From contig NC_136004.1 in NCBI RefSeq assembly GCF_048128805.1, forward strand, positions 17,112,185 to 17,176,184: 64,000 nucleotides of DNA. Direction: 5' to 3'. Positions 1 through 64,000 of this stretch are shown here, piece by piece (the stretch's first letter is position 1; each line of letters starts with the position of its first letter). Position numbers and translations under genes: made by a program. Below the pieces are notes generated by a model. That model worked only from the letters and a program-made list of their open reading frames with translations, searched no databases and was not told the origin of the DNA. The DNA comes from Centroberyx gerrardi (Eukaryota > Chordata > Actinopteri > Beryciformes > Berycidae).

Positions 1-1979
1 GTGAGATGTGCTGGGAAGTATGAAACTCTGGCAGAGTCCTGAGGTCCACAGAGCACATGGTCTTAATCTCCGCGGGCTCTGTCAACCAGGCTTCTGTGAG
101 TGGGACAGCATTCGTCAGCGGGAAATACCAGACAGAAAGTAGGACCGTGTGTGTGTGTTGAGTGTACTTACTAGGGATGTTTTGTCACCGTGTTTGTTTT
201 AGTAGACAGGCATACACAAGAACCTAATTTATTTGAACCCTTCGGGGAATGGTCAAATTAAATACTGAAATGTGGACCCATTGAAATTCTAGAATAAAGC
301 TTATTTACACATAAAATATGCATGTGTGCTTATTCTGAAATGTTCTGCAATAAACCTAGCCACAATCGGTAGTATAGCCAAAATATTCACAGCACAACAT
401 TCTTTGCCTGTTGGGTAGACCAGTCCGTTCAGATAAGAGGTTCGACTGTACACGTACATTTGCAGTCAACATAAATAATACACCAGCACACCCAGGTCAT
501 AGTCTACTCCCATTTTTGTTCTCGTACATAAACCATGAGATCTGTTGCAAACCTCCAGCACTATTGTTCGCGTCAGTTTTAAAGTGCCGCAGCAAGCCAA
601 CTGAACATGAAACCACAGTGTTTCATGAAAAACCTCAGCATATTGTTTTGGGAAAATTTGAGCAGGCTCAACACTAACAATTCCCCTTGGTACACAGATA
701 CTGTCTGGCCCTCAAGTACTTGTACTTGGCTTCAGCAAAGACCACAGATGCCAACAGAGTACTTGTACAGCGCCATTTGATGCTGGAATGGTATTAACTG
801 TAATGTTTACATTACAAAGTTTGATGGAAAATTGAACGGCCTGTAAACATTTTTTGTCAAGATCAAAAAAGTACTGATAATGGTACATGGGTTTTTGTGG
901 TTACTCAAAATTTAGAACTTGGCTGAACTTGATCTGTAGCCCTTTGGACCTGTTTGTGTTGTAAAAATAGTGTTTGGAAAAAGAATTACATTAAAAGTAG
1001 TAGTAGTATGGATGAAGTAAATGTCCATGATCAGTATGTTTTTCGTCTTATGTATGTTTTTCGACTTATTTGTTCCCTTCCTCTCCCTACTACACCTGGT
1101 CGTCTGTCTGTGTCCTTCCTGCTTTACATCCTGCTCCGACTAGCTTTGGGAAATAGGCTGCAGGAATATGGGCCTCTTTGCTTGAAGCTAAACTAGCCTC
1201 TCAAATATCTCTCTGTGCGAGGAAATTAATATGCACTGAAAGATATCACTGAATTGGAAGGTTTTTTTTTTTACCAGAGGCAGATGGAGTGTAATGCTAG
1301 ACACTGTATTGTGTCCACCTGGCGATGCAAATGGTTTGTAATTTCTGCTTTACAAAATGAAGGAGGAATATTCAAATAGGCTGAGCACCAGTTGTCAGGT
1401 CACCAATCTTGTATTTAATGGTAACGTCATCTGATACCAGTCCGTGGCAGATTGATCAGAATATCTCTACTGACCACAGTGTCAAGCCTGTGTCCTTTAC
1501 TCTCAGCACCAGGGTGGATTTTTGGGGTGTGTTCACTGGGCAGGGTGACGTTTGGACGATCTTTTCACATAAACGCACACATACACTGGACTTTGATCAC
1601 TGAGCTTTGAGTTGGAGTATGTGTCACGGCCCAAGTCTGTCAGTCAGGTGATTGCATGAGGTACAGGCCTACTGTGATTTTCTTTTTCTTTTTTTTTTTT
1701 TACATTTTTGTATTGACTGTGACCTGTGTGTGTATATCCAGCAATTGTAGGACCATACTGACCTAGAAGCTAAAACATCTGTTCGGTCTCACTTCATATG
1801 GACCGACTTAAGATGTGAGTCATGCTGCATGGTGAAATCAACCACAGTACTGCGGGGGTGCATTGTAATGTGGCAGCAGGCTTGAAGTGCCAGGCTGTGT
1901 TGTCTGCTGTGGCATTCTCAAGGCTGGAAATCCTGGACAACATACTGACTCATATCCTCCTATCATATTAGCAGCACTT

Positions 1980-2301
1980 AAAGGAACAGCTCGCCCCAAA
2001 ATGAAAATCATAACTCACCCCTGTGTCAGTCAGAACTCCACTGAAGTGCATACAACCACCAAACACACATCAAGTTAGCTTCTTCTCCCAGACTGTTCAA
2101 GTGAACAGGATCTGCTTGTTTAGAGTTCCCAAAAGAGCATAAAATGACCATCATATTTCTCCAAACAATACAAGTGTTTTGTAGCCAAACAATTGAGTCC
2201 AAGAGGCCACTATGTACCTCATTACTTCCTATATTTACCTTTTGCGCATAATCATTTAGCTACAAAACCCAGAATTTTCATTTTGGGGTGAACTGTTCCT
2301 C
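1980..2301. mobile_element. Non-autonomous hAT-like MITE
   Basis: About 320 bp bounded by imperfect terminal inverted repeats. The left end reads AGGAACAGCTCGCCCCAAAA and the right end is the reverse complement of AGGAACAGTTCACCCCAAAA, two differences in 20. The motif resembles an abundant fish non-autonomous DNA transposon whose ends read aaaGGAACAGTTCACCCaaaAATGA. No coding capacity is seen. The hAT assignment is from memory of the family; the inverted repeat is seen directly. Confidence 0.7.
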
Positions 2302-2629
2302 TGTATAGTTTTCGTTAAAAACACCACCACTACCTTTTGCAGCTGGGACTAACTGACTAACAACAATCTGTGGTAGCTTAGTAACATTTATTTCCCGCTA
2401 GTTCACTCTTTTTATTGCATCTCTTTAGTCGTGCTGTGTGGCTTTTTAGAACAGTGCATCATACTTTATTATTTTCATACTCAACCTACTTCCGTTTGTG
2501 CGTAAATCTTTTGAAGTTCTTGCTTTTAGTAGCTTGCATCTATTCTTTTTATTAATATGAGTGATTGCTTCGGGTCCTGCCTTCTTGTACTCCTAAGGTC
2601 TTGCAAAATCTCTTCCCTTGCCTCTACCA

Positions 2630-2656
2630 CCCCCCCCCCCCCCCCCCCCCCCCCCC
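2630..2656. repeat. Poly-C homopolymer run
   Basis: 27 consecutive C residues within a coro1c intron. The length is likely to be assembly-uncertain and variable between individuals. Confidence 0.95.
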
Positions 2657-3066
2657 ACCCATGACTGAATATACAGCTCTTAGATTTAGTAGCCCATCTC
2701 GAGCCGTTATTGTCACTGTGCCCAGTCTAATGGCAGAATAGCTGTGGGCAGTGAGTGATTTTTATTTAAAAATGTATATATTAGGGAAGCCATTATGCTT
2801 TAAATAGGGCTGCAGCAGGAGGACTCTTGCTACAGTAGGTGACATCATCTCTCCGGCCCTGCGGTGGCACTTGGAATCAACAGCAAAGAATCGGGTGTGT
2901 CTCATATTCCCCATCCGCCACAGCAGCGCTTTGCTCAGACACCACAGCGAGGAGAGACAGCACCTGATTCTCCTGGCTTGTGGGGTTAAGAGGTCGAATC
3001 CAATTGCAGCCTGATTCCAGGAGGACAGAGGAAGTCAGTCGATATAATTGGAAGCTCCATTGTCTG

Positions 3067-3087
3067 GTGTGTGTGTGTGTGTGTGTT
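3067..3087. repeat. (TG)n microsatellite
   Basis: About ten TG units in a coro1c intron. Confidence 0.9.
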
Positions 3088-3967
3088 AGTCAGTCAGACA
3101 GAAATGCATTTGTGGTCATCTGGTCCATGAGTTGTGTAAGTATGTTATATAAAAGGCACAGTTTGGTGTTTGATTCAGGGTTATCATTTTTAAGTAAGAG
3201 ATGCTGTAGAAAACTAAGCATTTGTTGGCATGCATCGACTGTATAATGACGCCACCACTAATAACATTCCTTAATTAATGTGGGTGGTCCAATAGGGACT
3301 AAGTCTAATCTGGGTATGCTTCTGTGTAGCACGAATAAAACCCAAGCCTCTTTTTTTGGCCGAACGATGGAGTGACAAAACAGGGCTGATGAATCTCTGG
3401 CTTTGGCCTTGGGGCGATTATGTTTGTACCCCTCTGTGGTCATAATGCATTAATGGACCGTGTAATACGACACTTTGCCAAAATTTTATTTCAAAATGTA
3501 GGCTAGGCTTACAGCACTTGCCCGGGGTTTTTGTGGGACTGGGCTCTCCCCTCGTGGCTGGAGAAATGCCCTGTCAAATTCACTGACCCCACACAATGGG
3601 CCATACATGGTACATTCAAATCTCAGACCAAAAAAATTGATTTATGTGTTTTCATTTTTCTGTAATGTATCAAAAGTTAAAACTATATTCTATACTAAAT
3701 TTGTAAATGAGGTCTCACATGTCACCCACGATCATATTGTGAAGTCACATTTTGCCATATTGCCCCCATTTCTCATTCTCTGCTGCTTTTGTGATTTTTG
3801 GCAATTCCTCAATGTGTAGAAATGCAATGCTTCCTCTCAGTTTGTGCCACTTGCAAAGAATTTGGTTTTTCCCCTTGAGGATTGAATCAGTGGAAACTCC
3901 TCTTCCTAAATATTTATGTGTGTGCGTGAGCTTAATTTTGCAGGTGGGATTTAGGATTATGCCGTAA

Positions 3968-9782
<5,815 letters not shown>

Positions 9783-12700
9783 AAGGACCCCTTTACCCAA
9801 CCCACTACAATTCAGGACGTTCCATTGGCTGGGGGGTGGGCGGGACCAGTCACTGCCAATCTCAATGACAGCGTTCCGCCTGAGGCCTGCCTAGCAACGA
9901 TCCCTAGCAACATTCCAGATGAACTTTTTTCTTAGCCAGCCCCTAACCCTCAGTTAACACAGGTGGAATAAGAAGGACGTGTGGCAAACTTTTGCAGAAA
10001 ATATTCTTGCTTTTTGGTGAAAGAGAAATCTATTCCTTTTAATCTGTGGCAGTCATTTTTATTTTGTCTACTTGTTGTATAAAAAGTCTTACATACTCCT
10101 TTTCCTTTTAGAATTATGACCAAGAAAATTCCAATGTGAACAATTCCCATTTACTATGGTATACCCAAATGTTTTTTTAAGTAGGTATCAGTATTTCATG
10201 TCCCCATACCCCAACTTACACTGTTGCCAAATTTGCAGTTTTGTTTACACCTCCTTGACAGTATTTTTTTTTTCTCTCTCCGTTTTTGTGGGAAGATTCA
10301 AAATGCAAACCGTGAGGCTCAATGCAGTTGCCGGTTATGCAAGGAGGGGGGATTTCATCAATCATCAATCATTTACTATGAAATTATCAATCAAGACAAA
10401 TTGGATAGTTATGATAGGCAGACAACTCAAACTGTAATTAGGAGGGAATTCAATTCTGATTGAATCTACATACATTTATGTGCCACAGTCTCGACCTACA
10501 GTAGCACTCTCAGACATAAATGACGACATAATTCTTGCTGTCTGTGTTAAAGCTACGTAAATCTATACTTCTTTCTGGTATTTCTCCCATCCCCCTTCCC
10601 GCCATTCTAATATGCTCTACTGTCAGTGGACACAACAATTCATGTAAACATACATTCCTTTCATACCTGCTTTATTAACATGCATTGTGTGCTTTATTGG
10701 AGTAAATGACAAACGGCTTCCACAAATCTCATTTGCCATAGTTCATGTGGAAAGAAAAGAAAAAAAAAAACATTTTAAAATTCCTCTCTACGTTCTGTAA
10801 ACACTCTACTGTAGTCCATGGTGCTGACTCCGGTACTGTGGCCGGTTGTTATTGTGACATTTATGGGTTTATATGATTTTTGTTTTGGCTGTGTGCTGCC
10901 CATGGAAGGGCCAATGACGTTGTAGATTTTCAACCTTTCTGCAGAAAAGGCCTGTCAGCTATGCTTTGTTTTTGTAAGAGGTTCAGTCACCAACCTCAGT
11001 GTTTAGTATGCGTGGGCTTGCTCATGTTCTGAAACACAAGTGTAGTCCAGTATAGTGGGATTCTTTTTCCATCCTTCCAGTTCATTATATGCCATCCCCA
11101 TCTCAGATCTTTTTATCTGTTCAACCAAGACAGGAATGTATATGAAACAACTAAGTAATCTCATTTTGACTATTTTCAACTGTCTGGTGATAAAGCCGCA
11201 GATTGCTTCAGAAACCATTCAAGATTGACCATAAAGGCTTGAAGTATGTGTGAATATGTGCCTCATGTCTTTGGCCTTTTGGGTATTGTTGTAAGGATGT
11301 ACCTGCTTTGTTTCATGTGGGGTTTTTGTTGTTTTGTTGTCACTGGCAGAAAATGTGAGGGAGGGGTTGGTTATGAAATGGACTCACAGTAGAATGTGTA
11401 AGACTTGCCTAAAACTACGATGAATTGGATAGTTGGGTCATTGCTTCACTGTTAATTTTAGCCTGTTTCTTGCTCCAGCTGTGCTTATATCCCTCTTAGC
11501 ACTTCCACTTCTTGGTTTTTAAATGGTTATTTCTCAGATGCCCCAAGTCAGTATAGTATAGAAAAACAAGGAACCATTGGATTGTCCAATTTGAGTTGTT
11601 TTGATGGATTTGCCAGCTATGATGAAAGCTCTGTTGTTTTGATATTTTAGTTCGGATTGTATCCCAGAGGGAAGGTGAGACGGGTAGTGGTTCAGTCTGT
11701 TGTTTGCCTTTAAAGTTTGTTACCACTGTAAAGACCAGAAAGTGCCATAGAGGTGACCATGGGAGTGTTTATAGAGGACTGTGTGAATAGTTTGAGTTGC
11801 TTAGAAAAAGTAAGGTATGATAGGTGCCCAGGTTTAACACTTTAACAAGTTTAACATCACTTTGAGGTGCTAAATAAAGTATTTGACACATCCTTTCTTC
11901 AATGGACGCTGTTAGCAAAGCATGTCAGCCCCCTGGATGACGTCATCCTCCCAACCCATCCTACAGTACAACATACACTAGGCAGCATTTCTGATTACGT
12001 TTAGTTGGGTGCATTGAATCTGATTGCTCTGATTTGCCCCCAACATTTGGATGCTTTCCACCATGGTACGGGTATTAAAAAATGATGTCAAACCGGGAAG
12101 CTGTCAGCTAAATGCACAGTCCATTGATTCATCGTGGCTTCAAGATATAATCCTGAATTCGAGCACCATTGAGTCACATAGACGACTAAGGAAATCTAGA
12201 GTGCTACAGCAATGTGGGTCTGACACAGACGACCTGTTGTCTTAAACTATACTGCCCTATCTTGTACATCAGACTGCCACTCTATGGATTCTTTATAGCA
12301 CTCTAGGCACGAGAGTTAAGATTTGAGGAATATTAGTGAATAGTTATCCAAAGGGACACCGTAGGTTGGAGAAATGTGCAGTTGAAAGGTAGATGTATGT
12401 TTGTAATAAAGGCCTAGAAAAATGAGTGAAAGCTGTGTAAATAACATGACCATATTTTTTTGTATTTTATTTTTTTTTTCTTAAATTCTGTTTTGTGGTT
12501 GTGCTGAAGAGGGTATTTGTATGGGAGTTGGGTTATGGTGGGTTTTAAATGTTTCCCCTTGTCTGTGTTCCCTGCACCTTGCCATAATGCATCATGAGAA
12601 AAGCAGAACCTCTATTATATCGCAGGTATTATGAATATCAAAAGAAAGAAATTAATCACAGAAGAAAACAAACCAGGATTAAGCCTCATGTGGAGGTCTG

Positions 12701-12790
12701 CTCAGCGTTTTTGTTCATTATTCCTGCTTCAAGTATCGAACATTGATTATAAGAAAAATTAATAAAGAAATTTTAAAACGTGGGCTCTCT
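9783..12790 (+). other. coro1c: coro1c 3'UTR with alternative poly(A) signals
   Basis: The sequence after the coro1c stop has no further coding exon. AATAAA hexamers lie at 11873-11878, 12405-12410 and 12761-12766. The last is the likeliest distal end because the sequence after it reads as ordinary intergenic DNA. A 3'UTR near 3 kb is an inference; transcripts could end earlier. Confidence 0.6.
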
Positions 12791-14400
12791 GTATAGTTTT
12801 GAATTGGTGAATGCGCCTGTTTCTGGGGATTTAGGGGGATATGGGCAATCTTAAGTTTTCATTACAGAGGAAAGGTTATGACAAAAAGACAAATACCTGT
12901 ACGTTTCTCAAAAAAAAACACCTGTTTGACATTTGCCTCAATTGTCACTCTGCATTGAGGTTGTTTTAATTTACTAAAACCAAGACACATCACAAAAAAT
13001 AGTCATCTTAAAAAAAAATTAAAGACAACCCTCTAGTATTGATCCCACATAAACTGTCAACACATCAACACAAACCATCCAAAGGCAGCTCCCTGTCAAT
13101 GTGCGCAAAATCAGGGAGCCTAGTGAACAAATTGCTCAGTGGCCCGACTGCTGAAACAATAAAACTTATAATCAAGTAAATAACTAAAACTAACAGTTGG
13201 AAAAGAAATTGATAGAGATAGATAATGAACTAGACAGTTGCTTGAATCTAAGCTGAAGTTAAAATCAAAAGTGAATTATTTTCTATAGTTTGCAGTATAC
13301 GCATTGCTTTGTAGATTCATGGCCCCATTTTTACTCTGCAGTAAAAAAAGTGAGCAGCCATCAGATTTTTAAAGTTTCAAAAAGGGGAACTCTGCTCTTC
13401 AGAGGCACTGTCTTTTTGCCTTTGCAGATTTATCGCTCCTGCTTTATGGGTATGTTGATACTTTCTCTGTCAAACACTGTTGTCTCCAGTGTTTTTACTA
13501 TGGGGAGACAGTAAGCCAAGCACCACAGAGGATATCCACAACAAGAAATAACCAAACGCACTATTTCAGTTGCGTTCTCCAAAGATCAGATGTAACACAC
13601 TTCAGAAGCAGTCTGTGTTACAGCGTCTGTTCATACACCAGTACTACCAGGCAGTGAAAATAGTCCACAACAAACTGACAAGTATGCATACATTGAAACT
13701 AAAATGAATCTTGATCAAATCCTCTCAAGCCTTTCAAATACACACCGGTGTATCCTCTGTCTTGTGAATTGCCACCACATTCACGCTTAACTCCCCAGCT
13801 GACCAGCCACAACATCAACATCTCCAAGTCAAATCACGGGAATAAAGATATCTGACTTGTCTCAAATAGACGTCCTGCATATTGACAGATATGTCTCGAG
13901 GTAAATGCTTGTAAAAGACCATGAAGTTTATGTGTTCACTCTGTACATGTGTTTTGGGATGAAAGGCGTTCCTTCTCCCTGTGCACTGGTCTTGTATGCC
14001 CTATCGGGACAGGCTGTAATCAAGAGGACTTAATTAGAGAGGACTCAGTGGGAGGCAGAGAAATCTTGGGACTCGCCCTGCCAAGTACAGAAATACCCGC
14101 TGGCCTTCACCCTAGGAGTCATGTACTCACTGTAATGTTCTTGTGAATGTAGAAAGCTCAATTTTGACTGTCAATCTGATAAAGACAAAGTCTGATAATC
14201 AAAACATAACCTGGTAAAAAGACCTTTGACCCAAAAGTCTTCCATTGACGACCCTTAATGGATGCATCAGTTTATCCTTAGGACTTGCTCCCTGTATGAT
14301 AAAATTTCACAATGTATAGATTCACTTCTATATGGCTGTTCCTTCTATAATGGTTCAGAAAAATATATATATATATGGTTGAATCCCAAAAGGAGGATGA
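12791..14400. other. Intergenic stretch, coro1c to tmem119
   Basis: AT-rich sequence with no gene, RNA or clear transposon that I can support. Several short ORFs lack recognisable similarity. Confidence 0.5.
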
Positions 14401-14499
14401 GGATGGGAGGTAGAAAGGGAGGGAGGAGAAGCTGGAAATAGAGGGATGGACATCGTTTCGCAGTTAGCAGGCTTTTTAGAGCTCGGAAAAAAAACCTCA

Positions 14500-14653
14500 G
14501 TATAACTTAGTAGGGAGGGCGGATGCTTGGAAGCTCTCCTCCACCCTTACTTTCCTCTCATTCCTCCGTCTCTCCCTTATTCCCTCTTTCTCTCTGTCTG
14601 TCTTTCGCTCCGTCTTGTTCTGCTCAGAGGACAAACCCAAGATATCACATTCT
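14500..14653 (+). other. tmem119: Candidate 5' non-coding exon of tmem119
   Basis: A pyrimidine-rich segment ends at CACATTCT followed by a strong donor GTAAGTATAT (GT at 14654). The tmem119 start codon lies 16 nt after an acceptor (tgttgtttcag, 16331-16341), so an upstream untranslated exon is required. This is the best donor I noticed upstream. The exon start is not determined. Confidence 0.35.
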
Positions 14654-15682
14654 GTAAGTATATATTTCTATTTTAAAGTGGATATTATCAAGGAAGGAAG
14701 GTTTAGATAAATATTTCAGGGATTTCAGGACAGTCTGTGTATCCTGACAACATTTCAGAAAGTTTTTTTTAGTGAAGTTTCAACCTTTATTATCCGTTGA
14801 ATATACTTATTTAAGGTTGAGAGATACATTGATTTTTTTTCTCAGGATCTGTCATCACTGAGTGTAATGTTTTGACAACAGAAGTCTTATTCTTTTGCCA
14901 GAAACATCAGAAAAGGCTTCAACGTGTCAAATTTAAATTGAATGAAATACATTTTATAATAAGTAATATCCATTACTGTCTGGCTCTGGCAGGAATCCAG
15001 CTCCTAATAATGTCACTTTGATGACAGACGTGTTTTATCTGTAAATGCCAAGAGCTGTAGCTAATAGACTGTAGAAGCTAATAATGTTTTACATGATTAT
15101 ATGAGATTACATTTTGAGATAGTTTAAGCACTCAAATGACACATGAAATGGATTAATTGCATGACCGGCGTCTGGATGGCCTTCAGTTGAAGGTGATGCG
15201 GACCCACCAGTGGATTCCCGGAGATGTAATTATGGCTTGGTTAAAATTATGGTGCAGTGAGTCGCCGTCCTATAGCTGTACATCCAAGGAGGAAGATCCA
15301 GCCTAACATCTGGTTCAGCATAGTTTGTATTACATATGTACGACCACACAGGGAGACGTGGGTACGCTATATAGTGTAAATCACAGGAGCAGCAGGCGGA
15401 GCTTCACTAGGCTATAACATGATGCTGATTAGAAGCTTGTCTTTACAGCTAAGCATTGTCTAATTACATACTATGTTAAGAGTTAAAATGTCAAATGGTA
15501 ACAGATTCAGGTCTGCCCTAAAGGTTGCAATTTTGAATGCTAAAGCTGCCTCTTGATTTCAGATTCAGATTCAGAGAAACCTCAGTGGCATAAATCAATC
15601 AATCAAGTACTGAGTGTTGTCAAAACATATTACAGTAGCATAGGCCAAAATAAGGTACAATACAGATGTTCTTGATTTCACT

Positions 15683-15770
15683 GAGAGAGAGAGAGAGAGG
15701 GAGAGGGAGAGAGAAAGAGAAAAAAAAGAGAGAGAGAGAGAGAGGGGGGGCTGGGGGGGCTGGGGGGGGG
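15683..15770. repeat. GA-rich and G-rich simple repeat
   Basis: An impure (GA)n tract passes into runs of G interrupted by CT (GGGGGGGCTGGGGGGGCTGGGGGGGG). It lies in the presumed first intron of tmem119. The G runs could form a quadruplex, which is an inference. Confidence 0.9.
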
Positions 15771-16357
15771 GAAGAAATAATCTAATATTGGGTACAGGAG
15801 AACAGTTTATTCAGTCAGTTGGTACTGTAACAGTTTTCAAGACACAACAGTAAATGCAGGCTTCCCTGCCTGCAGAAATATCTTCATCAGGTCTCTGCCA
15901 CTGTGGTCTGCAGTGAGGCAGCTGCTGCCCAGTGTAAATATAGAGGCCGCAGCCACAGGTCTCCCACGCCTCCCTGGTCCCTGGGGAATATATAGCTTCC
16001 TCTTGGCTTTGGTGTGGTGGATGGGTGGCCTCCCTCCACTCTACAAATTATAAGCCCTTCAGCACCAAACTCACTGTCTCCACCCCGAATAAGTAATGGC
16101 TACTCCACTGCCCGCTAAAATAGATCTGATGCAAGAAAGAAAAACCTTGAAAAACCTAAACTGAACTTTCCTTTAATGCATATAGTTGCATTACAAAGGG
16201 AAACAACACCTCAAAAAACATCATTATTATTTTCATAGTGTCTGTTGCATGACAGAGTGCATGCCTCTGCAGCCCTAAAGATCAGATTTGACTGTGGCTC
16301 CTGTTTTGCCTCTTGATTCAAACCAGCCTGTTGTTGTTTCAGGACTCATAAGAGAAG

Positions 16358-17113
16358 ATGAATTCCCGCTCTGTGTTCCACCTCTCCTGTGTCACCCTGC
16401 TCGTGCTCTGGTGCAGCGGGTGTCATGCCTCTCCCCTCTACAACATATCCGTGGACGGCAGTGGCGACGACGGCGAGCAGGAACTCCTTTTCCCAACCTC
16501 CTTCTCCACCCGAGCGCCTGCTCACATCACCTCCGCCACCAGCGCTCCCTCGCTCACCAACACCATCACCACCACCATGATCCGCCTGAAGGACTTCGTC
16601 CTCAGCCGAGTGGTGGACTTCCTGCAGGAGAATCTGCTCATCATCATCGTGGTGACCTCTCTTCTCATCGTCATGGTCTTTATCATCTGCTGTGCCTCCG
16701 CCATGAGTCATAAGCGCAAGTTGGAGGCCCACAAGCCCCCGGCTCATCCAGCCAGGAAGTATGTGGCAGATAAGACCGCAGGAGTCAAGGGTGCGAGCGA
16801 CTTCCAGGACCGGCCGTACGCCGTCGACCACGTCAAGAGGATCCAGACTCAGAGCATGGCCTCCCCCAAGAACCTGCGCATGCCCTCTAAAGCGCTGGTG
16901 GGGGAGAAGGGCAGGGACGTCAGGTCGTCGCCTCGCCAGGAGGTCAGGAAGGTGAGAGAAGCAGAAGAGGTGGAAAAGAGGAGAGAGGAGCCCAAGCACA
17001 AAGAGCAGGCGAAGCAGAGAGAGGAGGTGCAGCAGAGCTCCGGTCCCAGCTCCAGCTCCAGCTCCAGCCAGCCTGTAGTCTGCACCTGCCATCTCAAAAA
17101 GGCAAACCACTAG
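16358..17113 (+). CDS. tmem119: TMEM119 (osteoblast induction factor-like type I membrane protein)
   Basis: A 251-residue single-exon CDS. In mammals TMEM119 is a microglial surface marker and promotes osteoblast differentiation. An N-terminal hydrophobic signal peptide (about 1-24) is followed by a short Ser/Thr-rich ectodomain. One transmembrane helix lies at about 93-115 (ENLLIIIVVTSLLIVMVFII), preceded by RVVDFLQ, matching the DGIVDFFRQ..-TM arrangement of mammalian TMEM119. After the helix come KRKLEAHKPP and ARKYVAD, again like the family, then a charged Glu/Arg/Lys-rich tail (about 210-230), a poly-Ser run and a terminal CTCHL. The start is the first ATG, 16 nt after a splice acceptor. 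Its position beside coro1c agrees with mammalian gene order. Antisense ORFs here are shadows of the biased codon use. Confidence 0.9.
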   Translation: MNSRSVFHLSCVTLLVLWCSGCHASPLYNISVDGSGDDGEQELLFPTSFSTRAPAHITSATSAPSLTNTITTTMIRLKDFVLSRVVDFLQENLLIIIVVTSLLIVMVFIICCASAMSHKRKLEAHKPPAHPARKYVADKTAGVKGASDFQDRPYAVDHVKRIQTQSMASPKNLRMPSKALVGEKGRDVRSSPRQEVRKVREAEEVEKRREEPKHKEQAKQREEVQQSSGPSSSSSSSQPVVCTCHLKKANH

Positions 17114-17170
17114 GTGAATCTCAAGGCTGTTGCTGACATAAGTGCTGAAATGTAGGGAATCGAACCGTGA

Positions 17171-17176
17171 AATAAA
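17171..17176 (+). other. tmem119: Proximal poly(A) signal of tmem119
   Basis: AATAAA 58 nt past the tmem119 stop. A second AATAAA at 19110-19115 could serve a longer 3'UTR. Which is used cannot be told from sequence. Confidence 0.45.
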
Positions 17177-17179
17177 TAC

Positions 17180-20100
17180 ATAAGGAGACAGGTGGTTTAT
17201 TCCAACAGAGGTGAGCAAAATATATCAAAATGTCTTGTGAAGCAAATTAGAATAGCCTTTTTACAACTCCCACCAAGACGTGTGTTTTACATGCCCTTGG
17301 TATTAAAAAGAAAAAAACATTAATCTTTGAAACAGTAACATCTAAACATTTGTGAACATATGAAATACTACCTTGTTTTATCCAAAGCTAAAAACTCAGC
17401 AAGAGAGATGATAAGTGCCCAGAAAGCTGAGTAAACTCTCAAGTGTGTTGCCACACAAACCGTGTCTCTACAAATGTTGATCCCATTTCCCAAAGTTTTG
17501 ATTCTTCTAGACCTTAATCAACCAGAGGCTAGAGAGAAAGTCATGGGACTGGAGAGACAGTAGAACAGCAGCCTTGCAGGTCTATTTGCCTCATGTACTG
17601 CTGAGGCCTTATGGTGTAGCCTACTAATGTAATCAGCTGGTTGTTTTTATCATTGATTAGTCTCAACAGTCTAATATCATACCACTGTGCCATTAAGGCA
17701 GCATGACATAGGGAAATATGTTTTTTTAAATGGTCAAGATTTTCTAGTTTGATGTCTAGTTTGGTTTTCTATTGTCTGTCTTGTCTGTCTAACCCTAACC
17801 CTATAATTCAGTATTTTAAAAATATAAAACTCCCCGCAGAAGCAGTCTGCAAGATGATGATTTCCCCATGCTTGCCAGGTAGAAATGACAAAACAGAGAA
17901 ATAGTAATTATGCATGTATTTTAAATACATGTAGCTGAAATCCTTCACACCCCAGTGTTTTCAGCTAGTGGGACTGCTGAGAGTCTTGATTGAATCAGCC
18001 TGTCAGTTAGAACAAAACAGTTTCACGCCTCAGCAGCCTGGCTTGTTGAGGTTTTTAATCCTTTATCTCCTCCCAGACAGTACATGCCTTGGCGCTGAAA
18101 AAAGAAACTTTAGACTTGGTCATCAAATATTGATATTTGTGAAAGTTTGATAACTATTTGTTGTGTGTTTCCATGTTTCTGTTTGTGAATTTTGGTGTTT
18201 ATAGTGGCTCAGTCCAATAAGATCTTTGGTGCTGTAAATGAGACAAAATGAGATGCCAGTAACCTTGATTTATTAGACGTGATGTAAAAAAAACCACAAT
18301 CTCCTCATATTTACTTTCATATTAACTTCATTTTGTATTTACATAGTGTTATTTCATATCATATTGTATTTCACTCTGAGGCTCTAATTCACAAAGGTTT
18401 ATACCCAAAACACAATTTGCACCTGTGTATTTTCTGGGTAGCTGAACAGCTAAAATAAATGAAGAAATAAATAAAAAGAAAAACGAACATTATTTTGAGC
18501 ATCCCTATTTGTCTGAATATTTATTTTTGTTGGTAATTTGGATCTGCCTTCAAATGACAAATACTTTTCTGGAAAACAGCTTTAATTTGTTCTTTGGAGT
18601 AAACGCTTTGTGAATCAGAGTTAGAGTTTTTCACAAATGAGTAATGGACATATTTATGTATGAGATAGATTTTAGGAATATAGTTATTGTTTTTAATGTT
18701 ATGTTTTTTTCTGATCTACAATCAAAAACCTTTTCTGCTAGTGTCATTGTTTTAATATGGTTTGACTTAGACTCATGGAGGCTAGTAAAGACTTAAAATC
18801 AAAAGCTGAGATGTTTTTATTTCACATACTTATCTGATTTGATTTGACTTTAAATCCATATTACACTGGAGATGAGCATCTGAAAAAAAAGCTTCAGCTC
18901 ACTGTCCCATTACTTATGCTATTGACTCTATGTATTTAAACCACGTGTGATATTCAGTTTGTATAAGGGCCGGAATTTGGTAATGTTTATATACTTTTTT
19001 TCTCATTTAACCCCAGATTGTTTTCCCAAGAGCTTTTGAGACAGATGCTTCCTCTCTAAGTGACAGTTTTGTTTACAAAATGATAATTAATTTCTCTTTA
19101 CTTAAGTTTAATAAAATGGTTGATGTTGATGTATCTGTCGTTATTGAAAATGTGTGGCGAAAACGGTGGAAACAGTTTCATGATGAAAGACAAATACAGT
19201 CTTGACATTTAACAAGAAACCTAACATTAGAAATGGCATGAAAGGGCGAAAAAGAGAGGATGCTAGCTACGTGCACATTATGTATAACTTTGGAATCTGT
19301 AATTTTGAGCTATATGCACTCAAGAATCATGTGTAGCTATTTTTAAGGTAATTACCCAAATGTCAGATTTGTAATATCTGTCCTCTAGAGACATAAATTC
19401 TACTGCTTTCTTGTAAGTTATAAGCTTTGTATTTACATTGTGGAGGTGCAAGCACACGGATACACACACACACACACACACACACATATAGTGCATTGGT
19501 GTCTCCTCATTTTATGATTGGCCTTGGTAAGGTAGTTGGCACCACCATGTGAAGTCCTGCCCAAACACAAAGGCAGCAAAAGGCACTAGAGCCTAGAAAT
19601 GACGAGAGCCCCCTTTGTCCCGCCGCTGGCTACTGAACAAGTTTCTATAAATATTTCAACAGCCGTCAACCAGATACATGGAGCACTTTGCTCCACAACA
19701 TGACATGATGTATTTCCTATTAAAATCTTGGAAGCACTGATTTGTTTTAGTGAGGCAAAAACTCAGATCTTTATTTCAAATAACGTTTTATGTGTCTGAT
19801 GTGTCGAAGCACCGAGTGCTTCCAGGTTAATGCTGCCCTCATGTGAACGCTGCAAGTACTGACAAGTCCTCCTGCAACCAGATTTATGTTCATGACTTTT
19901 AAAACTACCAGTTATACTGTATTTTATGGGTAGTTTCTTTATAAATGCCAAGTAATTGACCAACATGCATTGTTAAATTCATTTAAAAAATGATTGCAAA
20001 TTCCATTCCAAATGTTGAAGAAACGACTGAAACACAAATAGGTTTTGAATAAAAAGTAAGAGTTAATCAGCAGGTATTCAGAGTGTCAGCTTACCCAGAG

Positions 20101-20600
20101 CAGACATCAAAGATGATGGCAGAACAGCTCAAAAGCAAAGCGTAACCTTGTAGTGGCTGAAATGTGAGAGCTGACAGAGCCTTGCGCTAGGGTCAGATTC
20201 CCTGCTCTTTTGTCAATGAGGTGCTAAATAATTCTGCAAAATACTACCCCTTCACTTTCACTCGTCCCACCAGGTGATAGGAAGGCAGAAGGCCACAGGA
20301 CCACCCAACCAGGCTCTGTCAGAGGCCTGCTTGCTACGCTCACCCTCTCTTTGAGTTAAACCACGGGAACCTCCACCTTCGGTAACCTCAGATGAGGGAA
20401 TACTTAGGACAACTGGGTTTCTTTCGCACTGCACCTACTGCGGAGGTTCCTGGCGTATTACATTTTGACGCACCTCTGTGTTTGCCACTGACAAAAGAAC
20501 CCGGAGCTCTCAAAACAATTTGGATGGTGAAGAGGATCCAGAATAGGTAATACAGCACCTTAAGGCTATCGTTAAACTTTGATGAGCATCTGCTTGAAAT
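17180..20600. other. tmem119 distal 3' region and intergenic DNA
   Basis: AT-rich, with no recognisable exon or RNA gene. It holds a (CA)n microsatellite (about 19462-19486), the AATAAA at 19110, and a two-unit telomere-like string at 17790-17803 that is too short to mean anything. Confidence 0.5.
19462..19486. repeat. (CA)n microsatellite
   Basis: About 12 CA units in intergenic DNA. Confidence 0.9.
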
Positions 20601-20701
20601 TCTCAACAGCGGTGGTTATCTTTAGAGACACAGTGGATCATGTAAGGACCACTGGGAAACGAGGCTGCCAATCTCTTCGGAGGAGCAGATATGAGAGAAT
20701 G
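20600..20701 (+). other. Candidate 5' non-coding exon of the LRR gene
   Basis: The sequence ends GAGAATG followed by GTGAGTGATA (donor GT at 20702), and the acceptor that opens the coding exon is at 20894-20896. The exon start is uncertain. Confidence 0.35.
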
Positions 20702-20902
20702 GTGAGTGATAGAGCCTCAATACTTTATTCTACACCGTTTAATGTTTGCTAGTAAAGGTAAGACTTATCTTATCTGGATTAAAATGACAAACAACGTAGC
20801 GGTCTTCAGAATGTTACCCAATACAGTTCACACTGTATTCACACTGCATGTTTCTCTCTCGTCATGTCGTCCTCTCTCCTCCCTCGTCCCTCACAGTGAG
20901 TC

Positions 20903-22360
20903 ATGCCTTGGTGCCGATGTGGTGTCCTACTGGTTCTCTGTGTCTGTCCTCTCGCCTGCCTGGTGATGTCTCCCTGCCCGCCCGGCTGCTGCTGCCCTCG
21001 CCCGGGGCTTTTGGTTCTCTGCGAGTCCCTGGGCCTCAGGTCCCTCCCTCGCTCCGTCCCCCTCAGTACCTCGGCCCTATCTGTGGCCAGAAACCAGCTT
21101 TGTAACATAGACCACCTGCTCCGGCCCTTCTCCGGTCTGCACGAGCTCAGCCTCAGTCACAATCAGCTGGCCCGCTTCCCTCGCGGCCTGCCGTCTAGCC
21201 TGGAGACGCTGCAGCTGCAAGAGAACCGCATCACCTACATCACCTCCGGCGTCCTGCGGCAACTGGGGAACCTCACCCGCCTGGATCTGGAGGACAACCG
21301 CATTCGTGCCATCCAGCCGGGAGCGCTTCAGGGCCTTGGGAAGCTGCAGGTCCTGACACTGAAGGGCAACAAACTAACAAGCCTGCCTCTGAATCTTCCA
21401 CCCTCACTGACCCACTTGGACCTTTCGGCTAACTGCATCTCTGCCCTGGACCTGCCCTCGCTGTCTGCATTGGTCAACCTGCAGGTTCTGAAGATCAACA
21501 GCAACTGCCTGCGTTCGGTCCCAGAGAGCGCCTTCGACAGCCTGCCGCGTCTCCGATCTGTGGACCTCGCGAACAATCTGTGGGTGTGCGAGTGTGACAT
21601 TTTGTATCTTTACCGCTGGCTGCTGAGTGGAAGGCTGAAGATGGCCACGGACCTGGTGTGCACCGAGCCAGTTCATCTTGCACACCGTCTGCTTCTAAAC
21701 CTTTCCGTCATGGCGATCTGTCCCCGTGTCCTGAAGCCAAATGAGAGAATCCACCAACTTGGCTTCTCCTCTAGACCGGAAAGAAAGTCGGAGACCCCGA
21801 CAGTGAAGCCCACAGCACCTGGAGTCCAATCCTCATGTGTAAAGAAGAGGAATTTGGGAGGTCTGACTGACGGATCATCACAGCAAAAAACGACGGAAAC
21901 ATTCACCACCATTGGACTCCTTTCTGAAGCTCGTAATAGTCATCAGGATGTTCCTTTGACTCATATATTACCCGAACACTACTCTTTAGAGACTCTTAGC
22001 TATGAGGAATGCTTGTCCCTCAATGCAACACCACCATCTGTAAGTCTGCCCCATGTTAGAACCACTACTCCTCCCCCCGATGAGGAGCCAAGGTGCCTAG
22101 ACAATGTCACAGGGCGGTACCCTCAGAGTAATTCTACCTCTATTGATGGGACAGGCTCGCTGCTTTCCACAAACAAGGCTGGCCCCTTGCCCACTCCCAA
22201 CCCCAGGCCGGTCGCTCAGCAGGACTCTGCAGTGGTCATATCTCTGCTGGTTGTGTTGTGTGTGTTGGTGGCTCTCCTAACGCTGGTAGTGCTGCTTGTA
22301 CTGAAAAAGGTCCTGACGCGCCAACAGAGGGTGGCTCCACTGCAACAATCTTCAAGCTAA
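20903..22360 (+). CDS. Leucine-rich repeat single-pass transmembrane protein (unnamed)
   Basis: A 485-residue ORF on one coding exon. A signal peptide (about 1-22) is followed by an LRR N-cap with cysteines C25-X3-C29-X-C31-X8-C40, a small leucine-rich proteoglycan or GPIb-type cap. About six LRRs follow (about 55-222; for example LHELSLSHNQL, LTRLDLEDNRI, LQVLTLKGNKL, LTHLDLSANCI). Next come an LRRCT cap (NLWVCEC at 225-231, closing Cys at 253 and 273), a long Ser/Thr/Pro stalk with N-glycosylation sequons, a transmembrane helix at about 443-467 and an 18-residue basic tail. This is a cell-surface receptor or adhesion layout like GP1BA or LRTM. I do not recognise the ortholog. The start is the first ATG, 6 nt past an acceptor (CAG at 20894-20896); a donor at 20702 suggests an upstream non-coding exon. 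AATAAA lies at 22611-22616. Confidence 0.88.
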   Translation: MPWCRCGVLLVLCVCPLACLVMSPCPPGCCCPRPGLLVLCESLGLRSLPRSVPLSTSALSVARNQLCNIDHLLRPFSGLHELSLSHNQLARFPRGLPSSLETLQLQENRITYITSGVLRQLGNLTRLDLEDNRIRAIQPGALQGLGKLQVLTLKGNKLTSLPLNLPPSLTHLDLSANCISALDLPSLSALVNLQVLKINSNCLRSVPESAFDSLPRLRSVDLANNLWVCECDILYLYRWLLSGRLKMATDLVCTEPVHLAHRLLLNLSVMAICPRVLKPNERIHQLGFSSRPERKSETPTVKPTAPGVQSSCVKKRNLGGLTDGSSQQKTTETFTTIGLLSEARNSHQDVPLTHILPEHYSLETLSYEECLSLNATPPSVSLPHVRTTTPPPDEEPRCLDNVTGRYPQSNSTSIDGTGSLLSTNKAGPLPTPNPRPVAQQDSAVVISLLVVLCVLVALLTLVVLLVLKKVLTRQQRVAPLQQSSS

Positions 22361-22610
22361 TATAAACTGCTGAGAAATGAAAGTTGGCTTAATGTAAATC
22401 TGGTGGTTGACTTCGGCACAGACGACTGAAACACATTTGTCTTTACCATTTAATTCTCAGTAAGAATGAGACAGGCACATACACAGAATCTTATATCCTG
22501 TATCCGATGTGTTATACTCTGTATGTGTAGTTTAGCTATTGATATATAACTGCATTTTTAAAGTGAATCCTCCTATAGTGACCATTGAGTTTATACAATC
22601 AGTAAAGCCA

Positions 22611-22616
22611 AATAAA
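22611..22616 (+). other. Poly(A) signal of the LRR gene
   Basis: AATAAA 250 nt past the stop codon. Confidence 0.6.
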
Positions 22617-23073
22617 GCTTTAATGCCAAAAATTATACACAACAAATACACCTCAAATTGTAATTCCTCATTTCTATATCTAGGCTAATTAATTTTCCTT
22701 GTAGACAAACACTCTGCAATAAGAATAGTATTGAGCTCCCTTGTTGAAATTTACTGATCAGAATTGTTTTGAAATATTTAATTTTAACTTACTTCAAAAT
22801 CAATATCAGTTATCAAACACCGCAATTTCTGACCATTACAACAAAAGAAAAAAGAAATTGCAACTATAAACAGCATTAACACCTAGCAGCTGTGTTCTGC
22901 GATATGGGAATCTTTGCTTGAGTTCAAATTATTGAAACCACAGCAGTGTTACAGGAAGATTTCCATAGACTTCCTAGGGTGTACCAGCTGACCTTTCCAA
23001 CCAATCTGCCCACCAACGCTGCAATGCATCATTACAATGCTGGTGCTGAGATATCACTAAAGGGGCACTGATA

Positions 23074-24157
23074 CTAACTGCTGGCTTTCACACGCTCCTC
23101 CTTCTTCTCCCGCTGTTTGAGTCTGTAGTCTGACAGAGCTGCTTTTATGGCATCTTCTGCAAGCACTAAAAGAAAAGGAGCAGGAAAGTTCGAGAAACAG
23201 TATGAGCATGAATTCCAACCGCAGATGCAGCAAAACCTGTTATTTTCCCAAGAATATTGTGTTCTTTTTAAGCTTTTCAAATCAGTGTGTGATAATATTA
23301 ACTGCACAAATGAATGATTGGCTTTGTTGCCTTGAACTTACTAGAGCAGTGAAGCTTGACTGGAGGAAGGCAGAGTTCTTTGGCAATGTCTGTGTTCTTG
23401 ATCTTCAAAGCTTCATCAATCTGCATGATGGAAAACAGAATAACCAGAAATCCAAGAAACTAAAACATAGTGCTTATAAAAGTAATGGCCATTGTTTGTT
23501 TTCAAACTCGGATGTGCCAACTTACTGATTTCCCCTTCACCCACTCAGTTACCAGAGAACTAGAGGCAATAGCTGAGCCGCAGCCAAATGTCTTGAATCT
23601 TGCGTCCACAATCTTTCCATTTTCACCCACCTGGATCTGTAAATAAACAAGATTCACACTCGTTTAACTGCACAGTGTGACACTGAAACTCATGACAGGG
23701 ACAACAAACACCACAGTTTTTTGACCTCCATACCTGAAGTTTCATTACATCGCCACAGGCTGGTGCACCCACCAATCCAGTCCCCACGTCCTTGGCGTTT
23801 TTGTCAAGGGAACCCACATTTCTAGGGTTCTCATAGTGGTCCACCACCTGCAAAAAGTCAAAAAGACAGAAAAAACATACAGACATAGTACTGTTGTTCA
23901 GAGTCATTTGTTATGGTGAGAGAGGACGCCATTGGTAAAGTTACACCTACTGGCAAAAACAAACACACACGCAGAATCATTGACGCTATAATTTACAAGG
24001 TTTAGTTCATTCTGTTCATGTAAAGGACAAGTTGAAAACATATTCAATTACTTACCTTTTTGTGATATGAACAAAGTGCACTCAGCTCCGGGCCGAGTAA
24101 CCTTCTGCCAATCAACATCAGCGGGGACACACACTTTCGTAAGGAGACCATCGCCAT
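23074..24157 (-). CDS. iscu: Iron-sulfur cluster assembly scaffold ISCU (mitochondrial)
   Basis: ISCU is the scaffold on which NFS1, frataxin and ferredoxin build [2Fe-2S] clusters in the mitochondrial matrix. On the minus strand five exons join in frame: 24157-24056, 23847-23734, 23636-23526, 23420-23342 and 23165-23074, giving 165 residues (human 167). Exon 1 encodes an Arg-rich amphipathic presequence ending SYHKK, and VVDHYENPRNVGSL follows. The three ligand cysteines are present: C65 (GAPACGDVMK), C91 (FGCGSA) and C134 (LHCS). The LPPVK motif bound by the HSC20/HSPA9 chaperone pair lies just before C134. The tail LAEDAIKAALSDYRLKQ is typical. The last intron splits the Met codon after C134-S135. 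The start is the first of two ATGs. All splice sites are canonical, so the gene appears intact. Confidence 0.97.
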
Positions 24158-24666
24158 GTTTTATTTTTTACGATCTGTGGTTCAGACTGACGACAATTCA
24201 CGGAAACTGACGAGTGATCACGAGGGGACCCGTGGCCAGCAGTGAATTTCGCTGGCCTGTTTTGTTGACAAACAGGCAGGAACTTCAAACACAAGAGCCC
24301 CTAGTGGCTAGCATTAGCCAGAACGAATTAGGCATACACTGTAGCAAACCAAAGGGGGCAGGTGTCAGGATATATGCATTATTCACTGAGAACTGATATT
24401 AACCAAGTAGTAGTCAGAGGCACTTTTAGGGTGCAGAGTGGGCTTATAAACTGTCATGTAACACACAGCAAAACGCGTTACAACTACGGAAAAGGGGGAT
24501 TTTTTTTTATCATAAGTAGTAAACACAGCGATCACTAAAAACGGACTATGAATATGAACTAGTAGGGATCATAGATCGGCGGACGGCGGCGGGTTTACTG
24601 ACAGGCTCCACCTCTCACGATACTGGCTTGTTGTTAGGTTGTTACCAGGCAGACAGCCTTTCCAAC
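24158..24666. promoter_or_regulatory. Divergent iscu/sart3 promoter region
   Basis: 509 bp separate the start codons of iscu (-) and sart3 (+), so one short interval must hold both promoters. The human ISCU and SART3 genes are also head-to-head. I did not see a convincing TATA box, which is usual for housekeeping divergent promoters. Confidence 0.75.
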
Positions 24667-27600
24667 ATGGCAGCGTCAAGCAACGCAGAGGAAACGCAGT
24701 TGCAAGATATGGAGGAAGATGCAGGAATGGAAAGAGAGATGGAATCGGACGAAGAGGAGGGCATGGGTGTCGAAAATTCAGATGACGAAGAGGACGAATC
24801 ATCAGAGGACGAGAAAGAAAATGAAGCCGAAATCCAGCGTTTGGAGGAGCAGGTAACACCTAGCCAACCTAGTTAACGTTAACTAACGTTAGCTAACTAT
24901 CCTAACTGCTAGCTAGCCACAATGAATGGGTTATAAACATATCAGCCGACCGTTAGCCATCAACAACAGGTCAACAACCTCCAAACTGTGGACTACTATG
25001 CACTGTGGTTTAATAGAAATGTAATATGTAGCTACCGTTACCCAAAACAATCAAATGAGCGCGCACTACAATGTGACACGATTAATTCACATAGCTAACG
25101 TCATTAGCTTTCCAGCTAATCTTTGATGCGAATGGCTAGTCTCTGTACCCACGCGCCCTTTTTTTACTTAAGCATGGCTGTGGACTTTTACTGGCCAATG
25201 TCACATTACAACTGTCTGAAGTAGAGTACAGTAGCTGCAGAAGATGCGTTGTACCAACAAGTTTGGGTGTCATTGTATAAACTGTTGTGATAACGTCTTA
25301 TTCAAAATATGTATCGGTCGTGATTGAATCCGTCGCAGTAGTCATGTGTGTCTCATCATGGCGACCTTACACCAAACGACTTTTCAAGCGATTTCACTGT
25401 CGCAGACAAATTTCCAATGTCGGAATAAAATCATGAGAGTTTTGCTCGAGTTGTGGCGCGCTCCCGTCATTTCGTTTGGTGTAAGGTGGTCAGAAAACTC
25501 AGTCCGAGCTGTCTTAAGTCAGTCTTTTTCTCGTCTTGACGTTCCGATAAAATCAAACATGTTTAATATTATCCGAAGTCTTTAGTCTTGGCTCATGCAA
25601 ATAGTGAAGTTCAATGACGTGAACATTGTCAACAACTCTTTTCAAAGTCTTCTAGTGTATGGTAGGCAGTCTTTGCAAAATCTTACAGTCTGTGACTAAA
25701 AACTCAGTGACTTATGACACAGTCTTTAGATGTGAGCTGGATGTGAGAGGGTCTTTAGTCTTTTAAAAGTCTTTTCAAAGTTTTCTAGTGTATGGTAGTC
25801 TTTGTTTCTAGACCACATAAGGATAACTAGGTTATATTTTGTTATATTGATCAAGTTCTTGTCTCCCCTTCTTTGTGTGATTTTCAGCTGTCAATCAATG
25901 CTTTTGACTACAACTGCCATGTGGATCTCATCAAACTACTAAGGCAGGAGGGAGAGCTCTTCCGTCTGCGTAGGGCAAGGCAGAAGATGAGTGAACTTTT
26001 CCCACTCACTGAAGGTTTGTGTATGTCTATTATTTTGGGATCAGCAAAAGCCAATTCACAGCAAGCATACAAATGTATTGTGTCTCCAATTTTACTGAAA
26101 CCACAATTTTACTTACCCTGCAGAGATCTGGCTAGACTGGCTCAAGGATGAGATCCGCCTGACCGAGGAGGAGCCCAACCGGGAAAAAGTCTATGAACTT
26201 TTTGAGAAGGCTGTGAAAGACTATATCTGTGAGTGCATTACAGAATTGTTACTGCCTTTGATTTGACGCACTGTCACTGTGAGAACCTAACATGTAGTCC
26301 CTTGTCTTTACACCCAGGTCCCGATATCTGGCTTGAATATGCCCAGTACTCAATTGGTGGCATGGGGTCACCAGGTGGGATAGACAAGGTGAGGTCCATC
26401 TTTGAGAGAGCCTTGACAGCGGTGGGGCTGCACATGACCAAGGGAGAGACTGTTTGGGAAGCGTACAGGGAGTTTGAGAACGCCATGCTGTCCACAGTAC
26501 AGGTCTGAGTTTCCTTCAGTAGTATTATAGATCTCACCGCTCATCATTCACACACACCCTTGTATTTGCTCTTAACTGTTGGATTGCATGCATATGCCAG
26601 AGAAAGCTTGATTTTGAAAAGGAGAAGGGCAGTTTCTGAGAACAATATTAGACTATGCAAGGTAGTCGCATAAAAAAATGTTGTTACAGTAGTAGCAGAC
26701 AGTAGGTGTTTTAAAACCCATCAACATACCCATCTGTTTGTCAGGTTAATGTTGCACCAAAGCATGCTTTTGATAAATTTTTCCTGAGAGTAGAAAATAC
26801 AAACCTAAAATGCATGATTTAACTCCTTTGATGCTACACAAAATAGGCCTTTCCTGAATTTTGACACCATTTTCTCTCCTTCCTTTCTTCTCAGCCTCCC
26901 CCTGGCAGGGTGCCCACATGTGAGGACCAGGAGCTGCTGAAGACTCAGCTTGAGCGCATCCATACGCTGTTCCGCCGCCAGCTGGCCATCCCCTTAATGG
27001 GTACGGATCCCACCTCCGCCGTCCAGAGGGGGTGCTGTAAAATGGGGAGGATTCTTATTGTGGGGTGGAATCATGGCTCACCTGGGAAATTGTGAATTAC
27101 CTCCTTTTTAAAAAGATCTTTTTGAGCGGGGGGGCATGCACTGCTAATGCGGCCTTATGGGATAAGCTGAGTGTTGCACAGTTGATGTGGTGAGGCTTTT
27201 GAAAAGCCGTACAGGTTTACAAAGACATCACTCTCCAGGCCCAGTTGCACAGTCCCTGACCAGCTTTTCAGTTAATTGCAGGACTGGACTAGAGATAGCC
27301 AGATGGTCTGGTATTGTGCACGTTTTTTCCTGGCCCGGCTGAACGGACACCAGAGGCATTTCTGGAATGGCTCAGCCTCTCTTGTCAATAACCTGTGCCA
27401 GCATTCTGGTTATAATCCTTCTTTATCTGAACATGTCACTTGCTGACTTGTTCCCTCAGATTATGGGACAAAGAAAAGGCAGTATATATGGAAATGTGCA
27501 AATGTATGCTTTTCTGCAGTACACATTTGTCTAACTTTTTAAATCTAAACTTCCTAATATTTACCTTCTTTTTCATACTGTAACTAACTGGTTTAGGTTT

Positions 27601-30600
27601 GTTGGTAGTGTTGAGAAAAGAGAACAGGATCTCTAAAACTGAGAGAACTGTGCTCTTTTGTAGACATGGAGGGCACCTATGCTGAGTATGAGGAGTGGGC
27701 TGAACATGGGGTGCCTGAGACAGTCTCACATCAGTACAAAAGGGCCCTGCAGCAGAAGGAGAAGTGCAAGGCTATTGAAGAGACACTGGTATGTATCTTA
27801 CAATGACACTTCCCGTTTCTCTTTTTTAAATTCTCTTTTTTAAATTTGTTATTGCTAACTATTTATTAGTCTGATATTGTCCTCCTGCATCAATACCTGA
27901 TATGTGACTGAAACGTTTTACAATGCATTTGATATGCCAATGTCTCGCTGCAGCTGGTAGCTGAGCCTCCCAAGCTGGCAGAGTATCAGACCTACATTGA
28001 CTTCGAGCTAAAGGAGGGTGATCCGGCACGCGTCCAGCTTATCTTTGAGCGGGCACTGGCAGAGAACTGCCTGGTACCGGACATGTGGGCGAAATACACC
28101 ACCTATCTTGTGAGTATTGCCCTCCCCCACAATCATGCACCAGTGTTGGGCTGGGCACACTCTTTTTAGGGCTCTCAGTCAGGCAGTGATGTACCAGCTG
28201 GGTGGAGCAAGTGCTCCAATTCAGTGGCCAAATGTATCAAAAGAGACATTCAGAGTCTGTGTACATTTCCTCATCTCTCGACTCAAGATAGCTCCCACCC
28301 CACAAAGAGCTCATAAGAAAGCTATATAAATATTCTATAGATATATCAGTATTTCTGTTTTATCGGGGTGCACAATATGTAACTTAGGCATGAATTCTAA
28401 GAATGACTAAAGTTATAAAGTTATACAAAGTTGTTTCCTCTGTATTCATTTAGCAGTGGTGCGCCACATCAAGGAAATTACCACCACTACTAGAGAAAAT
28501 GTGAAATTAAAATTAGCATTGTAATTTAGTCTTACTATCATTTAAAACTAAAATAAGTGTAGTTCAAATGTTTTAGAAGAAATTATTTTATTATGATAAA
28601 AAAAACATTTTCATCACTACAACCTCAACTTGAAACATAACTTAGACCCAAACAGCGACAGATAGGGACAAAACTAGAATTATCTCCCCAAGCACCACAG
28701 CTGCATAAAATTGCAGAGGAAACACTCTTATGATCTATGGTAGACTAAATGAAACTTCATTCATCACTGACTGAAGATGTGACAGCTCCTCTTCTCACTT
28801 GATCTGTCATGTTTTGGGCCATGTTCGTTTTGCTGCAGTCGCCGGTTTACAAATGTACTTGATTAAGGCAGTACTGGGAGGGTACTGGGCGCTGTGTTGC
28901 ACTGTGGAGCATCTCATCTTAATTACTCACAGCCAGATATCTCTCCAACAGCTCCTCCTGAAATTTATTCATGAGTCTTTTAATTGCTTTAATGGCATGG
29001 TAATTGGCTGCTGACATTGCAAACACTAAACTCACACAATATCCGGTGATTCATCAAGATGATTATCATTATGCTCCTCTGATTAGAGGAAAATGATTTC
29101 ACTAAAATGTTTTCTAACCCTTAACCCATTCATTCCCAAAATGTCTTATTGGATCTTCCTGTGTTTCACTCGCAAAGTTGTAGAACCACAAGGTCATGGA
29201 AGCAGCCATGTCTTGTATGAAGGAAGTTTTTAAACTAATGGTAAAAGTCTCCTGCTTATTATTCAGTGAAGTGATTACATTAATGGAGGTGGACACTAAT
29301 TGAATTGCTTTAAGCTAAGTGATTCAGTCCTACTCATATTTCAAATTATAATGGTTTAGGCCAATTTCCCTCGTTGAATAATGTGAAAATGTGCACAATT
29401 GCACATAAAAGCAGCCTGCATTAATAAGGTAGAGCTGGGGGGCTCTAAAGATGTTGCTACCCATACATAGTAATGATTGAAAATCTGCAAGAGTAGGTGG
29501 GATGTTAGAAGATATGGCTGCCCATAAAAATGACTTTGTATCTGCAGCAAAATGTCTCTATCAGACTGTTTAACCAGTGTTTAGATCATTAAACCCTTTT
29601 TCTATCTGTTTCCTCTGGGCTCCATAGGACCGCCAGCTGAAGATCAAAGACATAGTTCTTTCCTCTCATGACCGTGCCGTCAGGAATTGCCCCTGGACCA
29701 TGGGTCTGTGGAAGAGCTACCTGCTGGCCCTGGAGAGGCACGGGGCCGAGCATCAAACCGTCTCAGGTAACCACAGCTCGGTTGTTTGTTTTGTGTGTGT
29801 TTATTTTCTGCACGTTACAGTTATTTACTGAGTTGTTGGCACAAGCATTAACAGGGTTTGACAGCTAAACGTGAATTAAATAGTATTTTGAAGCCGTAAA
29901 TGATTTATGTATGTATTATTGGTGAAGACTGGCAAAATTGACCTGTATTTTTGTTACAGTGAGGTCTGAAAGATGCAGAGATTAGATAAATTAGAGAACT
30001 GCTTTTAAATATCAATAATAGTAGTATGGAGAAATATCCCACACTATTACATGGAATTTTCTGGGCTCAGTCATCCTGGATTTTTGTCTTCTTCACAGAC
30101 ATTTTTGAAAAGGCGTTGAATGCAGGTTTCATTCAAGCTACGGATTATGTGGACATCTGGCAAGCATATCTTGACTACCTGAGGAGACGCGTAGATTTTA
30201 GCAAAGGTGAGTATGAAATGAATGAAGTATGACTGGTATGAAAACCAGATTTTTCTTTGTGTTTGCGGATAATCCAGTTCAGATTGTTAATTTATTGATG
30301 GTGTTATCTTGCATTTCTCAGAATCAAGTAAAGAGTTAGAGGAGTTACGGACAGCCTTTTCTCGCTCTCTGGACTACATGAAACAAGATGTTGAAGAAAG
30401 TAAGTGGATTCCAGTCTTATTCTTGAATTTATTTATTTATTTATTTTTGTGTCGTTCTTAGTTTTTATTCTCGTTTGACTCACTAATGTCTTGCGCTCCT
30501 GTAGGATTCAGTGAAAGTGGAGATCCTTCCTGTACCATAATGCAGATCTGGGCAAGGATAGAGGTAAGGGTGAGAAATAAAGAATCAAGATAGCAAAGTT

Positions 30601-33600
30601 GACTTGACACCCATTTTGAAGGGTTTGCTGCTCAGGACAAAGTTAACTATGTATTTCACATGCTACCAAAGTACGGTGAAGGAGAATGAGGCCACTGCTA
30701 AAAGACAATTAAGTAAAATGCACTGCAAAGAAGTGAAGGACCTATTGCTGAACTATAGTAGGAGTTTGCGTACTTTTTCCACACATGCTGCAAAATGTGT
30801 GACAATTTTTGTTGAGTAGATGGGGTGGAAAAAAGTGAATTTTTATTATCAAATGACCTAATAGTTTCTCTGGGCAATACTGAATACATTTTTGTTTCAA
30901 AGTAAGACAGAAAATGCATAAATGTCACATACTTTCCCTCTGCATGTAGGCATGTGTAATATGGAAACGGTACAAAAAGTGTCTCATATTTCTACTTTCC
31001 TCTCCCTACCAGGCCCTCCACTGCAAGAACATGCAAAAGGCCAGAGAGCTGTGGGACAGCATCATGACAAAGGGGAATGCCAAATATGCCAATATGTGGC
31101 TGGAGTACTATAACCTTGAAAGGTCTGTCAGCGCACATCTTGGCAAATAAATGAAATATAATTGCTAATTTAAAGTGCAGTGGTTAATACCTTTGTGCTT
31201 AACATTTAGCTAAAAAACTTGTGTATGTTTACCTTGTATGTTTTTTTTTTTTACTTTACCCTCAGGTCTTATGGAGATCCCATCCACTGCCGAAAGGCTC
31301 TCCACAGGGCCGTCCAGTGCACCTCGGACTACCCAGAGCATGTGTGTGAAGTCCTGCTCACCTTTGAGAGGGTGGAAGGTAGGGATGCACCGATACCGTT
31401 TTTTTACTGCCGATCCGATAACGATACCAGAATTTTGAGTATTAACCGATACCGAGTACCGATCCAATATTGACCCCTTTTTTTCTTCTGTAATTACACA
31501 GCTGCATACAACATGTAAATAACATGGGAACAATAATTTTATTGTTAAAAAAAAGAAAAGCAGCAGGGCAAAAGAACTGACCAAAATAGGAATGACAGTT
31601 CCTAGGATATATAAGATTGCTGCAATATAGGGATACAGTGCAAAAAAACTCACAAAAGTGCAAAAGAGCAATAAACTGACCAGTGCATACTGCTACAAAA
31701 CAATATTGAAACAACCATACAGCCTTTGCTTATATTTTTTTTCCTCTTCTTTAGTGTGAATAACTGACAGAAAAAATACTGCTACACATAGGCTTTTTCT
31801 GGACATAACATCCAGTGTGTGCCAAGTCTAGTCTAGTTTTAATCACTTAGGACAAGGGGCAGGTTTTTCTTCAGAAACAGAAGCATCTCACCTCTCTCTG
31901 CTGTCGGCCTGTTCCTCCGTTCACTGACAGTGTTGACAGTCGCTGACGCACGCACAGGTCGCGTCAGCGCCATCAGCGCGGTAGCATTAGCTTTAGCCCC
32001 CATCTCCAAAAAGCTTTGTTTTGTGAAAACGGAAGACTTAATTGAAACCTTTATGGTGGCGTGTACATGATACTAAGCCCAAGGACACTCGATGTAAGTT
32101 TGAGCTAAGGAGCAGGCGTTTGGAAGGCGTCGCCAGATGAAGTTCTTGGTAAAGTGAGTTGGATAAAGATCTTTGGGACGCTAGTAATGGCATAGCCATC
32201 TAGCATCCCTTTGTGGCTAAAATAATTCCCAACCGCTGACATGTTTACATCAGCACATTGCCTGCACGCTCGCTTTCTTTTTCCAACTTCTTCACTCACT
32301 CGTGTCGCGTCACGTGCAAACTCAGGCATGTTTTACGGCAGGCGACTACGCCCGTTTATTACTCCGGGGGCTCGAACTGATTGCTCTGGATCGGATCGGA
32401 TTATAACGTTAGCTGCCACCGATGTCCGATCCAGCATTTTAGGCCAATATCGTCCCGATACCGATGCCAAGTATCGGATCGGTGCATCCCTAGTGGAAGG
32501 TGAGTCAGGAGAAAAGAGTGGAATTAATTAGTTAAGTTTGAGTCCCTGGTTGTGGGAATAAAACCTGATGTACGCTGTGGTTTACTGTAATGGCCATCTG
32601 TACTTTTTTTTATTTATCTATTTATTCATTTTTATGTTTCTGGGTGTATATTGTTTAAGTTAAATGTTGTGGGTTTTTTTTATTGTTGTTTATTGTCTGT
32701 TGTCCTGTATTATTTTGTCTTTTCCAATGAGAAATGCCAATAAACAAACCATGGGGAAAATTTGAGTCCCTGGAACAACTGGGGAAAATATGGGCAGAAA
32801 CTGTAAATGGTTAACGCTCTCTCCTCCCTCACCAACTACCACTGAGGTGCCCTTGAGCCAGGCACTTAACCCGAGGTGATGCTGTGTGAGGACTGGTTGC
32901 ACTGGGCAGTGGGTTTGTGTGAAATGTATGTGAAGCAGGGCGTTGCTGGAAAAAGCATGAGTGGTCAGCAAAACTTCCTGTATAAATAAAGGTTAAACTA
33001 AGGGAAGATAAGGGATAAAAATGAATATGTTCATAAATTACAGTCTGTCTCTGAATGTTTGTGCCCTCTCACCTACAGGTTCTCTGGAAGACTGGGATGT
33101 GGCAGTGCAGAAGACCGAGACCCGGTTGAACAGGATCAATGAGCAACGGGCAAAAGTAAGAGAACATATCAGCACTGTAACAGTACAGGTCCGTCATTTT
33201 CGCTGCTGTTGGCTCACGTTACTGTCCTCCACCCATCTGTCAGGTGGCCGAGAAAGAAGCCAACCTGGTCCGCCAGGAGGAGGACAAGGCTGAGCAGCGG
33301 CGGAAGTCCAAGGCAGACAAGAAGGCTCAGAAGAAGGGCCAAAAGGGAATTCGAGCTGGGGAGAAGAGGAGAGCAGAGGATGATTATCAGAATGAATGGG
33401 ATGAACAGTCAGGTAAGGAAAGATAGACTGGCCTATACAGTTTGTATGATAATAGTATTTTTCTAGAAAGAATGACCCGTGAGAAAATCGGTGAACATAA
33501 TGTCATCTATGCTTTCTCTCTCTGTGTGTGACAGATCAAGCTCCTAAGAGGCACAGAGGAGACGGCGAGCCCGGCACTGAGGAGTACATGGAGACAGAGG

Positions 33601-35345
33601 CGGGACTGTTTGGGCGGAAAACTCCTGCTGGCCACAGGCTCGGGCCACCTGGCGCTAAAAAAGCCCAGCAGGGAGCAGCGGCCGCCGCTCAGAGGCAGCA
33701 AGACGACAAGCCCGAGCTCCGCAACGATAACAACAGCGTGTTCATCAGCAACCTGGCGTACACCCTGGAGGAGCCGGAGAGCAAGCTCAGGACACTGTTT
33801 GAGACCTGTGGTCCCCTCCAGCAGGTGCGCCCGGTCTTCAGCAACAAGGGCACCTTCAAAGGCTATTGCTACGTGCAGTTCGAGTCCCAAGCATCTGTCC
33901 CCATAGCCCTGAAGCTGGACCGACGAGAAGTGGAGGGCAGGCCCATGTTCGTATCGCCGTGTGTAGACAAAAACACAAACCCTGATTTTAAGGTAAATAT
34001 GACCGATTGTGTTTGTATGGATTTGGGGGCAGATGAATATGAGGTTGTATTCAGCTTGGACACAAGTGGGCCACGTTCCTTTTTGTATTATAACATGCAG
34101 TACCAGTGACCACTTGACATTAATTTCCCTATAGGTGTTCAAGTACAACTCGTCTATGGAGAAACACAAAATCTTCATCTCGGGGCTGCCCTTCTCCTGC
34201 ACCAAGGAGCAGCTGGAGGAGCTGTGCAAGAGTCACGGCACCGTTAAAGATGTTCGTCTGGTCACATATCGGTCAGGCAAACCCAAGGTGAGGCATACTG
34301 CAGGAGGAAGGACAGCGTCCAGATGTTCGGCTAAAAATAATCACTGTGATTCAGCTAATGAGTCCCACTTTTGACCATTCAGCAAAAAGCACATGGCTTT
34401 TTGAGTGCAGGGGGGAAAGTTAGTGGTTCTAATAAATGGTGAGAATCTCCAAGCCATTAAGAATTTCACATTAATATTCATATCTATCTGTGACATGCTA
34501 ATTGTTCACAAGAATCGCAAAAAAAAGGCTCCGTTGATGCTTTTAAAATGTAGTGACATACTCATTAACCTCCTTTTTGCTGTGTGGCTGTTCAGGGTCT
34601 GGCATATGTTGAGTTTGAAGATGAAGCTCAGGCTTCTCAGGCAGTGCTGAAACTGGACGGCATGGATATAGAGGACAACAAAATATCGGTCGCCATCAGT
34701 AACCCTCCTCGCAGAAGCATGAAGGATACACCTGGTTCCAGTGGGGCCATGGCAGCCACGATGACTCGCCAGGTCTATGGAGCGTAAGTTTGATCCACTT
34801 CTCTGTCACGCTAACTGAAATATGCTTGTTTGCACAGTGAATGTATGCAGAAGTTACAGATTGGCTCAGATTTTTAAATGTTACTGATATTATCAGATCT
34901 GCAGCAGCTGTTGACCATTGTTGAGATTTTATCTTTGAACAGATTGTATAGAGTTAAGTTTGGTTGTGAAATATACAATTTATCTTTATATCAGTGATGG
35001 GAAATGCAAGTATTATCTAAAAAGACATTTACTATAGAAGCAGCCATAATGCTAAGCTTATAGTTGGTAGCCCTTGGAGCTACAGTATATTCATAGCCCA
35101 GTACAAGAACAAAATTTGGGCCAAGAAATCAAAGATGTTTTTCTTTTTCCAGGAGAGGGAGAGGACGCACCCAGCTCTCACTACTCCCTCGTTCCCTGCA
35201 TCGACCAAGTGGGCCCCCGAGCAAAGCGGAGAATGGGACTGCGACTAAACCAATACCAGCGAACGCAGCTGGAGACGCTGGGTTTGAAGCACAGGCAAAA
35301 CCTTTGTCGAATTCAGACTTTGCCAGAATGCTCCTCAATAAGTGA
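24667..35345 (+). CDS. sart3: SART3, U4/U6 snRNP recycling factor (19 coding exons)
   Basis: SART3 (Prp24-like) reanneals U4 and U6 snRNA and carries USP4/USP15 to the spliceosome. Coding exons: 24667-24852, 25888-26014, 26124-26228, 26318-26502, 26895-27000, 27664-27788, 27954-28109, 29628-29766, 30099-30206, 30322-30399, 30505-30563, 31013-31122, 31266-31378, 33079-33155, 33244-33412, 33535-33992, 34135-34287, 34596-34783, 35153-35345. The total is 2835 nt, 944 residues (human 963). An acidic N-terminus precedes HAT repeats (LSINAFDYNCHVDL, LEYAQYSIGG, IFERALAENCLVPDMW, NAGFIQATDYVDIWQAYLDY, AVQCTSDYPEHVCEVLL), a Lys/Arg-rich NLS, RRM1 (SVFISNLAY, GYCYVQF), RRM2 (KIFISGLPF, GLAYVEF) and the C-terminal SNSDFARMLLNK LSm-binding motif. 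Oddities: the exon 2 donor is a weak GTTTGT; exon 5 adds about 18 residues versus human; a hAT element occupies the exon 13 donor. The start is the only in-frame ATG, in good context. Confidence 0.96.
25330..25830. repeat. Unclassified repeat-like patch in sart3 intron 1
   Basis: CCTTACACCAAACGA at 25365-25379 is exactly inverted at 25472-25486 (TCGTTTGGTGTAAGG). Downstream, a 28-nt string (CTTTTCAAAG..TTCTAGTGTATGGTAG) occurs at about 25638 and again at 25771 with one mismatch, with scattered AGTCTTT words. It looks like a decayed DNA transposon. I cannot name a family. Confidence 0.45.
28110..29627 (+). other. sart3: sart3 intron 7
   Basis: A 1.5-kb AT-rich intron with no exon or RNA gene recognised. 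Confidence 0.7.
31372..31379. repeat. Upstream 8-bp target duplication of the hAT insertion
   Basis: GTGGAAGG, identical to 32493-32500. Its last G together with the first T of the element forms the GT of the donor now bounding sart3 exon 13. Confidence 0.9.
31380..32492. mobile_element. Non-autonomous hAT transposon inserted at the sart3 exon 13 splice donor
   Basis: 1113 bp flanked by perfect 8-bp direct repeats GTGGAAGG, the hAT hallmark. The left end TAGGGATGCACCGAT is exactly inverted at the right end (ATCGGTGCATCCCTA). Sub-terminal CCGATAC/GTATCGG words repeat in both orientations. No transposase-like ORF is present. The site overlaps the end of sart3 coding exon 13, so the element begins one base inside the new donor. 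Identical target duplications and matching termini suggest a fairly recent insertion. Confidence 0.92.
32493..32500. repeat. Downstream 8-bp target duplication carrying the ancestral donor
   Basis: GTGGAAGG followed by TGAGTC. With the next base this rebuilds GTGGAAG/GTGAGT, the presumed original exon 13 end and donor, now 1.1 kb inside the intron. Confidence 0.9.
32799..33002 (+). mobile_element. SINE fragment in sart3 intron 13
   Basis: The words TGAGGTGCCCTTGAGCCAGG, CACTTAACCC and a terminal CCTGTATAAATAAAGGTTAA match the body and 3' tail of teleost tRNA-SINEs. The Pol III box region is missing or degenerate. Confidence 0.5.
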
Positions 35346-37540
35346 GACGACGAGCGAGAGAATTATGACCGCCTTCATATTGAAAGCCATCTTGTGTCCT
35401 TACAAATTAGTGATGGTGATTTTTCTGTAATTGGTTGCCTGACTTCCCTTTAATCCAGTCTTGTTCCTGTCATCAGTTCCTGCGAGAAAGCCTTAATCAC
35501 CCTAGCTCCTGCCCTCTCTCTCACAAACCCTTTTCAACGAAAGAGTGAAAGAGAAGTTACTTTTGACCGGTATGACAGAATGTTTCATGAGCAGTTTTTG
35601 GGGGAGGTTGGCAGATTATTTTATTAAAAAAATGTATCTGTGTGTAAATATATAAAATTGTACACCTCATGTTGCAAGGTGTATTCTTTTGTTGTGCTGA
35701 CTATGTGAAAAGGATTTGACAGAAGCATAGGGGAGAGTATTTTTTTAAATATTCTAACAGCCAAACTTGTGAATGTTGTTTAAAAAAGGTATATGCAAAT
35801 GTTGGACATTTCAGATGTGATGTGTCATAGTTGGTGTGTGTACATATATTGGGTGTGCTACAATGATGAAAAGACATTCTCCAGACGTTTTTAGGACATT
35901 TAGGACTTTGTTGTGTAACTTATCTTGACCTCTGAGGACACAGCTAACAATGCTAGCAATGACTTTATCAGACTGTGTGACTAATACATTGTTTTCCATG
36001 ATACCATCTCTCTGAGTTACCATCAGCTGTATAATGTTATGGAATACCCTTCTAAAAGCCAGAGAGCGTCCAACAGTGTAGATTTGCTTAAATTAATGTA
36101 GCTAGTTCATTGGCTTTATCTTGGCTTGAGGACATGGTATTACATAACATTGTCCTATACAGACACTGCCATTCATGTTATGTCACACTGCTAAAGCTTC
36201 AGCTGGAATTATACAAATAATTTATTCACAGAACTGCCCATAAGTTTACCTTCTTATGCTATAATTGTTTTCATATGTTGTTTGTGGGTGTTCTGTTCAA
36301 TAGTATGACCCCTCTCTTTAGGGACAATTGATAAAATGCATCTATCATGAAATAACTTATATTGGTTAAGATTCCTAAGACTTCCTAAGAAGCTTGATTT
36401 GCAGACGACGGTATGAGGGAGATGGATGCTAAGGGAAAATGAAACACATCTCTTTCCCCTTAACACAGAAAGTGGCAGGATGTTAATGTGTTGTGATGTT
36501 AGAAGAAATTCTTAATTTCACTGGCTACCTTGGAGGCAGGACACAAGCCCGGTGTCTAACAAGTCATCCAGTGGCACTGGGGTCTTGTTTATAAAAATGT
36601 ATTGCAGACAAATTTGATCGTTTAATCTTAAACTTTAGATGAAAACAGTAATGTGTTGAACACAATAATGGTGTTAATAACAAACTGAAGTTCATCCACG
36701 CACAGTGAACTTTCTAACATACTTGCCATTATAGAAAGTACATGTGCAACTGTGTTCAGTCGTGTGCACAAAGGAATCCTATGATCAGTTTTTTTTATAA
36801 ATGAGGTTTTTGGCGAGCTAATGTTGCCCTCTGTATGAAGTTGGCATCAGCTGGACCATAATTAGCTGACAGCTCTGAAATATTCTGGGAAATTAGGCTA
36901 TTGCTCACATCTACACATGCTATGTAGGTCTGCAGGGTCCATTGATACAAGAGAGAATCTATGCAGTTTTTTGATTGCAAGTGTTCAAAGTATATATATT
37001 CTTTTTTTTCCATGTTAGGAAGAGTTTACCATTCGCCGATGTAGCTTTGCCACACTAGTTTACTGTGTACTAGAGTTCACTTGTGTTTGGTTTGGTGTTC
37101 GAGGAGATTTTGTTTGGTTTGTTTGAACATTATGTTCCGTGTTGAAATTTCAAAAAGGTCACCATAGTTTGTAAAGAATTTATAACTTTGAAAACAGATG
37201 GAATACAAGCTATATGTATTGATATCACCACAGTGGCCTAATTGAGAAAAAATATGAATATATTGGGTCTGTAGAAGTTACCTTCATTTTTCTGTCCAAT
37301 ACAAAAAAAGGTGGTGTATGTGCATTGTTTTTGTATAATTTCTATAGTCATAAGGTTTTCAATTTGGTATAGAAGTAAATAACAAATGGCTATTTTTAGC
37401 TGTTTAGTTTATTTATTTTCCTGCTTGTTTCATGGTCTACCCCTGTATTTTGGGTGCTGTAAAAAAAGTCATCTTGTCACATTACTTTGTTGTTTCTGGT
37501 CTAAAAGTTGTTTTAATAAAGAAATGGAAATGAACTTTCA
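35346..37540 (+). other. sart3: sart3 3'UTR and poly(A) signal
   Basis: No further exon is seen after the sart3 stop. AATAAA at 37515-37520 is a probable distal poly(A) signal, about 110 bp before the minus-strand AATAAA attributed to ficd. The extent of the UTR is inferred. Confidence 0.5.
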
Positions 37541-37629
37541 TCCCAATATCATTCTGACAGCTTCACTCTGTTAATCCTAGACAGGTAATATAACCTAAAG
37601 ACATTACAGATGGAAGGTAATAAAACAAG

Positions 37630-37635
37630 TTTATT
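37630..37635 (-). other. ficd: Poly(A) signal of ficd
   Basis: TTTATT on the plus strand reads AATAAA on the minus strand, about 540 nt past the ficd stop. It places the convergent ends of sart3 and ficd close together. Confidence 0.45.
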
Positions 37636-38172
37636 TTATAGTAAAATAAATAATCAAATACATGAAAGTGCTTTACAGTGTTATGAGATAGCCCCTTCAT
37701 GCCAGAGACAAAGGTAATAAACTAAATGGCCACACACTGCACACATTTCAACATCACTGGTCACTGAAGCATCTCAGGTCAATGGTTTTCTTTCTTCCTC
37801 ACATCTATGCTAGTCATACTGTACTTCAGATGTTACTCAGATGCCAATTAAAATATTTCTATGGCATTGTGGTTGCAAACTAAGTGGGAAATTGCTTTCT
37901 TTTCAATATGCAGGAAATAGATTTGTATGATAGCAAACACAAGCACAGCAAAATCAGACTTCAACAGAGAAGAGAGGTGGGACCTGATGCCATGCTCTGA
38001 TTCCAGTGTTCCTGCAGCAGGGCTTCATTAGATTCAGCAGGTGAAAAACCCAAAGAAAGACAAGGAAATGATAAGTTAGCATATGGCCATGAGAGCAGTC
38101 AATCAAGAAACTAATATTTATGCTAGGGTTGTTCTTGCTCATGCTCCCTGTGCCCGCCCCCCCCCCTCCGTG

Positions 38173-39629
38173 TCAGTTGTGGACTGGGATAGTCTGTTTG
38201 CAGTCGGGACAGGCCTGGTGCTGACCGGCTCCTGGCAGCCCCACAGCGTACTCAGTCGTCGCAATCAACAGCGTGTCCAATGTGATCTCTGTGCATTTGG
38301 CTATGAACCGAATGAAGGGCCGGACATCACCCTCGTTGGCCGTGTCTAGAGCTGCATAATATTCAGCCCTTTGTTCTTTGCGAATTGTAATAGGCGGGTA
38401 CCGTGCTTGCATGAGCACAAGGTTCATTAGCAGGCGTGATGTGCGTCCATTGCCGTCTACAAACGGGTGCACGTACACCAGTTTGTAGTGGGCAAGCGCT
38501 GCGTACTCCACCGGGTGCAGCTGGAGGGCCTCCTCCGAGTTGAGCCACTGAACCAGCTCCTGCATGTGTCGGTCCAGGTCCTGAGGGTGGGGTGGGATGT
38601 GGTGGCCTACAAACACCTGGCTGGTGCGCAGCCTCCCCCCCTCCACAGGGTCTGCGTAGCCAAGCACGCGCCGGTGGATCTCCAGGATGTCGGTGACGGT
38701 GATGGCTCCGGCTCGGGACAGCAGAGTGGTGTTGATGTACTTCATGGCTGCATCCACACCGATGGCCTCGTTCTGCTCCTGCAGGCTCTTGCCTGGGACG
38801 GCGTAGCGCGTCTCTATGATGTGACGGATCTCGGACAGAGTGAGCGTGTTGCCTTCGATGGCCACCGTGTGGTAGATGTGGTGGTAGTAGGTTTCCTCCA
38901 TCACGCGTCGGAGTGCAGAATTGCCCTTAGGGATGGACATAAGCCTGCGCACTTTACTGTCAATGATGCCAAAGTGACGCTGGTCAATCTCCTCCACCAG
39001 GGGAAGGGTGCGGTCTCGGCTGACCAGAGCGCGCTCGTTGCACGGCGAGATGGCCAGGGCCTTGGTGTAGAGGTGGTCTGCCTGGACAACATCCTTCTCC
39101 TCCTCCAAAATGGTCCCCAGCTCCGTCAGGGCGTCCACAAAGTCTGGGTTCATGTTGAGCGCGTGCACCAGCAGCTTGTGGGCCTTCTCTCTCTTCCCCT
39201 GCTTCTTCATCTCCACAGCCTGCTGCAGGGCTGCTTTGGCCTCCAGCTCTGTCTCTGCAATCAGCACATAACACACAGCGTCATCTCCAGTACTCTCTCC
39301 ATATAGCAACGTTTCAACACACAACAGGGCAAATGGACAGTGAGGTGATTGCTTTTACCTTTGCTAGGCTTGGACCTATGAGGCAGCAGGTCCAGGGCGG
39401 TGAAGGGGACAGTGAGGCTGGTGGACTGCACACTGGGCTGTTGAGAGCTTCCCCACAGCTGGCAGCGTATTTGAGCAATGCCCTTCAGAGTGGCACAGCA
39501 CTGGTCCTCCACCCCGACCATCGGCATCAACAGCGCCACCAAAGACCCGAGGAGGACACACAGCAGCGGCCCCCATCCTCCAAGGACACGGCCACAGGTG
39601 TAACGCCACACCGTTAAAGTAGCCATCAT
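38173..39629 (-). CDS. ficd: FICD (HYPE), ER protein adenylyltransferase
   Basis: FICD AMPylates and de-AMPylates the ER chaperone BiP, tuning it to protein load. Two coding exons on the minus strand, 39629-39359 and 39254-38173, give 450 residues (human 458). Exon 1 holds a signal-anchor helix ([17 protein letters not shown], about 21-37). Exon 2 has two TPRs (about 93-165), the inhibitory-helix motif TVAIEGN with Glu224 (human Glu234) and the Fic core [12 protein letters not shown] with catalytic His353 (human His363). [14 protein letters not shown] and the [10 protein letters not shown] segment are also conserved. The residue shift of 10 is constant for both key residues, which supports the exon join. 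The start is the first in-frame ATG (MMATL). The frame is open upstream but only from a TTG, and a possible tiny 5'UTR intron lies there. The gene appears intact, in the usual FICD-SART3 neighbourhood. Confidence 0.97.
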
Positions 39630-39639
39630 CCCCGGTTGA

Positions 39640-40260
39640 ATCCCCCATTCTCCGGTGACTCGTCCCCCATCTACTCCACTTCCAGCTGGGAGAGCCGAAG
39701 GGCGGTCGAGGGGAGGAAAAGCACAACCAACATGACAGCTGTCACTCACCAACACTGCCAAGTAAATTCACCACTCCCTCGCTCACTCTAACTTTTCCAG
39801 CTTGTTAGCTAGGTCTACTTAGCTTTGTAGCTAATCACTATCGCGTTAATCCTTTACCGTCTGTAAAACTGTCATGTAACTTGAGGATGAAATTCTGACG
39901 CCGACTAAATGGTGAATAGACTTGTCTCGTTTGCAGCGGAGGCAGGGTTATGTACAAAATACACATCATCAACTTCCTCGATCAAAGGCTGGACTTGTGA
40001 ACATACTGGAATATCATTGGTCAGAACCATATTGATAGACGCTGCGGATTGGCTGACAACGCAGCAATACAACAAATGGTTCGTAGCCGTCTTTGATTGG
40101 ATGTAGCGGGAAGCAACTCCAGCTGAAGGGAGAGGTTTCACTTCTGTGTACTTCCGGTTTCTCTTAAAGTAGCCACGGCAACTAAGGCCGCCAGCTGAGC
40201 CCCAACCTGCCCCAGACTTTAATATCGACAAGACGCGCTAACGGTAGTACGTCTGGTCCT
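39640..40260 (-). promoter_or_regulatory. ficd: ficd promoter region with three CCAAT boxes
   Basis: ATTGG (CCAAT on the minus strand) occurs near 40016, 40048 and at 40096-40100. The last forms CCAAT-N9-CTACG on the ficd strand, one base from the ER stress response element CCAAT-N9-CCACG. Assignment to ficd follows from position; function is inferred. Confidence 0.5.
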
Positions 40261-42516
40261 CAGCCAATGAACTGAACGAGTCCAGTCGCATTTACCACTT
40301 TTTGGGTCGTTCATGTGCGCGCAACTTGTAACTAGGACACGATTTCCGTCAGTACTTGAAGGCAGATCAAGACTGTCCTGGTCTTAGGGGGGAGATATTT
40401 CCTCAAACCCCATATTTAACTGTATCCCTTATTTCTGCCCTCTCATGCCACAGTCACCCTCACCCCTACAATACTGAAACATTTTAATTTGATCATCATC
40501 ATTTTAATCTACCACAGTTTTATCATTTCCAATCTATTGAAGCATTGATATGAGTCAGAGCAAAACAGAACAGGCACTGTTCCTTGACAGCAGGGAGTTT
40601 TGCATTCTTTGATTGATTTGATTGATTGATTGCTAAAGCAATAAAAGCAATAAAATGTCCTCTTTGTAGTTGCTTTTGCCATGATGCCTTTTATTTCGTC
40701 AGTATTTTTGATTATGTGGACATCTGCACTATATATATTTACAGCTCCTAGTTTTATAAATTTACATTTTGTTTGAATTCATCAGAAGTGTTGGGTGAAC
40801 AGAAATTAATAAGAAGATTATTATGTCAGAATCTCTGCAATATTGATAGCGCCATTGCTCTGCTATTTGCTTTCAATGTAGATTGTGAGTCTGGGCATCA
40901 GACTAGTTCAGGTCAACTCTGGAGCAGGAGGCTCGTTCACTGCCACTGGCTGGTGTGTGTTGGGGCGGGGGGCGAGGGTGTCATGGTCATTTCCTTTGTT
41001 ACACCATATAATTATGACGATGTTGTCATGTAAACGGACATTGTTCCGTTTGTGGACAGAACATGAGATTCAGAAAGTTAGAATGTTTATCACAACTGTC
41101 ACTGGAATGTTCATCCAAATGATGCTGTTGCCATGGTAACACATGAGCTTTCTGAGTCTCATGTACCAAATCAACACTGATTTACATTATCAAACATTCT
41201 ATGGCAGCCATTGTAAGTGTACTAGCCAAGTGATAATTAAAGAGTGTAGATTTGAATGGGAATGACTGTTTTATCAATTCAAACTCTACAACTCTAACTT
41301 TGTGTTTCTCATGCACTGTCCACAGTGCTCGTTTCCATGACTACAACATCTATGGCGGCCATCTTGAAGTGTACCAAAAAAAGATTACCTTGATCCATCA
41401 GGAAGTGGCCGTTCTATTGATTCTATTTCTGTGGATGGCACATAACAGAATTCATTTTTTACCTTTTCAATGGAGCTTTACCCACAAACAGAGGAGGGCA
41501 GTATTGCTCTGTCATGCAGCCATCACTGTAATGTTGTGGCACAGCCTGCATTGACGACTGCAGCAGTAGTTTTAGACTCAAAACTAATCATTAGTCAAGT
41601 GTTGGTCTTCTACCATTTTTGAAAGCCATTATTTGAAATCTTAAATTATATGAAGCAAGATCCTATAGCCTATTGGGCTACTTACTACTAGCATTTTGTA
41701 AGCTTTTACTCATATTTATGTCTGCCCTTCATGTGCTTGGTATTTCTGTTCTGTTCTGTTATTCTGTATTTTATTCATAGCTTTTATATTTGTGTGTGTC
41801 AACTATTTTCAGTGAAATTCCCTTTACATAAATTATCTTTGGCTGTGAACGGCCTGTGATGATGAGGACTGATTCCTGGCTGCTTTCCAGAAGCAACACT
41901 GGTAGACCTATCTTCAACAGATGGGCACGGCAGGCCGGCACCTCTAAATAGCACGTACTCAAACGCAGCCTCTGACTCTTCAATAAGATCCTGCAACCAC
42001 AGAAAGCACTGGCAAAGTTACGAAGGCATGTCTGAAGGCTGATCTTAGTTTGTGGAAAGAGACAGGTGACGAGTCTATCGCTGATGTTCTGCTCAGCTTT
42101 GGATTTGGATTTCAGCAGACAATTGTTTTCCACACACCAAGCTCACAGTGCGCTCCTGAGCCACAGCCTAACCTCCTTATCACCACTGTGCCTCTGTGTG
42201 CTGCTTAGTCCCACAGTAATTTCACCTAGGAGGATAATGGAGTGGCCGTTTTGAGTGGGCCTGCGCTACATTATTTCTTTATTTCTTCTTACTCATGCTA
42301 TGCATACACTCTCATGCACACACTTCTCAAAGCAACGAGAGGCTGTAGCTGTCTGTGTCCTCTCTGGCTCCGAGGGGGGGGGAGAGTGATTTATGATACG
42401 AGGGGCTTCTTTCCCTGCAACCTCAAGCAGTTATGGTGGACGAGTATATTTGCTGTGACGACTCCTTCCCCCTCAATGAAATGCAATTACGTGGGAGTGA
42501 AGGTCCATCAGAGAGG

Positions 42517-42586
<70 letters not shown>

Positions 42587-43560
42587 GAAAAATAGCATCC
42601 CTGGGGAGAAATTTAATCAAAATGTTGCAAATGATCAACTATGTTGGGGGAGGGACTGCTAACTGCTGTTGCAGGGAAATACAGATGCTGCATTCTGTGG
42701 ATTTGTGGGTCAACTCAGCCTCAGTGGAATGTAATTTTGCCACTGCACTGGGACACATTTATTATTACTGGTTGGCTTGGAAGGAGCTTTCACTCCATAA
42801 TGCATGAAACAAGGCCTATTGCTGGTAGCAGTGAGAAGAAGGAAGAAGCCTTCACAGGCTGGTATTTTCACATGGAGATTCATAGCTTTTATTTTTCCAT
42901 GAAAAGAAATCAGAAGACCATAATGTGTCTGTGCAGCCTGCAACCTGAAGGCTGTCCATTTAATATGCCATTTATAAGCTGAATTCCAAATTGCACTACC
43001 CAACTGGCGGTTATTAGATATTTTTGCATATGTCAAAAAGAATGACAAATGAGCGATATATGCAGTATGTAACAAATGAGGGGAAAATCAGAATATGAGC
43101 AAAAACAATATAAGAAATTGCATCATATATACAGGAAGAGCAAAAATGTGCTTGTGTTCAAACGGGTCTACAGAGGGCCGTACATATCGCTACTGTCATG
43201 GTAATCTGTTTCAACTTAAATTGGAGACAAACTGCGTCCCTCAAGCTTAATAAATCCTTTCAAATCCCATTGAATAAACTCATAGATGCATGGTGGTCAA
43301 GTCAAAACCAAGGCTGTTTTTTCTTAGTTCCTGAAAAAACAGAGGAACAAGGTTTTCATGCAACAGCAGCGAACCGAAAGTGTCTAGGTGTATGTGCATT
43401 ATAAAGAAAACTACACACCTTATAAAATATATTCAAATTACAGATGTAGATAACGTACAGAAAGTGCAGATGGATGTATATGTGTATTACTGTCTACACT
43501 ATCAAAAACCTCAGATGGAGACACCATATATTCAGGAAAGTGACAATGGGATGGAGGTAG
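40261..43560. other. Gene-free intergenic stretch
   Basis: No coding exon or RNA gene is supported. It contains a short (TTGA)n run near 40611 and a (GA)n/(GAAA)n microsatellite at 42520-42590. Long ORFs around 42.2-42.8 kb are built on that simple repeat. Confidence 0.55.
42520..42590. repeat. (GA)n followed by (GAAA)n microsatellite
   Basis: About 15 GA units then about nine GAAA units. Confidence 0.95.
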
Positions 43561-43589
43561 CATACATCTGAATGAAAAGGGAACGGACA

Positions 43590-44440
43590 CCAGTATTTAG
43601 GCTTCCACTAATAATCTCCCTGAATCAACTCTAATCTTGGGACAGGCTGCACAGTGTCTAGTAGGATATCAAGAAGGAAAGCATCCAGTTCTCTGAGGGA
43701 TGAAGGAGGTAAAAATGCATTTCGTACTGCAGAACTTCCCATAAACAGTCTAGAAGGGTCTTCTGGTGGCTGGGGAGGCCATGGGAGGCATTTGACTTCA
43801 TCCTGATGTTCATCAAACCACTCTTCAATTTGTTTAGCAGTGTGCATTGGGACATTATCATCTTGGAATATGGGAACATCATGAGGTCCCAAAAATGGCC
43901 TCATATTCCTTTGCCATTACACGACCATGCAGAGCAACCATCGGATCTATTGACTCCCACAAGATGGCTGCCAATACCATTTCACATCCACAACCATGGG
44001 TGAAGGCTTTCTCCAAAAGAAAACCCGTCCGGATGTAGGAAAACAGGTGAAAGATCACTCAAAAGACCATATTACTTATTTATGGCTTGAATACAAACGG
44101 TTTTCAAATGGCAGCCCTGCTATAAATACCAGCTTTGTGAAGCTCATGACGTACAGTTTTTGTTGAAAGTGTGTCACAGAAGTGTTTGTTCATTTCTGTG
44201 GTCATTTTTGAGGACGTAATTTTGTGTTGTGTTTAGCAACAATCCTGAATCTATCCCTACTGACTTGCAGCCACTGCTCCTCTTCACTGATGCAGTTTGT
44301 CTGTGTTTTGCATGTTGTCATGATTTTCAAGGCCGTTCCTCTTGCCACATTAAACATTTTGCAGTTTTTACCGTACCTACAGTTTGGGTAATAACTATTT
44401 GGCCTATTTGGAACTCTGTTAGTTGCCTCATGTTGCTTTG
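43590..44440 (-). pseudogene. Decayed Tc1/mariner-like transposase
   Basis: On the minus strand, broken reading frames give in order: KMFNVARGTALKIM (helix-turn-helix region); then MTTEMNKHFCDTLSTKTVRH and ELHKAGIYSRAAI, the usual STKTVRRELHK..GRAA block; then HLFSYIRTG. The catalytic core follows as IFQDDNVPMHTAKQIEEWF and VKCLPWPPQPPED, where the second catalytic Asp region is recognisable. Stops and frameshifts separate these pieces. The conserved SPDLNPIE acidic motif is damaged to PPEDPS. I did not find intact terminal inverted repeats. It is a dead Tc1-like copy. Confidence 0.8.
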
Positions 44441-45622
44441 AATGCCCTAATTGGCATTCAACTTAATATGGCTTACTATGTAGCTGCCTTTGTAATTATG
44501 ATTTAGTTACTTCAAAGTTAAAATCTTTTTTCATGTGCTGTTTTTTTGTCCCCCACCCTGTAAATGTGTGGGGGAGCTGGGGGAGTGACAAGAGGGTTTC
44601 TGGCTCAAAGTCCCTAGAGAAAAGTAGGTCTGTGGAGTAATAATAACTAGCTGCTATAGGCCTATTGTAAATTGTATTCGGTGAATGAGCGTGCATCCCA
44701 GAATAACTAGCTGATGCTGAATAAAGAGGTATGGTTAAATTTCAGTGGACCCTGTGTGGATTTAACGTCCAAATTTTTGAATGTTAAATGTGTGTTTACA
44801 GTAATTTTGCTCTGTTCTTGGTGTGTTGTGTTCTCTGGCTATTGCTGCAGAACGAACCACAGATGAGCTTCAAAGCAGTGAACTCTTAGCCACTTCTCCA
44901 GATAAGAATCCACAACAATCCAGTTTAGAATAGGCTTTAATTGAAAAGGAAGTGATGTGGCAGAATGAGCGACTGATGAAGGAGAAACGATGGCATGAAA
45001 TGAATGACCCTCGGGTCATATTGTGGACTAATTCCATGCCCATCTGGCATATGCTCATATGAGCTAAAACTGCTCAGCTGTGGAAATAGATCAAACTGTG
45101 TGGGTGTGGAGATTAAATCAGTGAAGAATACTAATTCCAATTTTGCTGTGTTGATGCAATTAAATGCCTCATGTCACTTTGGGATTATTATCAGAATGAA
45201 ACAATCTTACAAAAACAAGTTAGGTGCCTGTTACTTGTAACACATTCCTTTATTTTATCTCCTGTATCAGTGGTGTCAAATGATGTAATGCATGGTACAT
45301 GAATCTTTGTCTCCATAAAATACTTTTTTAATATGTTTTTTTTACAAATTTTGTAAAGGAAAGGTTCGCTGCATGCAACAGCGTGATCTTTAGATTAGGT
45401 GACATGTTAACTTAAAGCGCACTCCAGCGCACAGAGAAGCCCCAACAGAGGAGGCCTCACGAATACAGAGTGACCCATCACAGACTATTAAAATACCAAC
45501 CTGTCTTTTGGTTACTTGCAGGGACTCTGCTTCAAGAGGTAGAAAATCCATCTGCCCACCTGGAGAGAAAAAGAGACCTGTCAGGCCAGGAAATAAATCC
45601 CTCTGGCACAGACGCCTCGGTC

Positions 45623-45627
<5 letters not shown>

Positions 45628-45690
<63 letters not shown>
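45628..45690. repeat. (CT)n microsatellite
   Basis: About 31 CT units, the longest dinucleotide tract in the window. Confidence 0.97.
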
Positions 45691-45692
<2 letters not shown>

Positions 45693-46699
45693 CGTCTCCC
45701 TCTCCTCTCTCCAGCCTCTGCGGACCGGCTTTGGAGCCGCCAGTCTGCCTGCCTTTCTGTCTGAGTGGAGGCTTTGTTCTGGGTGACAGAGCTGGGTGTC
45801 AGAGATAGAGGATCTCGTTAGACAGTCAGAGGGAGAGGGATGGTGACGCTCTTTGCACTCTCCGAGTATGGATGGCTCAGAAGGCAGGGATGAGTGGGCA
45901 GTAAAATGGATGACAGAGTGAAGCAGAGCTGCACTGGCAGGAAGAAGGGCCTCCCTGACTGTCAGCATCCCAAATGCCTATCTACAAGGAGGGGTTTGCT
46001 TCAAAATACAATATCCACAATTTGAAGAAACTGATGCCTTCTCTTACAAAATGATTGTCTTTTGTGGGCTGCCAGGCCTTACTAGAGGTGTGTTCAGCTC
46101 AAAACAAAACAAAAAGAAGCACATATGTCTATAAAAAGGGCTAATATATGAGCATATACTGTATATACATGCATACATACCCACACATACATATTCATAC
46201 ATACACATAGGCACATGGAATAATTTTTACTTGTAAATTGCCCTCCTCATCGACCAAGCCTTTTCTAAAAAAGTAGCAGAAGAGAAAGTTTCATATTGAA
46301 AGAGCCATTTCCGTTTTTCAACCACGTGAATTAAATTTTTTTTAAATCAACTTTGTTAAAAAACTCTTCCTAATGGCGTCATAGAAGGGAAAATACAAAG
46401 TCAGTTTCATTTTCAATTTCTTTGAGTTCACATAGACAATACAGTCTGTCCTCCTCAGTGGTGCCCACATACCGGCCTGTCTCAAAATGAAGGCCAAATA
46501 TTCCAGCTCTGAATTGAGCACATAAAGACCTCCTTTTCCCAGGCAGGTAATACAAAACATACAGTAATTGTCTGTGGTTGGTGTCAGTGGTCCTTCCTCC
46601 GTCGGGCCAGGAGTTCTTCTTCCGTCTAGACTCAGTCAAAGAGATCAAACAGTCCACAGCAAAAAACTTACTCTTACGGCCTCAAAATTCTCCTGATTC

Positions 46700-46720
46700 G
46701 CACACACACACACACACACA
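46700..46720. repeat. (CA)n microsatellite
   Basis: About ten CA units. Confidence 0.9.
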
Positions 46721-47699
46721 ATAGTCAAGGGTTCACTCACAGTCCAGCTCTGCATGGTCCAGCAGTCGGTCTTTCTCCCTGAAAGGCCCAGTGCACAGTG
46801 AGACTCCGCTCCCTATGGTCCTTCTTAAAAAAATTGCAGTTAACTTAAGTCCATGATTGACAAAATGCTAACATGTTTGCAGCCTGGATGGACCATATGT
46901 TAGAGCTACAGAATGATATATTTCAGGAACTTATCCCTTTTCCTAAATATAATTTGGATATGCCTTTGGTCAATGCAATCTTTAACAACTAAATACTTAT
47001 ATTTTACTTTGTGCTTTCAGGTATACCCAGAATTTGATGCTTTCCTCAAGAGCCAATATAAGAAATATCACAAAAATAGTTCTGTTTTGCTGTTATTTAC
47101 ATCCTCTCAAATAGAAAATAACTACTCTAAAATGCCAAGTGCAGTCCTAATCATTTTGCTAGCTAAATCACTTTTTCTTCTCGCCGCAAAATATAAATGA
47201 ATAGAAACGTTGTGTTGTCATACAAAACCTTTCAGATACACCACATGCTTATTATCTCATCAGGTCACTCTGACATCTGAGTTGTCTGTCCTTGACCCCA
47301 CTAACTATTACTGCCTCGTCCGCAGATCGGCTCAGCTGCCACATATGCCATAGGGTCTGTTCAAAAAAACCCTACAGCACAGAAACCAGCATCGTGGATA
47401 ATTAATTTTCCTGGAAGCTTATGCCGTATACACACCAACTTGGAGGGAGGTAGAGTGGAGAATCGCTTTTTTAGTATGCTGTCCTTCCTAAACTCCGGAG
47501 GAATACAGAAACGATTAGGCAGAAGGGAGAGACGCTTTTTCCGCATGACTTCCTGCCCATGGTCTGGAGAGACTGGACACGATTAATTCACTTTATGCTC
47601 TTATCTGTCCTTCCTCTTTAACTTATTGACACAGCCCCCCGAGGGGAGGCATTTCACATAGAGGCACCCTTTATGAATGACTGAACAAAGAGGATACTC

Positions 47700-47700
<1 letters not shown>

Positions 47701-47750
<50 letters not shown>
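47701..47750. repeat. (GT)12 (GA)13 compound microsatellite
   Basis: Twelve GT units join directly to thirteen GA units. Confidence 0.95.
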
Positions 47751-48594
47751 CAGAACATTTGTTTTGGCATGGAGAGTCATTATAATAGACAGGCACAGAT
47801 ATTCATATTTGTGATCTGTTTTCCAGGCGATTGGCATGGCGCTCTTGTCCTCATCAGTGTCATATTTGCTTGTTTGTCAGCGGCGGCAGATTAAAGCCTG
47901 TGTCAGTAACATCAGCCTGGAGATGATCTCCCTCAGGCGGTCTCGTGTGGTCGGCTTGTTCCTCCAGGCTAGTCACATGCCTGGGGAACTCAGCAGGGCC
48001 AACAGGTGAACAAATGATCCCGTGAAAAGACAGGAGACAGAAATAGCTCGGAGATCTCAGGTCTCCGCTGAGGGGCAGCCATTACCGGGGACCTCCCTCG
48101 GGCGCTTCTCGCTGTTCGACTTATTATTTCACTTCCACATTGCCCTATGCCATTCAGGGGAGTGGGTGGACAAGCCACTGGCTCTGTCAAACGAACCAAT
48201 TCCAACACTAACAGCCACATCTTCCAGCACACAAGGATGACTCAGCAACCGTGGGTGGCTAATTATTTCCTTCACCCACCAAGAGGGGAAGTGAGATGGC
48301 TGGCTGGTGACTTTGTTCAGTTTCTTTGGTAACATTATTGCTCAGACGTACTCCCCGGAAATTGTCTACTTGTCGTTAGTTGTAACTTGTTTATGAGCCT
48401 TTGTGAATGCAGGCTGAATATGATTCTGTGGCAGGGGGGAAATTATTCAACAAAAGCCTTGATGTGACTCATACAGGTGTTATCCTATTAAAGTAGGATT
48501 ATTTGAGGCCTTCCCACATCCTACAGTTAGGAACTCATATGGCAATAGTCAGTTGTAATGTATGAATCAAAAGCCAGCAGTATTAAAAGTCACA

Positions 48595-48652
48595 AATCAA
48601 TGCTCGGTTTGTCAGTGGCACTTTTGTGCCACTGACAAACCGAGCATTGATT
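48595..48652. repeat. Perfect 27-bp hairpin with TTTT loop
   Basis: The left arm (48595-48621) starts AATCAATGCTCGG and ends CAGTGGCAC. The right arm (48626-48652) is its exact reverse complement, and the loop is TTTT. No mismatch in 27 pairs. It directly precedes the ACATGTG-rich patch. Confidence 0.95.
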
Positions 48653-49040
48653 CACATGTGAAAACCCACATGTGAATTCAATGCACATGTGCTTTTTGGT
48701 CACATGTTGGTTTTCCTATGTGAACATGTGAAGTTTCTCATTTCCCGTGTGAAAATGACATTTGCATCTGTGAATTGTCTCTTTGCATGTGAAATTAAGT
48801 TTTCACATATGAAACAAATCATATGTCAAGTCATATGTAATGGCAGGTGAAAACCTGAAAAAAAATTTCACATGTGAAAAAAACCCACTTATCACCTATG
48901 AATTGACATCTGAAGTAAAAACTGTCACGTGATGTCAGGATACAATGTGAAAAAGAAAAGTTCACATATGAAAACCAACACTGTGTCCAAAAAGCACATG
49001 TGCTTTGAAGTCACATGTGGGTTTTCGCATGTGTAAGTTG
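48653..49040. repeat. ACATGTG palindrome-rich repeat patch
   Basis: About ten copies of the self-complementary word CACATGTG or its variants (ACATATG, CATGTG) lie in about 390 bp, usually followed by AAA. Longer structure is present: 48684-48712 (CACATGTGCTTTTTGG..CAACATG-like) is inverted at 48973-49002, and a related direct copy begins at 48995. It looks like a fold-back repeat unit; no coding capacity. Confidence 0.8.
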
Positions 49041-50824
49041 CTGGCAGGTGGTAGTTGACGGGCGAGGGCCATCTGATGCCACTGACATCTGATTCATCAT
49101 TGCGGGCCCTATGGTAATTATACATGAGGCTCCCATCTGGAGACCGCCTCCAATACGTAATGCAAAAACAAATAGCCAGCGGCATCATCCATTTCCTCCA
49201 GCTTCACATCTGCAAGGCCGGCATGTAAACCCCCAGAATCAGGCAGCCAGAGCTCCACTATCTGCTTCCACAGCTCCGCTTGCTTCAGAGGACAGAGGCC
49301 TCCACCCAGCTGCCTTACTGTCCTGCGTGACTTGAAACATGACACAAAAGTTTCTCCACCGCCCACCAGAACTTCTTCTAGCTCATTATTTTAAGCATAT
49401 TACCATTTCAGATATTCAGTTATTACTCTGTCTTAGATATAAGTGATGCCAGATTGGACCGATGTTATTATCATCATCTAACTTTGGAGGGAAACTGTAA
49501 TGATATGACATTCTGATTACATGCAGCAATCTCCTCATGAGCCCAGGTCACTTTGAGGATTAGTGTTGCTAATTGACTTTTTCTCAGCCATAGGATATTT
49601 CTGATCACTCTAACAGGATTTAGATGGTAAAGCCGCACAGATGATCACATAAAACCGCAGAGCCTGGGTCATATTGGATTATCATAGCTGCATAATTTAT
49701 GACATTTCTGTTTGTATCTTATTGGTTTAATTTCCTTAATTCAAAAGCTTGTTTCCTACCCAAAGCTAGAACGTATATTTTGGTGAGATCTATGAGAGAG
49801 TTTAGATAAATAGTTTTCTCTTAATCTGCAGTGACACTGATAACAGTAAACATGTCTGTGCTGCGTTTGATTAAAGCGAGAGCGATATACTTAGTTTTCA
49901 CTTGATCTTTTGAATGAATGTGTACATCTGCTGCAGCAGAAAGTCTGCCTGGCGGTGTGCTTAACAAGATAACAGTAAGACTGGTATTATGGTACAAACC
50001 GCTTCATTGGCAGTTTGTAAATATATATTCCAGTGAGTGAGGTGCCAAGATTTGTAAACTCCTTTCAGCTTCCTCGGATGTCTGGTTTGAATTTGGCATG
50101 ACAATGAGAAAATATCTAATGTTCAACTATTCTTTTCCTAACAAATCAGTTATTCTTTCATTGTGACCCTTGGAAAGATGACATAACTCCCAAAACCTCC
50201 TTATATAATGTTCTCCTCTGTAACAGAGTAAGGGGCTCCCTCAACTAATACTCCTGGTTATAGTGGTTGTAATCCCTGTGGTGTATCCATTAAAGTACAA
50301 GAGAAGATGTTTTACACTCATCCAGTTCACTTGTCTTTCTTCAGTGGGATGTGTGTCAGTTTAGATGGATGTATATAAACATAACAAATACACACACTGC
50401 TTATCACAAACATCTCTGCACTTTCTAATACAAAACTGGTACAAAACTTCTCAATTAGTGACCTTATTCAAGTCATGATTCAAAGATCTCAGCTGGCTGA
50501 ATGAAATACCAAAGCTCTTCAGGGAGTTGAGACAACCACTCACAGTCTAAATAAATTACTACAGGCTGCAAGCCGTCTTTACATCCTCAGACAGAAAGAA
50601 AGCAATACGAGTATCTGCAATACCATTCACTGAATGGGAATTTAACTAACCTGTTTTTTCTTATAAAAATAAGATAATCTAGTCAGAAATTATGAACATA
50701 AACAACTCTCACCCAACATTAGAAATCAGAGAACTAAGACTCTAATCTGCAATGTCATGGAGCTGCTCCAGGGACAGTGAATACAAGGCCGACTTGGTGA
50801 ATGCATGCAAAATCAGTTTGAATT

Positions 50825-50960
50825 TCAATTCAATTCAATTCAATTCAATTCAATTCAATTCAACTTAATTTATCCCATATGGGACAATTTAAAAGATAAT
50901 TAAAAGTACAAACAATCATCAAAAGCAAACGTAGACTACACATATCCCATAACAAAAAGA
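50825..50960 (-). mobile_element. Retroposon 3' tail with (GAATT)n
   Basis: On the minus strand the text ..TTGTCCCATATGGGATAAAT followed by TAAGTTGAATTGAATT.. resembles the 3' end of fish LINE/SINE retroposons with a pentanucleotide (GAATT)n tail of about seven units. No ORF is present, so this is a 5'-truncated copy. Confidence 0.55.
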
Positions 50961-52035
50961 GTGCAGGCAGAGGTCAGCAGTCAATTGCATACAGATGAAA
51001 TAATAGTTTACAATTGTCCTGTGTTTGAAATCTCACAATTCTTATTTATTTTTATTGCTTCTAGTACAAAGGTATTTTTCTACTTTTACATCCAAATGAG
51101 TTTTATATCACTGTAGTGCTCTTATTCCAGCATAGAAAATGCACCCTTAGTCTGAGAAAATGTGCCTGGGTAATATTTTTCTGTGTTTTGCAATTCAGTC
51201 TCCCTAGAGCTGCTGGGTGAACGGTGGTCACCAACACTGACTGAACTGTCACTAGGCATCAGCAATACTTGAAAGATAAAATCTAGTGTTGTTCCCCTTT
51301 AAGAGCAAAGAGGTCAGCGAAGTCAGGCCACTGAAGCAGACAGCCGCTGTTCTTTTCCAGCTCTTGAGTTTTCAAAAAGTTTTCTCTCCGGACCAGTTAA
51401 TGCTGTGTCACATGTCCTCCACACAGCAGTTGCCTCTGCTGCAGTTTGCCTCTGCTGCTGTACCTCTGGCACAAGTTTTAGTCCCATCATAACTTGCCAA
51501 TTTGTCAAAGTGGCCAAGCAGTAAGGCCTGAGTTATAGGGAAACCGATTTAGTGTGAAAATACCTCTCATTTTAACAAATAACTATGTGGAGCTTTGTAT
51601 ATCAACAGAACTGAACTTGAAGGCGTGGGGTGAAAAGTCAGTGATGTCTTGAGAAGGGTGTTTTGACTGCAACACCACCCATACACTAATTGGTGCTGCA
51701 GCGATATGTGTGTGCAGGAACCGTATTTCTATATGTGGGCTGAAAAGGGGTCATAGTCAGACGGGATCTGTGGAAATAATGTCAGAGGAAATAATGTAAC
51801 TCAGGTCTTGTCTGAATGGGAGGCAGCTGTATCTCTGAACCTCCCTCTGGATGGATAAAGCCTGTTAATGTAAAGATTTAACATGGAGCCCTGTTGGCCC
51901 ATCTGTGCGTATGAGCCAGCTCTAATCCTCTTGGGTATAAAGAGTGTGTGTGCATACGTGTGGATGCATGTGTGTGTGTGCATGTGTGTGTCTTTCTCTG
52001 TCTCTCTCTTTCTTTTTCTGTCTCTTTCCCTCTCT

Positions 52036-52125
52036 CAATTCAATTCAAAAAGGCATTATTGGCATGAATGATGATGAAATCACTGTTGCCAAACCAATAC
52101 AAAATGAAATAATAAAAAATAATGA
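52036..52125 (-). mobile_element. Second retroposon 3' tail
   Basis: On the minus strand, GCCAATAATGCCTTTTTGAA followed by TTGAATTG matches a common teleost retroposon 3' end (ttggcaacagtg..catgccaataaagcattttgaattgaattg). Truncated, non-coding. Confidence 0.5.
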
Positions 52126-52245
52126 TTAACATTCATATAAAATTTGTCCCAATTAAATCAATACAACATGCAGAGCAGTAGAGTCTAGATTGATTTGAGT
52201 GACACTGGTATATATAATTGTTTATGTCTATTGAAATCAAATATC

Positions 52246-52480
52246 TATACACTGAATGAACAAAATATTAGGAACATCTTCCTGATTGAGTTGCAGCTCC
52301 TTTTACACAAACCATATTTCAATTGCCCCAAAGCTTAAAAATCCTTCTCTAACTCGTCTGCTTCTCTACATCTCCTCCTTTGTGATTGGTATAGATGTAT
52401 TAAGGGAAATCAATAAGGGATAATGGCTTTTACCTAGATTCACCTCATCAGTGTACTTCATGAAGAGCAATTGTATCTAT
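52246..52480. mobile_element. Internally deleted fish MITE-like element
   Basis: The left part ATACACTGAATGAACAAAAT and ATTAGGAACATCTTCCTGAT matches a repeat I recall as widespread in teleosts, beginning tatacactgaacaaaa.attaggaacacctt. The segment from GCTTAAAAATCCTTCT through CACCTCATCAGTG matches its distal part. The middle and the distal terminus are missing. Family name not asserted. Confidence 0.6.
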
Positions 52481-54915
52481 ACTAAGTAAACAACAGGTGG
52501 TGATCAAGTCATGCTAATGTTACTTTTTGACCGCTCCCTGCTGTCCTTCTTTAAGCTTTACATTTCATCACTGCTGCTCACTGCTTCTACTGTGCTGCAA
52601 GTCAGACACTTACATTCACAGCGAGGCCAAGTCACGTCACTACTCGAAAATAATCCCATTGGCAATGGCTTGCTCCCCCGTGGCCAGCAAAAGCTAATCA
52701 GAGTTGCCAAGGCTTTGGCCCGTTTTCAGGATACGCCACACATCATCAAAGTGCCAGGCTCGAGCCGTTCCACAGGAGGACGACTGTTATACATGATGCT
52801 CATGTCGCATTCAGAGGAAATCAATAGTTCTGCGGTCACAAGGGACATGGAGCTATGTTGATCACAGGCTCTAATTAGCCACTGGGATAGTCAGACATGG
52901 GCCAGATAATGTATGCAAATACATCTTGACACTAAGTTTCACCCTGCTTGGTGTGACAGATAGGTGGGGTACAGTGTACCGCATCAGGACAGTTCAGATA
53001 TTGTCAGCTAAGCTGTCAATCACAAACAAGTATACTAAATTGACTTTCAAAGACTTGATTGTCTAAACTTTCTGTCACTCACTGTATTGTCTTTCCCCAC
53101 CCATCCACCCATCTGACACTAAAACAAACCATATTATTTTCAAAGACAATTTCACCCATGCCATTTCAAACAAAGTTACAGACTTTTCTGTTGTAAAGTG
53201 ACATTCTACTATTGTAAGCATACAGATTGTTGACAGAGAGAAACTGCTGTCAGTATAATGTGGGGCCTCTATGACAGAGAGAATTAGAGCTCTGTCTTAT
53301 TTTAAAAAGCTCAGCGCATGCATTTCATGTTAATGTTATGTCTTACTCAGTCAGTATGGTAGTATCTATGCTGATGCTCCAGCAAAACACACAAAACTGC
53401 TGCAAAACCATAGGCCTCTGGTTCTAATAACAGAGGCAAAGTTAGGAAGTATGAAGTTACAGCATTGCCTTCTGAGATTAATGCCATTGCTTTGGTCAAT
53501 CGATCAATTTTACACATGATTACCATACATTTCTGATACTGTAATTCAAATATCCTTTCATTTTAATCTGCATTGTTGAGCTGGATTTTAGGTAAACAGA
53601 TTTATGCTGTTGACTGCTGCATCTCTGCCATTCTCTAATCTATATAATGGGTTTCAAGCGGAAGACACTAATGTAGGGATAATGCTCAAGTTACTTTAAA
53701 ATACAATTGAAATAGCACACTGTCTGACAGGAGTGGAACCTGATACCGAGATGAGGGCAGACGACACTCCATCAAACCGGGAGAGAGAGACAACTCCGAC
53801 TGAAAGAATAATCATGAGTGCGGCGGCTTATTGCAAGGTTTGAGCGCTTGAAAAGAAGTAGAGAGAATGGTTGAGTTAAGGTTGGAACGTTTCATAAATT
53901 AGGTCACATCCTGCTGAAATCAATGGTCATTTATGCTTCTATGCGCTGTCAGTTTGATGTCCAAGTGTGAGGACAAATTCAGTGCAGCATAAAATCAGCT
54001 CAGAGAGGAGAGTAATGCTGTCTATGCATTTGTATACATTCTTTGGTGCAGTTGAGTAATTGGACTGGTTTCTTCTTTGGCTTTTATCTTAGAGGTAATT
54101 TATATCTTGCCCCAGTGTTCACTCTAATCTCCAGCACTGTACACATTTTAAACCATGGGGACCTCATGCAAACAAACACACTGGACTTAGATAAAGTCAT
54201 GATGTCAGACGTTATACAGAAATAATCCGTTTCCTATCCTGTAGATATTTAAAGCCAGCATTTATCATTTTATTCTTACAATCAGGAAGGACTTTGAAGC
54301 CCGCAAAACATCAGCTTTACTCAAGGGCATCTGTGGGGAGTGAGCCAGCGTGTGTGTTTGATACTCAACCAAGTCGAACCAGGATACTTATCAGATTAAT
54401 AGAACTGAACGACCTTTTCCTGCAACCTTTTAGGGAAAAGTTGGAAAGTGATTTATTTGGCTCCATAATAAAATATATCACCATTATCAACCCTGAGGAC
54501 TGAAGAAAAACGGTTGTATATTCTATCTATCTATATTTCAGGCTGAGACAATAACCATCCTGCTGCTTAATCAGTGGTTTCAGATGCCCAACTGTGTATA
54601 GGTCTTTGTTTTGTACAGTTACTGTTAAAGGTGCAGCAATTAAGAATTTTCATATTCTATCTGTGTGGGATTGATAGAGCTGTTGTTGATCGGTGCCAAT
54701 GACTCAACGATTATTTTGCCAGGTGCTGAGATTTCTGGCTCTTGAATCTCATTTTCTGGCCCGTACTCTTTAAATGATTGACAACAAACATGAAAGTCCT
54801 CTTATTACCAGGGCAAGACAACATGGGAGAGTTACCAAAGGAAAGCTTGTAGAATTCAGGACTGCATCTAGGACAGCATCTTTTTCAACATCTTCTTTTA
54901 TGCCACGAATGCCAG
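52481..54915. other. Gene-free intergenic stretch
   Basis: Nothing recognised; an ORF at 52511-52861 lacks similarity and splice context. Confidence 0.5.
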
Positions 54916-54918
54916 TTG

Positions 54919-55127
54919 AGGTGGTACGGTGGCTTAGTGGTTAGAGTAACTATCCCATAATAGAAACGTCACAGGTTTGATCCCACATCAGCCATATATC
55001 CTGTCAAAGTGTCCTTGAGCAAGGCACAGATTCCCTGCCTGCTCGCTCAGTGAGAGTATCTCTGGATGAGAACATCAGCTAAAAGCCTAAAATGTAATGA
55101 AAAAAAACACACAAAAAAAAAAAAACA
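54919..55127 (+). mobile_element. tRNA-derived SINE (V-SINE-like)
   Basis: A-box TGGCTTAGTGG at 54930-54940 and B-box GGTTTGATCCC at 54974-54984 mark the tRNA-related head. The body has GTGTCCTTGAGCAAGGCAC. The 3' end, CTCTGGATGAGAACATCAGC followed by TAAAAGCCTAAAATG, is the LINE-related tail typical of teleost V-SINE/HpaI-type elements. An A-rich tail follows. Confidence 0.8.
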
Positions 55128-57480
55128 TGTGTCCTTGTGCGGTGCGGTTAGTAGAAACCCATACATGACTCTCCTCTGTGCTCAAGGAGGAAGGAATTAA
55201 AAATATACAGTTTCCGTGTGAATACTACGCCACCCTGCTGAACCAAGCAACCAATGTCAAAGTGATGCATTTATCAATTAAGCTATGGAGGATAAATGAT
55301 CTCTGTATATGTTCCAATACATGCTGGATCAACAATGACTCAGTTTAGTACCAGTATGCATTGCTCCACACTCACACAGTTGAACACCCAGTGCATTATT
55401 CATGAAAATAATAGGACATACTTTAAATTCAATATTTTTTCATCAGGATCTTAATCTGATTTAGTCTTACTGTCCTGTAGTAGAGACTATTTTCATTACT
55501 GTGTAGGCTACTTATAAAGTAAATTTTGATTGATACGTTAAATCATTTTAATGCATAACTCAGCAGAGAACTGTTAAAACCTTAAGCAGTTGGATTTGAG
55601 TAAAAATAAAAAGTGAACTTTTTTGCAAGTTACTTGTGTATCACTATCACTGTGTTCAGCAGCTTCTCAAATATAAAGCAGGAATCCAAGCTTCCTCAAA
55701 GGGCTTGCTAGGCATTTCCCAGGGAAAGACTACCTGGCTATTTGGTGTGTTATGCTTGATTATTTATAGCCTAGGCCTTCATTAGGAAATCTTATCTCCC
55801 TCTATGTCCTCCTAGGCGAAAGTGACTTTGCTGAAATGCATCTAAGTAGGTCAGGTAGGCATGCAGTATGCAATTAAATATTTCCTAATTTGCCAAAGAG
55901 CTGCATCTGGTTCAGGGTTTACATGCAAAAGCTTGTTTCCCAAGCTAGGTATGAAATGCCTATTCATCATAATAATCAAGAGAAATAAAAATAGAAATAG
56001 GTCATATTAAGAGAAAGTTATTTTCTATATTGGTTGTTATAAGAATGTGTTCTTCATCTACATTCACTCAAAAATGCATTCGCCTCCCTTTAAACACATT
56101 TTGTTGTGCTTAGAAAATTTGACAATCTAACTGGAAAAAGCAGTCTCTAAATTTAGGCGAGGTTATACATTTTAAAGAGAGTAAGAGTAAAACTATATTT
56201 TTTTGTATTACCCCCCTTATTTCATTTGGAAGAAATTACAGTCCAAAAATTTGAGACATTTGTCATTATGAAGTCTCTGTAGACTGTATGGTGTTATGTT
56301 TAATGTCTAGTTACATGGCTCCTGACAACATTATGATGATGTGAGCAGTGAGCTAAACCACGCTCCACATCCAAACAGGGGAGCAAACACTACAAACTCA
56401 CAGTCTCAGGCTGCAGACTCTAACTACTGAGTTGATTGGATTCTTGATGTTAGAAGTACTCAGAACACCACTGGGAGCTTTTATCCGTCTTCAGTGTTTA
56501 GTTTGTTCTCAGGCAGCACAGTAATGGTCTAACAAACAGGACAGGACAAGTTTAACAAAACCCTCCTGCTGTTTCACAGAGCATGATTAGGACTTTAAAT
56601 TGCAACAGCACATCTCTAATTCTGTTTAAGTCTACGCCCCTTGCAAATACCAGTTCTCAGATTAGATTTACTGCTTTTCGGATTCAAACCAAATGTTTTG
56701 AAACATTGTTGTGACAGAAAAGAACATGCAAGGAAAACCCAAAAGACAATATTGCATAGTGTTGTACAGAGGGTGGAAAAATGCCTGCTCTAGGTAAAAA
56801 AAATATTCATAAAATATCATTACATGTAATGCAATATCATGGGGTTAGGAAAGACAGAAGATAAATAACATGATATGACTAGAACTTATTGTTTATTCAC
56901 CCCCACACACAAATACACTACATATTGCACTGTTTATCATAGAGGAGAATCCTTTATGAGATTATTTTTTGCTTCCTTACACCTTCAATAAAATGGAAAG
57001 TGGGGGATGTCAACAACAACACAAACGTTGCATCTGAACAGAATTTCAAATTGTGACATGCTCACATTAACCTCTAGTAGCTGCCAGTGTGAAACAATGC
57101 ATAAATTGGGTAGTTATTCTGCATATATAATGTAGCAGGTTTGAGGAAGATCAAAGCCAGAATGCAGTATCATAATAATAACAACAATATAGGGCGTGGA
57201 GGAGACCCTATGCCTTGTTATTACTGAGGAGGTGAGAGCTTATAATTTAGTTTCAAGATAGACCGAGATCTGTTAGAGCGCTGCTTATAAACATTTGATG
57301 CGTTCCAGTCTTTTCCCATAACTTTGACATCTCCTCGTGCTGTTTTCTTCTCAGCTGTAAGAGAGAGCTGAAGCGCAGAGTAAATATTCTCACAGGGAAT
57401 ACAAATAAGCTGCACTTTCCTTCGTTAGAGTATTTGAAGTTGCTCTAAAACAAAGTTAAATTAATTAAGTTAAATTAATT
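55128..57480. other. Gene-free intergenic stretch
   Basis: AT-rich; no gene, RNA or repeat that I can name. Confidence 0.5.
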
Positions 57481-57486
57481 AATTTA

Positions 57487-57606
57487 CAGTGTTGGGGAAA
57501 GTTACTTTTGAAACTAACTTGTTACTTTACTTCATTACTTGCCCTAAATAGTAACTAGTTACGTTACTAAGTTAGTCTTTATTAAAAGTAACACGTTAGA
57601 GTAGGC
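57487..57606. mobile_element. hAT-type MITE fragment
   Basis: Starts CAGTGTTGGGGAAAGTTACT and continues with GTTACTTTACTTCATTACTT and TAACTAGTTACGTTACTAAG. This is the terminus of a very common fish hAT-derived MITE (CAGTGTTGGGNAAGTTACTTTN..). The other end is not visible. Confidence 0.6.
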
Positions 57607-57844
57607 CTACTTGCTGCTTTTAAGGATTGTGCAATTGGGAAGGACAATCAGAAAGGGAGGAGAGTGTGACGGCCGCGGAAAAAGGAGACTTACAGGGAAT
57701 TCTTTACACAAATAGACATTGTTGGACAAAATGGACTACTTGGACAGCTTAACTCTATTCATATACATTTATTTTTTTATTTATTTTCTGAACTCAGCCA
57801 CACAATTTCTCAAATTTCTCTGAGTTGTTTGCCGCTTTCATCCC

Positions 57845-57849
57845 GGTGC
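57845..57849. repeat. 5' target-site duplication of gypsy element
   Basis: GGTGC, repeated at 62974-62978; a 5-bp duplication as made by Ty3/gypsy integrases. Confidence 0.9.
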
Positions 57850-58232
57850 TGTCATGATCTGGCTCTTTGTGTTTTGCCCGCCCACCTAATCCTTTTCCTT
57901 TCTCCCTCTCCCTCAGCAGGTTCATGCAGAGGGGCGGGGCCGATCTCCACGGGAGTGAGGCTCACAAGGCACACCTGTCTCTCATCCCGCAATCAGCCCG
58001 GCTTCTTAAGCCTGCTCCAAATTCTCCCCAGTGCCAGATGATTCCCGCACATGCTCGTGTCTCATGCCTCCTCGCTCTCGTGAAGATCTCCTGTCGTAGT
58101 GTTTCCTCAGCGTATCACTTGTAGATACTCTAGTCCCAGTTTTCTAGTGAGTTTTTGTTAACTTTCGGAAATAAACTGTTTTTGTTCGATTCTGCATCTG
58201 GGTCCTGGCTCTCCTTGAACACACCCCTAACA
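57850..58232 (+). repeat. 5' LTR
   Basis: 383 bp, TGTCATGATC..CCCTAACA. A TATA-like TTCTTAAG at 58003-58010 sits 23-30 nt before the segment GCCAGATGATTC (58033-58044), the probable RNA 5' end. The poly(A) signal AATAAA is at 58170-58175. U3, R and U5 are therefore roughly 57850-58030, 58031-58195 and the remainder. It differs from the 3' LTR only at 57879 (C versus T). Confidence 0.96.
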
Positions 58233-58244
58233 GAATCATCTGGC
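58233..58244 (+). other. Putative self-priming primer-binding site
   Basis: GAATCATCTGGC begins at the base right after the LTR. It is the exact reverse complement of 58033-58044 within the same LTR. There is no TGG-starting tRNA complement directly after the LTR. Tf1 and vertebrate sushi elements prime reverse transcription by folding the mRNA 5' end onto such a site. Confidence 0.8.
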
Positions 58245-58248
58245 CAGA

Positions 58249-59277
58249 ATGGACCCAGCAGAATCTGAGAGTTTTAAGCGGGTGCTCTCTAGCCAGGCAG
58301 CAGTGGTTAATCAGCACGAGTCGTCCCTGCTCCAGGTGATGGAACACCTGCAGCAGCTCACCGCCAGCGTGTCTCAACTGGGCGGCCAACTGGAGGCCAT
58401 CAAAGACCAAGTGATTCCACCTTCCGGCTCTTCCCCTCGACTCCAAGCAGCTGACCAGACCGCCAGTCCAGCGCAGCAAACCAGAGAGCCCTACATCCCT
58501 ATACCTGCCAGGTATTCCGGTGATTTAGGGACATGTGCTCAGTTTCTCCATCAGTGTTCACTAGTGTTTAGCCAACAGCCTAATACATATGCTTCTCAGT
58601 CAGCTAAAATTTCATTTGTCATGAGTTTACTCACAGGACAGGCAGCCGCCTGGTCCTTAGCCATCTCAGGGCAGCAATCAGACCTCCTCACTGACTACAA
58701 ACTATTCTCAGATGAGATGAAGCGGGTTTTCGACCACCCAGTCAAGGGTAGACAGGCAGTGGGTCAATTGCTGGATCTTCAGCAGGGAAACCAGCCAGTG
58801 TCACAGTTTGCTGTAAGTTTCCGCATTCTAGCCGCGGAGAGCGGGTGGGGGGACGCAGCCCTTCAGGCTGTTTTTTGTAAAGGGCTCTCCAGTGAAATTA
58901 AAGATGAGCTGGCAGTGCGTGAAGAATGCTCCTCACTTAACCAACTCATAGATTTAGCCATCAGACTAGATAACAGACTGAGGGAGAGGAATAGGGAAAG
59001 ACTGGAAACCAGGAGAAGACCTGCAGCCGGTTCCTCGCCTCCCGTCCAGGACCCCGCACCACCCACTCAAGGCTCCACCCTCCTCGCCCACGAGTCCCGC
59101 CAACCCCCAGCGGAGGAATCCATGCAGCTCGGACGGGCGCGCCTGACCCCAGCGGAACGACAGAGGCGGATGACAGGGAGACTCTGCCTCTACTGCGGCC
59201 AAGAGGGACATTACGCCAGCCGCTGTCCGGAGGTGCCAAAAGGCCAGGCTCACCAGGGAACAGGAGGTTCCTGGTGA
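58249..59277 (+). CDS. gag: Gag of the gypsy element
   Basis: 342 residues, starting at an ATG only 16 nt after the LTR. An N-terminal coiled-coil-like segment (about 10-55; [20 protein letters not shown]) precedes the retrotransposon capsid domain (about 80-245; [31 protein letters not shown], and [14 protein letters not shown] with [13 protein letters not shown]). A basic Arg-rich linker leads to one CCHC zinc knuckle (C313, C316, H321, C326; [14 protein letters not shown]). The capsid resembles the sushi gag from which the mammalian RTL/MART and PEG10 genes derive. It forms the particle and packages RNA. The frame ends in TGA inside the open pol frame. Confidence 0.93.
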
Positions 59278-62200
59278 GCCGAATCTCGTCATCCTCCGCT
59301 TCACGCCTCCGGGTGGCAGGTACGATTCACGCCACACAACACTCCCTCTCGGTCGAGGTCTTGGTCGACTCGGGGGCAGATGACAATTTCATTGACATTA
59401 GTTTCGTTAAAGCCCATGGCCTACCTGTGTATAAGCTAACCTCACCCAAGGAGATCCACTCCATAGATGGTAAATTGTTGGAAATTGTTACTCACAAGAC
59501 CGAGCCCCTTAAGCTACTTCTTTCCAGCAATCATCACGAGCATGTTGAATTGTTTGTCATCACCTCCCCCCTTAACAACGTCATCTTGGGCATTCCCTGG
59601 CTCAAGCGGCATAACCCCCACATTGACTGGGTCACGGGCACCATCCGTAAGTGGAGCCTGTACTGCCATGCTCACTGCCTGCAATCTGCAGTCCCGGCCC
59701 GGATCTCCAGCTCCTGCCAGCAACCCGAGGAAATTGACCTGACTAATGTCCCCTCCGAGTACCATGACTTAAAGGAGGTGTTCAGTAAGACTTCTGCCAG
59801 CACCCTTCCCCCGCATAGACCTTACGACTGTGCAATCGAGTTGCTCCCCGGGTCACCCCTCCCTACCAAGCGGTTGTATAACCTCTCCAAGCCTGAAAGG
59901 GAGGCTATGGAGAGTTATATCACCGACTCGGTAGCGGCGGGGCTGATCCGGCCCTCTTCCTCACCTGTAGGGGCGGGCTTTTTCTTCGTTGAGAAAAAGG
60001 ACAAAACGCTCCGCCCCTGTATTGACTACACAGGACTTAACGACATCACAGTCAAGAACAAGTACCCTCTTCCCCTCATAGACTCTGCGTTCAGCCCCCT
60101 ACACGACGCCTGCGTTTTCTCAAAATTAGATTTGAGAAACGCCTACCATCTCGTCAGGATCCGTGAGGGGGATGAATGGAAGACTGCGTTTAACACGCAC
60201 CTGGGACACTTTGAGTATCGGGTGATGCCTTTTGGACTGACTAATGCTCCTGCTGTTTTTCAATGTTTGGTAAATGATGTGTTACGAGACTTACTAAACA
60301 AGGTTGTGTTCGTTTACCTCGATGACATTTTGATTTTCTCACGGTCCCAAGATGAACATGTTAGTCACGTCCGGGATGTCTTACAAAGACTCCTAGAAAA
60401 CAAGCTCTATGTCAAGGCTGAGAAATGTGAGTTTCATGTGTCTTCTGTCAGTTTCTTAGGATACGTGGTGGAGAAGGGGCAGCTGCGGGCCGACCCCTCA
60501 AAGGTGGAGGCAGTCAGGGAGTGGCCTGTTCCCACCACTCACAAGCAACTACAACGCTTCCTAGGGTTTGCTAATTTTTACAGACGGTTCATAAGAAACT
60601 ATAGCCGGATAGCGGCCCCTCTCTCTTCTCTCACCTCGAGTAAAGTAAACTTTGCCTGGTCACCTACTGCTGATGCTGCTTTTGGCACACTGAAAGACAT
60701 GTTTATTAAAGCGCCTGTCCTTGCTCACCCAGATCCTGAGCAGCAGTTTGTGGTCGAGGTTGATGCCTCGGATTCAGGGGTCGGGGCCGTCCTCTCCCAG
60801 CGCCAGCCTGCGGACGGCAAGCTCCACCCCTGCGCTTTCTTCTCTCGTCGCCTCAGTCCTGCGGAGCGCAACTACGACGTGGGAAACCGAGAGCTATTGG
60901 CGGTGGTTCTGGCTCTTCAGGAGTGGCGGCACTGGTTGGAGGGGTCTGCGCAGCCATTCATCATGTGGACAGACCACAAGAACCTGTCATACCTGCGCAC
61001 AGCGCGGCGCCTCAACTCCCGTCAGGCCTGGTGGGCTCTCTTCCTGGGCCGGTTCTCCTACACCCTCACCTATCGCCCCGGTTCGAGGAACGTCAAGCCA
61101 GATGCACTCTCCCGACAGTTTTCCGAGGAAGAGAGGGAGCCCAGCAGTGAGACCATCCTTCCTCCCGCCTGTGTGGTGGGGGCGCTCCGGTGGCGGGTCG
61201 AGAAGGAGGTCCAGGAAGCCCTCCAGGGACAAACAGTGCCGGACGGGTGCCCTCCCGGACGGCTTTTCGTTCCCGTGGTCACGAGATCTTCAGTGCTCTC
61301 TTGGGGACACGCCTCCCGGATAGCCTGCCACCCGGGAGTCCATCGCACCCTCACATTGGTTCAGCAGCGTTTTTGGTGGCCGTCCATGGCTGCTGATGTT
61401 CGAGCCTTCATTGCCGCCTGCACGGTGTGTGCTCGCAACAAGGCCTCACACCGTCCCCCGGCGGGTCTCCTCCAGCCCCTACCCATTCCTCCACGCCCTT
61501 GGTCTCACATAGCAGTGGATTTTGTTACGGGCCTGCCTCCCTCAGAAGGAAACGACACCATTTTGACTATTGTGGATCGGTTCTCCAAGGCGGTTCATTT
61601 TGTTCCCCTTCCCAAGCTCCCCTCCGCCTTGGAGACCGCTAATCTGTTAGTTCGGCATGTGTTCAGGCTCCATGGTATCCCCCAGGACATCGTATCGGAC
61701 CGAGGTCCACAATTCACCTCCCAGGTATGGAAGGCTTTCTGTCGGGCTCTGGGGGCCGCCACCAGTCTCACCTCCGGCTACCATCCCCAATCTAACGGGC
61801 AAACAGAACGGGCCAATCAGGACCTCGAGACTGCTCTCCGCTGCGTCGCCTCCCGGCTCCCCTCCTCCTGGGCGACACACCTTCCCTGGGTGGAGTATGC
61901 GCACAACTCCTTGATCAGCTCGGCCACGGGTATGTCCCCGTTCATGATCAACACAGGATTCCAACCCCCTCTATTCCCCAGTCAGGAGTCCGACGCAGCG
62001 GTGCCCTCGGTTCGGGCCCAGTTCCGCCGGGTCAGACGGGTGTGGCGTGAGACCAGGGCAGCGTTGGGTAGGACCGCTGAACGGAATCGGCGGTTGGCAG
62101 ACCGTCACCGGATCCCTGCTCCCAACTACAAGGTGGGTCAAGAGGTATGGCTGTCATCACGAGATCTTCCCCTCCAGACCGAGTCCAGAAAAATGGCCCC

Positions 62201-62579
62201 CAGGTACGTCGGTCCCTACACGGTGGAGAAAGTGATCAACCCCAGTGCCGTCCGGCTCCGCCTCCCTGCCTCACTGAACGTCCACCCGGTGTTCCACGTC
62301 TCCCTCCTGAAACCTGTCTCGGTCAGCCCTCTCCAACCACCAGTGCCACCGCCTCCTTCCCCCCGTCTCATCGAGGGTCACCCAGCATACACAGTCACCC
62401 GCATTCTGGACGTCCGCAGGCGGGGCCGAGGATATCAGTACCTGGTGGATTGGGAGGGGTACGGTCCCGAGGAGCGCTCCTGGATCTCGCGCTCCCTCAT
62501 CCTCGACCCACAACTGCTGCGAGAGTTCTACAGTAGGTACCCGGGTAAGCCAGGTAGGACGCCTGGAGGCGTCCATTAG
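59274..62579 (+). CDS. pol: Pol of the gypsy element: protease, RT, RNase H, integrase, chromodomain
   Basis: An open frame of 1101 codons, -1 relative to gag. It has no ATG at its beginning, so it is presumably made as Gag-Pol by frameshift. Domains by codon number from 59274: aspartic protease (DSGA at 32-35); reverse transcriptase about 190-400 ([34 protein letters not shown] at 348-351); RNase H about 490-610 ([20 protein letters not shown]); integrase zinc region H686, H690, C716, C719; catalytic core D749, D809, E845; GPY/F region ([11 protein letters not shown], about 977-987); C-terminal chromodomain about 1038-1090 ([15 protein letters not shown]). All catalytic residues are present and no stop interrupts the frame. 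The true N-terminal boundary of Pol lies upstream within the overlap. Confidence 0.94.
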
Positions 62580-62590
62580 GGGGGGGGTAC
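62576..62590 (+). other. Polypurine tract
   Basis: AGGGGGGGGG (62578-62587) followed by TAC and the 3' LTR. It primes plus-strand synthesis. The pol stop codon TAG (62577-62579) runs into the tract. Confidence 0.85.
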
Positions 62591-62973
62591 TGTCATGATC
62601 TGGCTCTTTGTGTTTTGCCTGCCCACCTAATCCTTTTCCTTTCTCCCTCTCCCTCAGCAGGTTCATGCAGAGGGGCGGGGCCGATCTCCACGGGAGTGAG
62701 GCTCACAAGGCACACCTGTCTCTCATCCCGCAATCAGCCCGGCTTCTTAAGCCTGCTCCAAATTCTCCCCAGTGCCAGATGATTCCCGCACATGCTCGTG
62801 TCTCATGCCTCCTCGCTCTCGTGAAGATCTCCTGTCGTAGTGTTTCCTCAGCGTATCACTTGTAGATACTCTAGTCCCAGTTTTCTAGTGAGTTTTTGTT
62901 AACTTTCGGAAATAAACTGTTTTTGTTCGATTCTGCATCTGGGTCCTGGCTCTCCTTGAACACACCCCTAACA
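62591..62973 (+). repeat. 3' LTR
   Basis: 383 bp, identical to the 5' LTR apart from T at 62620 in place of C at 57879, a CpG-to-TpG type change. Poly(A) signal in the same position. Confidence 0.96.
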
Positions 62974-62978
62974 GGTGC
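62974..62978. repeat. 3' target-site duplication of gypsy element
   Basis: GGTGC, identical to 57845-57849. Confidence 0.9.
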
Positions 62979-63045
62979 AGCTGGAACGGCTGGAGGCTTT
63001 GCAGCGTTTATGCTTCAAGACTGTTAGACAACATTTAGGCCTATA

Positions 63046-63046
<1 letters not shown>

Positions 63047-63077
<31 letters not shown>
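63047..63077. repeat. (CA)n microsatellite
   Basis: About 15 CA units just beyond the gypsy element. Confidence 0.95.
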
Positions 63078-63080
<3 letters not shown>

Positions 63081-63265
63081 AGAAGCATGTGACATATTGC
63101 ACATACATTTTGACTTATTTTACATACATTAGTCTAGACTTGTAAATGCATGCATCTACAAGCCTGCTCCAATACAGTTCTACCTAATAGGCTAAATATA
63201 ATTTCAAATAATCCAAACTCATTTTTGGCATTCAATCGGCGGTTTGGCCCGTTGTTTCTCCTCCA

Positions 63266-63470
63266 CCAATCAGAACACGGCTTTGCTTCGCTATTCTAAC
63301 TGATTATGGCATCATTGGATGGAGATGGCTCTACCAATCAGAGCCTGTCTCAGCTGCACTGATGACATCACAATCAGAATTCTGACGTGTTTGGTCGCAG
63401 CAGCTCAGGGCATAAAAGGCCCGGCTGGAGGTCTTGAGCTTCAGACCTTACCACTGTAAGGTCTGCTCCC
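63266..63470 (+). promoter_or_regulatory. Promoter-like module: CCAAT boxes, CRE-like sites, TATA box
   Basis: CCAAT at 63266-63270 and 63334-63338, both in CCAATCAGA, with ATTGG at 63314-63318. CRE-like TGACATCA lies at 63363-63370 and TGACGTG at 63383-63389. ATAAAAGG at 63412-63419 is a TATA-like box. A hairpin CAGACCTTA/TAAGGTCTG (63442-63465) falls where a transcript 5' end would be. The gene it serves is not identified; the ORF just downstream is short. Confidence 0.45.
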
Positions 63471-63594
63471 CTGGGCGCTGGTAAAGCTGATGCTTGAACC
63501 ACGGCAAGAGGCTCTCTTTGGGAAGCCTTTTACACGGTCCTCATTTCAGACCAGTAGCTATTGGACGCTTGATGGGCGTGTTTGGAAACTTTTT

Positions 63595-63927
63595 TTTTTT
63601 CTAGTTAATTTTGATAGTTTGGACCAGGTGGCGTGGCGGCTAGCGAACGCGGTTCGTTGAAGAGGTGGTGGTTGGTACGAAGAGGCCCGGTTCGTGTCCC
63701 GCTCAAGCCAACTTGCCAGCCTCTCCAAAGGTGTGGTCTGGCGGTTAGCGATGGCGGTTCGTTGAAGAGGTGGTGGTTGGTACGAAGAGACGCGGTTCGC
63801 CTCCCGCTGAAACAAGCCTACCAGCCAGTCCAAATGGTGGTCTGGCGGTCGCGGTTGAGGCGCGGTTCGCCTCCCGCTGAAGCAAACCCGCCACCCAGTC
63901 CAAACTATCAAAATTAACTAGAAAAAA
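63595..63927. repeat. Inverted-repeat unit enclosing GC-rich ~104-bp tandem repeats
   Basis: The left end TTTTTTCTAGTTAATTTTGA..GTTTGGAC (63595-63624) is exactly inverted at 63898-63927, a 30-bp perfect inverted repeat. Between the arms are two near-identical units of about 104 bp (about 63627 and 63731) and a third shortened one (about 63835). They share CGCGGTTCG, GTTGAAGAGGTGGTGGTTGG, TACGAAGAG and CCCGCT. The inside is GC-rich in AT-rich surroundings. ORFs on both strands are repetitive by construction. I do not recognise the family. Confidence 0.85.
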
Positions 63928-64000
63928 TAAAATAAAATAGCCGACGCGAGAGACACCACCAATCTCATTCGTCCCCCTGCGACCTACCTGGAAAAAAAAA

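Follow-up and report, generated by a model that had tools for sequence, protein, structure and literature searches.

What becomes of a splice donor when a transposon lands inside it? The question is raised by sart3 of Centroberyx gerrardi, which lies in the 64,000-nt stretch of DNA analyzed here (the window), since direct reading of the sequence places a 1,113-bp element between bases +1 and +2 of sart3 intron 13. The original prediction held that this is a hAT-type element, that it rebuilt the exon 13 donor out of its target duplication and its own terminus, and that such hits at exon ends may be nearly neutral. The first two of these claims agree with our results, which are presented below together with the probable consequences for sart3 splicing and with the other copies of the element that bear on the third.

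Results and Discussion

Anatomy of the insertion

The element is flanked by two copies of the 8-bp duplication GTGGAAGG and is bounded by perfect 15-bp terminal inverted repeats (Table 1). Read in order, exon 13 ends in ...GAGAGGGTGGAAG and continues as GTAGGGATGCACCGAT..., and 1.1 kb later the element closes with ...ATCGGTGCATCCCTA, followed by GTGGAAGGTGAGTCAGG. The left edge reads GTGGAAG/GTAGGG and the right edge GTGGAAG/GTGAGT. The left GT is composite, its G (31379) closing the duplication and its T (31380) opening the inverted repeat, while the probable ancestral donor, GTGAGT, has been pushed 1,121 nt downstream into the intron, both as predicted. At the right edge, CCCTA and the G of the duplication spell AG, and the element plus one base of the duplication on each side forms a GT...AG unit (31379-32493). 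Exon reading also gives 31378 to 33079 and 32499 to 33079 as the two candidate junctions, and translation into the element meets the in-frame stop that had been expected there.

Table 1. Features of the sart3 locus, in window coordinates.
Feature	Position	Strand	Basis
sart3 coding sequence: 19 exons, encoding 944 aa via the new donor	24667..35345	+	frame, homology, GT-AG borders
sart3 exon 13, as it would be spliced via the rebuilt donor	31266..31378	+	reading frame, phase; junction motif in homologues
Left TSD copy GTGGAAGG (7 exon bases and the G of GT)	31372..31379	+	sequence reading
Rebuilt 5' splice site GTAGGG (TAGGG contributed by the transposon end, the preceding G by the duplication)	31379..31384	+	8.79 bits
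Non-autonomous hAT-type element, 1,113 bp	31380..32492	+	TIRs, genomic matches, TSDs of other copies
Left TIR TAGGGATGCACCGAT	31380..31394	+	perfect 15-bp inverted repeat
In-frame TGA on read-through of the element (563-aa product)	31471..31473	+	translation
AATAAA within the element, possible premature polyadenylation signal	31670..31675	+	sequence match only
Right TIR ATCGGTGCATCCCTA	32478..32492	+	perfect 15-bp inverted repeat
Right TSD copy GTGGAAGG; with the TIR end reads CCCTA/G = AG	32493..32500	+	sequence reading
GTGAGT, probable ancestral 5' splice site, at present within the intron	32500..32505	+	12.18 bits
sart3 exon 14 (acceptor after 33078)	33079..33155	+	hand-set exon

The 19 exons of sart3 were set by hand, and translation through the donor at 31378 gives 944 aa without internal stops. 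The closest protein in the collection searched is SART3 of Centroberyx affinis, which is identical at 926 of 944 positions with no gaps, and the best PDB sequence match is 5ctq, the SART3 HAT-domain structure. Across the exon 13/14 junction, all 120 homologues listed (of 629 found, the list including several isoforms of one species) carry FER[VI][ED]G[ST] with no insertion there. A search with C. affinis SART3 of the 778.9-Mb assembly to which the window belongs gave 20 matches, of which 19 fall within this sart3; the remaining one, on C16, is weak and concerns the RRM portion of the protein. By this search sart3 is a single-copy gene. Among the homologues, the Sander lucioperca models P0038-P0040 carry a precomputed PF13358 domain and an N-terminal region unlike that of P0042, and are probably annotation fusions with a transposase fragment.

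Three further features of the window were recognized by eye. A likely ficd (Fic-domain AMPylase) adjoins sart3, as judged from its translation (38173-39354, minus strand), a fragment resembling a Tc1-type DDE transposase lies at 43608-43916 (minus strand), and long frames that resemble the gag and pol genes of Ty3-type LTR retrotransposons occupy 58231-62579 (plus strand), including a 1,194-aa frame at 58995-62579.

The element belongs to a young family

At least 43 matches to the element, at least 39 of them end to end, are present in the same assembly; these counts are lower bounds, as 40 of 766 first-look candidates were scored. Examination of 41 of the 43 matches (two short pieces were left out) shows perfect 8-bp duplications in 35 of the 39 full-length copies, representing 34 distinct sites. 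A chance inverted repeat is therefore ruled out as a reading of the element. Base counts over the 34 sites are 17 for G at position 1, 24 for T at position 2, 22 for A at position 7 and 11 for G at position 8, with both G1 and G8 at 7 of them, and the preference of the family approximates GTnnnnAn.

Elements of the hAT superfamily have short inverted repeats of the YAGGG type and follow the target rule nTnnnnAn. The present element has the short repeat, in the form of a perfect 15-bp TAGGGATGCACCGAT, and the 8-bp duplication, both at sart3 and in the full-length copies, and the two fixed target positions are seen in its site preference (T2 in 24/34 and A7 in 22/34), though the sart3 duplication itself has T at position 2 but G at position 7. 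Four translated stretches of the element gave no Pfam match and one element end gave no protein match. Because no transposase was recognized, the element is treated as non-autonomous, a transposase being expected in autonomous members only, and its putative assignment to hAT rests on its ends and its duplications.

Compared with the majority base of 30 copies, the sart3 copy shows 8 differences, 3 of them private substitutions, plus 9 gap columns; the 30 copies are the best matches to the sart3 copy, and dating by this comparison is therefore imprecise. The family is young and recently active, and the youth of the sart3 copy is clear.

Several copies are informative in their own right. At L008 (G000:C19:5151238-5153489), one copy lies inside another, with pieces 1-152 and 145-1113 flanking a full copy and its duplication GTTCCCAT. 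Two copies on C23, L028 (G000:C23:19556760) and L031 (19545172), share the same 20-bp flanks and the same duplication, and probably go back to segmental duplication of the locality, not to separate insertions. Shorter related elements, with 341-371 bp between duplications, have the same 15-bp left terminus (L046, L048 and L050, also L062 and L063), which by sequence is common to more than one non-autonomous family. Outside this genome, the search of prokaryote contigs returned a single exact match, of 19 nt, to a Lentisphaerae MAG, which shows no similarity beyond it and is put down to chance, and the search of viral contigs returned no match.

Strength of the rebuilt donor

Donors were scored with a vertebrate donor matrix, which gives 8.79 bits for the rebuilt site and 12.18 bits for the ancestral one, the latter being at the level of the best among the other 17 sart3 donors. 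The new donor had been described as weaker-looking, which is right in relation to the old one but not in relation to the gene, where 6 of the 17 other donors score at least 8.79 bits. Over the window, 26 of 3,789 plus-strand GT sites reach that score, the rebuilt site and the true donors counted in. If the matrix is built from the remaining 17 sart3 donors instead, the rebuilt site scores 6.82, and in leave-one-out scoring 9 of the 17 lie higher and 8 lower. On these scores the rebuilt donor is ordinary, mid-range for sart3 and not poor.

The outcome depends on where the element lands. Placed in silico at offsets −6 to +8, the element abolishes the donor at the exon end for −6 to 0 and yields scores of 8.79 at +1, 7.21 at +2, 4.51 at +3 and 6.87 at +4, whereas from +5 onward the original score is retained. 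Offset +1, as found in sart3, is thus predicted to give the best-scoring rebuilt donor and to be the most upstream position at which a donor is kept. It is not the sole tolerable one by these scores, and +2 and +4 also fall inside the range of real sart3 donors. The apparent precision of the insertion may be explained by survivorship.

Secondary structure was considered as well. In the predicted RNA fold the two inverted repeats pair almost fully, taking in donor bases +2 to +6. The GT is paired as well in local folds that combine exon 13 with no more than the first 100-400 nt of the element. Since the ancestral donor is predicted to be paired too when the empty site is joined, the folds favor neither side.

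Probable splicing of sart3 through the rebuilt donor

In the mechanism that we propose, the exon 13 donor was interrupted between its G and its T by a recently active element, non-autonomous and of hAT type. A usable donor would result at the upstream edge because the 8-bp duplication ends in the donor G and the terminus starts TAGGG, giving AAG/GTAGGG with the exon boundary unchanged. We infer that this donor would be used efficiently enough for the spliceosome to join 31378 to 33079 in most cases, producing normal SART3 mRNA, with the intron enlarged from 579 to 1,700 nt and the ancestral donor at 32499 bypassed. That sart3 is spliced mostly in this way is, in our judgment, probable. In its favor, the exon boundary and phase are preserved exactly, the 944-aa frame is intact, the new donor scores in the ordinary range, and the assembly yielded neither a second sart3 nor an empty site. 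Against it, the old donor, 1.1 kb downstream, is still in place and is the stronger of the two, and the predicted pairing of the inverted repeats over the new donor could slow U1 binding.

If the old donor were to dominate instead, exon 13 would retain the element and grow to 1,234 nt, and the product would be a partial loss-of-function allele. The higher score of the ancestral site (12.18 vs 8.79 bits), the predicted pairing of the rebuilt one and the AATAAA inside the element are all consistent with such an outcome. However, it needs a 1,234-nt internal exon, of a kind that vertebrate exon definition disfavors, whereas the rebuilt donor is mid-range for sart3 and gives a normal-sized exon of 113 nt. 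The peptide encoded by reading into the element was also absent from the protein collection searched, a weak negative. Dominance of the old donor is therefore considered unlikely.

Transcripts that do use the old donor would reach the stop after 563 codons, with 1,026 nt still to go to the next junction, and a stop far upstream of a junction is the standard configuration for NMD. Read-through was predicted at the outset to give a truncated protein. While the stop is indeed there, the mRNA is expected to be mostly an NMD substrate, or to be ended at the AATAAA at 31670, before any stable short protein is made. A stable truncated SART3 is possible by the AATAAA route or by escape from NMD.

Skipping of exon 13, or use of a cryptic donor, in many transcripts seems very unlikely to us. 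A weakened donor often causes skipping, but here the donor score is ordinary for the gene and loss of the 113-nt exon would shift the frame.

The GT...AG edges suggest yet another outcome, in which the element is spliced out as an intron of its own, from GT 31379-31380 to AG 32492-32493, and the old donor is then used, leaving a 6-nt microexon, TGGAAG, that adds VE in frame. The AG in question is weak, with a score of −1.11 bits that is equaled or exceeded by 1,328 of the 4,236 AGs in the window, although the lowest of the 18 real sart3 acceptors, at −2.9 bits, is the one that falls below it (1/18). Exons of 6 nt are also rarely recognized, and the 120 homologues listed all lack an insertion at this junction. 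These points make it extremely improbable that the element is removed as a separate intron.

Persistence of the insertion

The presence of the element in an assembly does not by itself imply that it is neutral or that the new donor is required, as it may be a low-frequency or heterozygous allele that the assembly happened to catch. Such an origin is a serious possibility, to which we assign a little under an even chance, and it is compatible with splicing through the rebuilt donor. The 3 private substitutions in 1,113 bp, the 8 differences from the majority of 30 copies and the intact inverted repeats and duplication all fit a recent event, in which case a harmful allele might still be segregating. 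Against it, no empty allele is found in the assembly, though a collapsed haploid assembly would hold none: a search there for the 19-bp empty junction with up to 1 mismatch returned a single match, which lies in an unrelated CA repeat on C17.

In zebrafish, defects of blood stem cells are reported for sart3 nonsense mutants whose product is predicted to be without the RRM (PMC8492694), and a fully disrupting sart3 allele should therefore be selected against, a point in favor of splicing through the rebuilt donor. The claim that normal SART3 requires the new donor would hold for carriers without an intact allele, but not beyond them.

Search for other copies at exon ends

Near-neutrality at exon ends had been put forward as a property of the family, and a search of other genes for the element at such positions bears on this directly. 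The left edge MAG/GTAGGGATGCACCGAT occurs at 10 places genome-wide, sart3 included. A right edge with its duplication (up to 1 mismatch) is present at 6 of these 10 MAG/GTAGGG sites, and none with up to 1 mismatch was found at the other 4 within the stretch examined. Scores of the joined empty sites are 12.18 bits for sart3, 7.39 for L048 and at most 3.59 for the other four. There is no open upstream frame of at least 30 aa at L048, and six upstream frames from 5 of the 9 other sites gave no Pfam match passing the cut-off (best E 0.12). Among the 10 edges, sart3 alone combines a strong ancestral donor with a recognizable coding frame, and the search turned up no second case. The right-edge pattern followed by GTRAGT is found at 2 sites genome-wide, sart3 and a truncated copy on C7; the latter was rejected as a second strong-donor case, with no coding exon evident by eye. 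Near-neutral and common hits at exon ends are thus not supported by the sequence as a habit of the family, of which one case is known.

A bolder reading would make the family a latent intron maker in a vertebrate, with the sart3 copy as the first survivor to be caught and donor positions from +1 onward as a predictable safe zone for TAGGG-ended hAT elements. The ends TAGGG...CCCTA and the target GTnnnnAn do set G/T and TA/G flush with the element edges at 7 of 34 sites, yet we find this reading quite doubtful. Given the 8-bp duplication, any exonic insertion with such edges would, when spliced, add exactly 6 nt, in frame.

Comparison with known systems

Events of this kind are known, and the sart3 insertion adds a natural example without involving a new mechanism. 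Introners take their splice sites wholly or partly from target duplications and sometimes add codons, as described in parts of PMC9860276. Like them, the sart3 element would draw splice sites partly from its duplication, the G of GT and the G of AG both coming from it in the sequence; it also shares the combination of TSD and TIR seen in many introner families, the GT...AG edges and the possible added codons. In the same parts of that paper, introners are many copies, each a new intron, whereas here an existing intron is enlarged in one gene and the old acceptor would be used; near-identical copies as introns in many coding exons were not found, sart3 standing alone among the 10 MAG edges. The whole words "hAT" and "vertebrate" do not occur in the main text of PMC9860276.

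Maize Ac/Ds, itself of the hAT superfamily, is a second point of comparison. In the portion of PMC3260210 that covers them, the Ds ends read C/TAGGGATGAAA...TTTCATCCCTA, and Ac/Ds has in common with the present element an 8-bp TSD and terminal TAGGGATG...CATCCCTA. Ds likewise supplies donors from the beginning of the transposon; in the sections of PMC5432752 concerned, those of Ds1 lie within 35 bp of its termini and were examined in the context of element exonization, while the sart3 donor spans the junction and leaves the exon boundary where it was. Among vertebrates, 109 new exons from DNA repeats are given for zebrafish in a part of PMC2911107. Exonization and intronization as treated there resemble the sart3 case in the use of transposon-supplied signals by host splicing, but no transposon sequence need enter the sart3 mRNA. 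Further background on transposons and splicing is found in portions of PMC10901741 and PMC6593561. Our literature search, conducted mostly outside subscription papers, returned no report of a vertebrate hAT insertion that rebuilds a donor across the TSD-TIR junction.

Conclusions

If use of the donor is confirmed, sart3, whose own product takes part in spliceosome recycling, would offer a young, natural, single-copy test of the extent to which a splice site can pass to a transposon end while the protein stays unchanged. A rule open to genome-wide testing also follows for TAGGG-ended elements with 8-bp duplications: no insertion upstream of the position between +1 and +2 would retain a donor at the exon end, and surviving copies near donors should therefore stop sharply there.
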